Origin: Neisseria sp. oral taxon 014 str. F0314
GTDB taxonomy: Bacteria > Pseudomonadota > Gammaproteobacteria > Burkholderiales > Neisseriaceae
Length of the DNA stretch: 64,000 nucleotides
Direction: 5' to 3'
NCBI RefSeq assembly: GCF_005886145.1
Contig: NZ_CP040504.1
Span: 2,418,001-2,482,000 of the forward strand
The notes beneath the pieces are model-generated. The model worked only from the letters and a program-made list of their open reading frames with translations, was not told the origin of the DNA and did not search any database. The first letter of the stretch is position 1. The number at the start of each line of letters is the position of its first letter. Below, piece after piece: positions 1 through 64,000 of the stretch. Made by a program: the position numbers and the translations under genes.

Positions 1-53
1 ACGGTTGCAGATGCGGCCAGTGCCAAAGCTGCGGCCAATAATTTCAGTTTCAT
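1..53 (-). CDS. Exported protein, N-terminus only (cut by window edge)
   Basis: Only the first 17 full codons lie in the window. They read MKLKLLAAALALAASAT, a typical signal-peptide start: basic residues, then a hydrophobic alanine/leucine core. An AAAGGTG ribosome binding site lies a few bases upstream of the ATG on the minus strand. The mature protein is outside the window, so its function cannot be given. The upstream DNA (to about 330) is AT-rich and would hold its promoter. Confidence 0.6.
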   Translation of the reverse strand, partial: MKLKLLAAALALAASAT

Positions 54-417
54 GGCTATCACCTTTTAGATTAAAGAATACGCCGTTTGCGGAACAGCGC
101 AGCCGTTTTGCGTTTCAGCGCAAAATGTTGCGGCGGGGAGCGTTCGTTCGGGTTTGGGCTACCCGTCGTTATTCTTTGTAAGGCAGTGGCATGGAAACAG
201 TGTTTGCAAATATTTTTGTAAATTTTATCTTTTCTAATTATGAAAATGAATATTAATACCGTTTGTATATATAATCAACCGTTAATCAGTGGATGTTGTG
301 TCTGGTTTTGTAAAATCTTAAAGAAAATAACTTATGGCAGAACCGGATAGAAATATCCATTTGAATTCACTAGAGCTAAACCACTTATATCAATACAGCT
401 TGTTTATTAACCTCGTC

Positions 418-517
418 ATTCCCGCGCAGGCGGGAACCCAGCCCCATACGCACGGAAAGTTATCGGATAAAACGGTTTCTTCAATTCCACGTTCTGGATT
501 TCCGCCTGCGCGGGAAT
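418..517. repeat. Pair of dRS3-like repeats flanking a short unit
   Basis: The left copy (418-437) is ATTCCC-N8-GGGAAC and the right copy (498-517) is ATTTCC-N8-GGGAAT, each one base off the neisserial dRS3 consensus ATTCCC-N8-GGGAAT. They bracket about 60 bp and face each other as an inverted arrangement. A similar pair is present at 23123-23217. Such arrays are common recombination-prone intergenic repeats in Neisseria. Confidence 0.75.
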
Positions 518-575
518 GACGGTTGATAAGTAGGTAGCAGGTGTTGTATCGATGTAAGTGGCTTAGCTATACAAA

Positions 576-604
576 AGGCCGTCTGAAAAAATTTCAGACG
601 GCCT
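576..604 (-). terminator. DUS inverted-pair terminator of the TonB receptor gene
   Basis: AGGCCGTCTGAAA and its reverse complement are separated by only a few bases. The hairpin sits 17 bp beyond the receptor stop codon, so it doubles as uptake sequence and terminator. Confidence 0.8.
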
Positions 605-620
605 CTCAAACTTTGCCCCG

Positions 621-3600
621 TCAGAATTTGCCTGTAAACCCGACGGTAACCGCCCGTCCCGGTGCGGGGATGGGAACGTTGGACATCGGGTCGAGATAAT
701 AGCGGTTGGTCAGGTTGCTGATGCTGAAGTTCATGCTCAGGTTTTTGCCGAAGTTGTAACGTCCGTAAGCATCCAATACCAAGGCGGAACGCCAGTGGTA
801 GGGTCTGCCCGATGCCTGCATAATCCGCGCCAAGCCCTGACGCGCCAGTTTGTCCTGCTGGTCGGTATCGACGGTGCTGTGGTAGATGCCGCGCATACCC
901 AGTTCCAGTCTGTTGTTGAAGCGGCGGGTGCCGACATCGAGGTTGAGCGAGTATTTCGGCTGCATGGTCTGATAGAAGCGGGTGGCGCCGAAGCCGCCGT
1001 CGATACATTCGGGAATGCGGTTGTTATAGACGTCGTAGTTGAAGGCGGTCGATTTGTCGCAGGTGCGCTGCTTTAAGCGGTAGTTCGCGCCGAACGAGGC
1101 AAACCATTTGCCGCTGTCGATACGGCTTTGCAGCTCGATGCCGCTGGTCTGTTTCTTGTCGTATTGGGTCAGGTTTTTGTTTTCGGTAATGTCGATGGCG
1201 TTTTTGATGGTGTTGTTGTAGTAGGTCAGGCGGATGTTGCCGTGTTTCAGCCGTTGCCAGTAGGGGGCAAAATTGAAGGAATAGCCTGCCTCCCAGTTGG
1301 TGCTGCGTTCGGGCTTCAGGTTGAATTCGGTATTGTAGGCTTCCAGCAGGTTGACGTTGGTGGTGGTTGCTTCGTAAATGCTGGGGAAGCGGGTTGCCTG
1401 CGCGAAACGGGCGAACAGGCGGCTGTTGTCGGTCAAATCGTAGCTGACAGCGATGACGGGCGACCATGCGCCGGCTTTCAGGTGTTTGGGCATGGGCCAT
1501 ACTTCGTCTTCGTTGGCGGGTTTTTTATAGAGGCGGTGGCCGCCGGTGCTGCCCATCGCAGTCGCCCGCTCTTTTTTTTGCAGATAGGGTGTTTTAACAT
1601 CATCTATTGCAGCATTGGTTAAATATTTGAAATAGCTGCCTTGCAATCCCTGCGGATTGTTTACTTTTTCGTTAAATTGCCCTTGTGCGAAAACCGGCCC
1701 TTGATATTTGCCGTCGATATAGGGTGTATAGACTTCTTTCTGCCGGTAAACGGCTTCATCGTGGTTGAAGGACGGGTTATCTACCTGTGGATTGTCGCCG
1801 TTTGCGTTGGCATAGATGACTTCGCCGGTCTGCCTTTCTCCGTTAATCGAATATCCTTTATCGTTATAGTCATAACCGTATTTGTTGCGGAATTCGTTTA
1901 TCAGACGATTTGACTCGTCAACATCTTCTGTTCTCAGGATTTTCCGCACATCGTCCGCTTCTTCTTTATTTGCAATCAGTTCGTAATAGGGGATATAGCT
2001 GCCGAGTATATAGCCGTCAGAGCTTTTCCCTCCTTGCAAATCGACGGAATAAAACGGATCTTTTCTCGCCCGCCTTGCTTTCGCCAAGGCATCGTCGTAA
2101 GCCCAGAATTTGTCGTAGCGTATGCCTGCCTGAATGTTCAGGCGGTCGGTTGCCTGCCAGTCGAAAGCAACTCCCGCGCCCCATTCGTGGCGGCGGCCGG
2201 CCCTCGGACCGGCAACGGCAGTGGCGGCAGTGGCGGCACCGATGATGTCGAAGATATCTTTGTCGTTGCTGGTGATTCGGTTGGATTCGTCCAGTTTCTC
2301 ATATTGGACGTTGGCGGAGAGGGTCATGGCGAGCTTGTCGGTCAGGCGCATGCGGTTGCTGATGTCGGCGCCGGTACGGGTGGCGCGGGTACGCTGTTCC
2401 ACGCCTGATTTGACGCGGTATGCACCGGGTACAGGAGGCGGATCTTTCGGCTCTTCGGCAGGAACCAACCCTTCGGCAACCAGCTCGCGGCAGCCTATGC
2501 CTTCGCTGATGTGCCTGCCGATAAATTCGTTGGGAATTTTATTGTGGACAAAGCAGTTGGCCCACTTGTCGTATTCCTGATCGCCGTAGGTAACGGCCAA
2601 ATCCGGCCCTCCGCTCTGGTGGCGTGAGCTGGTGGTTTTTGTACGCCAGATATTGGCCTGCAAGTCTATCCAGCGGCTGCCTTCGGGCTTCCATTCGTAG
2701 CCGATTTTATGGCTTTTGGTGTCAATGGTGGAATTGAGCGTTTGCGCAGGTATGACCAGCGGCGGCCTGCCGGTGAAGTTGAACTCGTTGCTGAAGCCCA
2801 GCAGTATGGCGTTGTAAAAGGGGTTGTTTTCGCCGAAACGGACGCGGGTGCGCATATGGCCGAGGCTGATTTTCTGATTATTGGGCAGATACCAGTTGTT
2901 TTTTAGCAGCAGGCTTTTGCTCGCCACATTGCTGTTGAACACTTCTTCGCCGGGGCGGTAGAGCTTCGCCATGTTCGGTATCATGGTCGCGCCCGTATTG
3001 CCGAAATCCGCATTGTCGGGGTCGTATTCCGGATTGTTCAGATAGCCGCCCGCCCCGCGTTTGCCGCTGAAGTAATTGCCCTTTTTGCGGTCGCTGTAAG
3101 CAATCAGGCCGTCTGAAATATCGGTTTTAAACGCCGCCGAAACCATGCCCGAGCGGTCGTCTTTGAAATTGCCGATTTTGCTGCTGCGGCTGCGCGGTGG
3201 GTTTTTCTCTTGGAAATCGAGTGCCTGATAAGGCTCCAACGTTCCGGCAACCGCGCCCGCCGCCCCGTCTGCCGTCGGCCTGCCCGGAATGGTGCGGTAG
3301 TCTTCAACACCGAGGTACTGTAAATTATCAACGCGGGGCTTGGCCGTATTGCCCGAAAAATTGCCTTTTATCTGAATACCCCATTTTTTTCCCTCCGGAA
3401 CAATGTCTTCCGGCTCGATGGTTTGAATGGCGACCGAACCGCCCACTCCCGATTTGATACCTCGGGTCATCGACGGACTTTTTTCCACTGCAATACTGCG
3501 AAACAGGGCGGGATCGACATAGTTTCTGTCGGCAACGCCGTAATTGTTCATCCATACGTCGACGGTCTGTTCCGTTCCGTCAATGGTAACGGGGATACGG

Positions 3601-3938
3601 CCTTTTCCGGCGATGCCGCGGATACTGGGCGTAATCGCGCTGCCTGCATTGCGCGTATTCATGTTGTACACACCGTTGAGCCCCTTGAGGATGTCGCCGG
3701 CGGCATCGGGGCGGTAGCGTTCGAGGTATTCTTTGCCGAGGTAGGCGTTGGAGACGTTTTTGCTGTATTGCTGCGCTTCGCCTTTCTGGTCTTGGGTCAG
3801 GCGTTTGCCGCGGACTTCGATAGTGTCGAGGACTGCGGTGTCGGGGGTAAACGCATCTGCTGCCCACAGGTGCGGGCTGTGCCATAAAATACTGAGGCAG
3901 GCGACGATGGTTTTGAAGGTGAGGGGATGGTTTCTCAT
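621..3938 (-). CDS. Large TonB-dependent outer-membrane receptor (1105 aa)
   Basis: This is an outer-membrane gated transporter that would take up a metal or metal complex using TonB energy. The N-terminus is a signal peptide (about residues 1-26). It is followed by a TonB-box-like DTIEVRGK and a plug domain (about 50-200) with the typical PSIRGIAGKGRIPVTIDG region. The rest is a long beta-barrel ending in phenylalanine (GRAVTVGFTGKF). Two cysteine pairs lie in predicted extracellular stretches. A GGGAG ribosome binding site precedes the ATG. At 1105 aa it is longer than most siderophore receptors. The length resembles the neisserial Tdf receptors (TdfG is one possibility), but I cannot confirm orthology. 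No binding lipoprotein or transport gene lies beside it, so the ligand is unknown. Confidence 0.9.
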   Translation of the reverse strand: MRNHPLTFKTIVACLSILWHSPHLWAADAFTPDTAVLDTIEVRGKRLTQDQKGEAQQYSKNVSNAYLGKEYLERYRPDAAGDILKGLNGVYNMNTRNAGSAITPSIRGIAGKGRIPVTIDGTEQTVDVWMNNYGVADRNYVDPALFRSIAVEKSPSMTRGIKSGVGGSVAIQTIEPEDIVPEGKKWGIQIKGNFSGNTAKPRVDNLQYLGVEDYRTIPGRPTADGAAGAVAGTLEPYQALDFQEKNPPRSRSSKIGNFKDDRSGMVSAAFKTDISDGLIAYSDRKKGNYFSGKRGAGGYLNNPEYDPDNADFGNTGATMIPNMAKLYRPGEEVFNSNVASKSLLLKNNWYLPNNQKISLGHMRTRVRFGENNPFYNAILLGFSNEFNFTGRPPLVIPAQTLNSTIDTKSHKIGYEWKPEGSRWIDLQANIWRTKTTSSRHQSGGPDLAVTYGDQEYDKWANCFVHNKIPNEFIGRHISEGIGCRELVAEGLVPAEEPKDPPPVPGAYRVKSGVEQRTRATRTGADISNRMRLTDKLAMTLSANVQYEKLDESNRITSNDKDIFDIIGAATAATAVAGPRAGRRHEWGAGVAFDWQATDRLNIQAGIRYDKFWAYDDALAKARRARKDPFYSVDLQGGKSSDGYILGSYIPYYELIANKEEADDVRKILRTEDVDESNRLINEFRNKYGYDYNDKGYSINGERQTGEVIYANANGDNPQVDNPSFNHDEAVYRQKEVYTPYIDGKYQGPVFAQGQFNEKVNNPQGLQGSYFKYLTNAAIDDVKTPYLQKKERATAMGSTGGHRLYKKPANEDEVWPMPKHLKAGAWSPVIAVSYDLTDNSRLFARFAQATRFPSIYEATTTNVNLLEAYNTEFNLKPERSTNWEAGYSFNFAPYWQRLKHGNIRLTYYNNTIKNAIDITENKNLTQYDKKQTSGIELQSRIDSGKWFASFGANYRLKQRTCDKSTAFNYDVYNNRIPECIDGGFGATRFYQTMQPKYSLNLDVGTRRFNNRLELGMRGIYHSTVDTDQQDKLARQGLARIMQASGRPYHWRSALVLDAYGRYNFGKNLSMNFSISNLTNRYYLDPMSNVPIPAPGRAVTVGFTGKF

Positions 3939-4751
3939 GAATATACTCCCAAGTGTTGTTTTCCGAGGTAAACCGACATTTCGGATTTCAGCCGCGAAGG
4001 CGAGAAATTTCGAATGGTCAGTTCGTCTTGGATACGTTGCGTGCAGATTATTTTGCGGCGGACAAAGACAAATGAGGAGTAGTGGTTTGTGGAATATTAT
4101 GGTTCGGATAGGGTATTTTCAATCAATAAAAACGCCCCTCCGTTGATTTATGAATATTATATGATTTGAAAATATTTTATAAGTTTTGTCCCCTTATGTG
4201 GATTTTTTTACAGATAAACGGATTTCTGTCTGTGTGCGTAAATGTGATATTACAAAAGGGAAGAAAGGGGATTTTTCTTTGATAAGAAAAATATTTTACA
4301 AATATTTAAGTTTAACAAAATCTAGCACTTATTTCCTTTCTCTATATTGTTATTTGTCATGGGTTATTAGTTCCAAATGCAGGTATGGTTTTATGTGGTG
4401 ATTATGAATTTGACTATTATAGTATTTGTGAATGGGTATATTTCTACATTTTTTGACTTAGCGGGGTTCGTTAAATCATAGTATGATGTTTTCCTAATTA
4501 TCTTAATTACGATTGGTAAATCATATTTCGAATGGACAGTTTAAAGTATAGATAATATATTGTGATTTACGAATAAGATATTGTTATGAAATGTTGATTT
4601 TTATCATAAAATGATATTGCTGATATTGTGTTGAAATTGAGATAAAAAGAGTTGGTATGTCAAGACATTACCAACTCTTTTTGTTGAATAGAAAGGTGTT
4701 ATGATAATCGAATAAATACAATCATCTGGAAAAACGTTTAACCAATCCTTC
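3939..4751. other. 813-bp AT-rich intergenic region upstream of the receptor
   Basis: This region holds the receptor promoter area and the acnB terminator. From about 4150 to 4640 it is strongly AT-rich. A 17-base sequence ATTTCGAATGGWCAGTT occurs twice (4007-4023 and 4525-4541). I found no convincing Fur or Zur box. A 71-codon frame at 4186-4401 has no ribosome binding site or recognisable product and is not called. Confidence 0.6.
4644..4682 (-). terminator. Strong hairpin terminator downstream of acnB
   Basis: A perfect 14-bp stem (4644-4657 with 4669-4682) is extended inward by TGTC/GACA pairing with one bulge. A run of A on one side and T on the other makes it usable in both directions. 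It lies about 70 bp after the acnB stop codon and contains no uptake sequence, unlike most terminators here. Confidence 0.85.
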
Positions 4752-7337
4752 TCAAACATTCACGGTCTCGGCTACTTCGTTGTAGCTGTCGATTTCGTTG
4801 AAGTTCATGTAGCGGTAGATTTGGTCGCCCTGTTCGTTGATGATGCCGATGTTGGATTGGTATTCTTCAACGGTCGGGATTTTACCCAGTTTGGAGCAAA
4901 TCGCCGCCAATTCTGCCGAGCCGAGGTAAACGAAGGTGTTTTTACCCAAGCGGTTCGGGAAGTTGCGGGTGGAAGTGGACATAACAGTTGCGCCTTCGTG
5001 TACTTGTGCTTGGTTACCCATACACAGCGAACAACCCGGCATTTCCATACGCGCGCCGGCGCGGCCGAGTACGCCGTAGTGGCCTTCGTCGGACAACTCT
5101 TTCGCGTCCATTTTGGTCGGCGGCGCCATCCACAGGCGTACGGGAATATCGCTCTTGCCTTCCAAGAGTTTGGAAGCGGCGCGGAAGTGGCCGATGTTGG
5201 TCATGCACGAACCGATAAACACTTCGTCGATTTTGGTGCCGGAACGTTCGGACATGAAGCATACATCGTCCGGGTCGTTCGGACAGGCGATAATCGGCTC
5301 TTTGATGTCGTCCATATTGATTTCAATCACGGCGGCATATTCGGCATCTTTATCCGCTTCGAGCAGCTCTGGGTTCGCCAGCCATTTTTCCATGGCTTTG
5401 ATGCGGCGTTCCAAAGTACGCGGGTCTTTATAGCCATCGGCAATCATGTTTTTCATCAACACGACGTTGGATTTCATGTACTCGATAATCGGCTCTTTGT
5501 TGAGCTTCACGGTACAGCCGGCGGCGGAGCGTTCGGCAGATGCGTCGGTCAATTCAAAGGCTTGTTCCACTTTCAAATCAGGCAGGCCTTCGATTTCGAG
5601 GATGCGGCCGGAGAAGATGTTTTTCTTACCGGCTTTGGCGACGGTCAGCAAACCTTGTTTAATCGCGTAAAGCGGAATGGCATTCACCAAATCGCGCAGG
5701 GTTACGCCCGGTTGGAGTTTGCCACTGAAGCGTACCAGTACGGACTCAGGCATATCGAGAGGCATCACGCCGGTGGCTGCTGCGAAAGCAACCAAGCCGG
5801 AGCCTGCGGGGAAGGAAATACCGATAGGGAAACGGGTGTGGCTGTCGCCGCCGGTACCGACGGTATCGGGCAGCAGCAGGCGGTTTAGCCATGAGTGGAT
5901 CACGCCGTCGCCCGGACGCAAAGATACGCCGCCACGGGTAGAAATAAAGGCAGGCAGTTCTTTATGGGTTCTGACATCGACAGGTTTCGGATAAGCGGCG
6001 GTGTGACAGAAAGACTGCATTACCATATCGGCGGAGAAGCCCAAACAAGCCAAGTCTTTCAACTCGTCGCGGGTCATCGGACCGGTAGTGTCTTGCGAGC
6101 CGACCGTCGTCATGCGCGGTTCGCAATAAATACCCGGGCGCACGCCTTGTCCTTCGGGCAGACCGCAGGCGCGACCGACCATTTTTTGTGCCAGAGTAAA
6201 GCCCGCATTGCTTTCGGCAGGTGCTTGTGGCAGACGGAATTCAGTAGAAGCAGGCAGTTTCAGGGCTTCACGCGCTTTGGCGGTCAGACCGCGACCGATA
6301 ATCAGGTTGATACGGCCGCCGGCTTGCACTTCGTCCAGCAATACTTGGGATTTCAGGCTGAATTCGGCAACGGTCTCGCCGTTTTTCACGATTTTGCCTT
6401 CATAAGGCAGAATATCAACGACATCGCCCATTTTCAGCGCGGAAACATCGACTTCAATCGGCAGCGCACCGGAGTCTTCTTGAGTATTGAAGAAAATCGG
6501 TGCGATTTTGCCGCCCAAGCAGACGCCGCCGAAGCGTTTGTTCGGTACGAACGGGATGTCTTCGCCTGTATGCCAAATGACGGAGTTGGTCGCGGATTTG
6601 CGTGAAGAGCCGGTACCGACCACATCGCCGACGTAGGCAACGGGATGACCTTTGGCTTTGAGTTCTTCCAACAATTTAATCGGACCGACTTCGCCCGGTT
6701 TGTCGGGCGTGATGCCGTCGCGCGGGTTTTTCAGCATGGCCAGCGCGTGCAGCGGAATATCGGGACGGCTCCATGCGTCGGGCGCGGGGGAGAGGTCGTC
6801 TGTATTGGTTTCTCCGTCAACTTTGAAGACGGTAACGGTGATTTTTTCGGGAACTTTGGCGCGCGAGGTGAACCATTCGGCATCCGCCCAAGATTGCAAA
6901 ACCTCCTGCGCGTATTTGTTGCCTTTTTCGGCTTTTTCCTGAACGTCGTGGAAAGAATCGAACATCAGAAGCGTATGTTTCAAACCTTTGGCAGCGATAG
7001 GCGCGAGTTTGTCGTTGTCCAAGAGTTCGATTAAGGCGTGAATGTTGTAACCGCCGAGCATCGTACCTAAAAGTTCGGTCGCATATTCGGGGGAAATCAG
7101 CGGGCTGGATGCGCTGCCTTCGGCAACGGCAGCCAGGAATGAGGCTTTGACTTTGGCGGCATCGTCCACACCGGGCGGAACACGGTGGGCAAGCAATTCG
7201 ACCAAGAACTCACCTTCGCCTGCGGGCGGGCTTTTCAGCAATTCGACCAAATCGGCGGTTTGCTGCGCGTTCAAAGGGAGGGCGGGAATACCGAGGGCGG
7301 CGCGCTCGGAGGCGGCTTTGCGATAGGCTTCTAACAT
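4752..7337 (-). CDS. acnB: Aconitate hydratase B
   Basis: Cytosolic TCA-cycle enzyme that interconverts citrate and isocitrate through cis-aconitate using a [4Fe-4S] cluster. The 861-aa length matches the AcnB family (E. coli about 865). The order is AcnB-specific: N-terminal HEAT-like domain, the swivel domain (about 170-380), then the catalytic domains. Cluster ligands are Cys711 (GSCMTN), Cys769 and Cys772 (CSLCMGN). It is transcribed alone, between clpX upstream and a strong terminator downstream. A perfect 14-bp palindrome, AATTGTAAACAATT (7397-7410), lies about 60 bp upstream of the start and could be an operator. Confidence 0.98.
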
Positions 7338-7396
7338 CTCTTTGTTCCTTTTTTCTGTTTTTCTTCTAAACTACTGCGAATGATTTGCAATTAAAA

Positions 7397-7410
7397 AATT
7401 GTAAACAATT
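7397..7410. promoter_or_regulatory. Palindrome upstream of acnB, possible operator
   Basis: AATTGTAAACAATT is a perfect inverted repeat with 6-bp arms and a 2-bp centre, about 60 bp before the acnB start. The regulator is unknown. Such palindromes can occur by chance in AT-rich DNA. Confidence 0.3.
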
Positions 7411-7510
7411 CCTTTGAACATCATAGACCAGTTTTTAAAAAATTGGAACATTCATGTTATTGGATGTAATAGATATTTACTATTGAAACGGATGGTTTTG
7501 AAATGATAGC

Positions 7511-7546
7511 AAAGGCCGTCTGAAAACAAAGTTTCAGACGGCCTTT
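7511..7546 (-). terminator. DUS inverted-pair terminator of clpX
   Basis: AAAGGCCGTCTGAAAAC and a reverse-complement arm form a hairpin followed by an A/T run. It lies about 45 bp after the clpX stop codon and separates clpX from the acnB promoter. Confidence 0.85.
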
Positions 7547-7587
7547 ATGTTTTATGTTAAGCATATTATCGGAAAAGGGCGGTCGCG

Positions 7588-8862
7588 TTATCCGGCGGCT
7601 TTTTCTTTAGTTGCGTACTCGCTCCCGTCCTGGCATAAGAGCTTAGGCTGTTCGCCTTTTTCGATAACGTCTTTGCCAATAACGACTTTTGCCACGCCTT
7701 TCAAATCGGGCAGTTGATACATGGTATCCAACAGGCAGCGTTCAACGATGGAGCGTAGACCGCGAGCGCCGGTTTTACGTTCCATTGCCTGACGGGCGAT
7801 GCTGCGCAAGGCTTCTTCTTCAAATTCCAATTCGACATTTTCCATGCCGAACAGGGTTTGATATTGTTTCACCAAGGCATTTTTCGGCTCGGTCAGGATG
7901 TTGACCAATGCGTCTTCGTCCAATTCCGCCAGCGTGGCGATAACGGGCAGACGGCCGATTAACTCGGGAATCAGACCGAATTTAATCAAGTCTTCAGGCT
8001 CAACGATTTCAAACAATCCGGTAATGTCGGCATTTTCGTCCTTGCTGTGAACAGACGCGCCAAAACCGATACCGCCTTTTTCAGTACGCTGACGGATCAC
8101 TTTTTCCAAGCCTGCAAATGCGCCGCCGCAGATAAACAGGATGTTGGTCGTATCAACGTTGATAAATTCCTGATTCGGATGTTTGCGGCCGCCTTGGGGC
8201 GGAACGCTGGCAACCGTACCTTCAATCAATTTCAGTAAGGCTTGTTGCACGCCTTCACCGGATACGTCGCGGGTAATCGACGGGTTGTCGCTTTTACGCG
8301 AGATTTTGTCGATTTCATCAATATAAACGATACCGCGTTGGGCTTTTTCGACATCAAAATCGCATTTACCCAAAAGCTTGGTAATGATTTGCTCGACGTC
8401 CTCACCGACATACCCCGCCTCGGTCAGCGTGGTCGCGTCCGCCATGACGAACGGTACGTCCAGTTTGCGCGCCAAAGACTGCGCCAATAGGGTTTTACCC
8501 GAACCGGTCGGACCGATAAGCAGGATATTGGATTTCGACAATTCGACGTTGCCGTTGGCTTTGGGATGGCGCAGGCGTTTGTAATGGTTGTACACCGACA
8601 CCGCTAAGGCTTTCTTGGCTTGTTCCTGTCCGATAACGTGATCGTTGAGGTTGGCGACGATTTCGGCAGGCGTGGGCAGCTTGCCTGTGGGAAGCGATTT
8701 TTTCTCGGTTTCTTCCGCCGGCTCTGGATTTGAGTCGTGCAGCATAATGCCGCATGTTTCTACACATTCGTTGCATATAAAGGCGTGTTCGCCTTCAATC
8801 AGATTTTTGACTTCGTGCTCGGACTTGCCGCAGAATGAGCATGAGCGTTTTTCTTCAGACAT
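7588..8862 (-). CDS. clpX: ATP-dependent Clp protease ATP-binding subunit ClpX
   Basis: AAA+ unfoldase that recognises tagged or specific substrates and feeds them to ClpP. The N-terminal zinc-binding domain has Cys8, Cys11, Cys30 and Cys33. Walker A (GPTGSGKT) lies near residue 120, Walker B is IVYIDEIDK, and the C-terminal small domain contains the sensor-2 region GARGLRSI. Its 424-aa length is normal. clpP is not adjacent: the gene upstream is divergent pbpG. The start codon follows a spaced AT-rich leader. Confidence 0.98.
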
Positions 8863-9230
8863 GGCGTTTTCTTTATAAAGTAAGTGATGTTCGGCTCCAC
8901 TGTGAGGGGAGATAAGGGCAGAAAAGCCGTTTTAAAGGGAGCCGTCCCATTCCCGCCCTTGATAAAGCCGTTAAGTATAATAAGTATCGACTGCTTTATC
9001 AAACTTATCCGAAAGGAGGGCGGATTAATCGTATTCAGACGGCCTAAAAGGAGACGGAAAGATGCAAACAAACGAAAAATTCGAGTAGTTTGCTTTACAA
9101 AGCCTTTGATTTTAAGCAAAATAATAGATTGAAAATAATTCGGGAAACGCCTGTGTTCAAGTTAGGTATTTAATTAGAAATACGGCAAGGCCCGTTTGAA
9201 ATATCAAAATTAGAAAGATCCATAATACCG
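8863..9230. promoter_or_regulatory. Divergent clpX/pbpG promoter region with inverted repeat
   Basis: This 368-bp gap lies between two divergent genes and must hold both promoters. It contains a 10-bp inverted repeat, TTGATAAAGC (8959-8968) with GCTTTATCAA (8993-9002), separated by 24 bp. One half DUS (GACGGCCT) lies near 9040. Short frames across it have no coding character. Confidence 0.5.
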
Positions 9231-9233
9231 ATG

Positions 9234-10166
9234 ATGAAACTATGCAAAAAAATGACTGCCGTCTGCTTGGGCGTATCGCTCTCATTGGCGGCAATGCCGG
9301 CGGTGGCCGACGATATGGACGTGCTGGGCCAGTTTTTGGAACAGAATTTTCCAACCCAGCAAGACCCTTTGGAAGTTTTAGCAATCAGCAAAGCCGAGCA
9401 GGTAGAAGCGCAGGCGATGATGGCGGGGCCGCTGCTTTCTTCGCAGTCTGCCTTAATTATGAACAACAAAACCGGTGAAGTACTGTATCAGAAAAACGCC
9501 AACCGCGTGATGCCGATTGCGTCGATTTCCAAACTGATGAGTGCGATTGTGTTGCTGGATGCCGATTTGAACATGAACGAGCTGGTTACGATTACGCCTG
9601 AAGAAATCGATCGGTTGAAAGGTACGGGTAGCCGTTTGAGTATCGGTACGTCGCTGCCGCGCAAGGAATTGCTGCACTTGAGCCTGATGAGCAGCGAAAA
9701 CCGTGCGACCCACGCGCTGGCGCGTACTTATCCGGGCGGGATTAACGCATTCGTTGCGGCTATGAATGCCAAGGCGCAAAGTTTGGGTATGAGCAACAGC
9801 CGTTTTTATGAACCGACCGGTTTGGATTACCGCAATGTATCGACTGCGCACGACTTGAGCCGCCTGGTGGCTGCGGCAAGCAAGTATCCTCTTATCCGTC
9901 GTAATTCCACTTCCAATTACGGGGCGGTTTCTACGGCGTCGGGTAGTCAGCGTTATAAAAATTCTAATGCGTTGGTGCGTGAGGGCGGTTGGAATATTGA
10001 ATTGCAGAAAACCGGTTATATCCGTGAGGCAGGCCGTTCGATGGTGGTTAAGGCCAATGTGCAGAACCAACCGATTACCATCGTGCTGCTTAATTCTCCG
10101 TCATCCACAACCCGCGTGAATGATGCGCGTAAAATCGAATCTTGGATGTTGCAACGCCGTTCTTAA
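9234..10166 (+). CDS. pbpG: D-alanyl-D-alanine endopeptidase / PBP7-8 family
   Basis: Periplasmic low-molecular-weight penicillin-binding protein that would cleave peptide cross-links in peptidoglycan. A signal peptide ends near AVADD. The three active-site motifs are present (numbered from an ATG 3 bp earlier): S98-I-S-K101, S155-E-N157 and K260-T-G. The length of about 310 aa matches PbpG. Two adjacent ATG codons (9231, 9234) could start it; the difference is one residue. It is a single gene ending 80 bp before a DUS terminator and diverges from clpX. Confidence 0.92.
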   Translation: MKLCKKMTAVCLGVSLSLAAMPAVADDMDVLGQFLEQNFPTQQDPLEVLAISKAEQVEAQAMMAGPLLSSQSALIMNNKTGEVLYQKNANRVMPIASISKLMSAIVLLDADLNMNELVTITPEEIDRLKGTGSRLSIGTSLPRKELLHLSLMSSENRATHALARTYPGGINAFVAAMNAKAQSLGMSNSRFYEPTGLDYRNVSTAHDLSRLVAAASKYPLIRRNSTSNYGAVSTASGSQRYKNSNALVREGGWNIELQKTGYIREAGRSMVVKANVQNQPITIVLLNSPSSTTRVNDARKIESWMLQRRS

Positions 10167-10245
10167 TGCAGTTTGCCGGAAGTGGCAAAACAACTGTAAT
10201 ACTTGATATAACGATAAAAACCGCGTTAGCAGTATGATTTATGGG

Positions 10246-10279
10246 AAGGCCGTCTGAAAATCCGTTTCAGACGGCCTTT
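10246..10279 (+). terminator. DUS inverted-pair terminator of pbpG
   Basis: AAGGCCGTCTGAAAA and its complement form a tight hairpin followed by T-rich sequence, 80 bp after the pbpG stop. Confidence 0.85.
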
Positions 10280-10337
10280 GTTGTTGTTTTTTGTTATGTA
10301 TTTGTATTTAATCAATAATATTAACCAAGGAGGTTTT

Positions 10338-11114
10338 ATGCAATTATTTCCAAATATGCGTTTGGCTTTATTGGTTACTGTCGTTACCGTCGCGGCGGGC
10401 TGTACTTCTGTCGCCGACATGGTCGGTTACGATACCGAAACATTGAATGAAAGTGCGGCTAAAAGCTATTTGCAGGTTTTGCGTCAGGCGCAGAGCAAAC
10501 AGGTATTGGATACCTCGTCGCGGACGTCGCGGCGGATTACGGCGGTGTTCAATCGTCTGAAGCCGTATGCGGAAAGGGAAAACCGCACGGGAGTGCCGTT
10601 CCGTTGGCAAATGAACGTTATCCGCAGCAATGATTTGAACGCGTGGGCAATGCCGGGCGGGAAAATGGTCATGTACACGGGTATGGTAGACAGGTTGCAC
10701 CTGAGCGATGACGAAATTGCTGCCGTTATCGGTCATGAAATGACTCACGCGCTGTTGGAACACAGTAAAAAAGCCATCGGCGGACAGGTGCTGACCGGTC
10801 TCGGCGGTTCGATATTGGCCAGCGCTACCGGTGTGGACGGCGGACTGGTCGGGCTGGGCTCAGACTTGATTGCAACCAAACCTTTTTCCCGTTATCAGGA
10901 AAGCGAAGCCGATGCGGGCGGGGTAAGGCTGATGGCGCAGGCGGGTTACAATCCGCAAGCGGCAGTAACGGTATGGGACAAGATGAGCAAGGTTCAGGGC
11001 GGTATGGCTGTGGCGTTGCTCTCTTCGCATCCGACCAACGAGGCGCGCAGGCAGGCAATCATACGGATGTTGCCGGAAGTGATGCCGATATATCAGCGCA
11101 GCCGCAGCCGTTGA
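10338..11114 (+). CDS. M48-family metallopeptidase lipoprotein
   Basis: Predicted membrane-anchored zinc protease of the envelope (family M48, LoiP/BepA-like). The start was chosen at 10338 because AGGAGG lies just before it and because the protein then begins with a lipoprotein signal peptide ending in VAAGC, with Cys22 as the lipid attachment site. The catalytic motif is H133-E-M-T-H137, and the third ligand region is E188-S-E-A-D192. There are 258 residues and no TPR extension, so it resembles the short YcaL/LoiP type rather than BepA. The family's usual role is quality control of outer-membrane proteins; the substrate here is unknown. Confidence 0.9.
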   Translation: MQLFPNMRLALLVTVVTVAAGCTSVADMVGYDTETLNESAAKSYLQVLRQAQSKQVLDTSSRTSRRITAVFNRLKPYAERENRTGVPFRWQMNVIRSNDLNAWAMPGGKMVMYTGMVDRLHLSDDEIAAVIGHEMTHALLEHSKKAIGGQVLTGLGGSILASATGVDGGLVGLGSDLIATKPFSRYQESEADAGGVRLMAQAGYNPQAAVTVWDKMSKVQGGMAVALLSSHPTNEARRQAIIRMLPEVMPIYQRSRSR

Positions 11115-11131
11115 GGGGGAGAGGATATTTG

Positions 11132-11165
11132 GAGGCCGTCTGGAAAGTTTCAGACGGCCTTTTTG
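11132..11165 (+). terminator. DUS hairpin terminator of the M48 peptidase gene
   Basis: AGGCCGTCTGGAA pairs with TTTCAGACGGCCT and is followed by five T. The left arm carries one base change from the uptake consensus (TGGAA instead of TGAAA). Confidence 0.85.
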
Positions 11166-11799
11166 TGGAATTAAATTACATTCGTATCTTTATCAAATAT
11201 TTTCGTCTTAGGCCGTCTGAAAAAAGATCTAGGATAAAAAGCAGCTATGATTTATAAAAAGTTTTGATTGCATCGAGAAGAATGGCAGGCAGGGGGCAAT
11301 ACAAGGTTTTTGTTAACCGGATTGAGGTTTATATTGTTTTTTTTGATTTGCATCAAGGTTGTTTAAGATTATGAAATTTTCCAACATTGGAATATTTGCA
11401 ATGATCTTTTATTCCTTTATGTATTAAATACAAAATGTTAGTTATGCTTTTAATACGGGTAATAATGAAATTTAGTTGTATTTGGCAAGTTTAAATTTTA
11501 TTAACCTGAAACCGGACGTATTATTTTCATTTTGAGAAACATGAATTTGGTTTTCAGACGGCCTGCTGTTGATGGGATTTTGTCTACAATCCTATAGCTG
11601 CTATCTGTCAAGTGGGAGGCAATTCATTCATGCTTGTTTTCTGTTACACTTCATCTGCGTTGTAGACCTTGATTTATATAATAAATTCTTGAGTATATTG
11701 CTCAACTTTCCCATTTTCCGTCGGTTCGCGAATGTAATAAAAATACGGAACGGTTTTCCGTTTATGAACATCATCCCTAAAATTCCACAGGACACTACC
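11166..11799. promoter_or_regulatory. Long AT-rich leader of the reductase-like operon
   Basis: About 630 bp without a supported gene. It contains a single DUS (about 11213), a perfect FNR box (11343-11356), a 14-bp palindrome (11379-11392) and another half DUS (about 11553). The frame of the first operon gene stays open back to 11569, but the added residues look non-coding and lack a ribosome binding site. The real start at 11800 has AGGA upstream. Confidence 0.6.
11343..11356 (+). promoter_or_regulatory. Perfect FNR-type box
   Basis: TTGAT-TTGC-ATCAA matches the FNR consensus TTGAT-N4-ATCAA at all ten positions. It suggests oxygen-responsive control of the downstream reductase-like genes. 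No good -10 hexamer stands at the class II distance, where instead there is a palindrome TTCCAACATTGGAA (11379-11392). The box is about 450 bp from the first start codon, so the transcript would have a long leader. Confidence 0.6.
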
Positions 11800-12438
11800 A
11801 TGAGTGAAAACTTGTTAACCCTGACCATAGACGGCCACGAGGTCAAAGCCTCTGCCGACTCGTCAATCATTCAGGCCTATGCCCGTTCCGGCAGCGCGAT
11901 TACCGCCAACGTCGGCTGTATGGGGCAAGGCGTGTGCGGTTCGTGCCGCTGCATGATCCGCAAGGAAGGCGAGCGCGAGGTAACGACTGCATTGGCGTGT
12001 GAAACCAAAGTCGAAGAAGGGATGCAGGTCAGCTTCTTGGACTACTTCATTCCCGAGCATATCCAATATTACGACGTGAGCGAGGTCGGCGACGGCTGGA
12101 ACTGGCTGGACGACACCGCCAAAGCCTTCCCCGAAGCGCAACACTGCCGTCATTGCGGCGGCTGCAACCGCGCCTGCCCCAAAGGTTTGGAAGTGGAAAA
12201 CGGCGTGGCGCAAGTGGTATCGGGCGATTTCGGCGCGGCTGCGCTGACCTTCGACCAATGCGTGATGTGCAACCTCTGCACCCTTTCCTGTCCCGAACAC
12301 ATCCGTCCGAACCACTTGGGTCTGTTCGCCCGCCGCATGAAAGCAGCGCGCACGCTGCGTCCGGTGGATTTGATGCGCCGCCTGCGTGAAATCGACAGCG
12401 GCAAAATGAAAGTCGAATTTGAAGAGGAGGCAATGTGA
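11800..12438 (+). CDS. SdhB/FrdB-like iron-sulfur electron-transfer protein
   Basis: Predicted electron carrier between a NADH-oxidising and a fumarate-reductase-like subunit. It has 212 residues. The N-terminal ferredoxin domain has Cys40, Cys46, Cys49 and Cys67 for a [2Fe-2S] cluster, with an extra Cys51. The C-terminal alpha-helical ferredoxin domain has two CxxCxxCxxxCP motifs: Cys116/119/122/126 and Cys154/157/160/164. SdhB/FrdB normally bind a [3Fe-4S] cluster at the last site; here all four cysteines are kept, so two [4Fe-4S] clusters are likely. The stop overlaps the next start by one base (TGATG), so the genes are translationally coupled. There is no membrane segment. This is not the usual sdhB, because no sdhC/sdhD anchors are near. 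Confidence 0.85.
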   Translation: MSENLLTLTIDGHEVKASADSSIIQAYARSGSAITANVGCMGQGVCGSCRCMIRKEGEREVTTALACETKVEEGMQVSFLDYFIPEHIQYYDVSEVGDGWNWLDDTAKAFPEAQHCRHCGGCNRACPKGLEVENGVAQVVSGDFGAAALTFDQCVMCNLCTLSCPEHIRPNHLGLFARRMKAARTLRPVDLMRRLREIDSGKMKVEFEEEAM

Positions 12439-14066
12439 TGGCGAACGAAATCCAAGGCATAGACTACGAAACCGCCCTTGCCAACCTGCGCGCTTCCTCA
12501 TTGGAACTGCGCGGCGACCTGCCGGAAAAAAACGAATTGTTGAGTCAGTTTCACCCCGACTATCAGGCCAATGCGCGCGTCAAACTACCCATCGGCCCGA
12601 ACACGGGCGATTACTGCCATCCCGATTTGGCGAAACTGCTGATCAGTCATCCCCTGATTGACGACTATGATTTGTCGGGCGCGGAACACTTGAACACCGA
12701 CGTACTGGTTATCGGCGGCGGCGGTGCGGGCGCGGCGGCGGCGTTATCTGCGACCGAGGCAGGCGCGCGCGTGATTATGGCGAACAAGCTGCGTATCGGC
12801 GACAGCAATACCGTGATGGCCGAAGGCGGCATTCAGGCGGCGGTTGGCGCGGAAGACAGCTTGCAGCAGCACTTTGACGACACCATCAAAGGCGGCCACA
12901 ACGCAGGCAAAAAAGAATTGGTGGCGCAAATGGTTACCGACGCGCCGTCCGCCATCCGCTGGCTGATCGGCTTGGGCATGACTTTCGACCTTGCCAAAGG
13001 TGCGGACAGCAACGGCATGTTGAGCCGCAAACGTGCAGGCGGTACGACCGTGCCGCGCATCCTGAGCTACCGCGACTTTACCGGCCTCGAAATGATGCGC
13101 GTACTGCGCGAGGCGGTCGAGCTCGACGAAAACATCACCCAGCTCAACCGCCACCCCGCCATCGAATTATTGTCGGACGAACACGGCCGCTGCGTCGGCG
13201 CGATTTTGTACGATTTGGAAAAACGCTCTTTGGTATTGGTTCACGCCAAAGCCGTGGTCTTGGCAACCGGCGGCAGCGGACGGCTGCATTTACAGGGTTT
13301 CGCCACTTCCAACCACTACGGCGCAACTGCCGACGGTCTGGTGATGGCATACCGCATCGGCGCGAAACTGCGCGACATTGATTCCTTCCAATACCATCCG
13401 ACCGGCGTCGCCCATCCGCCGCACTTGGCAGGCGCGCTGATTTCCGAAGCCGTCCGTTCCGCAGGCACCAAACTGGTCAACGGTTTGGGCGAGCGTTTCG
13501 TTGACGAATTGCAGCCGCGCGACGTCGTTGCCGCCGCTATTTTGCGCGAGTGCCGCGAAGGCCGCGGCGTGGTGCGCGACGGACAGGTCGGCGTGTTCCT
13601 CGACACCCCGCGCCTGATTGAAAACGATCCCGACGTGTTGAACCGTTTAGTTACGCTCGGCCACGTTGCCCACAAATGCGGCATCGACCCCGCTGTCGAG
13701 CCTGTAATGATTCATCCGACCCTGCACTACCAAAACGGCGGCGTCGAAATCAACGGCGACGGCGCAACCTGCGTCGAAGGCCTCTATTGCGCCGGCGAAG
13801 TAACCGGCGGCATCCACGGCCGCAACCGCTTAATGGGCAATGCGCTTCTGGACATCATCAGCTTCGGCCGCCGCGCGGGTAAAGCCGCCGCCGGTTGCGG
13901 TCTGCCGCTGAAAAAAGTGCGCGGCGGTGTCGGACACGTCCACGATCTGCAACGCGAAATGACCCGCGCCGGACTGACCAGCGACATCAAAGCCCCCGTT
14001 TTATATCCCGACTACGGCAAATTCGATTTGCGCGAACACGCCGGTTTGCAGGAGCAACAATCATGA
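12438..14066 (+). CDS. FrdA/SdhA-like FAD-dependent fumarate reductase flavoprotein
   Basis: Soluble FAD-binding protein of the succinate dehydrogenase/fumarate reductase/L-aspartate oxidase family, 542 aa. An N-terminal extension of about 85 residues precedes the Rossmann motif VIGGGGAGAA (91-100). The catalytic residues known from FrdA can be placed: His320 (QYHPTG), Glu337 (ISEAVR), Arg361 (PRD), His430 (TLHYQNGG) and Arg464 (GRNRLMGN). The set is complete for fumarate/succinate chemistry, although a related unsaturated acid cannot be excluded. It has no heme or membrane domain. GAGGAGG lies before the start. The gene overlaps its neighbours by 1 and 4 bp, which ties it to the Fe-S and NADH-binding subunits as one complex. 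Confidence 0.85.
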   Translation: MANEIQGIDYETALANLRASSLELRGDLPEKNELLSQFHPDYQANARVKLPIGPNTGDYCHPDLAKLLISHPLIDDYDLSGAEHLNTDVLVIGGGGAGAAAALSATEAGARVIMANKLRIGDSNTVMAEGGIQAAVGAEDSLQQHFDDTIKGGHNAGKKELVAQMVTDAPSAIRWLIGLGMTFDLAKGADSNGMLSRKRAGGTTVPRILSYRDFTGLEMMRVLREAVELDENITQLNRHPAIELLSDEHGRCVGAILYDLEKRSLVLVHAKAVVLATGGSGRLHLQGFATSNHYGATADGLVMAYRIGAKLRDIDSFQYHPTGVAHPPHLAGALISEAVRSAGTKLVNGLGERFVDELQPRDVVAAAILRECREGRGVVRDGQVGVFLDTPRLIENDPDVLNRLVTLGHVAHKCGIDPAVEPVMIHPTLHYQNGGVEINGDGATCVEGLYCAGEVTGGIHGRNRLMGNALLDIISFGRRAGKAAAGCGLPLKKVRGGVGHVHDLQREMTRAGLTSDIKAPVLYPDYGKFDLREHAGLQEQQS

Positions 14067-15316
14067 ACCAAGCCAATCAAAACTTACTGCACCCGTCCCG
14101 CCAAGTCGGCGCGGATTTGGCCGCGTGGCGCAAAGTCGGCGGCGGCGAAGGCCTGCTGGCAGCGCTTGCCGATCCTCAAAGCATCGTTTCCAAGCTGCAA
14201 GATGCCAATCTTTGCGGCATGGGCGGCGCAGGTTTCCCGACCTGGCGCAAATGGGAGGCGGCCGTTGCCGCCCAAAGCAAACACGGCGACAAATACGTCG
14301 TCTGCAATGCCAACGAAGACGAACCGGGTACGTTTAAAGACCGCGTATTGCTGGCGAAAACGCCGCACCAAGTCATCGAAGGCGTTCTGATTGCCGCCGT
14401 CGCCTGCCGAGCCAACAAAGCGATTATGTATGTCAACCCGCACCAGACAGAATCCATCGCCGCCATCGTGCCCGCCATCGAGCAATGGAAAAAAAGCGAT
14501 TTGTTCATCCGCATTGAAAACTATCTGGGCAAACCTTTAGACCTGAAATTGGTCGAAACTTCAGGCCGCTACATCGGCGGCGAAGAAACCGCCGTGATTT
14601 CATGGTTGGAAGGCGGTTTCCCGTTCCCGCGCCGCAAGCCGCCGTTCCCCGCCGAAAGCGGCGTAGAAGGCGAACCGACCCTTATCAACAACACCGAAAC
14701 CTTCGCCAACATCCCGCAAATCCTTGCCAAAGGTGCGGAATGGTACAAATCGCTGGGTTTGGGCGATGCCGCAGGCACGAAACTCTACTCGCTTTCCGGC
14801 GACGTATTGAATCCGGGCCTGTACGAACTGCCGATGGGCACGACCCTGCAATCGCTGATTTTCGACCACGGCGGCGGTATGCTTGAAGGACGGACGTTTA
14901 AAGCCGTCTTCACCGGCGGCCCGTCAAACACGCTCTTGACCGTAAAAGATTTGGACGTGCCTTTGGACTTCGTGTCCGTGCGCGAACGCAAATCCAGCCT
15001 CGGCACGGGCGCGATGATTGTGATTTCCGAAGGAACCAGCGTGGTGCGTAAAGTGTCCGAGTATGTGGAATTTTTTGCGTCCAACTCATGCGGACAATGC
15101 CCGCCGTGCAAAGGCGGCACGTTCCAACTTTCACGCCTGCTCAACCGCGTGGATACCGGCATCGGCACTTCAGACGACCTCCGCGCCCTGCAAAGCCTGT
15201 GCCAACTGCTGCCACGAAGCGGCCGCTGCGGCCTGATTGACGGCGCGGTTACCGTGTTGCAAAGCTCGCTGCGCACCTTCCCCGAAGAGTACGGACTGCC
15301 GGCGGAGCAGGATTAA
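14063..15316 (+). CDS. NuoF-like NADH-binding FMN/[4Fe-4S] subunit
   Basis: Predicted NADH dehydrogenase module that passes electrons from NADH through FMN to an iron-sulfur cluster. It is 417 aa and homologous to the 51-kDa NuoF subunit. Features in order are the NADH glycine-rich loop GMGGAGFPT (52-60), the FMN region CNANEDEPGTFKDR (81-94), a SLBB-like segment, and the N3-type cluster with Cys343, Cys346, Cys349 and Cys389. The start overlaps the FrdA-like stop (ATGA). No other nuo genes are present, so this is not complex I. Operon position suggests a soluble NADH-dependent reductase with the two upstream products. A variant-DUS hairpin follows at 15329. Confidence 0.85.
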   Translation: MNQANQNLLHPSRQVGADLAAWRKVGGGEGLLAALADPQSIVSKLQDANLCGMGGAGFPTWRKWEAAVAAQSKHGDKYVVCNANEDEPGTFKDRVLLAKTPHQVIEGVLIAAVACRANKAIMYVNPHQTESIAAIVPAIEQWKKSDLFIRIENYLGKPLDLKLVETSGRYIGGEETAVISWLEGGFPFPRRKPPFPAESGVEGEPTLINNTETFANIPQILAKGAEWYKSLGLGDAAGTKLYSLSGDVLNPGLYELPMGTTLQSLIFDHGGGMLEGRTFKAVFTGGPSNTLLTVKDLDVPLDFVSVRERKSSLGTGAMIVISEGTSVVRKVSEYVEFFASNSCGQCPPCKGGTFQLSRLLNRVDTGIGTSDDLRALQSLCQLLPRSGRCGLIDGAVTVLQSSLRTFPEEYGLPAEQD

Positions 15317-15328
15317 TCCGATACGGGG

Positions 15329-15366
15329 TTTCAGACGACCTTTTCTGTATGGGAGGTCGTCTGAAA
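15329..15366 (+). terminator. Variant-DUS inverted-pair terminator after the NuoF-like gene
   Basis: TTTCAGACGACCT and AGGTCGTCTGAAA form a hairpin starting 12 bp after the stop codon. Both arms carry GTCGTCTGAA, the dialect of the mucosa/sicca group. It probably ends most transcription before the transporter gene. Confidence 0.75.
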
Positions 15367-15480
15367 AATACCTGTATGAACCAACATGATGAATTAGGGT
15401 TTAAGTATTTGTTGGATTTCACAACATAAATTACTTACAGGACGGTTCGTCATCAGAAAAACGATACGGTGCATCCTGAG

Positions 15481-15672
15481 GTTTTGCCCTCTCCCTAACC
15501 CTCTCCCGCGGGAGAGGGGACAAATTGCAGAAAATCCGATAATGGTCGATTTCAGCACCATTATTCCCTCTCCCGCGGGTAGAGGGGACAGATTGCAGAA
15601 AATCTGATAAAGGTTGATTTTCAGCGCCATTATTCCCTCTCCCCGTGGGAGAGGGCTAGGGAGAGGGCAAAA
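15481..15672. repeat. 192-bp repeat element with 27-bp terminal inverted repeats
   Basis: The ends GTTTTGCCCTCTCCC... and ...GGGAGAGGGCAAAAC are inverted repeats over about 27 bp with one mismatch. Inside are three CTCCC/GGGAG hairpins and two copies of a unit containing ATTGCAGAAAATCYGATAA. Related hairpin elements lie at 25775-26040, 26813-26970 and 45394-45510. It resembles a non-coding miniature element. Confidence 0.7.
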
Positions 15673-15858
15673 CGTAAAAGCTCAAGAAACGTCGTCTGAA
15701 AAAGATGACAACACAAACACGCATTACCCAAACCACCAAAAGAAAAACATAAAAAACAACTGCTGCCAAATACGTTTCAGACGACCTGTTCCCACCAAAA
15801 TCAGGCACACGTCGTCTGAAATCCGATTTCCCCGATACCTCAAACTAGGAGACTCAAC
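15673..15858. promoter_or_regulatory. Leader of the SLC13 transporter gene with variant DUS
   Basis: This AT-rich segment holds three GTCGTCTGAA-type uptake sequences (about 15691, 15776 and 15811). An AGGAGA ribosome binding site lies directly before the transporter start. No clear promoter hexamers were seen. Confidence 0.5.
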
Positions 15859-17310
15859 ATGGGCTTCAAGCCAATTCCTGCTGCGGTTGCGCTCGCGCTG
15901 ACGCTGATTATCTGGTTCGTCATACCCGTGCCGCAGGGTGTATCGCCCGACGCATGGCACCTTTTGGCGTTATTCGTCGGTATCATCGCCGGCATCATCG
16001 GCAAAGCCATGCCCATCGGTGCAATGGCGATTTTGGGCATTACCTTGGTCGCGCTGACCGGCGTGACCAACGAAAAAGCCGCCGACGCAACCAAAGACGC
16101 TCTGAGCAGCCTCAACAACTCGTTAATCTGGATGATCGGTATCGCCATCATCATCTCGCGCGGTTTGTTGAAAACCGGCTTGGGGATGCGTATCGGCTAC
16201 CTTCTGATTTCCCTTTTCGGCAAACGCACGCTGGGCGTAGGTTACAGCCTGGCTTTGGCCGACTTGGTCATCGGCCCGGTTACGCCAAGTAACACCGCGC
16301 GCGGCGGCGCCATCGTGCATCCGATTATGCGCTCCATCGCCCTGAGTTTCGATTCCGACCCCGAAAAAGGCACAGAGGGCAAAATCGGTAAATACCTCGC
16401 GCTGGTCAACTACCACGCCAACATCATCACCTGCTGTATCTTCATTACCGCGACCGCGCCCAACCCGCTGGTCGTCGAATTGGTCGCCAAAGCCACCAAT
16501 TCGGAAATCCACCTCTCTTGGGGCACATGGTTCGCCGCTATGGCCGTACCCGGCCTGATTGCCATGTTCCTGATGCCGCTGGTGCTGTATTTCCTGTATC
16601 CGCCCGAAATCAAACAAACACCTAACGCGACCGCCCTTGCCAAAGAAAAACTGAAAGAAATGGGCGCAATGAAGCGCGACGAAAAAATCATGCTCGGCAT
16701 TTTCGTGATTCTGCTGCTTTTGTGGGCGGGCGTTCCCGAAATGCTGTTCGGCGTGAAAGTCGATGCCACCGCCACCACCTTCCTCGGTCTCTCACTGTGT
16801 CTCTTGACCGGCGTACTGACTTGGGACGACGCGCTGAAAGAAAAAGGCGCGTGGGACACCATCGTCTGGTTTGCCGCCTTGGTCATGATGGCGAACTTCC
16901 TCAACAAATTGGGACTGATTGCATGGCTGTCTGAATCCCTGCAGGGCGGCATCTCCCATCTCGGCTTGGGCTGGGAAGCCGGTTGCGCCCTGTTGGTACT
17001 CGCCTACCTATACGCCCACTACGTTTTCGCCAGCGGCACGGCACACGTTACCGCCATGTTCGGCGCCTTCTACGGTGCAGGCCTCGCCTTGGACGCACCA
17101 CCGATGCTGTTCGCCCTGATTATGGCATCCGCCACCGGCATCATGATGTCGCTGACCCACTACGCTTCAGGTTCATCCCCAGTCATCTACGGCTCGAACT
17201 ATGTCAGCATGACCGAATGGTGGAAAGCCGGCTTCATCATGAGCGTGGTCGAAATCCTGATTTTCGGCACCATCGGTATTATCTGGTGGAAAGTGCTGGG
17301 CTACTGGTAA
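15859..17310 (+). CDS. SLC13/DASS-family sodium:dicarboxylate transporter
   Basis: Inner-membrane symporter of the divalent anion:sodium family, 483 aa with about 12 hydrophobic segments. Family landmarks are PSNTARGGAIVHPIM in the first half and the SGTAHVTAMFGAF and LTHYASGSSPVIYG regions in the second, which together form the substrate and sodium sites. Likely substrates are C4-dicarboxylates such as fumarate, malate or succinate, or 2-oxoglutarate. It follows the reductase-like operon in the same direction, 540 bp on and beyond a terminator. It may supply or export the acids used by that enzyme, but this link is inferred from position only. Confidence 0.9.
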   Translation: MGFKPIPAAVALALTLIIWFVIPVPQGVSPDAWHLLALFVGIIAGIIGKAMPIGAMAILGITLVALTGVTNEKAADATKDALSSLNNSLIWMIGIAIIISRGLLKTGLGMRIGYLLISLFGKRTLGVGYSLALADLVIGPVTPSNTARGGAIVHPIMRSIALSFDSDPEKGTEGKIGKYLALVNYHANIITCCIFITATAPNPLVVELVAKATNSEIHLSWGTWFAAMAVPGLIAMFLMPLVLYFLYPPEIKQTPNATALAKEKLKEMGAMKRDEKIMLGIFVILLLLWAGVPEMLFGVKVDATATTFLGLSLCLLTGVLTWDDALKEKGAWDTIVWFAALVMMANFLNKLGLIAWLSESLQGGISHLGLGWEAGCALLVLAYLYAHYVFASGTAHVTAMFGAFYGAGLALDAPPMLFALIMASATGIMMSLTHYASGSSPVIYGSNYVSMTEWWKAGFIMSVVEILIFGTIGIIWWKVLGYW

Positions 17311-17343
17311 ACTGCCGTTTGACGCATTGCCGATATAAGGCAT

Positions 17344-17390
17344 AAAAGCCGAAGGCCGTCTGAAAAATTTTCAGACGGCCTTCGGCTTTT
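17344..17390 (+). terminator. Long DUS-containing terminator
   Basis: AAAAGCCGAAGGCCGTCTG and its complement form a perfect stem of about 23 bp with AT-rich ends, 34 bp after the transporter stop. The convergent lipoprotein gene ends 20 bp further on, so it likely serves both. Confidence 0.9.
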
Positions 17391-17409
17391 ATCGGACGGA
17401 TAAGTGCTG

Positions 17410-17592
17410 TTACATCGGGCCTCTTTCGGGGCCGCGTCCGTCGTCGGGACCGTGCATGTGATGATGGTGTCCGCCGTGTCCTTCAGGACCCGGTCCCGGA
17501 CTTGGGGGAACCACGCAGCCGGTCAGAGCGAGCAGGGCGGCGGCAGTTATGCCCAAGCCCAGTGCGGATTTGATTTTAGACAAATGAATCAT
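17410..17592 (-). CDS. Small His-rich lipoprotein (60 aa)
   Basis: Hypothetical lipoprotein. The start at 17592 follows AAGGA at a good distance. The signal peptide ends in a lipobox LTGC with Cys26. The 34-residue mature part is proline- and glycine-rich and contains HGGHHHHMHG, a likely binding site for a metal such as nickel, zinc or copper. There is no recognised domain. It is a single gene convergent with the transporter. The frame is open further upstream, but those residues lack a signal sequence and a ribosome binding site. The metal role is inferred from composition alone. Confidence 0.7.
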   Translation of the reverse strand: MIHLSKIKSALGLGITAAALLALTGCVVPPSPGPGPEGHGGHHHHMHGPDDGRGPERGPM

Positions 17593-17910
17593 AGTATCCA
17601 TCCTTTGATGGGGAACGGGGTGGGGAACGGAAGGATTCTCGCTTTCTCTGGGAGTATGAAATTGAAAACAACAAACCGCTCCCCGAAGATTAACCATTTT
17701 ACGCCACGCACTTTAACGGACGGCCGCGTTGCAGTGTACGCGGCTTGTGTAAAACTTGTTTTCCGGTTTTCCGTAGAATCAGCGGCGGAACGTGTTTATT
17801 TTGATTCCTATTAAATCCGATTAAAACAGGTAAGGCCGTCTGAACAAAATCCGTTTGTTCAGACGGCCTTTGCGTTACAATACGGGCATTTCCACAAATC
17901 GGGCCGCATC
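17593..17910. other. Divergent intergenic region, lipoprotein gene/trkA
   Basis: This 318-bp gap holds the promoter of the small lipoprotein gene and an AT-rich stretch. The DUS hairpin at 17832-17870 lies just upstream of trkA. No gene is supported here. Confidence 0.6.
17832..17870. terminator. DUS inverted pair upstream of trkA
   Basis: AAGGCCGTCTGAACAAA and its complement form a perfect 17-bp stem around a 5-bp loop. No gene on the plus strand ends just before it, so it may act as an attenuator-like structure or simply as paired uptake sequences. Confidence 0.7.
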
Positions 17911-19320
17911 GTGAAAATCCTCATCATCGGCAGCGGGCAGGTCGGTTCGACCGTCGCCCAAAACCTCGCCTCTTCCTCCGCCAACGACGTTACCATCGTC
18001 GATTTGGACGAAAAAGCGCTGCACAGAATCGGCAGCCGGCTGGACGTGCAAACCATAGTGGGCAACGGCGCATCCCCGTTTGTCCTCGAACAGGCGGGCG
18101 CGGCCGATTCCGACCTGCTGCTGGCACTGACCCGCAGCGACGAAACCAATATCGTCGCCTGCAAAATCGCCGCCGACCTGTTCAATATTCCCAGCCGCAT
18201 CGCCCGCGTGCGTTCGGCGGAATATCTGGAATACCTGCATCCGTCGGCAGACGGCGGAGAGGAAGCCGACAGCCTGAGCATTTTCGACATTACCGAAACC
18301 ATCAGTCCCGAACAGCTCGTAACCGAGCAACTTGTCGGCCTGCTCAGCTATACCAGCGCATTGCAGGTTTTGCGCTTCAGCGACGACAGGGCGCGGATGG
18401 TGGTGGTGCAGGCACGGCAGGGCGGTTTGCTGGTCAACAAAGAAATCGCGCAGATTAACGAGCACTTGCCCGAAGGTGCCGACTGCCAGATTTGCGCGGT
18501 TTACCGCAACAACCGCCTGATTGTACCCTCGTCCAAAACCGTGATTATTGAAGGCGACGAAGTGTTTTTCGTCGCCAGTACCGACAGCATTAACGCCATC
18601 ATGCGCGAATTGCGGCCGAACGAACAGCATACCCGTCGCATCATGATTGCCGGCGGCGGCAAAATCGGCCACCGGCTGGCCAAACAGCTTGAAAACGAAT
18701 ACGACATCAAAATCATCGAATACAGCAGCAGCCGCGCCGAATGGCTGGCGGAAAACCTCGACAACACCCTGGTTTTGCAAGGCACCGCCACCGACGAAAC
18801 CCTGCTCGACGAAGAATACATCGACGAAATCGACGTTTTCTGCGCCCTGACCAACGACGACGAAAACAATATCATGTCCAGCCTGCTGGCGAAAAACCGC
18901 GGCGCCAAGCGCGTGATTACCATCGTCAACCGTTCCAGCTACGTCGATTTGCTCGAAGGCAACAAAATCGACATCGTGGTGTCGCCGCACCTGATAACCA
19001 TCGGTTCGATACTCGCCCACATCCGCCGCGGCGATATTTCCGCAGTTTACCCGCTGCGGCGCGGCACGGCCGAGGCCATCGAAGTGGTGGTGCACGGCGA
19101 CAAAAAGACCTCGTCCATCGTCGGGCGCAAAATATCCGACGTGAAATGGCCGCAGGGATGCCATTTTGCCGCGCTGGTGCGCGGAGACGAAGTCATTATG
19201 GCGCACCGCGGCGGAACGGTCTTGCAGGACGGCGACCATATCATCTTCTTCGTTTCGCGCCGCCGCGTGTTGCGCGAACTGGAAAAACTGATTCAGGTGA
19301 AAATGGGCTTTTTCGGTTAG
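17911..19320 (+). CDS. trkA: Trk potassium uptake regulator TrkA
   Basis: Cytosolic NAD(H)-binding regulatory subunit of the Trk potassium channel. The 469 aa comprise two RCK_N/RCK_C repeats: Rossmann motifs IIGSGQVGS (about 5-13) and IAGGGKIGH (near 247), each followed by a regulatory C subdomain. The start codon is GTG, chosen because the Rossmann strand begins immediately at KILIIGSG. The membrane partner TrkH is not in the window. The gene stands alone between a DUS hairpin and the SIMPL-domain gene. Confidence 0.95.
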   Translation: MKILIIGSGQVGSTVAQNLASSSANDVTIVDLDEKALHRIGSRLDVQTIVGNGASPFVLEQAGAADSDLLLALTRSDETNIVACKIAADLFNIPSRIARVRSAEYLEYLHPSADGGEEADSLSIFDITETISPEQLVTEQLVGLLSYTSALQVLRFSDDRARMVVVQARQGGLLVNKEIAQINEHLPEGADCQICAVYRNNRLIVPSSKTVIIEGDEVFFVASTDSINAIMRELRPNEQHTRRIMIAGGGKIGHRLAKQLENEYDIKIIEYSSSRAEWLAENLDNTLVLQGTATDETLLDEEYIDEIDVFCALTNDDENNIMSSLLAKNRGAKRVITIVNRSSYVDLLEGNKIDIVVSPHLITIGSILAHIRRGDISAVYPLRRGTAEAIEVVVHGDKKTSSIVGRKISDVKWPQGCHFAALVRGDEVIMAHRGGTVLQDGDHIIFFVSRRRVLRELEKLIQVKMGFFG

Positions 19321-19386
19321 GCCGCCGTTTTTTCAGACGGCCTCCCAATGTTATTTTTCAATACTTCGATAAAAAAGGTGGAAACT

Positions 19387-20097
19387 ATGTTACGCAACGT
19401 TTTGATCGCTTCCCTCATCGCCGCCGCAACCCTGCCTGCCGCCGCCGAGCCGCTGAACTACAATGTCGTCGAATTTTCCGAAAGCGCAGGGATGAAAGTG
19501 CCGCGCGATACCATGACCGCAATGTTCCGCATCCGTGCCGAAGGCAAAGAGCGGCAGGCCGTGAACGCCGCTTTTATGGAGAAATTCAACGATTTCAGCC
19601 GTAAGGCCAAAAAAAGCGCGTTCAAAACCGAACTGACCGGCCGCAACGCCATGCCGCGCTACCAATACAACAACGGCAAACGTACGCAAACCGGTTGGGA
19701 AGAAAGCGCCGAATTAAAAGTGGAAAGCAAAGACTTCGCCGCACTCAACCGCCTGATTGCCGAGACTCAAACCAGCGCCGAAGTGGCGCAGACCTATTTC
19801 AGCGTATCCAAGCAGAAGCGCGAAGAAATCATCGACCAAGTCAGCAAAGCCGCCCTGCTGCGCTTTAAAGAACGCGCCCAAGCATTAACGCGCACGCTCG
19901 GTTTCTCGAATTACAAAATCGTCAAACTCAATTTGGGACATGTCGGCAGCCAAGTATCGGAACGAAGCACCGAGGCCGTCATGATGCGCAGCAAGGCTGT
20001 CGCCATGTCGATGGCCGCCTCTAGCGAAGAAATGGATAATGTGTCTCCGGGCAGCGAGGAAATCAGCATTACGGTAGACGGCAGCATTCAGATGTAA
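19387..20097 (+). CDS. Periplasmic SIMPL (DUF541) domain protein
   Basis: Exported protein of 236 aa with a signal peptide ending near PAAAEP. The remainder matches the SIMPL/DUF541 fold (BP26/YggE-like): an N-terminal alternating segment, a long helix (KQKREEIIDQVSKAALLRFKE region) and a C-terminal strand EISITVDGSIQM. The family forms oligomers in the periplasm and has been linked to stress tolerance, but no reaction is known. The start follows AGGTGG. The gene lies 66 bp after trkA and may be read from the same transcript. Confidence 0.8.
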   Translation: MLRNVLIASLIAAATLPAAAEPLNYNVVEFSESAGMKVPRDTMTAMFRIRAEGKERQAVNAAFMEKFNDFSRKAKKSAFKTELTGRNAMPRYQYNNGKRTQTGWEESAELKVESKDFAALNRLIAETQTSAEVAQTYFSVSKQKREEIIDQVSKAALLRFKERAQALTRTLGFSNYKIVKLNLGHVGSQVSERSTEAVMMRSKAVAMSMAASSEEMDNVSPGSEEISITVDGSIQM

Positions 20098-20160
20098 GGC
20101 CGTCTGAAACGGCACGGGGCAAGTGCCGGAAGCCTCACCGAAGCAAACCTCAAAGAAATA

Positions 20161-20206
20161 AAAAGGCCGTCTGAAAACCCTTCAATCGTTTTTCAGACGG
20201 CCTTTG
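20161..20206. terminator. DUS inverted pair, bidirectional terminator
   Basis: AAAAGGCCGTCTGAAAA pairs with its complement around an 11-bp loop. It lies between the convergent SIMPL and fumC genes and can serve both. Confidence 0.85.
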
Positions 20207-20235
20207 CTTGTTTCAAAACTATCGGCAAAACACGA

Positions 20236-21624
20236 TTAACGCGGATGAACCATATCGGCGGGGACGACCAGTTCGTCAAACTCTTCGCCTGTCAGTAAGC
20301 CCAACTCGACGGCGGTTTCGCGCAGCGATTTGTCGTTTTTATAGGCGGTTTTGGCGACTTTGGCGGCATTTTCGTAGCCGATTTTGCGGTTCAATGCGGT
20401 AACGAGCATCAGGGAATGGTGCAGGAAATAGTCGATTTTTTCCGGCACGGGTTCGATGCCGGCGGCGCAGTTTTCGTTGAAGCTGTTGCACGCGTCGCCC
20501 AACAGGCGGATGGATTGCAAGAGGTTGTAGGCGATAACGGGCATATAGACGTTCAGCTCGAAATTGCCCGACGCGCCCGCCATGCTGATGGTAACGTCGT
20601 TGCCGAACACTTGGCAGCACACCATGGTCATTGCTTCGCATTGGGTCGGGTTGACTTTGCCCGGCATGATGGACGAACCCGGCTCGTTTTCGGGGATTTT
20701 GATTTCGCCCAAACCGCAGCGCGGGCCGCTTGCCAGCCAGCGGATGTCGTTGGCGATTTTGTTCAGGCTTGCCGCCAGCGTTTTCAATGCGCCCGAAGCG
20801 GCAACGGCGGCATCGCGTCCGCCCAAGGCTTCAAATTTGTTCGGCGCGCTGACAAACGGCAGGCCGGACAATTCGGCAAGTTTGGCGGCGGCTTTTTCGG
20901 CGTATTCGGGATGGCTGTTCAAACCCGTGCCGACCGCTGTGCCGCCCAAAGCGAGTTCGTACAAACCTTTGAGCGCGTCGTTCAGACGGCCTAAGCCGTG
21001 GTCGAGCTGGGAAACGTAGCCGGAAAACTCTTGTCCCAAAGTCAGCGGCGTCGCGTCCTGCAAATGGGTGCGGCCGATTTTGACGATGGGGGCGAAGGCT
21101 TGGGCTTTTTTGTCCAATGTGTCGCGCAGGGCTTGGACGGAGGGGATGAGGTGGCGGTTGATTTCAATCGCGGCAGCAACGTGGATGGCGGTCGGGAACG
21201 CGTCGTTGGTCGATTGCGCGTGGTTCACATGGTCATTGGGATGGACGGGCTGATACGCCGCCAAACCTGTACCGGCGATTTCGTTGGCGCGGTTCGCCAG
21301 CACTTCGTTCATGTTCATATTGGATTGCGTGCCGGAGCCAGTCTGCCATACTACTAAGGGGAACTGCCCGTCGAGCTTGCCGTTCAACACGTCGTCTGCC
21401 GCCTGCGTAATCAAATCCGCCTGCTCGGGCTTAATCCTGCCTAGGGAAACGTTGGTGGCGGCTGCGGCTTTTTTCACCAGCGCCAAAGCATAAATCAGCG
21501 GCTGCGGCAGGGTTTCGCCGCCGATTTTGAAATTATTGCGGCTGCGCTGGGTCTGCGCGCCCCAATAGGCTTCGGACGGGACTTCGACATTGCCCATGGT
21601 GTCGTGTTCGGTACGGGTGCTCAT
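20236..21624 (-). CDS. fumC: Class II fumarate hydratase
   Basis: Cytosolic, iron-free TCA-cycle enzyme that interconverts fumarate and malate. The 462 aa have the class II order, with the signature [13 protein letters not shown] and the substrate-site segments [10 protein letters not shown] and [20 protein letters not shown]. An AGGAG ribosome binding site stands just before the start. It is one of three genes in the first 22 kb, with acnB and the FrdA-like flavoprotein, that act on TCA acids. Confidence 0.98.
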
Positions 21625-21932
21625 TTAGTGCTCTCCTAAAAAATTAATGCTGCAAGCGAGAATAATTATAACGATGAGACGATGAACTTGGAAAGTATGG
21701 GAAAGACTGCATATAACATTGTTAAAGAATTATTGATATGAAACAAAGCACTGAAAAAGATGTGCTTTAGGTTGCTTAAAGAAATAATGCGGCGACAAGG
21801 GATTAGCCTTCCTTTACTTCAAAATCCTTTAATAGCATAATAAATAGGAATTATTATCAAAACTTATCCGTCTCGGACAGATGGGCGAAAGTGTATTTGT
21901 ATCTCAGACGGATTTGATATGGAGATTGGAAA
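21625..21932. promoter_or_regulatory. Divergent fumC / ABC-transporter promoter region
   Basis: This 308-bp AT-rich gap lies between divergent genes. A weak FNR-like sequence TTGAT-ATGA-AACAA (21733-21746, nine of ten positions) is present, but no -10 element fits it on either strand. No DUS or gene is seen. Confidence 0.4.
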
Positions 21933-22910
21933 ATGGAACTGAAAAGACGTGATTTCTTAAAAATGACCGCCGCTCTGGCAGCGGCAGGCGTTTCGCCTTC
22001 GCTGTTGGCGGCGGGGAAAGAGCAGTTTACCATTTACGGCGCGCCGGCGATGCCCAGCGTAACCATTGCCGTAGCGGCGTTGCAGGGCAAGCTGGCGAAG
22101 CAGGCGGATGTGTCGCTCAAGGTTTGGCGTTCGCCCGACCAGCTTCGCGCGGGCGTAGCGAGTGGACAATTTAAAGTAATGATGAGTCCGAGCAATGTCG
22201 GCGTAAACCTGCGCAACCAAGGGCAGAAAGTCGGCATGGTCAATATTTTGACCAACGGCATCACGCAGTTGGTTTGCAAAGGCAGCGCGATTGCCTCGCC
22301 GCAGGATTTGGTCGGCAAAAAAATCCTTGTGCCGTTTAAAAACGACATGCCCGACATCGTGCTGCAAGCCTTGTTGAAAAAACTGAAAATTGACGCACAC
22401 AAAGTCGGCATCACTTACACTGCCACGCCGCCCGAAGCGGTGGGGCTGTTTTTGAGCAAGGACTACCACGCCGCCATCCTGCCCGAACCAATGGCGAGCG
22501 CGAGTATGCTCAAAGGCAAAACCATGGGCGTAAACGTCGTGCGCGGCTTTGATTTGGTGAAGGCATGGGGGCAGGCGTTTGACACCAAGCCGCTGATTCC
22601 GATGGCGGGCATCATCGCCAACGAAGAATATTTCCACGCACACAAAGCGCAGTTCGACATCTTCCATCAGGATTTGAAAAACGCGCTCAACTGGATACTC
22701 GCCAACCGCCAAAGCGCGGCGAAAATCGGCAAAAACTACCTTCCTGCCCCCGAACCCGCCCTAGTCATGGGCTTGGACGGCGCGCGGCTGACGGTAACCA
22801 AAGGCAGCGAAGTGAAGAACGAGATTTTGAAGTTTTACGAAATCCTGATGCAGTTCAACCCGAAACTCTTGGGCGGCAAGCTACCGGATAACGTATTCTT
22901 CTTGGCTTAA
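21933..22910 (+). CDS. ABC transporter substrate-binding protein, NitT/TauT (SsuA/THI5-like) type
   Basis: Periplasmic binding protein of 325 aa. The N-terminus KRRDFLKMTAALAAAG is a twin-arginine-type signal, so it may be exported folded. The mature part has the NMT1/THI5-like two-lobe pattern (GAPAMPSVTIAVAALQG, ASGQFKVMMSPSNVG, LPEPMASA). Family members bind nitrate, sulfonates, taurine or pyrimidine precursors; the ligand cannot be told here. The matching permease and ATPase genes begin 1.3 kb downstream, beyond repeats and an unrelated DUF2971 gene. Separation from its partners is unusual for this family. Confidence 0.85.
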   Translation: MELKRRDFLKMTAALAAAGVSPSLLAAGKEQFTIYGAPAMPSVTIAVAALQGKLAKQADVSLKVWRSPDQLRAGVASGQFKVMMSPSNVGVNLRNQGQKVGMVNILTNGITQLVCKGSAIASPQDLVGKKILVPFKNDMPDIVLQALLKKLKIDAHKVGITYTATPPEAVGLFLSKDYHAAILPEPMASASMLKGKTMGVNVVRGFDLVKAWGQAFDTKPLIPMAGIIANEEYFHAHKAQFDIFHQDLKNALNWILANRQSAAKIGKNYLPAPEPALVMGLDGARLTVTKGSEVKNEILKFYEILMQFNPKLLGGKLPDNVFFLA

Positions 22911-22919
22911 AAGGAGAAG

Positions 22920-22983
22920 AGGTCGTCTGAAAAAAGTAGGGCGGATAATCGTTTCCGACATTTCGGATGTTTTCAGACGACCT
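22920..22983 (+). terminator. Variant-DUS inverted pair after the binding-protein gene
   Basis: AGGTCGTCTGAAAA and its complement are separated by about 38 bp, starting 10 bp after the stop. Both arms are of the GTCGTCTGAA dialect. The long loop makes it a weaker terminator. Confidence 0.5.
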
Positions 22984-23339
22984 ATCAGGACATGATCAGC
23001 AGCGTAGGTAGGATTCTTGAATCCGACATTTTGGTTAAACGGGGCTGTCGGATACGAGTATCCGCCCTACTTTTTTCAGACGGCCTATCAGATAATATTC
23101 GAACAGTACACAAAAAGCCGTCATTCCCGCGTAGGCGGGAATCCAGTCCTCGATATTGCAGGAATGTTTTAAAGTTGCAGCGACGTCAAACTTCTGGATT
23201 CCCGCCTGCGCGGGAATGACGGCGGGTAGTAACCGTGGGTTGAGTTGCCAAACCCAACAAAACCGTCGGATTACCTGAAATGTTGGGTTATGATCCAACC
23301 TACAAGTTCAATACAATATTTTATTGAAAGGGATGATTT
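22984..23339. repeat. Repeat-rich spacer with dRS3 pair and TCGGATTC-type palindromes
   Basis: Two dRS3 repeats match the consensus perfectly (23123-23142 and 23198-23217). Upstream is a palindromic unit GATTCTTGAATCC and the related GGATACGAGTATCC, also seen at 57405-57600. An AG-DUS lies at about 23077. No gene is supported. The spacer interrupts an ABC transporter operon. Confidence 0.75.
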
Positions 23340-24059
23340 ATGGAAAAGAATTTCCTATTTATAGATCACGAAAAATTAGATACAACAATTTATAGAATTT
23401 TTCCTATACACCGTTTTTTAGAAATTTTAGATACCAATAAATTGACTTTGGTAAAACCCAAATTATGGGATGACCCGTTTGAAAATGCCCTATTGTCTTC
23501 AACATTCGTCATGTCAGGAGAAGAAACCAGCATAGAGGCGAGAAATTCAGTATATGGTCAATGCTGGACTTGGCATCGGGAATCAGATGCAATGTGGCGC
23601 ATTTACTCTCCTAATAAAGATGGTATTAGAGTTTCCACAACACCTAAAAAATTATTAACAGCTTTACATGAGGAAATCGGAAGTTTTGCAAAGGTTCGTG
23701 GTTTTCTTGGTCAGGTGCAGTATGCGACAAGTAAGGATTTGATAAATAAATTTCAAAAAATAGAACTATTAAAAACAGATGGAAGCGGTATCGCAGAATC
23801 TCTATTGTATAAACGAAAAGCATTTCAACATGAAAATGAGGTACGCTTAATCTATTTTGGACAAGATGGGTTATGCAAAGAAGACATCTTTAAATTTAAT
23901 ATTAAACCAACAGAATTATTTGATGATCTCCTGTTTGATCCTAGGATAAATCCATATTTAAAAGAGGAATATAAAGGTCAAATTATTAAGACGGGTGAAT
24001 TTAAATTTAAACGTTCTAAGTTGTATGATCCACCTGAGAATTTTAAATTCAATTTGTAA
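23340..24059 (+). CDS. DUF2971-family protein, AT-rich
   Basis: Predicted cytosolic protein of 239 aa without signal peptide or membrane segment. Conserved-looking blocks are KPKLWDDPFEN, YGQCWTWHRESDAMWRIYSP and GIRVSTTPKKLL, which fit the DUF2971 family; this family call rests on motif memory. The function is unknown; relatives often lie in variable regions. The base composition is clearly more AT-rich than neighbouring genes. It is bracketed by repeats and splits an ABC transporter operon, so it was probably acquired by transfer. A GAAAGG ribosome binding site precedes the start. Confidence 0.7.
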   Translation: MEKNFLFIDHEKLDTTIYRIFPIHRFLEILDTNKLTLVKPKLWDDPFENALLSSTFVMSGEETSIEARNSVYGQCWTWHRESDAMWRIYSPNKDGIRVSTTPKKLLTALHEEIGSFAKVRGFLGQVQYATSKDLINKFQKIELLKTDGSGIAESLLYKRKAFQHENEVRLIYFGQDGLCKEDIFKFNIKPTELFDDLLFDPRINPYLKEEYKGQIIKTGEFKFKRSKLYDPPENFKFNL

Positions 24060-24247
24060 AATAATAAGCAGCAACAGTATGCTGGCTTAGCTACACCCCT
24101 AAAACTCCAAACCAAGGTTGTCTGAAAAACACTATTTGGGAAAACCAAACCGTTTCGTTGGATTGCGGCGTTCCGTCTAACCCAACCAATATTTTTTCAG
24201 ACGACCTACCGTCCCCAAAACCATTCTCATCAACCAACACTCAAACC

Positions 24248-25045
24248 ATGATTAAAACCGACAAAATCCGCAAACCGCAGCCTGCGGTGTTTTACATCAT
24301 CGACTACCTTTGGAGCGGCTTTGCCGGTCTGAGCGTGGCGATGGTGGTAGTGGTGTTGTGGGCGTGGGGCAGTGCCGTGTTCGGTGAGTTTATGCTGCCT
24401 GCGCCGGTGGAGGTGTTTCAAAAGTCTTTGGATTTATTGAAACATTTTCAGGAAAACGAAATCGGGATTTCGCTGTGGCGGTCGGTGGTGGGGATTTCGG
24501 TTGCGCTGGCGGCGGGATTGGCGGCGGGGCTGGTGGCGGGCAGTTTTAAGACGGCGATGGCGTTGCTCAAGCCTGTGATTACGGTTTTGTTGGCGATGCC
24601 GCCGATTATTTGGGTGGTAATGGCGTTGTTTTGGTTCGGTTTCGGCAATCCGAGCGTGTTGTTTACCATCATTGTGTTGGTTGCGCCGCTGACGTTTGCG
24701 AGTGCGGCAGTCGGGATGGCGAGCGTGAACAAGCAGCATGAGGAGTTGTTTGACGCTTATAAATTAGGCCGTCTGAAAAAAATCCGTTATCTGTATATCC
24801 CGCATCTGACGGGTTATGTGATTTCCAGCATCGGCGTAGCGGTGGCGATGGGGGTGAAGGTAGTAATTATGGCGGAACTCTTGGGCGCGAGCGAAGGCGT
24901 GGGCGCGCGGATTGCGGATGCGAGGGCGATGCTGGAGACTTCGACGGTGATGGCTTATGTGGTGTTGGTTATCGTGTTTGTGTCGCTGTTTGAATACCTG
25001 ATTACCAAGCCTTTGGAAATTTTGTTTATGCCGTGGAGGAGATGA
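24248..25045 (+). CDS. ABC transporter permease, NitT/TauT (SsuC-like) type
   Basis: Inner-membrane permease of 265 aa with about six hydrophobic helices. The EAA loop that contacts the ATPase is EELFDAYKLGRLKKIRYLYIP; an uptake sequence (GGCCGTCTGAA) is embedded in its coding DNA. The start is taken at 24248, where the conserved protein begins; no strong ribosome binding site is seen and the frame stays open further upstream. The stop overlaps the next gene's start by one base. It works with the ATPase downstream and most likely with the binding protein at 21933. Confidence 0.88.
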   Translation: MIKTDKIRKPQPAVFYIIDYLWSGFAGLSVAMVVVVLWAWGSAVFGEFMLPAPVEVFQKSLDLLKHFQENEIGISLWRSVVGISVALAAGLAAGLVAGSFKTAMALLKPVITVLLAMPPIIWVVMALFWFGFGNPSVLFTIIVLVAPLTFASAAVGMASVNKQHEELFDAYKLGRLKKIRYLYIPHLTGYVISSIGVAVAMGVKVVIMAELLGASEGVGARIADARAMLETSTVMAYVVLVIVFVSLFEYLITKPLEILFMPWRR

Positions 25046-25737
25046 TGCTCTGTCTTGAAAACGTGCGTTTTGAAATTCTCCGCGACCCCATCGTGCGCGA
25101 TTTCAGTTTGAACCTGCAACATGGCGAAGTGAAAGCTTTGTTCGGGCCGAGCGGCTGCGGCAAGACGACGGTTTTGCGGCTGATTGCGGGCTTGGAAACG
25201 CCGAAATCGGGCACGATACGCAATACTTTCCGCAAAACGGGTTTTCTGTTTCAGGAAAACCGCCTGCCGGAAAACCTGACCGCGATGCAGAATATCGCGA
25301 TTTTTATGGACAAACCCGATGAAGGCGAAATCATCGCACTGGCGGCGAAGGTCGGGCTGACTTCGGGCGATTTGAACAAATATCCGACCGAGTTGTCCGG
25401 CGGCATGGCGAAACGGGTGGCGTTTTTGCGCCTGCTGCTGTGCGGCTGCGACCTTGCCTTGCTGGACGAGCCGTTTGTCGGTTTGGACCGCGATTTGCGC
25501 GATATTTTGGTCGCCATGCTGGTGGAAAAAATCGAGCGGCAGGGCATGGCGTGTATGCTGGTAACGCACGACCGCTTCGAAGCCGCGCGCCTGAGCCATG
25601 AAATCATGCTGCTTTCCACTAAGGGCATGAACGTACAAAACGTGATTACCCTGCCCACGCCGCTGTCCGAACGCAATTCGGCTTTTGAGGAAGGCGTGGT
25701 GGCAAGGGAGTTTCAGGGGATTCATTATTATGAGTGA
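25045..25737 (+). CDS. ABC transporter ATP-binding protein, NitT/TauT (SsuB-like) type
   Basis: Cytosolic ATPase of 230 aa. It shows Walker A GPSGCGKTT (34-42), Q-loop FQENRLPENL, signature LSGGMAKR, Walker B LALLDEPF and the switch histidine in LVTHDR. ATG codons at 25042 and 25045 are both possible; the second has better spacing from GGAGG. Its last 60-70 bp (from about 25665) are found again, diverged, at 26086-26146, just before the cadD-like gene. The duplication indicates a rearrangement at this 3' end. Confidence 0.9.
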   Translation: MLCLENVRFEILRDPIVRDFSLNLQHGEVKALFGPSGCGKTTVLRLIAGLETPKSGTIRNTFRKTGFLFQENRLPENLTAMQNIAIFMDKPDEGEIIALAAKVGLTSGDLNKYPTELSGGMAKRVAFLRLLLCGCDLALLDEPFVGLDRDLRDILVAMLVEKIERQGMACMLVTHDRFEAARLSHEIMLLSTKGMNVQNVITLPTPLSERNSAFEEGVVAREFQGIHYYE

Positions 25738-26155
25738 TGAGGGGATTTGAGTGTCTGACGAACCTTGCGGTTCGTTGCCCTCTCCCTAACCCTCTCCCAC
25801 GGGGAGAGGGGAATCAGGTTGCTGAAAATCAGAGGGTGCAGGATTGGGAATCAGATGGCAGGCAAACCTGAAAATGTTCGGGCTCGACAGCCTAATCCCC
25901 TCTCCCACGGGGAGAGGGGATCAGGTTTCTGAAAATCAGAGGGTGCAGGATTGGGAATCGAATGGCAGGCAAACCTGAAAATGTTCGGGCTCGACAGCCT
26001 AATTCCCTCTCCCCGTGGGAGAGGGCTAGGGAGAGGGTAAGCAAGCCGCAGGCTTGCCTCTTTAGCGAAAGATACGAATCTGTTATCCGAACGCGATTCG
26101 GTTTTTGAAAAAGCCGTGGTGCCAAGGGGGCAGGGGATTCATTATGAGGTGCTTT
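25738..26155. repeat. Tandem hairpin repeats and duplicated ATPase 3' end
   Basis: From 25775 to about 26040 there are CTCCC/GGGAG hairpins joined by two tandem units of about 109 bp (from about 25811 and 25920), each with CTGAAAATCAGAGGGTGCAG and GTTCGGGCTCGACAGCC. Outer ends CCCTCTCCCTAACCCTCTCC and their complement form an inverted repeat. The section 26086-26146 is a copy of the end of the preceding ATPase gene (25665-25734). Confidence 0.8.
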
Positions 26156-26770
26156 ATGTTTTCGACTGTGATTACTGCTGCTGTTTTATATATTGCTACA
26201 GCAGTAGATTTGTTGGTAATACTATTAATATTTTTTGCTAGAGCAAATACTAGAAAAGAATATCGAGATATTTATATCGGACAATATTTAGGTTCTGTAA
26301 TTTTAATATTAGTTAGTTTATTTCTAGCTTTTGTTTTGAATTATGTTCCGGAAAAATGGGTGTTGGGTTTATTAGGTTTAATACCGATTTACTTAGGTAT
26401 TAAAGTTGCTATTTACGACGATTGTGAGGGCGAAAAAAGAGCTAAAAAAGAATTGGATGAAAAAGGGTTGTCAAAATTAGTCGGTATTGTTGCTTTGGTT
26501 ACAGTTGCTAGTTGTGGTGCAGATAATATTGGACTTTTTGTTCCTTACTTTGTGACTTTAGATCTTGTCGACTTATTAGTTACTCTTCTTGTATTTTTAA
26601 TATTGATTTTTGTTTTAGTATATACAGCACAAAGATTGGCTAATATTTCAGGTGTTGGTGAAATTGTAGAGAAGTTTAGTCGTTGGATAATGGCTGTTAT
26701 TTATATTGGTTTAGGGTTATTTATTATTATTGAAAATAATACAATTCGAACAATAATATCAATAATATGA
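26156..26770 (+). CDS. cadD: CadD-like cadmium resistance transporter
   Basis: Integral membrane protein of 204 aa with about five hydrophobic helices. It resembles the CadD family known from Gram-positive bacteria (YIATAVDLLVILLIFFARA near the N-terminus, then REYRDIYIGQYLG-like and GLLGLIPIYLGIK). The start at 26156 follows GAGGTG and gives the usual length; an ATG at 26144 is also possible. The gene is markedly AT-rich. It lies exactly between the two parts of a duplicated segment: the copy of the ATPase 3' end on the left, and on the right the sequence that normally follows the ATPase stop. It is likely a transferred gene. Function (cadmium or another cation) is from family resemblance. 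Confidence 0.8.
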   Translation: MFSTVITAAVLYIATAVDLLVILLIFFARANTRKEYRDIYIGQYLGSVILILVSLFLAFVLNYVPEKWVLGLLGLIPIYLGIKVAIYDDCEGEKRAKKELDEKGLSKLVGIVALVTVASCGADNIGLFVPYFVTLDLVDLLVTLLVFLILIFVLVYTAQRLANISGVGEIVEKFSRWIMAVIYIGLGLFIIIENNTIRTIISII

Positions 26771-27065
26771 ATGATACGGGCATTTGAGTATCTGACAAAC
26801 CTTGCGGTTCGTTGCCCTCTCCCTAACCCTCTCCTAAGGGGAGAGGGAATCAGGTTTCTGAAAATCAGAGGGCGCAGGATTGGGAATCAGATGGAAGGTA
26901 AACCTTAGAATGATCGGACTCGACAGCCTAATCCCCTCTCCCCGTGGGAGAGGGCTAGGGAGAGGGTAAGCAAGCCGCAGGCTTGCCTCTTTGGCAAAAG
27001 ATACGGCCCTGTCCACCCAATAAATCTATATCCGAAAGCATCTTCATGCAGAATCAAGCCAAGCC
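26771..27065. repeat. Second copy of the hairpin repeat region
   Basis: The sequence from 26768 repeats the one following the ATPase stop (25731 onward): TCTGACRAACCTTGCGGTTC, then the CTCCC/GGGAG hairpins with one unit instead of two (to 26970), then GTAAGCAAGCCGCAGGCTTG as at 26038. No gene is present. Confidence 0.8.
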
Positions 27066-28163
27066 ATGAATAAATTTTTTACCCACCCCATGCGGCCGTT
27101 TTTCGTCGGCGCGGCGGCACTTGCCATACTCGGCGCGTTGGTGTTTTTCATCAGCCCTGCCGCCATCGTCCTGCACCGCCAAATCTTCTTGGAACTCATG
27201 CTGCCTGCGGCATACGGCGGTTTTCTGACTGCCGCCATGCTCGAATGGACGGGTTATAAAGGTCGTCTGAAACCTGTCGCTACTTTGATGACGGCGTTGT
27301 TGCTTGTTGCATCCGTCCTGCTGCCGTTTGCGCCGCAAACCGCTTCGTTTTTCGTCGCCGCCTATTGGCTGGTGTTGCTGCTGTTCTGCGTCTGGCTGAT
27401 TTGGCTCGACCGCAACACCGACAATTTCGCCCTGCTGATGCTGCTTGCCGCGTTCACCGTTTTTCAGACGGCCTATGCTGTCAGCGGCGATTTGAACCTG
27501 TTGCGCGCGCAAGTGCATCTGAACATGGCGGCGGTCATGTTCGTATCCGTGCGCGTCAGCGTCCTTTTGGGCGCGGAAGCCCTTAAAGGATGCCGTCTGA
27601 AAGACCCCGTATTCATCCCCAACGTCGTCTATAAAAATATCGCCATCACCTTCCTGCTGCTGCACGCCGCCGCCGAACTTTGGCTGCCCGCGCAAACCGC
27701 CGGTTTTACCGCGCTCGCCGTCGGCTTCATCCTGCTCGCCAAGCTGCGCGAACTGCACCATCACGAACTCCTGCGCAAACACTACGTCCGCACCTATTAC
27801 CTGCTCCAACTCTTTGCCGCCGCAGGCTATCTGTGGACAGGCGCGGCGAAATTGCAAAACTTGCCCGCCTCCGCGCCCCTGCACCTGATTACCCTCGGCG
27901 GTATGATGGGCGGCATGATGATGGTATGGCTGACCGCCGGACTGTGGCACAGCGGCTTTACCAAACTCGACTACCCCAAACTCTGCCGCATCGCCGTCCC
28001 CATCCTTTTCGCCGCCGCCGTCTCGCGCGCTGTTTTAATGAACGTAAATCCGATATTTTTCATCACCGTCCCCGCGATTCTGACCGCCGCAGTGTTCGTG
28101 CTTTATCTGTTGACGTTCGTACCAATCTTTCGGGCGAATGCGTTTACGGATGATCCGGAGTGA
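27066..28163 (+). CDS. NnrS-family heme/copper membrane protein
   Basis: Polytopic inner-membrane protein of 365 aa with about 11-12 hydrophobic segments. The N-terminal HPMRPFFVGAA and the C-terminal HLITLGGMMGGMMMVWLTAGLWHSG segments match the NnrS pattern of conserved histidines and glycines. The family is linked to the response to nitric oxide and nitrosative stress. This fits other denitrification-linked genes in the window, such as laz. It lies directly after the duplicated repeat region. No good ribosome binding site precedes this ATG. Two uptake sequences lie inside the gene. Confidence 0.8.
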   Translation: MNKFFTHPMRPFFVGAAALAILGALVFFISPAAIVLHRQIFLELMLPAAYGGFLTAAMLEWTGYKGRLKPVATLMTALLLVASVLLPFAPQTASFFVAAYWLVLLLFCVWLIWLDRNTDNFALLMLLAAFTVFQTAYAVSGDLNLLRAQVHLNMAAVMFVSVRVSVLLGAEALKGCRLKDPVFIPNVVYKNIAITFLLLHAAAELWLPAQTAGFTALAVGFILLAKLRELHHHELLRKHYVRTYYLLQLFAAAGYLWTGAAKLQNLPASAPLHLITLGGMMGGMMMVWLTAGLWHSGFTKLDYPKLCRIAVPILFAAAVSRAVLMNVNPIFFITVPAILTAAVFVLYLLTFVPIFRANAFTDDPE

Positions 28164-28309
28164 GGGGGATGGGGAAGTTCTTTATAAAATTTTTTCTCTT
28201 AGGAAGAAATTTAGAAGTAATTTTTCCTCACAAATTTTGTTGGCTATACTCATTAATTTGTAATTTTTTAGTTGTATAATCAATCCGATTTTCACTATGG
28301 AACATCATT

Positions 28310-28615
28310 ATGAAAAATGTTTTGAAAGCCTTGGCTACTACTGTTTTCGCCGTATCTGCTTTGTCTGCATCCGCTCGCGGTATGCACAAGCACAAGCCTT
28401 TGGCGTTTGAGGAGTTACCGAAGATTTGTCAGCAGTATTTTACCCGTGCGGAGGTGTGTTATAAGAAGGCGGGGGATAAGGCTGAGTTTCAGCGCGGCAA
28501 CACTAAATTTCTGTGGCAATCGCTGCCTGCTGCGGATTTAGGTCAGCGTGAGCGTATGTGTCAGATTGCGATGGATTCGTTTGCGGAAAAAACGCGTAAC
28601 CTTCATTGCGAATAA
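28310..28615 (+). CDS. Small secreted protein, unknown function (101 aa)
   Basis: The N-terminal signal peptide is about 22 residues and ends at ASARG. The mature part of about 80 residues has four cysteines (CQQYF, VCYKK, MCQIA and the penultimate residue), enough for two disulfides in the periplasm. It starts KICQQYFTRAEVCYKKAG. Similar short exported proteins occur in Neisseria and Haemophilus (possibly the DUF5339 family), without known role. It is a single gene with its own AT-rich upstream region and a half DUS after it. Confidence 0.7.
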   Translation: MKNVLKALATTVFAVSALSASARGMHKHKPLAFEELPKICQQYFTRAEVCYKKAGDKAEFQRGNTKFLWQSLPAADLGQRERMCQIAMDSFAEKTRNLHCE

Positions 28616-28698
28616 TTGCCCTGTTTTCAGACGGCCTTTTGACCTTTTCCGCGCGTGTTTCCCAATATGACTTTTCTTCTGTTTTTTAAGGAGATGCC

Positions 28699-29223
28699 AT
28701 GCCGACTGTGATTACCGACCCTGCCAGACTTGCTTCTGCCCAAGCCTTGTTTACGGAAACCATCCGCACCGCGCTGCCGCAAAGGGTAATCTGCACCGTG
28801 TCGGGTGCCGGCGGCGGCTTTGAGACGGAGGCGGCGTATTCGCCCGAACTGAACTTGTGGTATGCGGTGCAGCGGCAGGATAAGAAATGTTGGAACGGTT
28901 TCGGCATCGGTGAACCGTTAGGCGGGAAGAAGGTGTCGATTGCGGCGGAAATCAATTTTCCGGCCGAAGGTCTGAACCGCGCGGTATCGGGGGTGTTCGC
29001 CGAAGACGGGAAGGGCGGGCTCTGGGTGCTGCACCGCGGCAAAATCCGCGGTGGCAAGGAATTGTTTTTCCGATATTTTGGCGGTGAAACGGTTGCGGCG
29101 GACGATGGCGGCAGGGAGGATACGTTTGCTCTGATCGGCAGGTTGGACGATGCGGATTTTGCGGCGAAACTGGCGGCATTTGTGTCGGAAGTGTTGCGGA
29201 TTAAGGCTGCGGCCAAGGGTTGA
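28699..29223 (+). CDS. Hypothetical protein (174 aa)
   Basis: Good AAGGAG ribosome binding site before the ATG and typical base use for this genome, so it is a real gene. There is no signal peptide or membrane segment. It contains FGIGEPLGGKKVSIAAEINFP and VLHRGKIRGGKELFFRYFGG, a glycine- and lysine-rich pair of segments, and a helical C-terminus. I do not recognise the family. It ends just before a DUS terminator, as a single-gene unit between the small secreted protein gene and psd. Confidence 0.7.
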   Translation: MPTVITDPARLASAQALFTETIRTALPQRVICTVSGAGGGFETEAAYSPELNLWYAVQRQDKKCWNGFGIGEPLGGKKVSIAAEINFPAEGLNRAVSGVFAEDGKGGLWVLHRGKIRGGKELFFRYFGGETVAADDGGREDTFALIGRLDDADFAAKLAAFVSEVLRIKAAAKG

Positions 29224-29235
29224 GCGGGTATTTGT

Positions 29236-29279
29236 GAGGCCGTCTGAAAAAACGTGTTTCGGATTTCAGACGGCCTTTT
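29236..29279 (+). terminator. DUS inverted-pair terminator
   Basis: AGGCCGTCTGAAAA and TTTCAGACGGCCTTTT form a hairpin about 12 bp after the stop of the preceding gene. Confidence 0.8.
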
Positions 29280-29429
29280 AATGTGCAGGATGGATTTTTC
29301 GAGGGCGTGCGTGCAGGCTGTTTTCATGATAAATCAGAAAGTTGGTGTGGTTACATGCCGTTATTCCTGTCGGGCGGTTTGAAATCGGCTATAATGATTT
29401 GCGAAAAATTTTCATTAAGAGGATAGTTT

Positions 29430-30200
29430 ATGAACCGTTTGTACCCGCACCCGATTATTGCCCGTGAGGGCTGGCCCTTTATCGGCGGCGGTTTGATTTT
29501 GAGCGTGCTGTTTTCGATGTGCTGCGGCTGGTGGTCGCTGCCGTTTTGGGTTTTCACTGTGTTTGCCTTGCAGTTTTTCCGCGATCCGGCGCGCAATATT
29601 CCGCAAGACGCGGAGGCGGTGTTAAGCCCTGTGGACGGGCGCATTGTGGTGGTGGAGCGCGCGCGTGACCCTTACCGCAATGTGGAGGCGTTGAAAATCA
29701 GCGTGTTCATGAACGTGTTTAACGTGCATTCGCAAAAAGCGCCCGCCGACTGTACGGTAACGGCGGTGGAATATACGCGCGGCAAGTTTATGAATGCGGA
29801 TTTGGATAAGGCAAGTACTGAGAACGAGCGCAATGCGGTTTTGGCGACTACGCAGTCTGGGCGCGAGATTACCTTTGTGCAGGTTGCAGGTTTGGTGGCG
29901 CGCCGGATTCTGTGCTACACCAAAGCGGGCGAACGGTTGAGCCGGGGCGAGCGTTATGGCTTTATCCGCTTCGGTTCGCGCGTGGATGTGTATTTGCCTG
30001 TCGACGCGCAGGCCATGGTGTCCATCGGCGACAAAGTTACGGGCGTAAGCACGGTATTGGCGCGCCTGCCGCTCCATGCGCCTGTTGCCGCCCCCGAAGA
30101 ATCCGCTAAAGCCGAAGCTGCGGCTGCCGTATCCCAGGATGAAATCGAGGCTTCGGCCGAGAAAGTGCGCGAGGCGGCAGACAAAGAAATCAAAGGTTAA
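29430..30200 (+). CDS. psd: Phosphatidylserine decarboxylase proenzyme
   Basis: Inner-membrane-associated enzyme that makes phosphatidylethanolamine from phosphatidylserine. There are two hydrophobic segments near the N-terminus (about 15-50), then the PSD domain with SPVDGRIV and [12 protein letters not shown]. Self-cleavage at Gly-Ser in RFGSRVDVY would yield the small pyruvoyl subunit. This is the short PSD-A type. At 256 aa it carries an alanine/glutamate-rich C-terminal tail of about 35 residues ([17 protein letters not shown]) that does not belong to the core enzyme. AGAGGA precedes the start. Confidence 0.93.
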
Positions 30201-30216
30201 ACGCCTGTGTGAATGG

Positions 30217-30250
30217 AAAAGGTTTTCAGGCCGTCTGAAAACCTTTTTTT
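30217..30250 (+). terminator. Terminator with uptake sequence in the loop region
   Basis: AAAAGGTTTTCAG pairs with CTGAAAACCTTTT, with one DUS spanning the loop and right arm, followed by a T run. It lies about 17 bp after psd. Confidence 0.85.
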
Positions 30251-30306
30251 ACGGCCGGATAGGGCGCGCTTACTAAAGCCATTGCCGTAGCCAGATTGGG
30301 GCGGCT

Positions 30307-30325
30307 ATTCCGCCGGGGCGGGAAT
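30307..30325. repeat. dRS3-like repeat, degenerate
   Basis: ATTCCG-N7-GGGAAT is one base short of the usual spacing and has one changed base. It lies alone between psd and hflX. Confidence 0.45.
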
Positions 30326-30417
30326 GACGGCGGCAGACGGAGTTTGTCGGGAAGTTTGACTTGTTAATCGAAACAAATGATTTGGCGGCTTGAGGCCGTC
30401 TGAAAAAAGGACGTGGT

Positions 30418-31599
30418 TTGAGTAGAAATAAAATGTTCCAAGTCGATAAATCACTGGAAAAACCCGAGCGCGTGATGTTGGTCGGAGTCATGCTGGATAC
30501 GGATTATGCGGCCGGCGGTGCGGGCGGGCAGGTTTTTTATTCCGCCGAATCCCGCAAAGCACATTTTCAGACGGCCTTGGACGAAGCCGCCGATTTGGTA
30601 CGCGCCGCGGGCGGGGAATTGGTGGCGGTGGAAACGTCCAAACGCGACAGGCCGCATTCCGCTTTGTTTGTCGGAACGGGCAAGGCGGAAGAGTTGGCGG
30701 CTTCGGTGCGGCTGCATGATGTCGGACTGGTGGTGTTCAACCATGAGCTGACGCCGACGCAGGAACGCAACCTAGAGAAAGAATTGCAATGCCGCGTACT
30801 TGACCGCGTAGGGCTGATTTTGGCGATTTTCGCCAAGCGTGCGCAATCGCAGGAAGGCAAGTTGCAGGTGGAACTGGCGCAGCTTTCGCATCTGAGCGGG
30901 CGGCTGGTGCGCGGTTACGGGCACCTGCAAAGCCAGAAAGGGGGCATCGGCCTGAAAGGGCCGGGCGAAACCCAGCTTGAAACCGACCGCCGCCTGATCA
31001 ACCAGAAAATCACCGCATTGAAGCGGCAGTTGAAAAACGTGCGGCAGCAGCGCGCCACACGCCGCCAATCGCGTATGGGAGGCCGTCTGAAAACTTTTGC
31101 CATCGTCGGTTATACCAATGCGGGAAAATCCAGCCTGTTCAACCGTCTGACCAAGGCGGGCGTTTTGGCGGAAAACCAACTGTTCGCCACGCTCGATACG
31201 ACGGCGCGGCGGCTGTTTCTGTCGCATGAAGTGAGCGTGATTCTGACGGACACGGTCGGTTTCGTGCGCGATTTGCCGCATAAGCTGGTGTCGGCTTTTT
31301 CCGCGACCTTGGAAGAAACCGCACTGGCAGATGTGCTGCTGCATGTAGTCGATGTGTCCAATCCCGAATTCGGGCGGCAGATGGAGGATGTGAACGCGGT
31401 GTTGGAAGAAATCGGCGCGCATGAAATACCGCAGCTTGCGGTATACAACAAGATTGATTTGCAGCCGTCGGAAGAGAGAAAAACGGGCATTGTGCGCGAT
31501 GCGGCCGGAAAAGCGGCGGCGGTGAATATTTCGGTGGCGGAAAATCTGGGGTTGGACGATTTGCGTCAAGCAATGATAGAACGTGCGCTGGAAGGCTGA
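30418..31599 (+). CDS. hflX: Ribosome-associated GTPase HflX
   Basis: GTPase that binds the 50S subunit and helps split stalled ribosomes. An N-terminal nucleotide-binding subdomain leads to a glycine-rich linker GGIGLKGPGETQLETDRR (about 178-195) and the G domain with G1 GYTNAGKSS, G3 DTVGF and G4 NKID. The length is 393 aa. The proposed start is TTG at 30418, preceded by AGGA; an ATG at 30433 is the alternative and would remove five residues. An uptake sequence is embedded in the coding DNA at about 31082. Confidence 0.93.
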   Translation: MSRNKMFQVDKSLEKPERVMLVGVMLDTDYAAGGAGGQVFYSAESRKAHFQTALDEAADLVRAAGGELVAVETSKRDRPHSALFVGTGKAEELAASVRLHDVGLVVFNHELTPTQERNLEKELQCRVLDRVGLILAIFAKRAQSQEGKLQVELAQLSHLSGRLVRGYGHLQSQKGGIGLKGPGETQLETDRRLINQKITALKRQLKNVRQQRATRRQSRMGGRLKTFAIVGYTNAGKSSLFNRLTKAGVLAENQLFATLDTTARRLFLSHEVSVILTDTVGFVRDLPHKLVSAFSATLEETALADVLLHVVDVSNPEFGRQMEDVNAVLEEIGAHEIPQLAVYNKIDLQPSEERKTGIVRDAAGKAAAVNISVAENLGLDDLRQAMIERALEG

Positions 31600-31609
31600 C
31601 GGCAAGTCG

Positions 31610-31666
31610 GGCCGTCTGAAAATGCCGGTAAACTAAGGAGAAGGTTTATCGTTTTTTCAGACGGCC
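31610..31666. terminator. DUS inverted pair after hflX
   Basis: GGCCGTCTGAAAA and TTTTCAGACGGCC enclose about 34 bp. It sits between hflX and a convergent 41-codon frame. Confidence 0.6.
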
Positions 31667-31695
31667 TGAAGAGGAAACGGGAATCGGAAAGTTGT

Positions 31696-31821
31696 TTACG
31701 CCGAGTGTTTTTTCTTCACATGAGGCAGGTTTTCATAAACCATCCAAACGGCCAAAGTCAGATAAACGATGCTGGAGAGGACGCCGATGACGGCGAAGAG
31801 GGGCATGAGTCGGTCAATCAT
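31696..31821 (-). CDS. Putative 41-aa single-span membrane protein
   Basis: An open frame of 41 codons starts with MIDRLMPLFAVIGVLSSI and continues with a hydrophobic stretch of about 25 residues, then a short basic tail ending KKKHSA. One transmembrane helix is likely. The ribosome binding site is weak (GGGT region). It is convergent with hflX and divergent from the copper ATPase gene. It does not show the acidic DLE motif of CcoS. Coding status is uncertain, but the helix-plus-basic-tail pattern is unlikely by chance. Confidence 0.45.
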   Translation of the reverse strand: MIDRLMPLFAVIGVLSSIVYLTLAVWMVYENLPHVKKKHSA

Positions 31822-32233
31822 GATGGTACCCGGGGTCAGTAAGAAGTTGTTCGCAAAGTGTTTTTATTTGAATGTGAAGCCGCGCAGGTTTCCTGCTTAT
31901 AAGCTGTTTCTGCGGTGGCGGAATGTGGGTATAGTATGCGGGCGAAACATTTTCAGGTCAATCAGGATTGTCGTAAATCTTTTGGGAAAGTTTCCGAAAA
32001 CGTTTGGAAAACAAAGCATATTATTTTAAAGGTGTGGATTCAGATAGGTATTCGTACTAAAAACAGCCCGTTTTTGTTTGAAAAACAAAAGAATAATAAT
32101 GTTTTTGCATATTTTGTTTTCGTTAATGAAAAAGTAAAGAAATTGAATTTAAATGTAAAATGAAGCAATTCAGCCACACCTGCGGCGGGAAAACGGCCTG
32201 CCTGCACGCACACATCATATCGTAAAAAACATC
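31822..32233. other. 412-bp AT-rich region upstream of the copper ATPase
   Basis: It must hold the promoter of the P-type ATPase. From about 31970 it is strongly AT-rich. Overlapping frames at 31769-32163 have no ribosome binding site or recognisable product and are not called. Confidence 0.5.
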
Positions 32234-34681
32234 ATGAAAAACAATTGTTTCCACTGCGGGCTGGAAGTGCCCGAAAATGTCCGTTTCCCCATCCGTTTTG
32301 AAAACGAAGAACACGAGACCTGTTGCGCAGGCTGTCAGGCCGTGGCGCAAAGCATTATCGACGCCGGACTGGGCAGCTACTACAAGCAGCGTACCGCCGA
32401 GGCGGAAAAAGCGGTGTTGCCGCCGCCGGACATGCTGGCGCAGTTGAAACTTTACGACTTGCCGGAAGTACAGGCCGATTTTGTGGCGGCAGGGCAGGGC
32501 GGAGAACGTGAGGCCGTGCTGATGCTGGGCGGCATTACCTGCGCGGCCTGCGTATGGCTGATTGAGCAGCAGCTTTTGCGTTTGGACGGTGTGGTGCGGG
32601 TGGATTTGAATTACAGCACCCACCGCGCCCGCGTGGTTTGGGACAATGACAGGACTGCTTTGTCGGACATCCTGCTGCGGATTCAGTCTACGGGCTATAC
32701 CGCCGCGCCGTATGACGTGCAGAAGGTAGAAGTGCAGGCGCAGAAAGAGCGCAAGCAGTCGATAGTGCGCCTTGCCGTGGCGGGGCTGGCGATGATGCAG
32801 ACCATGATGTTTGCCGTGCCGACTTATTTTTACGGCGGCGACATCGAACCGCTTTACCTGTCGATACTGCACTGGGGCGGTTTTCTGATGGCGTTGCCCG
32901 CCGTGTTTTACAGCGCGCAGCCGTTTTACCGCGGAGCGTGGCGCGATTTGAAAAACCGCCGCGTCGGTATGGATACGCCGATTGCGCTGGCGATTGTGAT
33001 GACGTTTGCCGCGGGGATTTACAGCCTGGCGACCAATGCGGGGCAGGGCATGTATTTCGAATCGATTGCCATGCTGGTGTTTTTCCTGCTCGGCGGCCGC
33101 TTTATGGAACAGATTGCGCGGCGCAAGGCCGGCAGTGCGGCAGAGAGGCTGGTGAAGCTCGTCCCCGCTTTCTGCCACAAGATGACCGGTTTTCCTGCCG
33201 ACGAAGAGGTTGAGGAAGCCGTGGTCGCGCAGCTTCAGAGCGGCGATGTGGTGCTGGTGAAACCCGGGGAGGTGGTGCCGGCGGACGGTACGGTGTTGTC
33301 GGGCGAGAGCGAAGTCAACGAAGCGATGCTTACCGGCGAAAGCCTGCCCGTTGCCAAGGTGCGCGATGCCAAGGTAGTGGCGGGCACGCTCAATACCACC
33401 GGCCCGCTCGTCGTCCGTATCGACAGCACGGGCAGCGGTACGCGGCTGGCGCATATCGTCAGGCTGCTCGACCGCGCCCTTGCGCAGAAGCCGCGACTGG
33501 CGGAAATGGCCGACCGCTACGCTTCCGCCTTCGTTTTCGGCGAACTGCTGCTGGCCGTGCCCGTGTTTGCCGGTTGGGCTTGGTATGCCGATGCGCAGAC
33601 CGCGTTGTGGATTACCGTCGCCCTGCTGGTGATTACCTGCCCGTGCGCCTTGTCGCTGGCGACGCCGACCGCGTTGGCGGCTTCCACCGGCACGCTGGCG
33701 GCGGAGGGGGTGTTGGTCGGAGGCAGGCAGAGTTTGGAGACGCTGGCGCAAATCGACGACATTGTGTTCGACAAAACGGGAACGCTGACTAAGGGCGAGT
33801 TGTCGGTCAGCCGGATTATCGGTTTAGGCCGTCTGAAAAATGATGAGGCGCTTGCAGTGGCGCAGGCGCTGGAGCGGCAGTCGGAGCATCCGGTTGCCCG
33901 GGCCATCCTGCGTTGCCCGCTTTCAGACGGCCTGCCGCATATCAGGGTCGGGCAGCGCGTCAACCGCGTCGGGCACGGCGTCAGCGCGCAAATCGACGTC
34001 GGCGGGAAAACGCTGGTTTGGGCTTTGGGACGGGCCGGATTCGTGGCCGAAACGGCAGGCGCGCTGCCGCCGGATGCGGCGCATATCGCGCACGACGGCA
34101 GCATGGTGTTTCTGGGTAATTCCGAGGGTTTTCAGACGGCCTTCCTGCTGGAGGACGGTATCAAAGACGGTGCGGCCGGTATGGCGGCCGAATTGAAGAA
34201 ACGCGGGATACGGCTGCACCTGCTGAGCGGAGACCGCACTGCCGCTGTCGCCCGTGTCGCCGCGCAACTGGGTTTGGACGAATACCGTGCCGAAGCCGCG
34301 CCGGAAGACAAACTTGCTTATGTCGAAGGCTTGCAGCGGCAGGGGAGGAAGGTGCTGATGGTGGGCGACGGCATCAACGATGCGCCCGTACTTGCCCGTG
34401 CCGATGTGTCCGCCGCCGTTGCGGGCGGAGCCGATGTTGCGCGCGACGGGGCCGATGTGGTGCTGTTGGGCGACGATATGGGCGTGCTGCCGCTGATGAT
34501 TGACCAAGCCGTGCGCACCCGTGCCGTTATCCGCCAAAACCTTTCGTGGGCGAGCGCATACAATATCATTGCGGTTCCGCTTGCCGTGCTGGGTTATGTC
34601 AAGCCGTGGATTGCCGCGCTGGGCATGAGTGCCAGCTCGCTGCTGGTACTGGGGAATGCGCTGAGGCTGCTGAAGAAGTGA
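32234..34681 (+). CDS. ccoI: CcoI/FixI-type copper-transporting P-type ATPase
   Basis: Inner-membrane P1B ATPase of 815 aa. The N-terminus has a cysteine-rich domain (CFHCG and TCCAGC) typical of CcoI/FixI, followed by a heavy-metal-associated domain with GITCAACVW. Next come the membrane helices with CPCALSLATPTA, the phosphorylation site DKTGTLTKG and the ATP-binding hinge VGDGINDAPV. This subgroup exports copper for assembly of the cbb3 oxidase. The other cco assembly or structural genes are not in the window. The ribosome binding site is weak. Several uptake sequences lie inside the coding DNA (about 33827, 33925 and 34130). Confidence 0.88.
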   Translation: MKNNCFHCGLEVPENVRFPIRFENEEHETCCAGCQAVAQSIIDAGLGSYYKQRTAEAEKAVLPPPDMLAQLKLYDLPEVQADFVAAGQGGEREAVLMLGGITCAACVWLIEQQLLRLDGVVRVDLNYSTHRARVVWDNDRTALSDILLRIQSTGYTAAPYDVQKVEVQAQKERKQSIVRLAVAGLAMMQTMMFAVPTYFYGGDIEPLYLSILHWGGFLMALPAVFYSAQPFYRGAWRDLKNRRVGMDTPIALAIVMTFAAGIYSLATNAGQGMYFESIAMLVFFLLGGRFMEQIARRKAGSAAERLVKLVPAFCHKMTGFPADEEVEEAVVAQLQSGDVVLVKPGEVVPADGTVLSGESEVNEAMLTGESLPVAKVRDAKVVAGTLNTTGPLVVRIDSTGSGTRLAHIVRLLDRALAQKPRLAEMADRYASAFVFGELLLAVPVFAGWAWYADAQTALWITVALLVITCPCALSLATPTALAASTGTLAAEGVLVGGRQSLETLAQIDDIVFDKTGTLTKGELSVSRIIGLGRLKNDEALAVAQALERQSEHPVARAILRCPLSDGLPHIRVGQRVNRVGHGVSAQIDVGGKTLVWALGRAGFVAETAGALPPDAAHIAHDGSMVFLGNSEGFQTAFLLEDGIKDGAAGMAAELKKRGIRLHLLSGDRTAAVARVAAQLGLDEYRAEAAPEDKLAYVEGLQRQGRKVLMVGDGINDAPVLARADVSAAVAGGADVARDGADVVLLGDDMGVLPLMIDQAVRTRAVIRQNLSWASAYNIIAVPLAVLGYVKPWIAALGMSASSLLVLGNALRLLKK

Positions 34682-34712
34682 ACCGAAGGATTGTATCTCC
34701 CGCGATGTATTG

Positions 34713-34745
34713 AGGCCGTCTGAAAATCTGTTTTTCAGACGGCCT
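34713..34745. terminator. DUS inverted-pair bidirectional terminator
   Basis: AGGCCGTCTGAAAA and its complement, between the convergent ATPase and hydrolase genes. Confidence 0.85.
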
Positions 34746-34768
34746 GATGTTTCAGGATAAACGCGGAA

Positions 34769-35347
34769 CTATTGCCCGGCCTTGTCCGCGTCCAGCATCG
34801 GTTTCAACGCCTCCCACACCTGCGGCAGTTCGGTGAAGCCGTCCGAATCCATCAGATGCCCGCCGTTCGGGATATGGATGACGGGGCTGTCGAGGCGTTC
34901 GGCCATGCTCAGGGTCAGTGCGGGCGGGACGTGGCTGTCGTTGTCGGACACGAGGCATTGCTTGGGCATACGGATGCGGCCGAGCACGGAGAAATCGGGA
35001 GCGGCCCCTTTGATATAGGGATCGAGTTGCGGCAGCGGCGGCAGCGGATCGGCGAAGCCCGCCGCCAATACCAAACCGCCGATTCTTTCGGGCTGCTGGC
35101 GGCAAAGGAAGTGCAGCAGGGTGATGCAACCCAAGCTGTGGCCGACGAGGAAAACGTTCTCGTCCGGCTTGCCGATGTGTTGGTCGAGGGTGAATTGCCA
35201 AGACTGGACGGTCGGATTGCCGGGATTGGGCATGACTAACGCACCGGCCTGCACGCCGCAGGCGCGCGCCTGTGCCGCCAGCCAGTCAAACCAGTTGCCG
35301 TGGGGATTGCCCTCAAAGCCGTGTACGATAAAAACGCGTCGGGTCAT
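34769..35347 (-). CDS. RBBP9/YdeN-type serine hydrolase
   Basis: Cytosolic alpha/beta hydrolase of 192 aa. The start at 35347 follows AAGGA. Features are the first strand RVFIVHGFEG, the nucleophile elbow GHSLG, an acid region (VSDNDSHVPP) and the catalytic histidine in NGGHLMD. This family includes small serine hydrolases of unknown substrate. It is a single-gene unit between DUS hairpins. Confidence 0.85.
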   Translation of the reverse strand: MTRRVFIVHGFEGNPHGNWFDWLAAQARACGVQAGALVMPNPGNPTVQSWQFTLDQHIGKPDENVFLVGHSLGCITLLHFLCRQQPERIGGLVLAAGFADPLPPLPQLDPYIKGAAPDFSVLGRIRMPKQCLVSDNDSHVPPALTLSMAERLDSPVIHIPNGGHLMDSDGFTELPQVWEALKPMLDADKAGQ

Positions 35348-35423
35348 GATGTCCTTCCTTTCCAGCCTGTTTTGCTGTTGCGGCAATTTTATATTCTCCT
35401 TTGAATTATATCGCAAACAGACA

Positions 35424-35466
35424 TGAGGCCGTCTGAAACCTTGCTAAGGGCGTTTCAGACAGCCTT
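35424..35466. terminator. Imperfect DUS inverted pair
   Basis: AGGCCGTCTGAAA pairs with TTTCAGACAGCCT, one mismatch, between the hydrolase start and the cysD stop. It probably ends cysD transcription. Confidence 0.65.
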
Positions 35467-35487
35467 TGACATACAGGTGCGCCGCTT

Positions 35488-36402
35488 TTAGAAATACCCC
35501 GCCTTTTTGCGTTCTTCCATCGCCGCTTCGGATACGCGGTCGTCCATGCGCGTGGCGCTGCGTTCGGAAATGGTGGCCGCTGCGGTTTCGGCGATGATGT
35601 CTTCGGGCGTGGCGGCGGTGCTGGCTACGGGGCAGGTACAGGAAATGTCGCCGACGGTGCGGAAGCGCACGTCGCGGATTTGGGAAACTTCGCCTTCGCG
35701 TTTCGGCGTCAGCGGGGTAACGGGGACGAGCAGCCCGCCGCGTTCGACGACTTCGCGTTTGTGGCTGTAATAAATCGGCGGCAGCGCGAGGTTTTCGCGG
35801 GCGATGTATTGCCAGATGTCGAGTTCCGTCCAGTTCGAGATGGGGAACACGCGCATGTTTTCGCCGCTAAACAGCCGCGTATTGTAGAGCGACCATAATT
35901 CGGGACGCTGGCTTTTCGGGTCCCATTGTCCGAATTCGTCGCGGAACGAAAATATCCGCTCCTTCGCCCGCGCTTTTTCCTCATCGCGCCGCGCGCCGCC
36001 CATCAGCGCGTCAAAGCCTTGTTCTTCAATGGTTTCCACGAGCGTAACCGCCTGCGCGGCGTTGCGCGAATCGGTTTCGCGGCGCAGGACGACCGTGCCT
36101 TTTTTGATGGAATCTTCGACGCTGCCGACCACCAGTTGCACGCCCGTGCGTGCTACGGTTTCATCGCGGAACTGAATCACTTCGGGGTAATTGTGCCCCG
36201 TATCGACATGCAGCAGCTTGAACGGCAGCTTGAGCGGGCGGCCTTCGAGTTTGAATGCTTTGACCGCCAGCGCCAGCAAAACGACGGAATCTTTGCCGCC
36301 GGAAAACAGCAGCGCGGGATTTTTCGCCTCGGCGACGACTTCGCGGATGATGTAGATGGATTCGGCTTCGAGCCAGTCTAGGTGGCGGTTTTGGATGGAC
36401 AT
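35488..36402 (-). CDS. cysD: Sulfate adenylyltransferase subunit 2 (CysD)
   Basis: Catalytic subunit of ATP sulfurylase, which activates sulfate to adenosine phosphosulfate. The 304 aa begin MSIQNRHLDWLEAESIYIIR, carry the PP-loop SGGKDSVVL (about 34-42) and end in the family tail MEERKKAGYF. CysD normally acts with the GTPase CysN, encoded next to it. Here neither side carries cysN or any other cys gene. The partner must be elsewhere, or this is an extra copy. The sequence itself looks intact. Confidence 0.95.
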   Translation of the reverse strand: MSIQNRHLDWLEAESIYIIREVVAEAKNPALLFSGGKDSVVLLALAVKAFKLEGRPLKLPFKLLHVDTGHNYPEVIQFRDETVARTGVQLVVGSVEDSIKKGTVVLRRETDSRNAAQAVTLVETIEEQGFDALMGGARRDEEKARAKERIFSFRDEFGQWDPKSQRPELWSLYNTRLFSGENMRVFPISNWTELDIWQYIARENLALPPIYYSHKREVVERGGLLVPVTPLTPKREGEVSQIRDVRFRTVGDISCTCPVASTAATPEDIIAETAAATISERSATRMDDRVSEAAMEERKKAGYF

Positions 36403-36582
36403 GTTTTTCTCTTTTGCAGACTCCGTGACAGGCGATACTTTAAACAGGCCGTCTGAAAAAGGGAAAGAATGGTTTGTTCGTTATTAAGATGATTTCGTTA
36501 TATATGCCAAAGCATGCGAACGTAAGAATGCGGGGGATAACGGACGTTCCGGCACCTTTAATTTTCGGCGCAGAATGCAGTC

Positions 36583-36613
36583 AGGCCGTCTGAAAAAATT
36601 TCAGACGGCCTTT
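36583..36613 (-). terminator. DUS inverted-pair terminator of proQ
   Basis: AGGCCGTCTGAAA and its complement with a minimal loop, 17 bp after the proQ stop. Confidence 0.85.
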
Positions 36614-36629
36614 ATCTTTATCAGTCGGG

Positions 36630-37079
36630 TCAGACAGCGGGCGTTTCCGATTCGGCAGGAGAAACGTCTGCGGCGGAAGCCGTTTCGGGTTGTTCTTCCT
36701 GTGCCGTCGCTTTGCGCGCGGCTTGGGCGGCCAAATCCTGCTGTACGGCGGGATGTTGCTGGGCGATAGCCTGCTCTTCCGGGCTGACTTCGCCTTTGAA
36801 GCGGTTATTCAAATCAAAACGTTTGCCGCCGCGGGCCAGTGATTTCAGATAACGCGGACGGCGGCAGTGGTTGGCCAGCACGCGCGCAATCAGGGACGGG
36901 TCAAACTGCGGCAGCGCGGCAACCAAATCCTGATCGATACCGACTGCCAACGGTTTGAAACGTTTGAACACATCATATTTGCTGTAGATATGGTCGGCAA
37001 TCATATCGGTCTGCTTTTTCTTGCTCATGGTTTGGACGGCGGATTTCAACGCTGCGCCCAAAGCGGTTTCTTGTGTCAT
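36630..37079 (-). CDS. proQ: Minimal ProQ/FinO-domain RNA chaperone
   Basis: Small RNA-binding protein of 149 aa. The FinO/ProQ domain spans about residues 5-110 (ALGAALKSAVQTMSKKKQTD, HCRRPRYLKSLARGGKRFDL). It is followed by an alanine/glutamine-rich, disordered tail. It lacks the Tudor-like C-terminal domain of the longer E. coli ProQ and matches the short neisserial form, whose meningococcal homologue is a known RNA chaperone. The start at 37079 has AGGAAT upstream. An earlier in-frame ATG would add 19 unlikely residues. Confidence 0.9.
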   Translation of the reverse strand: MTQETALGAALKSAVQTMSKKKQTDMIADHIYSKYDVFKRFKPLAVGIDQDLVAALPQFDPSLIARVLANHCRRPRYLKSLARGGKRFDLNNRFKGEVSPEEQAIAQQHPAVQQDLAAQAARKATAQEEQPETASAADVSPAESETPAV

Positions 37080-37169
37080 CTCGGTTTTATTCCTGTGTAA
37101 CGAATCCGTGGATTTTTTACGGCAAATTTCCGCCATTGTAGTATAAAGCGGATGTTTTGGCTAAATTTT

Positions 37170-38282
37170 TTAGGGGCGGCGGGCTTTGCCTGCACGGGCG
37201 ATGTCGGGCGTGTCAACGGCTACGTCGGCATTTTGCGCGCGATGGCGCAGGGCGTGGTCGATGAGTACCAGCGCGAGCATGGCTTCGGCGATGGGTGCGG
37301 CACGCAGGCCGACGCAGGGGTCGTGCCTGCCGTGGGTGGCGAGTTCGACGGGGTTGCCGTTGATGTCGATGCTGCGGCGCGGGGTAGCGATGGAACTGGT
37401 TGGTTTGATGGCGATGTTGACGTGGATGTCCTGACCGGTGCTGATGCCGCCGAGGATGCCGCCGGCGTGGTTGGACAGGAAGCCTTGCGGGGTGAGTTCG
37501 TCGCCGTGTTCGCTGCCGCGCTGGACGACGCTGCCGAAGCCCGCGCCGATTTCCACGCCTTTGACGGCGTTGATGCCCATCATGGCATAGGCGATTTCGG
37601 CATCGAGGCGGTCGAAAACGGGTTCACCCAAGCCGACGGGGACGTTAGCCGCTTCGATATGCAGCTTCGCGCCGACGGAATCCAACGATTTGCGCACGCT
37701 GTCCATATAGTTTTCCAGCTCGGCGATTTGGCTTTGGTTGGCGGCGAAGAAGGGGTTTTGGGAAATGTGTTCGCAGCCTTCAAACTGAATTTCTTTTTCG
37801 CCGACTTGGGTAACGTAGGCGGTGATTTCCGTGCCGAATTTTTCTTTCAGCCATTTTTTGGCAACGGCTCCGGCGGCAACGCGGGCGGCGGTTTCACGGG
37901 CGGAGCTTCTGCCGCCGCCGCGGTAGTCGCGCGTGCCGTATTTGTGCCAGTAGGTATAGTCGGCATGGCCGGGACGGAAGCCGGTGGCGATGTTGCCGTA
38001 GTCTTTGCTGCGTTGGTCGGTATTGCGGATTAAGAGGGCGATGGGGGTGCCGGTGGTTTTGCCTTCGAAGACGCCGGAGAGGATTTCGACTTGGTCGGCT
38101 TCGCGGCGTTGGGTAACGTGGCGGCTGGTGCCGGGTTTGCGCCGGTCGAGATCGGCTTGGATGTCTGATTCGGTTAAGGCCAGTCCGGGCGGGCAGCCGT
38201 CGATGATGCAGCCCAAACCTGCGCCGTGGCTTTCGCCGAAGGTGGTAACGGTGAAGAGTTGTCCGAAAGTGTTGCCTGCCAT
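37170..38282 (-). CDS. aroC: Chorismate synthase
   Basis: Last enzyme of the shikimate pathway; it makes chorismate from EPSP using reduced FMN. It is 370 aa, slightly longer than usual. The signature GESHGAGLG occurs near the N-terminus, and [14 protein letters not shown] and [17 protein letters not shown] in the middle. The last 20 or so residues ([10 protein letters not shown]) form a variable tail. It is transcribed apart from other aro genes, between proQ and secA. Confidence 0.97.
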
Positions 38283-38328
38283 TGCGTACCTGATTGGGAA
38301 ATGTTTGAATCGGAGGGGATTTTAACAT

Positions 38329-38363
38329 AAAGGCCGTCTGAAAATCTTGTTTCAGACGGCCTC
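38329..38363 (-). terminator. DUS inverted-pair terminator of secA
   Basis: AAAGGCCGTCTGAAAA and TTTCAGACGGCCT form a hairpin about 28 bp after the secA stop, and just upstream of aroC. Confidence 0.85.
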
Positions 38364-38390
38364 TCGTATCCTAATATCTTAAATATAAGG

Positions 38391-41144
38391 TCAGTTTAAT
38401 TTGCCGTGGCATTGTTTGTATTTTAAGCCGCTGCCGCACGGGCACAGTTCGTTGCGGTGTACGATTCTGCCTTCTTCGGCCAGTGTGTCCAAACTGAAAT
38501 CGTTGCCGGTCGGATCGAAGGCTTCGGTAACCAAATCGGTCTGCGATTCGCCGAGCAATTCTTCCATATCCGGTGCGCCGGAGTGCGTGGCGTGTATGTC
38601 GGTGGGTGGGCGTTCTTCCATTTCCTCCGGAACGGTATTGCGCTCGATTTGTACCGATGCCAGCAGTGAGGCAATATTCTGCTTGATGCCGCGCCACAGG
38701 TTTTCGAACATGGCGAAGGCTTCGCGCTTGTATTCCTGTTTCGGGTTTTTCTGGGCATAGCTGCGCAGGTGGATGCCTTGGCGCAGGTAATCCATTGCGG
38801 CCAGGTGCTCGCGCCATTGTGTGTCAATGACTTGCAACATGACGTTGCGTTCGAAATCAGCCATCGGTTTTTTGCCGACCAGCTCGGTTTTTTCGGCGTA
38901 TTCGGTTTCGATGCGTTCAATCAGACGCTCTTTGATGTCTTGGCCGTCAAGGGTGTTGTCTGCCTCCAGCCATGACCGGATGTCTGCCGACAGGCGGAAT
39001 TCCGCCTCAAGCTGGTGTTCCAGTGCGGGAATGTCCCATTGCTCTTCCATGCTGTCGGGCGGTATGTGCAAATCGACCAGATCACTGATGACTTCTTCGC
39101 GGATACCTTTAGTCAGATCGCTGACGTCTTGGTTGTTCAGGATTTCGTTGCGCTGGTGGTAGATGACTTTGCGTTGGTCGTTGGCAACGTCGTCGTATTC
39201 CAATACTTGTTTGCGCATGTCGAAATTGCGGCCTTCGACTTTGCGTTGCGCGCCTTCGATCTGGCGGGTCAACAGGCCGTGTTCGATGGCGACGCCCCGT
39301 TCGGGAGCGAGGCGGTTGAGGATGGCGGCGGCACGGTCGAGTGCGAAGAGGCGCAGCAGCGGGTCTTCAAACGAGAGGTAGAAGCGGCTGGAGCCTGGGT
39401 CGCCCTGACGGCCTGCGCGCCCGCGCAGTTGGTTGTCGATACGGCGGCTTTCGTGGCGTTCGGTGCCGACGATATGCAGGCCGCCTGCGGCGACGACTCT
39501 GTCGTGTTCTGCCTGCCAGCCGTTTTCGAGGGCGGAAATCTGCGCTTGTTTTTCTTCGTCGCTCAGGGTTTCGTCGGCACGGATGGCGTCGATTTGATGT
39601 TTGAGGCTGCCGCCGAGCACGATGTCAGTACCGCGGCCTGCCATGTTGGTGGCCACAGTGATGGCGCCGACTTTACCGGCTTGGGCGACAATCAGGGCTT
39701 CGCGTTCGTGTTCTTTGGCGTTGAGGACGTTGTGCGGCAGGCCTGCCTGATACAGCAGCTTGGACACGAGTTCGGAGTTTTCGATGCTGGTGGTACCGAC
39801 GAGGACGGGTTGTCCGCGTTTGTAGCATTCTTGGATGTCTTTGACGACGGCCTCGAATTTTTCTTCGGCAGAACGGAAAATCTGGTCGTTGAAGTCTTTA
39901 CGCTGTACGGGGCGGTTGGTCGGGATGATGACGGTTTCGAGGTTGTAGATGCTTTGGAACTCGAAGGCTTCGGTATCGGCGGTACCGGTCATACCGGAGA
40001 GTTTGGTGTACAGGCGGAAGTAGTTTTGGAAGGTGATGGAGGCGAGGGTTTGGTTTTCGCGTTTGATTTCCACGCCTTCTTTGGCTTCGACGGCTTGGTG
40101 CAGGCCTTCGGACCAGCGTCGGCCGGACATCAGACGGCCTGTAAATTCGTCAACGATGACGATTTCGCCGTCTTGGATAACGTAGTGTTGGTCTTTGTGG
40201 AACAGCGAGTGCGCGCGCAATGCTGCCATGAGGTGGTGCATCAGGGCGATGTTGGCGGCGGAATAAAGGGAGTCGTTTTCTTGCAGCAGTCCCATTTGGG
40301 TTAGGATTTGCTCGGCGTGTTCGTGGCCGGCCTCGCTCAGGATGACCTGATGGGCTTTTTCGTCCACCCAATAATCGCCTTCACCTTCTTCGGTTTCTTG
40401 GCGGACAAGTTGGGCGGGGATGGCGTCCATAATCTGGTAGAGCTGCACATTGTCGTCGGCCTGGCCGGAAATAATCAGCGGGGTACGCGCCTCGTCGATC
40501 AGAATGGAGTCCACTTCGTCCACTACGGCAAAATTCAATTCGCGCTGAACTTTGTCGTATTGGTCGGTTACCATATTGTCGCGCAGATAGTCGAAACCGA
40601 ATTCGTTGTTGGTGCCGTAGGTAATGTCGGCGCCGTAGGCGTTTTGACGGTCAAACGGCTGCATATCGGCGATGATGACGCCGACGGTTAAGCCGAGGAA
40701 GTTGTAGAGCGGCGCCATGATGCCCGCGTCGCGTGAGGCAAGATAGTCGTTGACGGTAACGACGTGCACGCCTTTGCCGGACAGAGCATTGAGATAAACG
40801 GCAAGGGTGGCGACCAAGGTTTTGCCTTCGCCGGTACGCATCTCGGCGATTTTGCCGTTGTGCAGCACCATACCGCCGATAAGCTGGACGTCAAAGTGGC
40901 GCATACCGAGTACGCGGCGGGATGCTTCGCGGCAAACGGCAAAGGCTTCGACCAAAATGTCGTCCAGAGTCTGTCCGTCGGCGAGGCGTTGTTTGAATTC
41001 GGCGGTTTTAGCTTGGAGGGATTCGTCGCTCAACGCCTGCATTTCGGATTCAAGCGCGTTGATTTTGGCGACGGATTTACGATACTGTTTCAGCAGACGG
41101 TCGTTGCGGCTGCCGAAGATTTTCTTAGCAATGTTTGTAAGCAT
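38391..41144 (-). CDS. secA: Preprotein translocase ATPase SecA
   Basis: Motor of the Sec pathway that drives unfolded preproteins through SecYEG. It is 917 aa. Walker A is MRTGEGKTL (about 102-110), the DEAD-type motif is VDEVDSIL, and the second nucleotide-binding domain contains [10 protein letters not shown] and [11 protein letters not shown]. The C-terminal zinc motif [15 protein letters not shown] binds SecB or the ribosome. Its length is normal. No secM-like leader is found. The next gene is divergent and encodes a DciA-like protein, an arrangement also seen in other proteobacteria. Confidence 0.98.
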
Positions 41145-41317
41145 GAATATTGGTTCCTGCGCCTGATATAATTTGAAGAAGGCGAAGCACTGATTCTAAC
41201 ACAGGCAGCCCTTTAAAGTGATGATGCCCGTCGGAAATGATGGCTGATTTACTATATTTCAATATCTTCCGGTATTTTTCCAGATAAACAATCAAACAAC
41301 CAAAGGCCGTCTCAAAT

Positions 41318-41743
41318 ATGAATTTAGAGCAACTGGGTAAACGCGACAGGCAGCTTGAAAGCCTGTTGCGGCAATCGCAACAATGGCGGAAGCTGGATGG
41401 AGAGGTCAAACGGATTATGCCGGCCAACCTGCGTCCGCATTTTCAGACGGCCTGTGTGGAAGGAGGGAGGCTGGTATTGCTGGCGGCGAACAGTATGGCT
41501 GCTTCAAGGTTGAAAATGATTTTGCCCGCGCTATTGCCGCAACTGCGAAAATTCAAGGAGGATATTGAAGCCGTCGCTGTAAAAACCGTGCCGAAAATAC
41601 CCGAACGTGAAAAAGTCAACAGCCTGCATTTGAGTGAAACTGCACTGGAGAGTCTCGGAAAAACGGCGGACAGGGTGCGTGAGAGGCATCCGGAATTGGC
41701 GGATGTGTTGGAAAGATTAGCTGAAAAACATAAAGTTAAATAA
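41318..41743 (+). CDS. DciA-like (DUF721) protein
   Basis: Small basic cytosolic protein of 141 aa. The N-terminal region (RQSQQWRKLDGEVKRIMPANLRPHFQTACVEGGRLVLLAANSMAASRLKMILPALL, in part) matches the DUF721/DciA domain. DciA loads the DnaB helicase in bacteria lacking DnaC. The C-terminal half is a charged helical segment. Position next to secA supports this call, as the same pairing is known in Pseudomonas. An internal DUS half lies at about 41441. Confidence 0.7.
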   Translation: MNLEQLGKRDRQLESLLRQSQQWRKLDGEVKRIMPANLRPHFQTACVEGGRLVLLAANSMAASRLKMILPALLPQLRKFKEDIEAVAVKTVPKIPEREKVNSLHLSETALESLGKTADRVRERHPELADVLERLAEKHKVK

Positions 41744-42095
41744 CAGATGATGGAATGGTATGGACAGGCGGGAGCTGTATCTTGGTAAGGGTGAGAAGTA
41801 CATATTGTTAATATGAGTTAATAAAATAAGTAATATTCATGTCCGACAAATAAAACTAATTCTCTTTTGTAAACAACTGTAAGCTATCTGGAATTTTTTG
41901 ACATAAATCAAAGTTTGCCTGAAAATAAAGTCGCATACTCCGCGACTAGACTTTACAGGACTTCCTGACAATCCGTTGCATGGTTTCCATAGAATCCTGT
42001 TTTGTGAATGAATTATCAGGATTTCCTAGATATATGTCTTTAAAAAACAATTTTCCATAAAACCTTAAGAAAGTTCCAAACTAGGAGATATCCAA
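41744..42095. promoter_or_regulatory. Promoter region of laz
   Basis: A 352-bp AT-rich gap. It holds an FNR-like box (41898-41911), a -10 candidate CATACT (41934-41939) and a leader of about 150 nt with AGGAGA before the laz start. Upstream of 41890 no other feature is seen. Confidence 0.6.
41898..41911 (+). promoter_or_regulatory. FNR box of the laz promoter (class II geometry)
   Basis: TTGAC-ATAA-ATCAA matches the FNR consensus at nine of ten positions. The centre lies 32 bp before the centre of CATACT, which would put it at -41.5 with a start near 41946. This is the classical activator arrangement and suggests that azurin is made when oxygen is low. Confidence 0.65.
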
Positions 42096-42680
42096 ATGAA
42101 AGCCTATTTAGCTCTAATTTCTGCTGCCGTCATCGGCTTGTCTGCTTGTTCGCAAGAAGCTTCAAAACCTGCCGAAGCCTCTGCTCCGACTGCATCTGCT
42201 GCTTCCGAAGCCGCCCCTGCTCCTGCAGAAAGCACGCCTCCCGCCGACGCACCTGCTTCCGAAGCAGCATCTACGGCTGCCGCACCTGCGGCGGGCAACT
42301 GCGCGACTACCGTTGAATCCAACGATAACATGCAGTTCAACACTAAAGACATCCAAGTCAGCAAAGCTTGTAAAGAATTTACCATCACCCTGAAACACAC
42401 CGGTACCCAGCCTAAATCGGGCATGGGCCACAATATCGTGATTTCTAAAGCGGAAGACATGGATGGCGTATTGAAAGACGGCGCTACTGCCGGTGCCGAT
42501 GCCGATTATGTAAAAGCCGGTGATGCCCGTATCGTTGGTCATACTAAATTGATTGGCGGCGGCGAAGAGGCTTCCGTAACCGTTGATCCTGCCAAACTGG
42601 CCGACGGCAGCTACAAATTCTACTGCTCATTCCCCGGACACGGTGCTTTGATGAATGGTACCGTTACCTTGGTTGACTAA
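42096..42680 (+). CDS. laz: Lipid-modified azurin
   Basis: Type I copper protein anchored in the outer membrane that carries electrons, for example to the nitrite reductase AniA. It is 194 aa. The lipobox LSAC has Cys18. An alanine/proline/glutamate-rich linker (about 20-67) follows, characteristic of neisserial Laz. The azurin domain has copper ligands His112, Cys177, His182 and Met186, and the disulfide pair Cys69/Cys92. An AGGAGA precedes the start. An FNR box and -10 lie about 190 and 160 bp upstream, and a GC-rich terminator follows at 42694. Confidence 0.97.
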
Positions 42681-42693
42681 ATCGCCGACAATC

Positions 42694-42724
42694 AAACAGC
42701 CTGCCCGCGTGCAGGCTGTTTTTT
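42694..42724 (+). terminator. Rho-independent terminator of laz
   Basis: AAACAGCCTGC and GCAGGCTGTTT form an 11-bp stem followed by a T run. It is not DUS-based. Confidence 0.9.
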
Positions 42725-42790
42725 ATCTGTATGGCGGAGCAGTCGGAGTAGAATATAGGCCGTCTGAAAACCATTTGAGAACACGCCAAC

Positions 42791-43300
42791 ATGAATCCGT
42801 TTGAAACCAAAAGCGTTACCTTTGCCGAACCGATAGAAATGCTGTATGCCTGCCACGGCAAAGTGCGCCGTTTCTGCGGCCAGGTTGCCATGCTGTCGGA
42901 CTATATTGCCGAAAACGGCTGCAATCAGATTGTTTTGCAAACTATCCGCCAAATCGCCCAGTATTTCAACGTTGCCGCCCCGCTGCACCATGAAGACGAA
43001 GAAGAAAACTTCTTCCCGCTCCTGCTGCAATACGCGCCGCAAGCCCAAGAAAGCGTGGACGAGCTTTTGCGCCAGCATGTGAGCCTGCATGGCAACTGGG
43101 ATGCCGTGGCTGCCGAATTTGCCAAGCTCGAAGCAGACAACGCCTATATCCCCGATGCGGAAGCGTTCAAACGCTTTGTGGCAGGTTACGATGTGCATCT
43201 GGCGATTGAAGAACCCTTGTTCGACATGGGCAAAACGTTTATCCCCAAAGAGAAACTGACCGAAATCGGCGAAATCATGGCGGCGCGCCGACGCAAATAA
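42791..43300 (+). CDS. Hemerythrin-like (HHE) protein
   Basis: Cytosolic protein of 169 aa predicted to bind a di-iron or similar metal centre. Likely ligands are a histidine near the N-terminus (YACHGK), [10 protein letters not shown] (about 66-75), HVSLHGNW and a C-terminal HLAIEEPLF. Relatives handle oxygen, nitric oxide or iron, or repair iron-sulfur clusters. It directly follows laz but beyond a terminator. A DUS lies just before it. The ribosome binding site is weak. Confidence 0.8.
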
Positions 43301-43432
43301 GGCCGTTTACAGATTGCCGTTTCTTCAAACAAAGGTCGTCTGAAAACTTGAAAACAGAGTTTCAGACGAAGTTTCAGACGACCCCAGTATCTCCCTGCAA
43401 ATCAACCTCGTCGTCTGAAAAGGAAGCAAACC

Positions 43433-45284
<1,852 letters not shown>

Positions 45285-45675
45285 AAAGAAGATGGGCTGT
45301 CGGATATGGATGTCCGACAATTTGATTAGGCCTAACGTGAATTTGAGATAACGCATTGATTTTTATGTAGAGAGATTTATTTGAACGGCAATCCATTCCC
45401 TCTCCCGTGGGAGAGGGTTAGGGAGAGGGCATTGGGGCGGCAACGGAAATATTGTCTGTATCTGCCCCGGTTTACCCTCTCCCCGACCCTCCCCCACAGG
45501 GGAGGGAGTCAAGTTGCAGGCACGCCGACGGAATGACGGAATATGGTTGAAACCCGGTCCTTCAGGGCAGTAGAATTTTGGTTTATTTTTTGGGAAGTAA
45601 CCCCTCCCAAATCAGAGTAAACAGGGCTGCGCCTTATGTGCAGCCCTGTGTGTTGAAACATTGAGGAATATAACC
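45285..45675. repeat. Spacer with CTCCC/GGGAG hairpin repeats
   Basis: From 45394 to 45510 two hairpins of the same family as at 15481 and 25775 are present, more diverged. At about 45297 a palindromic unit GTCGGATATGGATGTCCGAC is also seen. GCTGCGCCTTATGTGCAGCCC near 45628 forms a further hairpin. No gene is supported. Confidence 0.6.
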
Positions 45676-46524
45676 GTGCCGTCAAATTACTTTCATACGC
45701 GTGAACGATTGGGTGCTTTAGGCGGCATCGTGCAACATCATACCGCCTTGTACCGCAGCGTGGCGGTACATGAACCGACCGTGGTTATCGTGCGGCGCGG
45801 ATGTAAGAAGTTGCGGTGGGCGGGGCGCGAATTGAGGATTGCGGCGGGTGAGGCTGTCGCATTGGCAGGCGGGCAGACGTTTGACGTCATCAATATTCCC
45901 GATTCAGACGACCTCTATCAGGCGCAATGGATTGCTTTCGAACAGGAAGCCATAGAAAGGTTTGCCGCACAATACGGGACGGCGCAGGCAGTGTGCGATG
46001 CGGTGAAGCTGCCGCACCCCGGGCGGATGAGCGCGGCGTTTGATTATGCGGCTGCGGTACTGGCGGATGAAGAAGTGCCGCACAATGCGGCGGAGGCCGC
46101 GCTTTGCGGCGTGTTGGCGTGGTTGCAGCATGACAGCATCGGTTTTGCCGTGTACGAAGGCGTCAACCTGATGCGGCAAATCCGCAAACTGATTACCGCC
46201 GATATGGCTGCGGACTGGTCGTCGGCGATGTTGGCGCAGCGGCTTAATTGCAGCGAGGCCGCGTTGCGGCGGCGGTTGGCGCGGCAGGACACGAATTTCC
46301 GTACGCTGCTGACGGATGTACGCATGATGCGCGCGCTGACGCTGTTGCAGGTTACGCAATGGCCGGTGGCGCAGATTGCCGGCGCGGTCGGCTATGACTG
46401 CCCGTCCCGTTTCAGCGCGCGCTTCAAAGAGCGGTTCGGTTGCGTACCGTCGGCGGTCCGCTCGGAAGCGGAGCCGGCGGCATATCGGTGCATGGGGCAG
46501 GTCAGCGTCGGTGTTCGACCGTGA
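45676..46524 (+). CDS. AraC-family transcriptional regulator
   Basis: DNA-binding regulator of about 282 aa. The N-terminal half is a cupin-like sensor domain, and the C-terminal 100 residues contain two helix-turn-helix motifs: SSAMLAQRLNCSEAALRRRLAR and VAQIAGAVGYDCPSRFSARFKERFG. The start is taken as GTG at 45676 with GAGGA upstream; a TTG at 45661 would add five residues. Its 3' end overlaps the convergent ybhB-like gene by 23 bp. A tandem repeat 21 bp apart upstream of that gene is a plausible target. Confidence 0.88.
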   Translation: MPSNYFHTRERLGALGGIVQHHTALYRSVAVHEPTVVIVRRGCKKLRWAGRELRIAAGEAVALAGGQTFDVINIPDSDDLYQAQWIAFEQEAIERFAAQYGTAQAVCDAVKLPHPGRMSAAFDYAAAVLADEEVPHNAAEAALCGVLAWLQHDSIGFAVYEGVNLMRQIRKLITADMAADWSSAMLAQRLNCSEAALRRRLARQDTNFRTLLTDVRMMRALTLLQVTQWPVAQIAGAVGYDCPSRFSARFKERFGCVPSAVRSEAEPAAYRCMGQVSVGVRP

Positions 46525-47059
46525 ATTTCGCTTCGCCCAAGCTGTTTGCCTTAGTGAAGAAACCGACCAGCGCGGGTGTGGATTCGGCGGTGATGTTCGG
46601 CAGCTTGGCGACTTTCAGCGCGGTGAGCGTGAATTCGTAGCGGTGTTTCCTGCCTTCGGGGGGACACGCGCCGCCGTAGCCCGGAGTGCCGAAGTCTGTG
46701 CGGGTTTGCAGCGCGCCTTTGGGCAGCCTGCCGCCTTGCGCGGTAATGCCTGCGGGCAGGCGGCGGACATCGGCGGGGATATCGGCGACCACCCAATGCA
46801 TCCAGCCCAGGCCGGTCGGCGCGTCTTTATCGTAAACGGTCAGGACGAAACTTTTTGTCCCTGCGGGCGGATTTTTCCATGACAGCGCGGGCGAAGCATT
46901 GCCGCCCGAACAGCCAAAGCCGTAAGGCGCGCTCAAAAGCTGGTTTTGCGTGAAGCCGCCGTCTTTGGACGGGTTGTCGAATTGCAGCGTGAATGCGCCC
47001 TCGGCAAAGGCAGCGGTTGAAAAAGCCAGCAGTACTGCGGAGAGGATGCGGGTTTGCAT
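46502..47059 (-). CDS. Exported YbhB/YbcL-type (PEBP-family) protein
   Basis: Periplasmic protein of the phosphatidylethanolamine-binding/Raf kinase inhibitor-like family, 185 aa. The start at 47059 follows AAAGGAA. A signal peptide ends at AAFAEG. The ligand-site segments are LTVYDKDAPTG, MHWVVADIP, TDFGTPGYGGACPP and HRYEFTLTAL. The family's physiological role in bacteria is not clear. The promoter shows a perfect TATAAT with no good -35 but with a direct repeat where an activator would bind. Confidence 0.88.
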   Translation of the reverse strand: MQTRILSAVLLAFSTAAFAEGAFTLQFDNPSKDGGFTQNQLLSAPYGFGCSGGNASPALSWKNPPAGTKSFVLTVYDKDAPTGLGWMHWVVADIPADVRRLPAGITAQGGRLPKGALQTRTDFGTPGYGGACPPEGRKHRYEFTLTALKVAKLPNITAESTPALVGFFTKANSLGEAKFTVEHRR

Positions 47060-47094
47060 AGATGATTCCTTTGCTTGATGAATAAGTGGATTCA

Positions 47095-47100
47095 TTATAG
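47095..47100 (-). promoter_or_regulatory. -10 element TATAAT of the ybhB-like gene
   Basis: A perfect TATAAT on the minus strand, 35 bp before the start codon. The -35 position (about 47118-47123) is ACATTC and does not match the consensus, which implies an activator. Confidence 0.55.
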
Positions 47101-47119
47101 GCTGTCAACGGCGGCAGGA

Positions 47120-47151
47120 ATGTGCCGAAACGGTTGGATGATGTGCCGAAA
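47120..47151 (-). promoter_or_regulatory. Tandem direct repeat, probable AraC-type operator
   Basis: ATGTGCCGAAA occurs twice (47120-47130 and 47141-47151), exactly 21 bp apart, so both copies face the same side of the helix. The proximal copy overlaps the -35 position of the ybhB-like promoter. This is the usual layout for AraC-family activators, and such a gene lies next door. Confidence 0.6.
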
Positions 47152-47174
47152 TGCGCAAATGCAAAAATCTGTGG

Positions 47175-47205
47175 TTTCAGACGACCCTTTGCAGGTCGTC
47201 TGAAA
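47175..47205. repeat. Variant-DUS inverted pair
   Basis: TTTCAGACGACC and GGTCGTCTGAAA, separated by 6-7 bp, in the gap between the ybhB-like gene and the methyltransferase gene. Both arms have the GTCGTCTGAA dialect. Confidence 0.7.
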
Positions 47206-47370
47206 TCTTTAATTCCTTTCCCTGAGGCTTTAGAAATATCGAATATTTAGGAATTGCCGCAACCCAACCCTCAAGATTTACGTCATAGCCCGTTCCTGCA
47301 TCGGCGTGCGGGAATGGCGAAAATCGGGGATTTTGCCGTCAAATCCATGATAGAGATACGGAGCAAACAA

Positions 47371-48123
47371 ATGATTACCCTGCCTTCCTTAAACAATCTG
47401 CCGTCAAAATGGGATGAAATCCGCCATTGGCTCGAAACCCAAGTTTTTGAGTGTGAAGTCATGCCGTATCCCAATCTGACGGAACACGACGCTAAGCAGT
47501 TCGAGCAGGATTTTATCGACCGTATCGGCTGCGCGCCTGAAGAATATGTCCTCATCCGCCGAGCCATCCGCATGTTGGAAGCGAGTTATCCTGACAGCCC
47601 GAACGAATTAACTACTGCCGCCATTGCCACGCCTTTGGGCGAGATGTTGGCGGTGTTCGGCGGTAAAGGCTTGTGTTTGCTGGAGTTTGTCGGGCAGAAA
47701 CATATGGAGCAGGAAATTACCGCCGTCCAAAAAGCCTTGCGCGGACGGCTTGTGTTTCGGGAAGATGAGCGAACGCAACTTCTGCGGCAGGAATTGGACT
47801 TATACTTCAAGGGTCGTCTGAAAACCTTTGCCACGCCCTTGGAGCAGATCGGTACCGAATTTCAAAAGCAGGCATGGGACGCGCTCTTGGCGATTCCTTA
47901 CGGCGAAACGCGCAGCTACAAGGAGCAGGCGCAGCGTTTGGGCAATCCTAAAGCCGTCCGCGCCGTTGCCGCCGCCAACGGGCAGAACAAAGTGTCCATC
48001 CTGATTCCCTGCCACCGCGTCATCGGCAGCGACGGCAAGCTGACCGGCTACGCAGGCGGCTTGAACCGTAAACAATCGCTGCTTGCTTTGGAACGCGGCG
48101 AAGTTCAGACGACCTTGTTTTGA
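47371..48123 (+). CDS. Methylated-DNA--protein-cysteine methyltransferase (Ada-C/Ogt type)
   Basis: DNA repair protein that removes alkyl groups from O6-methylguanine in a suicide reaction. It is 250 aa. The active site is IPCHRVIG, with a cysteine acceptor, preceded by the helix-turn-helix region YGETRSYKEQAQRLGNPKAVRAVAAANGQN. The N-terminal segment (FEQDFIDRIGCAPEEYVLIRRAIRMLEA) resembles the second half of an AraC-type HTH, as in Ada; the Ada metal-binding domain is absent. The start at 47371 follows GGAG; longer frames lack a ribosome binding site. A variant DUS is embedded at about 47813. Confidence 0.88.
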   Translation: MITLPSLNNLPSKWDEIRHWLETQVFECEVMPYPNLTEHDAKQFEQDFIDRIGCAPEEYVLIRRAIRMLEASYPDSPNELTTAAIATPLGEMLAVFGGKGLCLLEFVGQKHMEQEITAVQKALRGRLVFREDERTQLLRQELDLYFKGRLKTFATPLEQIGTEFQKQAWDALLAIPYGETRSYKEQAQRLGNPKAVRAVAAANGQNKVSILIPCHRVIGSDGKLTGYAGGLNRKQSLLALERGEVQTTLF

Positions 48124-48240
48124 TTTTGAGGTAGACAACGCCGATTAAAATTATCGGATTCGAAAATCCGAACTGACTAAAATAGAGCAGCGGCAGATTG
48201 CTCATCAATGCCCGACCTGCCGGAAAGGAGAAATACGAAT

Positions 48241-49236
48241 ATGAACCTGAAAAACCGCCATTTCCTGAAACTTTTGGACTTCACGCCCGAAGAAATCACC
48301 GCCTACCTCGACCTTGCCGCCGAGTTGAAAACCGCTAAAAAGGCAGGGCGCGAAGTGCAGCGGATGAAAGGGAAGAACATTGCCCTGATTTTTGAAAAAA
48401 CATCGACCCGCACCCGTTGCGCGTTTGAAGTCGCCGCGCGCGACCAAGGGGCGGGGGTCACTTATCTGGAGCCGTCCGCCAGCCAAATCGGGCATAAGGA
48501 AAGCATCAAAGACACCGCCCGCGTGTTGGGCAGGATGTACGACGGCATCGAATATCGCGGCTTCGGGCAGGACGTGGTCGAAGAATTGGCGAAATACGCC
48601 GGCGTGCCCGTGTTCAACGGATTGACCAACGAGTTCCACCCCACCCAAATGCTCGCCGACGCGCTGACCATGCGCGAACACAGCGGCAAACCTTTGAACC
48701 AAACCGCGTTTGCCTACGTCGGCGATGCGCGTTACAACATGGCAAACTCGCTGCTGGTGTTGGGCGCGAAGCTCGGCATGGACGTGCGTATCGGCGCACC
48801 GAAAACCTTGTGGCCGGCTGAAAACATCGTCGCCCGCGCACGCGCCGTCGCCGAAGAAACCGGCGGAAAGATTTTGCTCACCGAAAACGCGGAAGAAGCC
48901 GTCAAAAGCGTCGATTTTATCCATACCGATGTGTGGGTCAGCATGGGCGAGCCGAAAGAGGCGTGGCAAGAACGCATTGATTTATTGAAAGATTACCGCG
49001 TTACCCCCGAACTGATGGCGGCATCGGGCAACCCGCAGGTCAAATTCATGCACTGCCTGCCCGCCTTCCACAACCGCGAAACCAAAGTCGGCGAATGGAT
49101 TTACGAAACCTTCGGCTTAAACGGCGTGGAAGTAACGGAAGAAGTATTCGAAAGCCCCGCCAGCATCGTGTTCGACCAAGCGGAAAACCGGCTGCACACG
49201 ATTAAAGCGGTGATGGTGGCGGCGCTGGGGGATTGA
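48241..49236 (+). CDS. argF: Ornithine carbamoyltransferase
   Basis: Arginine-pathway enzyme that makes citrulline from ornithine and carbamoyl phosphate. It is 331 aa. The carbamoyl-phosphate site is S55-T-R-T-R59, with HPTQ in the middle and the ornithine loop MHCLPAFH. The start at 48241 has AAGGAG upstream. It is transcribed alone and ends at a DUS terminator shared with the convergent Slam-like gene. Confidence 0.96.
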
Positions 49237-49251
49237 TTGTGCGAAGGTATC

Positions 49252-49286
49252 AGGCCGTCTGAAAATCTGTTTTCAGACGGCCTTTT
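49252..49286. terminator. DUS inverted-pair bidirectional terminator
   Basis: AGGCCGTCTGAAAA and TTTTCAGACGGCCTTTTTG between the convergent argF and Slam-like genes. Confidence 0.88.
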
Positions 49287-49310
49287 TGTTTTATTTAGTG
49301 TTAGTGATTT

Positions 49311-50732
49311 TCAAAACTGCTTTTCCACGCTGACAAACCATTGCATGTTCCGGCGCGAGTAAAAGCCGCTCATATTGCTGTCGGTTCTCAGATAGCGCAT
49401 ATTCAGGTGCGGTACCAAACCTTTCCATGCGATTTTGTCGTGCCAGATTGAGGCATTGGCCTGATATTCACGGTCTTTGCGGATAAAGCGGTAAACCAGC
49501 TCTCCGGGTGCGTCGAATGTGCGGCGGGTGTAGCGCAGGTTTGCGCGCAGGCCGAGGCCGTCTGAAAAAAACTTTACCATACCCAGCCGGACGCCTTTGC
49601 GTACCGATGCCTGTTCCGCCTCCTTGGTGATGTCGTGCGACCAGTCCGCACCGCCGTAAAACAGCCAGTTTTTCGGCGCGGTATACAACAGCGTGGCGCC
49701 CGCCAGCGGCATTCCTGAGTCGTAACGTGCCGCCATGCGGTGGTCCTGATAGTGTTTTCGGACGTATCCCGCATTCAGCATTACGCGCCATCGGGCGTTC
49801 AGACGGCGTGAGAAGTCGGTATGGGCACCGAACGAGCGGTTGTAGCGGTTGCCGCCGAGCCAGTTTTGTTCTGCAAACGGCACGATGCCGAACGAGCGCG
49901 TTATCGAGCGGTTTTTGTAGCCCGCCGCCAGATTGACGCTTTGCTCGTTAAATTCCCGATTGTCCCAGTAATGTACGCCGTCGCCGCTGAGGTTGCCGTA
50001 GGCGAAATGATGGCCGCCCAGATTGATTTCGCGCGACAAGCCCAAGCCGTAGCGGAAGCCGTGCGCGCTTTGCGGCAGGCTGTCGGCGGTTTTGTGCCAC
50101 TGCCGCCCGCCCCATTCGATGATTTCGGTAGCGGAAGCACTGTTGACATTATCCGTCGCCTCATATTGCAGCGAGGCTTCGGGTTGCCAGCTTTGTGCGT
50201 CTTTGACGGCCTTCAGGTAATGGTCGGCGAGCTGTTGCATGTCGGGTTGCAAATCCGGCTTGGCGCGTTCCAGTTCCGCCGCCGCTTCGCGGTATTGTTT
50301 GTTTTCAAACAACATCACGCCCAAATCGAAACGCGGATACGCCAAATCGGGCTGCCGCAGCACGATGCCGCGATAGAGCGCCACCGCTTCGTCATGACGC
50401 AACTGCGAACGGCGCAGCGCGCCCAGTGCGTAATCGTACAGGATTTGGTCGCGGTCGGGACGGGTGCGGTATTGCGCCAACAAGTCCGTCAAAGCGTCCC
50501 AATCCTGCCGGATAACGGCGCGGTTGATTCGTTCCTCCAAGGCACTGCCCGGACTGAGGCCGTCTGAAACGGCGGCGGGCGCGGGTTCGTCTTGTCCGGC
50601 GAGTTCTTCGGAAGAGGGTATTTTGTCGCCCGGGTGTTCGTCGAAGAAAACCGGTGCGGGCACGCGCACGGGCGGGACGTCGGCAAAGGCCGCGAGGGAG
50701 AGCGGCAGCAGAAGCAGGGGAAGTTTGTTCAT
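49311..50732 (-). CDS. Slam-type outer-membrane protein (surface lipoprotein assembly modulator)
   Basis: Outer-membrane protein of 473 aa that would move lipoproteins to the cell surface. A signal peptide (1-17) is followed by a periplasmic TPR-like domain (about 60-205; YDYALGALRRSQLRHDEAVALYRGIV). The rest is the DUF560 beta-barrel ending in FVSVEKQF with a terminal phenylalanine. Slam genes usually lie next to the lipoprotein they export, but neighbours here are argF and a thioredoxin-like lipoprotein gene that is divergent. The signal peptide suggests export through Sec. I cannot tell if it is Slam1- or Slam2-like. Confidence 0.85.
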   Translation of the reverse strand: MNKLPLLLLPLSLAAFADVPPVRVPAPVFFDEHPGDKIPSSEELAGQDEPAPAAVSDGLSPGSALEERINRAVIRQDWDALTDLLAQYRTRPDRDQILYDYALGALRRSQLRHDEAVALYRGIVLRQPDLAYPRFDLGVMLFENKQYREAAAELERAKPDLQPDMQQLADHYLKAVKDAQSWQPEASLQYEATDNVNSASATEIIEWGGRQWHKTADSLPQSAHGFRYGLGLSREINLGGHHFAYGNLSGDGVHYWDNREFNEQSVNLAAGYKNRSITRSFGIVPFAEQNWLGGNRYNRSFGAHTDFSRRLNARWRVMLNAGYVRKHYQDHRMAARYDSGMPLAGATLLYTAPKNWLFYGGADWSHDITKEAEQASVRKGVRLGMVKFFSDGLGLRANLRYTRRTFDAPGELVYRFIRKDREYQANASIWHDKIAWKGLVPHLNMRYLRTDSNMSGFYSRRNMQWFVSVEKQF

Positions 50733-50762
50733 ATTTTAAGTAAGGCGGTAATGTGTCGTTTT

Positions 50763-50794
50763 TAGGCCGTCTGAAACGGGATTTCAGACGGCCC
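50763..50794. repeat. DUS inverted pair upstream of the Slam-like gene
   Basis: GGCCGTCTGAAA and TTTCAGACGGCC around a short loop. It lies in the divergent region and may be read by either gene as leader structure. Confidence 0.7.
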
Positions 50795-50842
50795 GGAAAT
50801 TATAGCGGATATTACGGAAGGTTATTCTTTGATTTGGCTTAA

Positions 50843-50879
50843 AAGGCCGTCTGAAATCCCGTTTCAGACGGCCTTTTAA
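50843..50879. repeat. Second DUS inverted pair in the same divergent region
   Basis: AAAGGCCGTCTGAAA and its complement. Two perfect pairs within 120 bp of a divergent promoter region are unusual, since no gene ends here. Confidence 0.7.
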
Positions 50880-50960
50880 GTATGTTTTCCGATTGAAACG
50901 GAATGTGTGGCGGCAGTAAAATAAAAAATATTCAACCTGTTAACCGAAACGGAGGCTGTG

Positions 50961-51485
50961 ATGAAAAAAACTTGGACGGCGGTAGCGGCGGCATTGGCCG
51001 TGGCGGCATGCAGCAGTGCGGGCAATGAAACGGAAATGCTGAAAAACCGGCTCTCAGAGGCGCAGACGGCAGTGAAGCTGTCGGCTGAAAACACCAAGCG
51101 GCTGGAAGACACTTATTCGGACATTTATTTCGAGTTAAACAGCCTGACGGTGGCGAACTTCAAAACGAAAGTGGCGGCGGGGGATACTTTCTACGCCTAC
51201 ATCGGCCGCCCCAGTTGCGGCGACTGCAACGCATTCGAACCGATGTTCAAACGTTACATCGAAAAACACCGCCTAGGCAGCAAAATCTATTTTGTCAACG
51301 TGCACCGCCTGCATCAGGACAAAGAAGCGTGGATGGCGTTCCGGCAGCAGTACAAACTGAGCGGTACGCCCGTATTGGCGAAATATTCCAAAGGACGGCA
51401 GGTGAACAAGCTGGATTTGGAAGACAACGGCGGCAGCATCAGCGCGGCCGATTTGGAAAAATGGCTGGCTTTGAATAAGTTATAA
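50961..51485 (+). CDS. Thioredoxin-fold lipoprotein with CGDC motif
   Basis: Predicted envelope thiol-disulfide protein of 174 aa. The lipobox VAAC has Cys17. A coiled-coil-like segment (about 25-60: MLKNRLSEAQTAVKLSAENT) is followed by a thioredoxin-like domain with active site RPSCGDCNAFE and cis-proline SGTPVLA. This resembles the bacteriocin-accessory (PedC-like) thioredoxin subgroup. The start follows GGAGG. It is divergent from the Slam-like gene, so a joint role in surface lipoprotein folding is possible but not shown. Confidence 0.82.
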   Translation: MKKTWTAVAAALAVAACSSAGNETEMLKNRLSEAQTAVKLSAENTKRLEDTYSDIYFELNSLTVANFKTKVAAGDTFYAYIGRPSCGDCNAFEPMFKRYIEKHRLGSKIYFVNVHRLHQDKEAWMAFRQQYKLSGTPVLAKYSKGRQVNKLDLEDNGGSISAADLEKWLALNKL

Positions 51486-51500
51486 CTTTTATCTTATCAG

Positions 51501-51563
51501 AGGCCGTCTGAAAGGCATGGCCGGAAGATTTCATTCCGGCGGTGCGGTTTCAGACGGCCTTTT
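51501..51563 (+). terminator. DUS inverted pair after the thioredoxin-like gene
   Basis: AGGCCGTCTGAAA and TTTCAGACGGCCTTTT enclose about 35 bp with a further GCCGGAA/TTCCGGC stem, about 16 bp after the stop. Confidence 0.8.
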
Positions 51564-51794
51564 GTTTCGATGTTAATCTTGAGTAAATAAGTAGGATATT
51601 AATAATAAAAATCAATTAAAAACTAGATTAAATAAAGTTAGACTATGAAGTGCGTATGTCTTAAAATTTACCGCATGAATGCAATCCTCAATAATAGGGT
51701 AATACTAAAGAACTATCATGTTGATATGATTTAGAATTAGAAATCAAAAAAAGGCCGTCTGAAAACGGCGGATGAAGAAGAGCAGGAACACAAT
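51564..51794 (+). promoter_or_regulatory. AT-rich promoter region of the formate dehydrogenase operon
   Basis: The region contains an inverted repeat ATCAT-N6-ATGAT (51715-51730) that overlaps one FNR half-site TTGAT; the other FNR half is poor. A DUS lies at about 51753. No complete FNR box was found. The start of fdnG has no strong ribosome binding site. Confidence 0.45.
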
Positions 51795-54700
51795 ATGAAC
51801 GTATCGAGACGGCAGTTTTTCAAGGTAACCGCCGCCGGCGCAGGAGCGACTGGTTTGGCGGTAATGGGCGTCATGCCCGAAAATGCGTGGGCCGAAGTGC
51901 GGCAATACAAACTTTCTCGCGCAACTGAGACGCGCAACAACTGTACTTATTGTTCGGTGGGCTGCGGTACGATTCTCTACAGCATGGGCGACGGGGCGAA
52001 AAACGCCAAAAAGGTGATTTTCCATATCGAAGGCGACCCCGACCATCCGGTCAGCCGCGGCTCGCTGTGCCCCAAAGGCGCGTCATTGTTGGATTTCGTA
52101 CACAGTCCGAACCGCGTGCATTATCCGGAAGTGCGCGAACCGTTTACCAACGAGTGGAAACGCATCTCTTGGCACGACGCGCTGACCCGCATCGCCAAAT
52201 ACATCAAAGCCGAACGTGATGCCAATCTGATTGTGCAAAACGAAAACGGTACGCCCGTCCACCGCCTGCCATCCCTCGGTATGCTGACCGCCTCGGCCTC
52301 TTCCAACGAAACCGGTATTCTGACGCAGAAATGGATGCGTTCGCTGGGCATCGTGGCGACCGACGCGCAGGCACGCGTGTGCCACGGTCCGACCGTGTCG
52401 GCGCTGGCCTCGACTTTCGGCCGCGGCGCGATGACCAATACTTTTGTCGATATTCAACATGCCGACTTCATCATGGTCATGGGCGGCAACGCTGCCGAAG
52501 CGCACCCTGTCGGTTTCAAATGGGTTATCGAGGCCAAAAAGAAAAAAGGCACCAAACTTTTTGTGGTCGATCCCCGTTTCAACCGCACTGCTTCCGTGGC
52601 CGATTTTTATGCACCCATCCGCTCGGGCAGCGACATCGCGTTTCTGGGCGCGTTAATCAACTGGCTCATCGAAAACGACAAAATCCAGTGGGAATACGTT
52701 AAAGCCTATACCAATGCGGGTTTTATCGTGTCCGAAGGATTTGGTTTTGACGACGGTATGTTCAGCGGTTACGACGAAGGCCGGAAAAAATACGACAACG
52801 AAACCTGGTATTACGAGTTGGACGAAAACGGCTATGCCAAAACCGACCCGACCCTGCAACACCCGCGCTGCGTTTTCCAATTACTGAAAAAACATTATTC
52901 CCGCTATACGCTGGACGTTATGAACACCATCTGCGGCACCAGCAAGGAAGACTTTTTGAAAGTGGCCGAAGCATGGGGCGAAATGGCCGCGCCGGATAAA
53001 GCGGGTACGATTCTCTACGCACTGGGCTGGACCCAGCACACCACCGGCAGCCAGATTATCCGCACTATGGCGATGGTTCAATTGCTGTTGGGCAATATCG
53101 GCATGTCGGGCGGCGGCGTCAACGCCTTGCGCGGGCACTCCAACATTCAAGGTTTGTCCGATTTGGGGCTGCTTTCCACCTCGTTGCCGGGCTATCTGAA
53201 CCTGCCCAACGAATTTAACCATCCGACCTTTCAAGACTATATCGCCAAAAACACGCCGAAGCCTTTACAGCCTAACCAGTTGAACTATTGGGGCAACACG
53301 CCGGCTTTTTTCGTCAGCTTCCTGAAATGGATGTACGGCGAAAACGCCACCAAGGAAAACAACTGGGGCTACGACTGGCTGCCGAAATGGGACAAGATGT
53401 ACGACATCTTGCAACTTATCGAGCTGATGTATCAGGGCAAGGTCAACGGCTTGCTGGTGCAGGGCTTTAACGCGCAGGGTTCGTTTCCCGACGCCGGCCG
53501 CGTTACCGAGGCGTTTTCAAAACTGAAGTTCATGGTGGTGATGGACCCGTTGAAAACCGAAACCGCTTCTTTCTGGGAAAACCACGGCGAAGCGCACAAT
53601 GTGGATCCGTCGAAAATCCAAACCGAAGTTTTCCGTCTGCCGACGCCGTGTTTCGCCGAAGAAGCGGGTTCGATCGTGAACTCTTCACGCTGGCTGCAAT
53701 GGCACCACCCGGGGGCGGAACCGCCCGGCGAGGCGCTGCCCGATTTGGACATCTTGGGCGAACTGCACATGATGCTCAAAGAAATGTATGAAAAAGAGGG
53801 CGGTACCGCTCCCGAACCGATTACCAAGCTGGCTTGGCACTATAAAAACCCGAATGCGCCGACACCCGAAGAAATGGCCAAAGAATCCAACGGTTACGCA
53901 CTGGCCGATTTGACTGATTCAGACGGCAATATCATCCGTAAAAAAGGCGAGCTGCTCGACGGTTTCTCCCAACTGCGCGACGACGGTACGACCGAATGCG
54001 CCACTTGGATTTTCTCCGGTTCGTGGACACAGGCCGGCAACCAGATGGACCGCCGCGACAATACCGATTCCGGTTTGGGCAACACCCCGAAATGGGCTTG
54101 GGCATGGCCAGCCAACCGCCGTATCCTTTACAACCGCGCCTCGTGCAATCCGGAAGGTAGGCCGTGGAATCCCGACCGGGTATTGATTAAATGGGACGGT
54201 AAAAAATGGGGCGGAGCGGATGTGGCCGACTTTAAAGCCGATGCCGCACCCGATTCCGGCATGAATCCTTTTATCATGAACGAGGAGGGCGTAGGCCGCC
54301 TGTTTGCCGCGCGCAAATTGGTGGACGGTCCGTTCCCCGAACATTACGAACCGCTGGAGTCGCCCATCGGCACCAACCCGCTGCATCCGAAAGTGGTGCA
54401 GTCTCCGGCCATACGCCTTTTCGACAGTGTGAAGGGGCGAATCGGCACGCACGAGAAATTCCCTTATGTGGGCACGACTTACCGTCTGACCGAGCATTTC
54501 CAGTTCTGGACCAAATCGGTCAGGCTGCTGATGATTGCCCAGCCGGAACAGTTTGTCGAAATCAGTGAAGAGTTGGCGAAAGAAAAAGGTATCGAAAAAG
54601 GCGATTGGGTGAAGGTCAGTTCGCAACGGGCCTACATCAAGGCCAAAGCCGTCGTAACCAAGCGTGTGAAGCCGTTGCGGATTCACGGCAGAACCGTACA

Positions 54701-54848
54701 CCAAATCGGTATCCCGCTCCACGGTGGTTGGGAAAACATTGCAGGAAGCAAACAATTTATCGTCAACGGCCTGACGCCGTTTGTGGGCGACTGCAATACC
54801 CAAACCCCCGAGTATAAAACTTTTCTGGTAAACATCGAAAAAGCATAA
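51795..54848 (+). CDS. fdnG: Formate dehydrogenase major subunit, Cys type
   Basis: Periplasmic molybdenum (or tungsten) enzyme that oxidises formate to carbon dioxide, 1017 aa. The twin-arginine signal [12 protein letters not shown] is at residues 4-15. A [4Fe-4S] cluster binds through Cys50, Cys53 and Cys57 (CTYCSVGC) and a cysteine in GSLCPKGA. The active-site position is Cys196 (ARVCHGPTV); E. coli FdnG has selenocysteine at the same number, so no selenium insertion is needed. The molybdopterin-binding C-terminal domain is complete. It leads a three-gene operon. The accessory genes fdhD and fdhE are not in the window. Confidence 0.95.
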
Positions 54849-54858
54849 GGAGCGGAAC

Positions 54859-55779
54859 ATGGCATTACAATCTTTGGACATCAAGCGCCGTTCCGCCACC
54901 TCGGCCGTTACCCCGCCGCCTGGCGTGCGCAAACCGATTGAAGTGGCGAAACTCATCGACGTCAGTAGCTGCATCGGCTGCAAGGCCTGTCAAGTGGCCT
55001 GTTCGGAATGGAACGACATCCGCGACGAAATCGGCACCAATCACGGCGTATACGACAATCCCATCGACCTGACGGCGAAAAGTTGGACGGTTATGCGGTT
55101 TTCCGAAACCGAGGAAAACGGCAAGCTGGAATGGCTCATCCGCAAAGACGGCTGTATGCACTGTGCCGACCCGGGCTGTCTGAAAGCCTGTCCGTCGCCA
55201 GGGGCGATTATCCAGTATCAAAACGGTATTGTTGATTTCCATCAGGAAAACTGTATTGGCTGCGGATACTGCATCGCAGGCTGTCCGTTCAATATTCCGC
55301 GCCTTAACAAAGAAGACAACCGTGCTTACAAATGCACGTTGTGTTCCGACCGTGTCGCCGTCGGTCAAGAGCCGGCCTGCGTGAAGACTTGTCCGACCGG
55401 AGCGATTCAGTTCGGTTCTAAAGAAGACATGAAGGCCGTGGCGCAGGAACGTGTCGAAGATTTGAACAGACGCGGCTATAAGAATGCCGGTCTGTACGAT
55501 CCCCAAGGTGTCGGCGGTACCCATGTGATGTATGTGTTGCACCATGCCGACAAGCCCGGCCTGTATCACGGCCTGCCTGAGAATCCGAGCATCAGCAAAA
55601 CAGTCAAACTGTGGAAAGGCTTTTTGAAACCGTTGGCGACTTTCGGTATTGCCGCCGCAACGCTGGCCGGCTATTTCCACTACATCACTGTCGGTCCGAA
55701 CCGTGCGGTCGAAGACGGAGAGGAGCCGGAAGTTATCGGCAAAGACGGTAAAACCCTGCCGCGCGAGGAGGATGCATAA
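54859..55779 (+). CDS. fdnH: Formate dehydrogenase iron-sulfur subunit
   Basis: Electron-transfer subunit with four [4Fe-4S] motifs, 306 aa. The cysteine groups are [37 protein letters not shown] and CTLCSDR with [10 protein letters not shown] single membrane helix near the C-terminus (about 260-280) anchors it on the periplasmic side. GGAG precedes the start, 10 bp after fdnG. Its stop overlaps the fdnI start. Confidence 0.95.
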
Positions 55780-56453
55780 TGAAAGAAAAACTGATTCAGC
55801 GCTATACCCGCCCCGAACGCATCAACCACTGGGTTGTCGCTATTTGTTTCGTCCTGCTGGCGGTTTCGGGATTGGCCTTTTTCTACCCCGCCTTTTTCTG
55901 GCTGACCGGTATTTTCGGTACGCCCCAACTGGCGCGCATGATACATCCGATTATCGGCGTCGTGATGTTTCTCGGCTTTGCCCGCCAATTCCTGCGTTAC
56001 TGGCATCATAACTTTATCGACAAAGAAGACGTGAAGTGGATGACTTCGGTATTGAAAGTGTTGAAAGGCTATGAAGTGGGCGACGTCGGCAAGTACAACG
56101 GCGGCCAAAAAGGCATGTTTTGGCTGATGACCGCCTGTATGCTGGTTTTGATTGCCACCGGCGTTATCGCATGGCGCCCGTATTTTGCGCAATATTTTCC
56201 GATTCCCGTTATCCGCCTCGCTTTGCTGGCGCACGCATGGGCGGCGACCATTCTGATTGCGGGCATTATCGTTCACGCTTATGCCGCCATCTGGATTAAC
56301 GGCACCATCCGCGCGATGGTTGAAGGTGTGGTTACGCAGGCATGGGCGAAGAAACACCATCCGCGCTGGTATCGTGAAATGATTGCCAAAAACAAGGCAC
56401 ACGAGGAAAACACCGGCAACGGAGGTATCGATGGTGAGGCGGAGAAACCGTAA
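55779..56453 (+). CDS. fdnI: Formate dehydrogenase cytochrome b556 subunit
   Basis: Inner-membrane diheme cytochrome, 224 aa with four helices, that passes electrons to quinone. Heme ligand candidates are histidines in RINHWVV, RMIHPIIG, LAHAWAA and IVHAYAA. The start overlaps the fdnH stop (TAATG). It completes the respiratory complex; a DUS hairpin follows at 56482. Confidence 0.93.
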   Translation: MKEKLIQRYTRPERINHWVVAICFVLLAVSGLAFFYPAFFWLTGIFGTPQLARMIHPIIGVVMFLGFARQFLRYWHHNFIDKEDVKWMTSVLKVLKGYEVGDVGKYNGGQKGMFWLMTACMLVLIATGVIAWRPYFAQYFPIPVIRLALLAHAWAATILIAGIIVHAYAAIWINGTIRAMVEGVVTQAWAKKHHPRWYREMIAKNKAHEENTGNGGIDGEAEKP

Positions 56454-56481
56454 ATCGAACGGAAAACCTCATTGATGTTTT

Positions 56482-56523
56482 GAGGCCGTCTGAAAAATCG
56501 GATTCCGCTTTTTCAGACGGCCT
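56482..56523 (+). terminator. DUS inverted-pair terminator of the fdn operon
   Basis: AGGCCGTCTGAAAAA and its complement with a 13-bp loop, about 30 bp after fdnI. Confidence 0.85.
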
Positions 56524-56610
56524 CTTTATGTCGCACAGTCAAGCCAGTGAAAACGATGGAAGGTTTGTCCGTTTCTGTCAGAGATTCCAAAAACATCTTT
56601 TCTAAATTCT

Positions 56611-56656
56611 AAAAGGCCGTCTGAAAACATCGCAATAACGTTTTCAGACGGCCTTT
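56611..56656 (-). terminator. DUS inverted-pair terminator of eda
   Basis: AAAAGGCCGTCTGAAAAC and its complement, 13 bp after the eda stop on the minus strand. Between the two hairpins (56524-56610) nothing is seen. Confidence 0.88.
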
Positions 56657-56668
56657 TATTGCCTTGAA

Positions 56669-57307
56669 TTACGCTTTGGCTTTCAATGCCGAGGCTTCGC
56701 GGGCAAGGCGGGTGATGGTGTCCCAGTCTTTGTTTTTCACGGCTTCTTTCGGGGTCAGCCAAGAGCCGCCGACGCACAAGACGTTAGGCAGTGCCAAGTA
56801 ATCGGGGGCAGTGGCAAGACTGATGCCGCCGGTCGGGCAGAAGCGCACGTCGGCATAAGGGCCGTAGAGGGCTTTGAGCATGGCTTTGCCGCCGACGACT
56901 TCGGCGGGGAAGAGTTTGAGGGTGTCGATGCCGTGTTCCAAAGCCAGTTGGACTTCGCCCGGGGTGGCAACGCCGGGAATCAGAGGGATGCCGCTGTTGT
57001 GGCTGGCTTTGGCGAGGGATTCGTGCAAACCCGGGCTGATGGCGAAAACCGCGCCTGCATCTTCGACGGCTTTGAGCTGCTCGGGGTTGGTAACCGTACC
57101 CGCACCGACAATGGCGTTGGGCACTTCTTTGGCAATCAGGCGGATGGCGTCGAGGCCGACGGGGGTGCGCAGGGTGATTTCGAGGGTGGGGATGCCGCCT
57201 TCGACAAGGGCGTGGGACAAATCGACGGCGGTGCTCAAGTCGTCAATCGCCATCACAGGCACAACTGCGCCTGCGCTCAGGATTTCGCGGGGGGTCAGTT
57301 TGAACAT
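56669..57307 (-). CDS. eda: KDPG aldolase
   Basis: Entner-Doudoroff enzyme that splits 2-keto-3-deoxy-6-phosphogluconate into pyruvate and glyceraldehyde 3-phosphate. It is 212 aa with a TIM-barrel fold. The catalytic glutamate is in TLEITLRTP, the Schiff-base lysine in [11 protein letters not shown], and the phosphate loop is PTGGIS. A GAGAACC leader region gives a fair ribosome binding site. It lies downstream of edd in the same direction, but 371 bp of repeats with terminator-like hairpins separate the two. Confidence 0.96.
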
Positions 57308-57678
57308 TTCGGTTCTCCAAGTGGAAGGGGGTGTTGTTTTTTGCTGCGGTCAAACGGGATGGGGGTTTAAGTTTTCAGACGACCTTTGGGGGCTGTAGGT
57401 CGGATTCTTGAATCCGACATCTTGGACGGCTGTGTCGGATTCGAGAATCCGACCTACGTCTTTGGTTTTATTCGCGGGCTAAGCCCACGCTACGTCTGCT
57501 GTGTTCAAACGGGACGGGGTTTAAGTTTCAGACGACCTTTAGAGGCTGTATTCGGATACTCGTATCCGACAAATGCCCTGATAACGTCGGATTCGAGAAT
57601 CCGGCCTACGTCTATCTTAAACGGCTTCAATAATTTTTCAGACGACCTTCCGTTTGAAAAGGTCGTCTGAAACGTACA
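57308..57678. repeat. Tandemly duplicated repeat spacer between edd and eda
   Basis: A segment of about 46 bp beginning TCAAACGGGATGGGGGTTTA (57350) recurs at 57505. Each copy contains a GTCGTCTGAA-type uptake sequence and is followed by palindromes of the TCGGATTC-N-GAATCCGA type (57409-57462, 57551-57604). A variant-DUS inverted pair (57637-57672) ends the spacer next to edd. A 94-codon frame across the repeats is not credible. Confidence 0.8.
57637..57672 (-). terminator. Variant-DUS inverted-pair terminator of edd
   Basis: TTTCAGACGACCTT and AAGGTCGTCTGAAA around an 8-bp loop, immediately after the edd stop. Confidence 0.75.
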
Positions 57679-59511
57679 TCAGGCAAATTCGCCGCCGAAG
57701 CTCATGGCGCCGGTTTCTGCGCTGCTGGTCATGCTGCGGAAGTTGGCGAAGAGTTCGCGGCCGCAGCCTTGTTGGTTCGCGCTCAAATCGATGTGTTCGA
57801 CTTCGCGGGCGTTCCATTCGGCTTCGTTAATCAGGACGTTGAGTTCGCCGGTAACGGAGTCGAAACGGATCAGGTCGCCGGTACGGATTTTGGCGATGTT
57901 GCCGCCCATCAGGGCTTCGGGCGTCATATGGATGGATGCGGGCACTTTACCGGACGCGCCGGACATACGGCCGTCGGTCAGCAGCGCCACTTTGAAGCCG
58001 CGGTCTTGCAGGATGCCCAAAGGCGGGGTCAGTTTGTGCAACTCGGGCATACCGTTGGCGCGCGGGCCTTGGTAGCGGACGACGCAGACGAAATCGCGTT
58101 CCAATTCGCCGCGCTCAAACGCAGCCAACACTTCGCGTTGGTCGTTGAACACGATGGCGGGCGCTTCGATGATGCGGCAGCCTTCGCGCACGGCGGACAC
58201 TTTAATCACGCCGCGTCCGATGTTGCCTTTCATCAGGCGCAGACCGCCGTCTGGGGAGAACGGGTTGTCGGCTTTGCGCAGAATGTCGTCGTTGCCACTG
58301 GTTTCAGGGGCTTCACGCCATTCGAGTTTACCGTCGATGAGGAAAGGCTCTTTGGTGTAGTGGCGCATACCGTGTCCGACGACGGTATCGACATCGTCGT
58401 GCAACAGGCCTGCGTCCAGCAATTCGCGGATGACGAAAGGCAGGCCACCTGCCGCGGTGAAGTGGTTCACGTCGGCTTTGCCGTTGGGATACACACGGAT
58501 AAGCAGCGGGATGATGGAGGAAATTTCGTCGAAGTCGTCCCAATTCAAAATCACGCCGGCGGCGCGCGCCATGGCGACGAGGTGCATGGTGTGGTTGGTC
58601 GAACCGCCGGTCGCCATCAGACCGATCAGGGCATTAATGAAGGATTTTTCGGTCAACATTTCGCCCAAGGGTTTGATGGTGCCGTTTTTGATGCCGCGCG
58701 CGAGGTGTCCGGCGGCGTAGCGGGTCAGGGCTTCGCGCAGGTCGGTATAAGGATGGACGAAGGCGGCGGCGGGCAGGTGTACGCCCATCATTTCCATCAT
58801 CATTTGGTTGGAGTTTGCCGTGCCGTAGAAGGTGCAGGTGCCGGGGCTGTGGTAGGAACCCATTTCGCTTTCGAGCAAGGCGTCGCGGCCGACCTTGCCT
58901 TCGGCGAAAAGCTGGCGGGTACGGGCTTTTTCTTTATTGCCGATGCCGCTGGACATCGGGCCTGCGGGGACGAAGATGCCGGGAATATGACCGAACGAAA
59001 GCGCGCCTATCATCAGACCCGGCACGATTTTGTCGCACACGCCCATAAACAGGCTGCCGTCGAACATTTGGTGCGACAGGCCGACGGCGGTACTCATGGC
59101 AATCACATCACGGGAGAACAGCGACAATTCCATACCGGCGTAGCCCTGCGTGATGCCGTCGCACATGGCGGGCGTGCCGCCGGCAACTTGGGCGGTTGCG
59201 CCGTTTTTCTGCGCTTCGTCTTTAATTTGGTCGGGGAAGTCTTTAAACGGCTGGTGTGCGGAAACCATGTCGTTGTAGGCAGTGATGATGCCTAAGTTGG
59301 GGACGGTATCCTGAAGCATTTCGATTTTGATGCTTTTAGGCATGGAGGCGTAGCCGTGCGCCAAGTTGCTGCAACCGAGCTGGTTGCGCTCCAGCTGTCC
59401 CATTTGTTTGGCGCTGCGGATTTTTGCCAGATATTTTTTGCGGGTCGGACGGCTGCGTTCGATGATGCGCTCGGTGATTTCGGCGAGCTTGGGGTGGATA
59501 GGAGTGGTCAT
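57679..59511 (-). CDS. edd: 6-phosphogluconate dehydratase
   Basis: First specific enzyme of the Entner-Doudoroff path; it dehydrates 6-phosphogluconate to KDPG. It is 610 aa, of the IlvD/Edd family, with a [4Fe-4S] cluster. Visible family blocks are AGGTPAMCDGITQGYAGME, MGVCDKIVPGLMIG, TGGSTNHTMHL and DGRMSGASGKVPASIH. It is divergent from zwf. The 422-bp gap between them holds a HexR-like operator. Confidence 0.97.
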   Translation of the reverse strand: MTTPIHPKLAEITERIIERSRPTRKKYLAKIRSAKQMGQLERNQLGCSNLAHGYASMPKSIKIEMLQDTVPNLGIITAYNDMVSAHQPFKDFPDQIKDEAQKNGATAQVAGGTPAMCDGITQGYAGMELSLFSRDVIAMSTAVGLSHQMFDGSLFMGVCDKIVPGLMIGALSFGHIPGIFVPAGPMSSGIGNKEKARTRQLFAEGKVGRDALLESEMGSYHSPGTCTFYGTANSNQMMMEMMGVHLPAAAFVHPYTDLREALTRYAAGHLARGIKNGTIKPLGEMLTEKSFINALIGLMATGGSTNHTMHLVAMARAAGVILNWDDFDEISSIIPLLIRVYPNGKADVNHFTAAGGLPFVIRELLDAGLLHDDVDTVVGHGMRHYTKEPFLIDGKLEWREAPETSGNDDILRKADNPFSPDGGLRLMKGNIGRGVIKVSAVREGCRIIEAPAIVFNDQREVLAAFERGELERDFVCVVRYQGPRANGMPELHKLTPPLGILQDRGFKVALLTDGRMSGASGKVPASIHMTPEALMGGNIAKIRTGDLIRFDSVTGELNVLINEAEWNAREVEHIDLSANQQGCGRELFANFRSMTSSAETGAMSFGGEFA

Positions 59512-59933
59512 ATTGTGGTTTGCCTTTTTGGTAGGTGGTGTGTCTACGTGTTGCAGACGGCCTGATTATAGTAATGTTGTGCTGTAACTGTTGTTTGTGG
59601 GACGGTTGAATGGCAGGCCGTCTGAAATTATTTTTCAATCAATATTGTAATGCATTTTTTGTAATTTAGTTACAAAAAATGCATTAATTGAGGCTGGAAT
59701 TTGATGTAATCCATATAACGAAGACCTAATAGGTTGTGTATGGAAAATATTGCATATTTTTTTTAACCAAGTCAAAAAAATTTGAAAAAACAAGATAGAC
59801 AAAATGTGTAGTGGCGTGTAGGATTACTACCGATTTTCCTATAAATTAAGGCATGGCCGGCAGGCTGTGTCAGGCATTGCCTGCTGCCTATTCGCAGGCC
59901 GTATAAATTCGTGTGATTAACGAAAGATAACAG
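59512..59933. promoter_or_regulatory. Divergent edd/zwf control region
   Basis: A 422-bp AT-rich region with promoters for both directions. It has two AG-DUS (about 59554 and 59614), the HexR-like operator and a long palindrome around it. No gene is present. Confidence 0.65.
59649..59685. promoter_or_regulatory. HexR-like operator inside a 37-bp perfect palindrome
   Basis: Arms of 16 bp (59649-59664 and 59670-59685) are perfect complements around TTTAG. The core TGTAATTTAGTTACA (59660-59674) matches the known HexR pattern TGTAAT-N3-ATTACA closely. A HexR-type regulator gene lies at the end of the same cluster. Confidence 0.65.
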
Positions 59934-61382
59934 ATGATGAATACACAAACCAATTTCGACTTGATTCTGTTCGGCGCTACGGGAGATTTGGCCATGCGCA
60001 AGCTGCTGCCGTGCCTGTATCAGGCCCATGTCGCCGGACTGTTGCATCCCGAAGGCCGCATTTTGGGCGTGAGCCGCAGTAAATTCGATACTGCCGAATT
60101 CCTCGCCAAAGTCGAAACAAATTCCAAAATCCACATCAAGAATCATTTTTCCGAGGCGCAATGGCAATCGTTTGTCGACCGCATTACTTATCTGTCGCTG
60201 AACGTTACCGAGCCTGAAGACTTCGTTCGGCTGGGCGAAGCGGTGAAAGAACGCGCGGTGCCCAAAGACATTGTTATCTACCTTTCAACCGCGCCCAAGT
60301 TCTTCGCTCAGGCCTGTGAAAATCTGGCGGCAGTCGGCCTGAACGCCGACAATGTGCGCGTAGTGTTGGAAAAACCGCTGGGCACGGATTTGCAGTCTTC
60401 TCGAGAAATCAATGACGACGTGGCGCGCTTTTACAGAGAAGACCAGATTTACCGCATCGACCACTATTTGGGTAAGGAAAGCCTGCAAAACCTGCTGGCG
60501 CTGCGCTTTGCCAATGTTGTATTAGAGCCGTTGTGGAACCATAAATACATTAAGAGCGTGCAACTGACCATTGCCGAGCAGCTCGGCGTGGAAGAGCGCG
60601 GCGAGTTTTACGATATTACCGGCGCGTTGCGCGATATGGTGCAGAACCATTTGCTGCAAATGCTGTGTATGACGGCGATGGAGCCTCCGGCAAGTTTGGA
60701 CGCGGACGCGGTGCGCAATGAGAAGGTGAAAGTGCTGAAAGCCCTGAAACCGATGACTTCGGCGGATGTCGACAAAAACGTTGTCCGCGGCCAATATATT
60801 GCCGCAGGGGGCATGAACGGCTACCTTCAGGAAGTCAACGTGCCTTCCGACAGCACCACCGAGACCTACGTCGCCATCCGTGCCGAAATCGATACGCCGC
60901 GTTGGGCGGGCGTACCGTTTTATCTGCGCACCGGCAAGCGCATGGCAGATAAAGTGGCCGAAATCGTGTTGAATTTCCGCGAATTGGACAACCGTATTTT
61001 TGAAAACAGCATCTCCGTACCCAACCGTCTGGTTATTGAATTGCAACCCGACGAGGCCGTTCGGCTGTATATGCAGGTCAAAACGCCGGGCGTGGGCAAT
61101 ACCGTTGAAATCGCGCCGTTGGATATGGATTTGGGCAAAGCCGCCGAAGGCCACCGCGCCGAGGCCTACGAGCGGCTGCTGTTGGACGTGATTGACGGCA
61201 AACTGGCACTTTTCAACCGCCGCGACGAACTTGAGGCCGCATGGGAATATGTGATGCCGATTCTGGAAAACTGGGCATCCAGCGCCACGCCGCCGCACGG
61301 TTACGCCGCCCATTCCTGGGGGCCTGAAGCCGCCCGCGAACTCTTGGCGCGCAACGGCGACAAATGGCACGAAGAGCAATGA
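59934..61382 (+). CDS. zwf: Glucose-6-phosphate 1-dehydrogenase
   Basis: Oxidises glucose 6-phosphate to 6-phosphogluconolactone with NAD(P). It is 482 aa. The Rossmann motif is LFGATGDLAMRK (about 12-23), the substrate signature is RIDHYLGKE, and EKPLGTD is also present. Two adjacent ATG codons (59934, 59937) are possible starts. It leads the plus-strand cluster zwf-pgl-glk-hexR and diverges from edd. Confidence 0.97.
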   Translation: MMNTQTNFDLILFGATGDLAMRKLLPCLYQAHVAGLLHPEGRILGVSRSKFDTAEFLAKVETNSKIHIKNHFSEAQWQSFVDRITYLSLNVTEPEDFVRLGEAVKERAVPKDIVIYLSTAPKFFAQACENLAAVGLNADNVRVVLEKPLGTDLQSSREINDDVARFYREDQIYRIDHYLGKESLQNLLALRFANVVLEPLWNHKYIKSVQLTIAEQLGVEERGEFYDITGALRDMVQNHLLQMLCMTAMEPPASLDADAVRNEKVKVLKALKPMTSADVDKNVVRGQYIAAGGMNGYLQEVNVPSDSTTETYVAIRAEIDTPRWAGVPFYLRTGKRMADKVAEIVLNFRELDNRIFENSISVPNRLVIELQPDEAVRLYMQVKTPGVGNTVEIAPLDMDLGKAAEGHRAEAYERLLLDVIDGKLALFNRRDELEAAWEYVMPILENWASSATPPHGYAAHSWGPEAARELLARNGDKWHEEQ

Positions 61383-61387
61383 GGCAG

Positions 61388-61541
61388 GTTTTCAGACGGC
61401 CTGCCCCATGAGCGGGGTTGGCCTACCGAGGCCGTCTGAAAATAAATCATACTGAAACGGGTGATACGGATGCTTCGTAACGGCGGTTCCGCATAACGGT
61501 TTTTCAGACGGCCTCATGGCTTCGGAAGGCCGTCTGAAAAT
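61388..61541. repeat. Cluster of four DUS between zwf and pgl
   Basis: Two inverted-facing pairs: about 61389-61442 and 61503-61541. They may form weak terminators or allow partial read-through from zwf into pgl. Confidence 0.6.
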
Positions 61542-61561
61542 AAAATACGGAAAGGAAAAAT

Positions 61562-62257
61562 ATGTTTACTTGGCATGAAAACGATAACGCTGCGGCAGCG
61601 GCGCAGTCTCTGGCAGACGCGGTTGCGGCCGCAATGCAAAGCACCTTGGACGAAAAGGGCCGTGCGGTTCTGGCAGTGTCGGGCGGTCGTTCGCCGATTG
61701 CGTTTTTCGAAGCGCTCTCGCACAAGGATTTGGCTTGGAGCAACGTCGGTATCACCTTGGTGGACGAACGTATCGTGCCGACGGTTCATCCCGACAGCAA
61801 TACCGCTTTGGTGCGCGAATACCTGTTGAAAAACAAGGCATCGGCAGCCAGATGGATTCCTATGGTGGAAGACGGCAAGCCTGAAAACCGGCTGCCGCCT
61901 CAAGAAGTGGTCGATTTCGCCTTGCAACACTACCGCCAGCCCGACGTGCTTGTCTTGGGCATGGGCGGCGACGGGCATACGGCTTCGCTGTTCCCGCAGG
62001 CGCCGCAGTTGGAGGCAGGAATCGATTTGGAGAACGACGTTACCCTGCTGCATACCACCCCGGTTACCGCACCGCATGAGCGCGTGAGCATGACGCTGGG
62101 TGCCATCCTGAAAACGCCGCATATCTTTCTGGCGATTCAGGGCGCGGACAAAAAAGCCGTATTCGAGCGGGCTGCCGCAGCACCGACTACCGAATTTCCC
62201 ATCAGCCTGATTTTGAACCAGAATGGAGCAAACTGCCATGTCTACTACGCAAAATAA
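61562..62257 (+). CDS. pgl: 6-phosphogluconolactonase
   Basis: Hydrolyses 6-phosphogluconolactone to 6-phosphogluconate. It is 231 aa, of the DevB/NagB-like type, with the motifs [17 protein letters not shown] and [21 protein letters not shown] precedes the start. Its last 20 bp overlap glk, so the two genes are coupled. Confidence 0.95.
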
Positions 62258-63269
62258 ACCCGTAACGAAAAATAAACCCGTAACGAACCAACCTTCCACA
62301 AGTTGGCCGCGCATGGTGGCCGACATAGGCGGCACCAACGCCCGCTTCGCGCTGGAAGTTGCGCCGCAGCAAATCGAGCAGGCGGAAGTTTTGCCCTGCC
62401 ACGACTACGACACCATCATCGATGCGACCCGCGAATTTCTGAAGCGCGTCGGCAATCCGAAAATCAGCCATGCCGCAGTTGCCATTGCCAATCCGATTTT
62501 GGGCGACTGGGTGCAGATGACCAACCACCACTGGTCGTTTTCCATCGAAACCACACGCCAGTCGCTCGGTTTGGAAACCCTTATCCTGCTGAACGATTTT
62601 ACCGCGCAGGCGCTGGCGATTACGCAGACGAAGCGCGAAGACTTGGTGCAGGTCGGCGGAAAAGAGCTGGTGGAAAACGCGCCGAAGGCCGTTATCGGTC
62701 CCGGAACAGGTTTGGGCGTCAGCGGGCTGGTTCCGAGCAAGGCCGGCTGGGTGCCGTTGTCGGGCGAGGGCGGCCATGTCAGCTTTCCGCCGTTTGACGA
62801 TGCGGAAGTGATGATTTGGCAGTACGCTAAGAAAAAATACGGCCACGTTTCCGCCGAACGCTTTTTGAGCGGTTCGGGACTGACACTGATTTACGAAGCA
62901 TTGGCGGTTAAAGAAGGGCTGAAGCCGAAAAAACTGACGCCCGCCGAAATCAGTGAAAACGCCCTGAGCGGTTCGTCGCCGCTGTGCCGCCTGACGCTGG
63001 ACATGTTCTGCGCGATGCTGGGCACGGTGGCTTCCAATCTGGCGCTGACGCTGGGCGCAAGCGGCGGGGTGTATCTCTGCGGCGGCATCATTCCGCGCTT
63101 TATCGATTATTTCAAATCCTCCCCGTTCCGCAACCGTTTTGAAAACAAAGGCCGGTTTGACGCCTATCTGGCCTCGATTCCCGTATATGTTGTGTTGAGC
63201 AAGTTCCCCGGACTGATCGGTTCGGCGGTAGCGTTGGACAACCATTTGCAGGGATTGGGCGGAGAATAG
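62238..63269 (+). CDS. glk: Glucokinase
   Basis: Phosphorylates glucose to glucose 6-phosphate. It is 343 aa. The ATP-binding motif is [13 protein letters not shown], the substrate site [12 protein letters not shown], and [12 protein letters not shown] and GGIIPRF follow. The start at 62238 has GGAG at a good distance; an ATG at 62223 would add five residues. The first 25 residues contain a tandem repeat, [11 protein letters not shown], from an 18-bp duplication, which lies outside the enzyme fold. Confidence 0.95.
62252..62286 (+). repeat. 18-bp in-frame tandem duplication in the glk 5' end
   Basis: Two copies of an 18-bp unit containing AAAATAAACCCGTAACG, differing at one base, encode a six-residue repeat. 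The length can change without frameshift. Confidence 0.75.
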
Positions 63270-63386
63270 GCGCGGGATATGGTTTTCAGACGGCCCCACG
63301 CAGGCCAGAAAGAATAACGAGGCCGTCTGAAAGCCGCCGCCTGCCGTATATCATCACACCGTTTCGGTATCGAAAGGTCAAATATC

Positions 63387-64000
63387 ATGTTAAGCAAAAT
63401 CAGCGAATCATTGTCTAATTTATCCGGCGCCGAACGCAAAGTGGCGGAATGGGCGTTGGCGGAACCCAAATGGTTTGTCCATGCTGCGGTGGCCGAAATC
63501 GCCGAGCGCGCATCGGTGAGCCAGCCGACGGTCATCCGTTTCTGCCGCAGCCTGGGTTACAAAGGGCTGCCGGAATTCAAACTGGCATTGTCCGCCAGCA
63601 TCGGCCACGAAGGAATGCCTTATGTGCATGAAGAGTTGAATGCCGACGACGACATGGCCAGCGTGGTGGAAAAGGTGTTGAGCAATACCGCCGCCTCGAT
63701 TCTGGGAGAGCGCCGCGTTTTGCAGGAGTCGGAGCTGGAAAACGCCGTCGCCATGCTGCTGCACGCACGGCGCGTGGAATTTTACGGCGTCGGCAATTCA
63801 GGCATCGTGGCGCAGGATGCACAACACAAATTCTTCCGTTTCGGCATTTCCACCGTGGCTTATGTGGATACCCACACCCAACTGATGGCCGCCGCCGTGC
63901 TGACCGACAAGGACGTGCTGGTTGCCGTGTCCAATTCGGGTTCTTCCATCGAGCTTCTGGATGCAGTAAGCATCGCCAAGGAAAACGGCACGTCGGTCAT
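63387..64000 (+). CDS. hexR: HexR/RpiR-family transcriptional regulator (5' part)
   Basis: Sugar-phosphate-responsive regulator, with 204 codons in the window before the edge. The N-terminal RpiR helix-turn-helix domain (1-77) includes AEIAERASVSQPTVIRFCRSLGYKGLPEFK. It is followed by a linker and the start of the SIS sugar-isomerase domain (FYGVGNSGIVAQD, VAVSNSGSSIE). It directly follows glk, beyond two facing uptake sequences. It would bind KDPG and control the edd/zwf promoters, as HexR does in other proteobacteria. Confidence 0.92.
   Translation, partial: MLSKISESLSNLSGAERKVAEWALAEPKWFVHAAVAEIAERASVSQPTVIRFCRSLGYKGLPEFKLALSASIGHEGMPYVHEELNADDDMASVVEKVLSNTAASILGERRVLQESELENAVAMLLHARRVEFYGVGNSGIVAQDAQHKFFRFGISTVAYVDTHTQLMAAAVLTDKDVLVAVSNSGSSIELLDAVSIAKENGTSV

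What the first reader, a model, noticed from the sequence alone, without database searches (positions are those of the whole stretch)
11800..17310. Possible soluble NADH-dependent fumarate-type reductase with its own dicarboxylate transporter
Three genes overlapping by 1 and 4 bp encode an SdhB-like Fe-S protein, an FrdA-like flavoprotein with all placed catalytic residues (His320, Glu337, Arg361, His430, Arg464) and a NuoF-like NADH/FMN/[4Fe-4S] subunit. No membrane anchor or other complex I gene is present. The electron path NADH, FMN, Fe-S, FAD, acid is complete on paper. An SLC13 dicarboxylate transporter follows and an FNR box precedes. I do not know of a described neisserial enzyme of this make-up. 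It could re-oxidise NADH with fumarate at low oxygen, or reduce a related unsaturated acid.
Basis: partly seen in the sequence, partly recalled or inferred. Interest (0 to 1): 0.78.

Follow-up and report, generated by a model that had tools for sequence, protein, structure and literature searches.

The report
Membrane-free NADH-driven fumarate reductase operon
A Neisseria genome carries three overlapping genes that most likely build a cytoplasmic enzyme passing electrons from NADH straight to fumarate without membrane or quinone, apparently made by joining a fumarate reductase core, known from strict anaerobes, to the NADH-binding part of respiratory complex I.

Summary
11800-15316 holds FeS, flavoprotein and NuoF-like genes overlapping by 1 and 4 bp; an SLC13 gene follows and an exact FNR box precedes. 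Fumarate reductase residues, twelve Fe-S cysteines and NuoF cofactor motifs are conserved across about 100 relatives. Two corrections: the Fe-S subunit is predicted to carry [2Fe-2S] plus two [4Fe-4S], not SdhB's set; the flavoprotein lacks the covalent-FAD histidine and the C-terminal helical domain. The FeS-flavoprotein core occurs in two wirings that never overlap in 104 loci: with NuoF (61, mostly Proteobacteria) or with heterodisulfide-reductase/Flx genes (37, anaerobes). The second matches the 'succinate operon' of Pseudoclostridium thermosuccinogenes, already proposed as a fumarate reductase. Fumarase genes lie beside both types, and C4-dicarboxylate transporters or malic enzyme beside part of the NuoF type, so fumarate is the likely substrate. 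Best reading: a soluble NADH:fumarate oxidoreductase used as an electron sink at low oxygen, fed by a dicarboxylate/succinate exchanger. Ten text searches of the held library showed no description of the NuoF-wired form. There is no biochemistry and no structure model. New variant of a known kind.

The parts
11343..11356 (.). FNR box TTGATTTGCATCAA, about 450 bp upstream of the first gene
   Evidence: Only exact match to TTGATNNNNATCAA in the window, mean 0.07 in shuffles. Same 14-mer as the nosR site listed for gonococcus in PMC1802743 (passage). TTGA[CT]N4[AG]TCAA at the corresponding place in 21 of 22 Neisseriaceae upstream regions (counted by eye); six of the 21 have two mismatches to the FNR consensus, a level reached 40 times in the window.
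11800..12438 (+). Fe-S electron-transfer subunit, 212 aa: N-terminal [2Fe-2S] (C40, C46, C49, C67) and C-terminal 2x[4Fe-4S] (C116, C119, C122, C126; C154, C157, C160, C164)
   Evidence: Pfam Fer2_4 and Fer4_9; the twelve Cys have no substitution in 102 relatives, 0-3 rows gapped per position; alignment. Cluster types are inferred from the motifs.
12438..14066 (+). Catalytic flavoprotein, 542 aa, fumarate reductase-like, predicted non-covalent FAD, no C-terminal helical domain, conserved N-terminal extension of about 83 aa
   Evidence: Pfam FAD_binding_2 and no PF02910 at E 0.001; alignment with E. coli FrdA and NadB; conservation in 104 relatives.
14063..15316 (+). NuoF-like NADH:FMN:[4Fe-4S] subunit, 417 aa
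   Evidence: Complex1_51K, SLBB, NADH_4Fe-4S; C343, C346, C349, C389 in 59 of 61 relatives with two gapped; 40% identical to a second NuoF homolog elsewhere in the genome.
15859..17310 (+). SLC13/DASS dicarboxylate transporter, probable exchanger
   Evidence: TIGR00785 over cut-off; 34% to E. coli CitT and TtdT; nearest solved structures chloroplast DiT1 and a bacterial DASS protein, 6wtw/6wu1.
20236..21624 (-). Class II fumarase fumC, possible fumarate supplier; no class I fumarase found in this genome
   Evidence: TIGR00979 752.9 bits, cut-off 664.75. Class I fumarase of L026 as query: no match in G000, matches in 38 of 46 genus genomes.

Best explanation
The three genes encode subunits of one cytoplasmic, quinone-independent NADH:fumarate oxidoreductase. 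NADH gives a hydride to FMN in the NuoF-like subunit. Single electrons then pass through its [4Fe-4S] cluster and the three clusters of the Fe-S subunit to the FAD of the flavoprotein, where fumarate, held by H320, T322/S336, H430 and R464 with R361 as proton donor, is reduced to succinate. The reaction is irreversible in practice (NAD+/NADH -320 mV, fumarate/succinate +33 mV), conserves no energy, and serves as an electron sink when oxygen and nitrite are short. The SLC13 protein most likely exchanges internal succinate for an external C4-dicarboxylate, and fumarase supplies fumarate from malate. Shown here: the genes, domains, ligand and active-site conservation, conserved order and linkage. 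Inferred: complex formation, electron path, direction, substrate, residue roles (by analogy with FrdA, recalled), transporter mode and FNR control.
For: Catalytic residues of FrdA conserved in 104 relatives. Fe-S and NuoF motifs conserved. Order FeS-FP-NuoF on one strand in 61 of 61 loci; FP-NuoF overlap of 4 bp in 44 of 60 with data. In the genus the NuoF-like gene is in 26 of 46 genomes and the flavoprotein in 24 of 46, all 24 among the 26. Fumarase next door in both wirings: class I beside the operon in 21 of the 24 genus genomes with the flavoprotein (places); class II in 18 of 42 and a TtdAB-like pair in 3 of 42 of the other-side loci. SLC13 in 15 of 42 NuoF-side loci; malic enzyme with Asp-Al exchanger in 3, SDF in 1, 2HCT in 1. 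The sister operon in P. thermosuccinogenes is treated as fumarate reductase in print (PMC7282089, passages). Potentials: PMC5861303, passages.
Against: The FrdA phenylalanine next to the active site (F116, number recalled) is Ala or Pro in 60 of 62 NuoF-side proteins (Ala200 here) and Gly in 42 of 42 others, so the pocket is not identical. The FNR box is about 450 bp from the ATG. Several holders are aerobes (Cupriavidus, Roseomonas; lifestyle recalled), where an anaerobic electron sink is less obvious. 22 of 42 NuoF-side loci show none of the C4-linked neighbours tested, among them 11 of the 15 Acetobacteraceae/Roseomonadaceae loci, and no control with random loci was run. The class I fumarase is also in 17 of the 22 genus genomes without the flavoprotein at that threshold, so within the genus its nearness may be inherited synteny.
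Confidence: 0.74

Rival explanations
1. Same architecture, but the natural substrate is another enoate dicarboxylate (for example mesaconate, itaconate, maleate or cis-aconitate) reduced with NADH.
For: Pocket residue F116 of FrdA is Ala/Pro/Gly here. The transporter family also carries tri- and 2-oxo-acids (recalled). Sporadic spread: 6 of 185 class-level genomes, the window's genome being one of the six.
Against: FrdA's catalytic and carboxylate-binding residues are kept. Fumarase genes lie next to the operon in several phyla, and malic enzyme in three NuoF-side loci. The sister type is treated as a fumarate reductase in P. thermosuccinogenes (PMC7282089).
Confidence: 0.13
2. The complex is electron-bifurcating: two NADH, one pair to fumarate and one to ferredoxin or flavodoxin, with the NuoF homolog as bifurcating unit, as in HydABC-type enzymes.
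For: The sister operons in anaerobes carry HdrABC-Flx genes, a set proposed to bifurcate in P. thermosuccinogenes (PMC7282089). NuoF homologs occur in bifurcating complexes (PMC5861303, passages). The drop of about 0.35 V is large enough.
Against: The NuoF-like subunit is plain (417 aa) without the extra ferredoxin domains of HydB (recalled). No NuoE match in the window or the 104 loci (E. coli NuoE query). The same review says many NuoF-containing complexes do not bifurcate.
Confidence: 0.07
3. An L-aspartate oxidase-like or aspartate dehydrogenase-like enzyme (NadB replacement) with NAD as electron acceptor.
For: Some databases name close relatives L-aspartate oxidase. TIGR00551 gives 283 bits. 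G000 has no other nadB.
Against: Below the curated cut-off of 452.75. NadB's Glu121 (recalled) is Ala200 here. G000 has no nadA either, and 12 of the 24 genus genomes with the flavoprotein also carry a nadB over the cut-off.
Confidence: 0.03
4. Three neighbouring redox proteins that do not form one enzyme; the NuoF-like protein serves another partner.
For: No direct interaction data; no gene fusion seen among the overlong reading frames inspected.
Against: Invariant order in 61 of 61 loci, mostly with start-stop overlaps, co-occurrence across the genus, and strict alternation of NuoF with Hdr-Flx genes beside the same FeS-flavoprotein pair.
Confidence: 0.03

Closest known systems
Flx-Hdr-linked fumarate reductase ('succinate operon') of Pseudoclostridium thermosuccinogenes (PMC7282089, passages; it cites a Koendjbiharie and van Kranenburg 2019 preprint, not read)
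   Same: Same two-gene fumarate reductase core beside a fumarase: 18 Hdr-type loci here have fumC, all seven Hdr/Flx genes, FeS, flavoprotein, the order that the locus tags in that paper imply. Flavoprotein 43-49% identical to the window's in the rows aligned.
   Different: The window has one NuoF-like subunit in place of the seven HdrABC/Flx genes, so no obvious bifurcation. I did not fetch the P. thermosuccinogenes genes; the match rests on gene content and order.
Membrane quinol:fumarate reductase / succinate dehydrogenase (FrdABCD, SdhABCD)
   Same: Flavoprotein family and catalytic residues; two-domain Fe-S partner.
   Different: No membrane anchor found, no covalent-FAD histidine, no C-terminal helical domain, different third Fe-S cluster motif, NADH module instead of quinone.
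Complex I subunit NuoF and its soluble relatives (HydB, HoxF, formate dehydrogenase beta)
   Same: FMN/NADH domain, SLBB, N3-type [4Fe-4S].
   Different: Below the NuoF cut-off (381.7 of 558.65 bits), no NuoE found nearby, new partner flavoprotein.
Thiol:fumarate reductase TfrAB of methanogens
   Same: TfrA is the best-scoring NCBIfam model for the flavoprotein (332.7 bits, cut-off 718). Cytoplasmic (recalled).
   Different: No heterodisulfide-type C-terminal domain in the Fe-S protein (Pfam); donor module is NuoF-like.
CitT, TtdT, chloroplast DiT1 (SLC13/DASS exchangers)
   Same: 34% identity to CitT and TtdT over nearly full length; DiT1 the top solved structure.
   Different: Substrate pair untested.

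Membership tests
SdhAB/FrdAB (complex II) | Flavoprotein catalytic residues for fumarate/succinate | tested here: met
SdhAB/FrdAB (complex II) | Histidine for covalent FAD | tested here: not met
   Asn124, and Asn in 104 of 104 relatives
SdhAB/FrdAB (complex II) | C-terminal helical domain (PF02910) | tested here: not met
   No match at E 0.001; FrdA aligned only over 2-417 of 601
SdhAB/FrdAB (complex II) | Fe-S subunit with [2Fe-2S], [4Fe-4S], [3Fe-4S] | tested here: not met
   Third motif has four Cys, C154-x2-C-x2-C-x3-C; dhsB TIGR00384 29.8 bits, cut-off 88
SdhAB/FrdAB (complex II) | Membrane anchor subunit | tested here: not met
   None seen among reading frames of 100 aa or more at 9500-20500 (by eye); E. 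coli FrdC and FrdD find nothing in the window or the 104 loci (weak for distant anchors)
L-aspartate oxidase NadB | TIGR00551 cut-off and active-site Glu121 (recalled number) | tested here: not met
   283.1 of 452.75 bits; Ala200
Complex I NuoF | TIGR01959 cut-off, nuo operon | tested here: not met
   381.7 of 558.65 bits; no NuoE or NuoB match in the window; a second NuoF homolog lies elsewhere
Complex I NuoF | FMN/NADH motif and N3 cysteines | tested here: met
Flx-Hdr-linked fumarate reductase | FeS-flavoprotein core | tested here: met
   43-49% identity to Hdr-type flavoproteins aligned; ligands shared
Flx-Hdr-linked fumarate reductase | HdrABC and Flx genes | tested here: not met
   0 of 61 NuoF-type loci
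Flx-Hdr-linked fumarate reductase | Fumarase in the operon | tested here: inconclusive
   Divergent class I fumarase beside the operon in 21 of 24 genus genomes but not in the window's, where only fumC lies about 3 kb beyond the transporter
SLC13/DASS exchanger | Family membership | tested here: met
   TIGR00785 384.5 bits, cut-off 198.6
SLC13/DASS exchanger | Exchange of succinate for another dicarboxylate | not testable with these tools
   Needs a transport assay

The most novel reading that the evidence does not exclude
The NuoF-wired enzyme is itself electron-bifurcating: it couples NADH to fumarate with reduction of ferredoxin or flavodoxin in facultative and aerobic Proteobacteria, which would make it a NuoF-based counterpart of the proposed Hdr-based bifurcating fumarate reductase and bring this kind of bifurcation into organisms not known for it.
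Probability: 0.06. Interest if true: 0.88.

Novelty: new variant of a known kind. Interest (0 to 1): 0.6.

Why it matters
If true, commensal Neisseria and many Proteobacteria have a quinone-free route to dump NADH on fumarate, which would alter models of their low-oxygen metabolism and succinate excretion. It also shows one fumarate reductase core wired to different electron inputs: an energy-saving Hdr-Flx machine in strict anaerobes, a simple NuoF in facultative and aerobic bacteria. A three-gene soluble NADH:fumarate reductase would be a simple part for succinate production. It also flags a naming error, since some databases call close relatives L-aspartate oxidase.

Tried and rejected
NadB replacement was tested and rejected: G000 lacks nadA as well, and 12 of the 24 genus genomes with the flavoprotein also have nadB over the cut-off. 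An RNA element in the long leader: the three Rfam matches at E up to 0.5 between 9000 and 18000 are far below their gathering scores. Subunit fusions: the overlong reading frames printed looked, by eye, like out-of-frame extensions in high-GC loci, not fusions. A first neighbour gene call by longest reading frame gave antisense artefacts in high-GC loci and was replaced by a codon-scored call. Promoter and terminator scans found no more than shuffles. Paper searches showed no description of the NuoF-type; I opened passages of six papers and saw the others only in listings; the library lacks most subscription journals and all bioRxiv preprints. Structure models could not be made, so pocket shape and subunit contacts are untested.
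Full report
WHAT IS THERE. The window is 2418001-2482000 of a complete 2.50 Mb genome; the nearest named relatives are Neisseria. Four genes on the + strand were checked: FeS 11800-12438, flavoprotein 12438-14066, NuoF-like 14063-15316 and SLC13 15859-17310. Domain searches give [2Fe-2S] plus 4Fe-4S dicluster; FAD_binding_2; Complex1_51K, SLBB and NADH_4Fe-4S; and Na_sulph_symp.

ACTIVE SITE. Alignment with E. coli FrdA and NadB, read from K-12 DNA, places H320, T322, E337, R340, R361, H430 and R464 on invariant columns, with Ser336 at the FrdA threonine. Across 104 relatives extracted from fetched loci, H320, E337, R340, R361 and H430 are invariant, R464 is present in 103 with one gap, position 322 is Thr in 102 and Ser in 2, and position 336 is Ser or Thr in all. 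The histidine that binds FAD covalently in FrdA is Asn124, and Asn in all 104. In E. coli, loss of that histidine is known to cost succinate oxidation more than fumarate reduction (recalled). The residue matching FrdA F116 and NadB E121 (numbers recalled) is Ala200; among 62 NuoF-side proteins it is Ala 39, Pro 21, Val 1, Cys 1, and Gly in 42 of 42 others. This speaks against aspartate oxidase and leaves some doubt about the exact substrate. There is no C-terminal helical domain (FrdA aligns only to residue 417), and an N-terminal extension of about 83 residues is shared by both wirings.

ELECTRON PATH. The Fe-S protein keeps C40, C46, C49, C67 and two complete C-x2-C-x2-C-x3-C motifs with no substitution in 102 relatives, 0 to 3 rows being gapped at each position. 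E. coli FrdB lacks the second cysteine of its third cluster, so the set here is predicted to be [2Fe-2S] + 2[4Fe-4S]. The NuoF-like protein keeps EDEP (61 of 61), the glycines of the GGAGF motif (61 of 61; its Ala 58 and Phe 60 of 61) and the four N3 cysteines (59 of 61, two gapped). No NuoE match was found in the window or the 104 loci.

TWO WIRINGS OF ONE CORE. I panelled 104 loci by tblastn: 20 from genus genomes, 4 plasmid records, 80 from genome contigs (the best 80 of 419 confirmed stretches), partly overlapping in organism. NuoF-like neighbour: 61 loci. At least one Hdr/Flx gene: 37 loci, 19 of them with all seven. Neither: 6 loci, of which four (L043, L075, L096, L100) have little flank on at least one side; L079 and L083 do not. 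Both: none. A tree of 82 of the 104 flavoproteins, leaving out the 20 genus copies and two overlong reading frames (L051, L058), separates 40 NuoF-side from 42 other rows by one branch (SH-aLRT 83, modest). L043, whose contig ends behind the flavoprotein, was counted on the NuoF side beforehand and falls there. The NuoF side is mostly Proteobacteria (Neisseriaceae, Burkholderiaceae, Acetobacteraceae, Xanthobacteraceae and others) with a few Myxococcota and Propionibacteriaceae MAGs; the other side includes Treponema, Lachnospiraceae, Ilyobacter, WOR-3, Bipolaricaulota, archaeal MAGs and, deepest, one Nitrospina MAG. In the WOR-3 locus L083 the core sits between EtfA and an acyl-CoA dehydrogenase, perhaps a third wiring.

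SUBSTRATE BY NEIGHBOURS (42 NuoF-side loci including L043, and 42 other loci; genus copies left out). NuoF side: SLC13 in 15 (nine Neisseriaceae, six others), class I fumarase in 8 (all Neisseriaceae; one, L026, confirmed as Fumerase + Fumerase_C), malic enzyme with an Asp-Al exchanger in 3, SDF in 1, 2HCT in 1, AEC in 1 (the last five queries were taken from these loci). Other side: class II fumarase in 18 (one checked: TIGR00979 beats aspA), a TtdAB-like pair in 3, two weak malic enzyme matches (25%), and in Ilyobacter an annotated aspartate ammonia-lyase. Against: 22 of the 42 NuoF-side loci show none of these, half of the 22 being Acetobacteraceae or Roseomonadaceae, some contigs are short, and I ran no control with random loci. 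Within the genus the class I fumarase is the upstream neighbour in 21 of the 24 genomes with the flavoprotein (places compared by eye); the other three (the window's G000, G010, G028) have no match. It is also present in 17 of the 22 genomes without the flavoprotein at that threshold, so inside the genus the nearness may be inherited synteny; the use of different fumarase classes beside the core in other phyla is the stronger point. In the window itself the fumarase is fumC at 20236-21624.

COUPLING OF THE GENES. Order FeS-FP-NuoF on one strand in 61 of 61 loci; a 4-base overlap of FP and NuoF in 44 of 60 with data, and an overlap of 1 or 4 bases of FeS and FP in 42 of 55 with data (near-identical genus copies are included in these counts, and starts were chosen by script). 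In the genus the flavoprotein is found in 24 of 46 genomes and the NuoF-like gene in 26 of 46, all 24 being among the 26; of the two extra, G021 has its flavoprotein gene in two pieces and G034 has the NuoF-like gene 239 bases from a contig start. In the family search 28 of 83 genomes have the NuoF-like gene. At class level 6 of 185 genomes, the window's own included, have the flavoprotein at E 1e-130.

REGULATION. TTGATTTGCATCAA at 11343-11356 is the only exact FNR consensus in 64 kb and is the same 14-mer listed for gonococcal nosR in PMC1802743 (passages only). In an alignment of 22 Neisseriaceae upstream regions a TTGA[CT]N4[AG]TCAA site lies at the corresponding place in 21; L035 differs (counted by eye). 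Three of the 21 are exact FNR consensus and six have two mismatches, a level reached by 40 sites in the window, so the aligned position carries the argument more than the match. The site is about 370-530 bases from the start codon, farther than the 200 bases searched in that paper, so direct control is plausible but unproven.

TRANSPORTER. The SLC13 protein is 34% identical to CitT and TtdT, both annotated as succinate antiporters in K-12; its best solved relatives are chloroplast dicarboxylate transporter 1 and a bacterial DASS protein. Exchange of succinate for malate or fumarate is inferred.

LITERATURE. Buckel and Thauer (PMC5861303, passages) give the potentials and state that NuoF homologs occur in bifurcating and non-bifurcating complexes. 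[quoted passage not shown] I could not read the preprint, which might mention NuoF-type relatives. Ten searches showed no description of the NuoF-type; beyond six papers opened at passages I saw listings only.

VERDICT. A soluble NADH:fumarate reductase is the best reading (0.74). It is a new variant of a known kind: a proposed anaerobe fumarate reductase core with a different NADH input. No activity, complex or structure has been shown.

Noticed in passing
L083 4010-9001 (WOR-3 MAG): The FeS-flavoprotein core is flanked by an electron-transfer flavoprotein alpha gene and an acyl-CoA dehydrogenase, with neither NuoF nor Hdr genes detected; possibly a third wiring of the core.
   Followed up: partly
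window 9231-11114 versus L026 5014-6537: In the window the operon is preceded by penicillin-binding-protein-like and M48 peptidase-like genes (named by eye), whereas in L026 and most genus members with the operon a divergent class I fumarase lies upstream; the window's genome has no match to that fumarase at all. A local rearrangement and loss, after which the FNR-box segment still accompanies the operon.
   Followed up: partly
window 15481-15673: Repeat-rich spacer between the NuoF-like and SLC13 genes: direct and inverted copies of CCCTCTCCC...GGGAGAGGG, plus uptake-sequence-like inverted repeats.
   Followed up: no
window about 11371-11386 and 11733-11747: Two further conserved leader motifs in the Neisseriaceae upstream alignment, TGAAATTTTATAACA-like after the FNR box and TGTAATAAAAATACA-like some 50-70 bases before the first ATG; function unknown.
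   Followed up: no
G021:C1:2734825-2737509: One genus member keeps a full-length NuoF-like match, while the flavoprotein gene reads as two pieces, one with an internal stop, suggesting decay of the operon.
   Followed up: no
L079 (Nitrospina MAG): A divergent FeS-flavoprotein pair with neither NuoF nor Hdr/Flx genes detected within 8 kb on each side; electron donor unknown.
   Followed up: partly
G000 whole genome: No nadA match and no nadB over the cut-off, so this genome appears unable to make quinolinate from aspartate.
   Followed up: no
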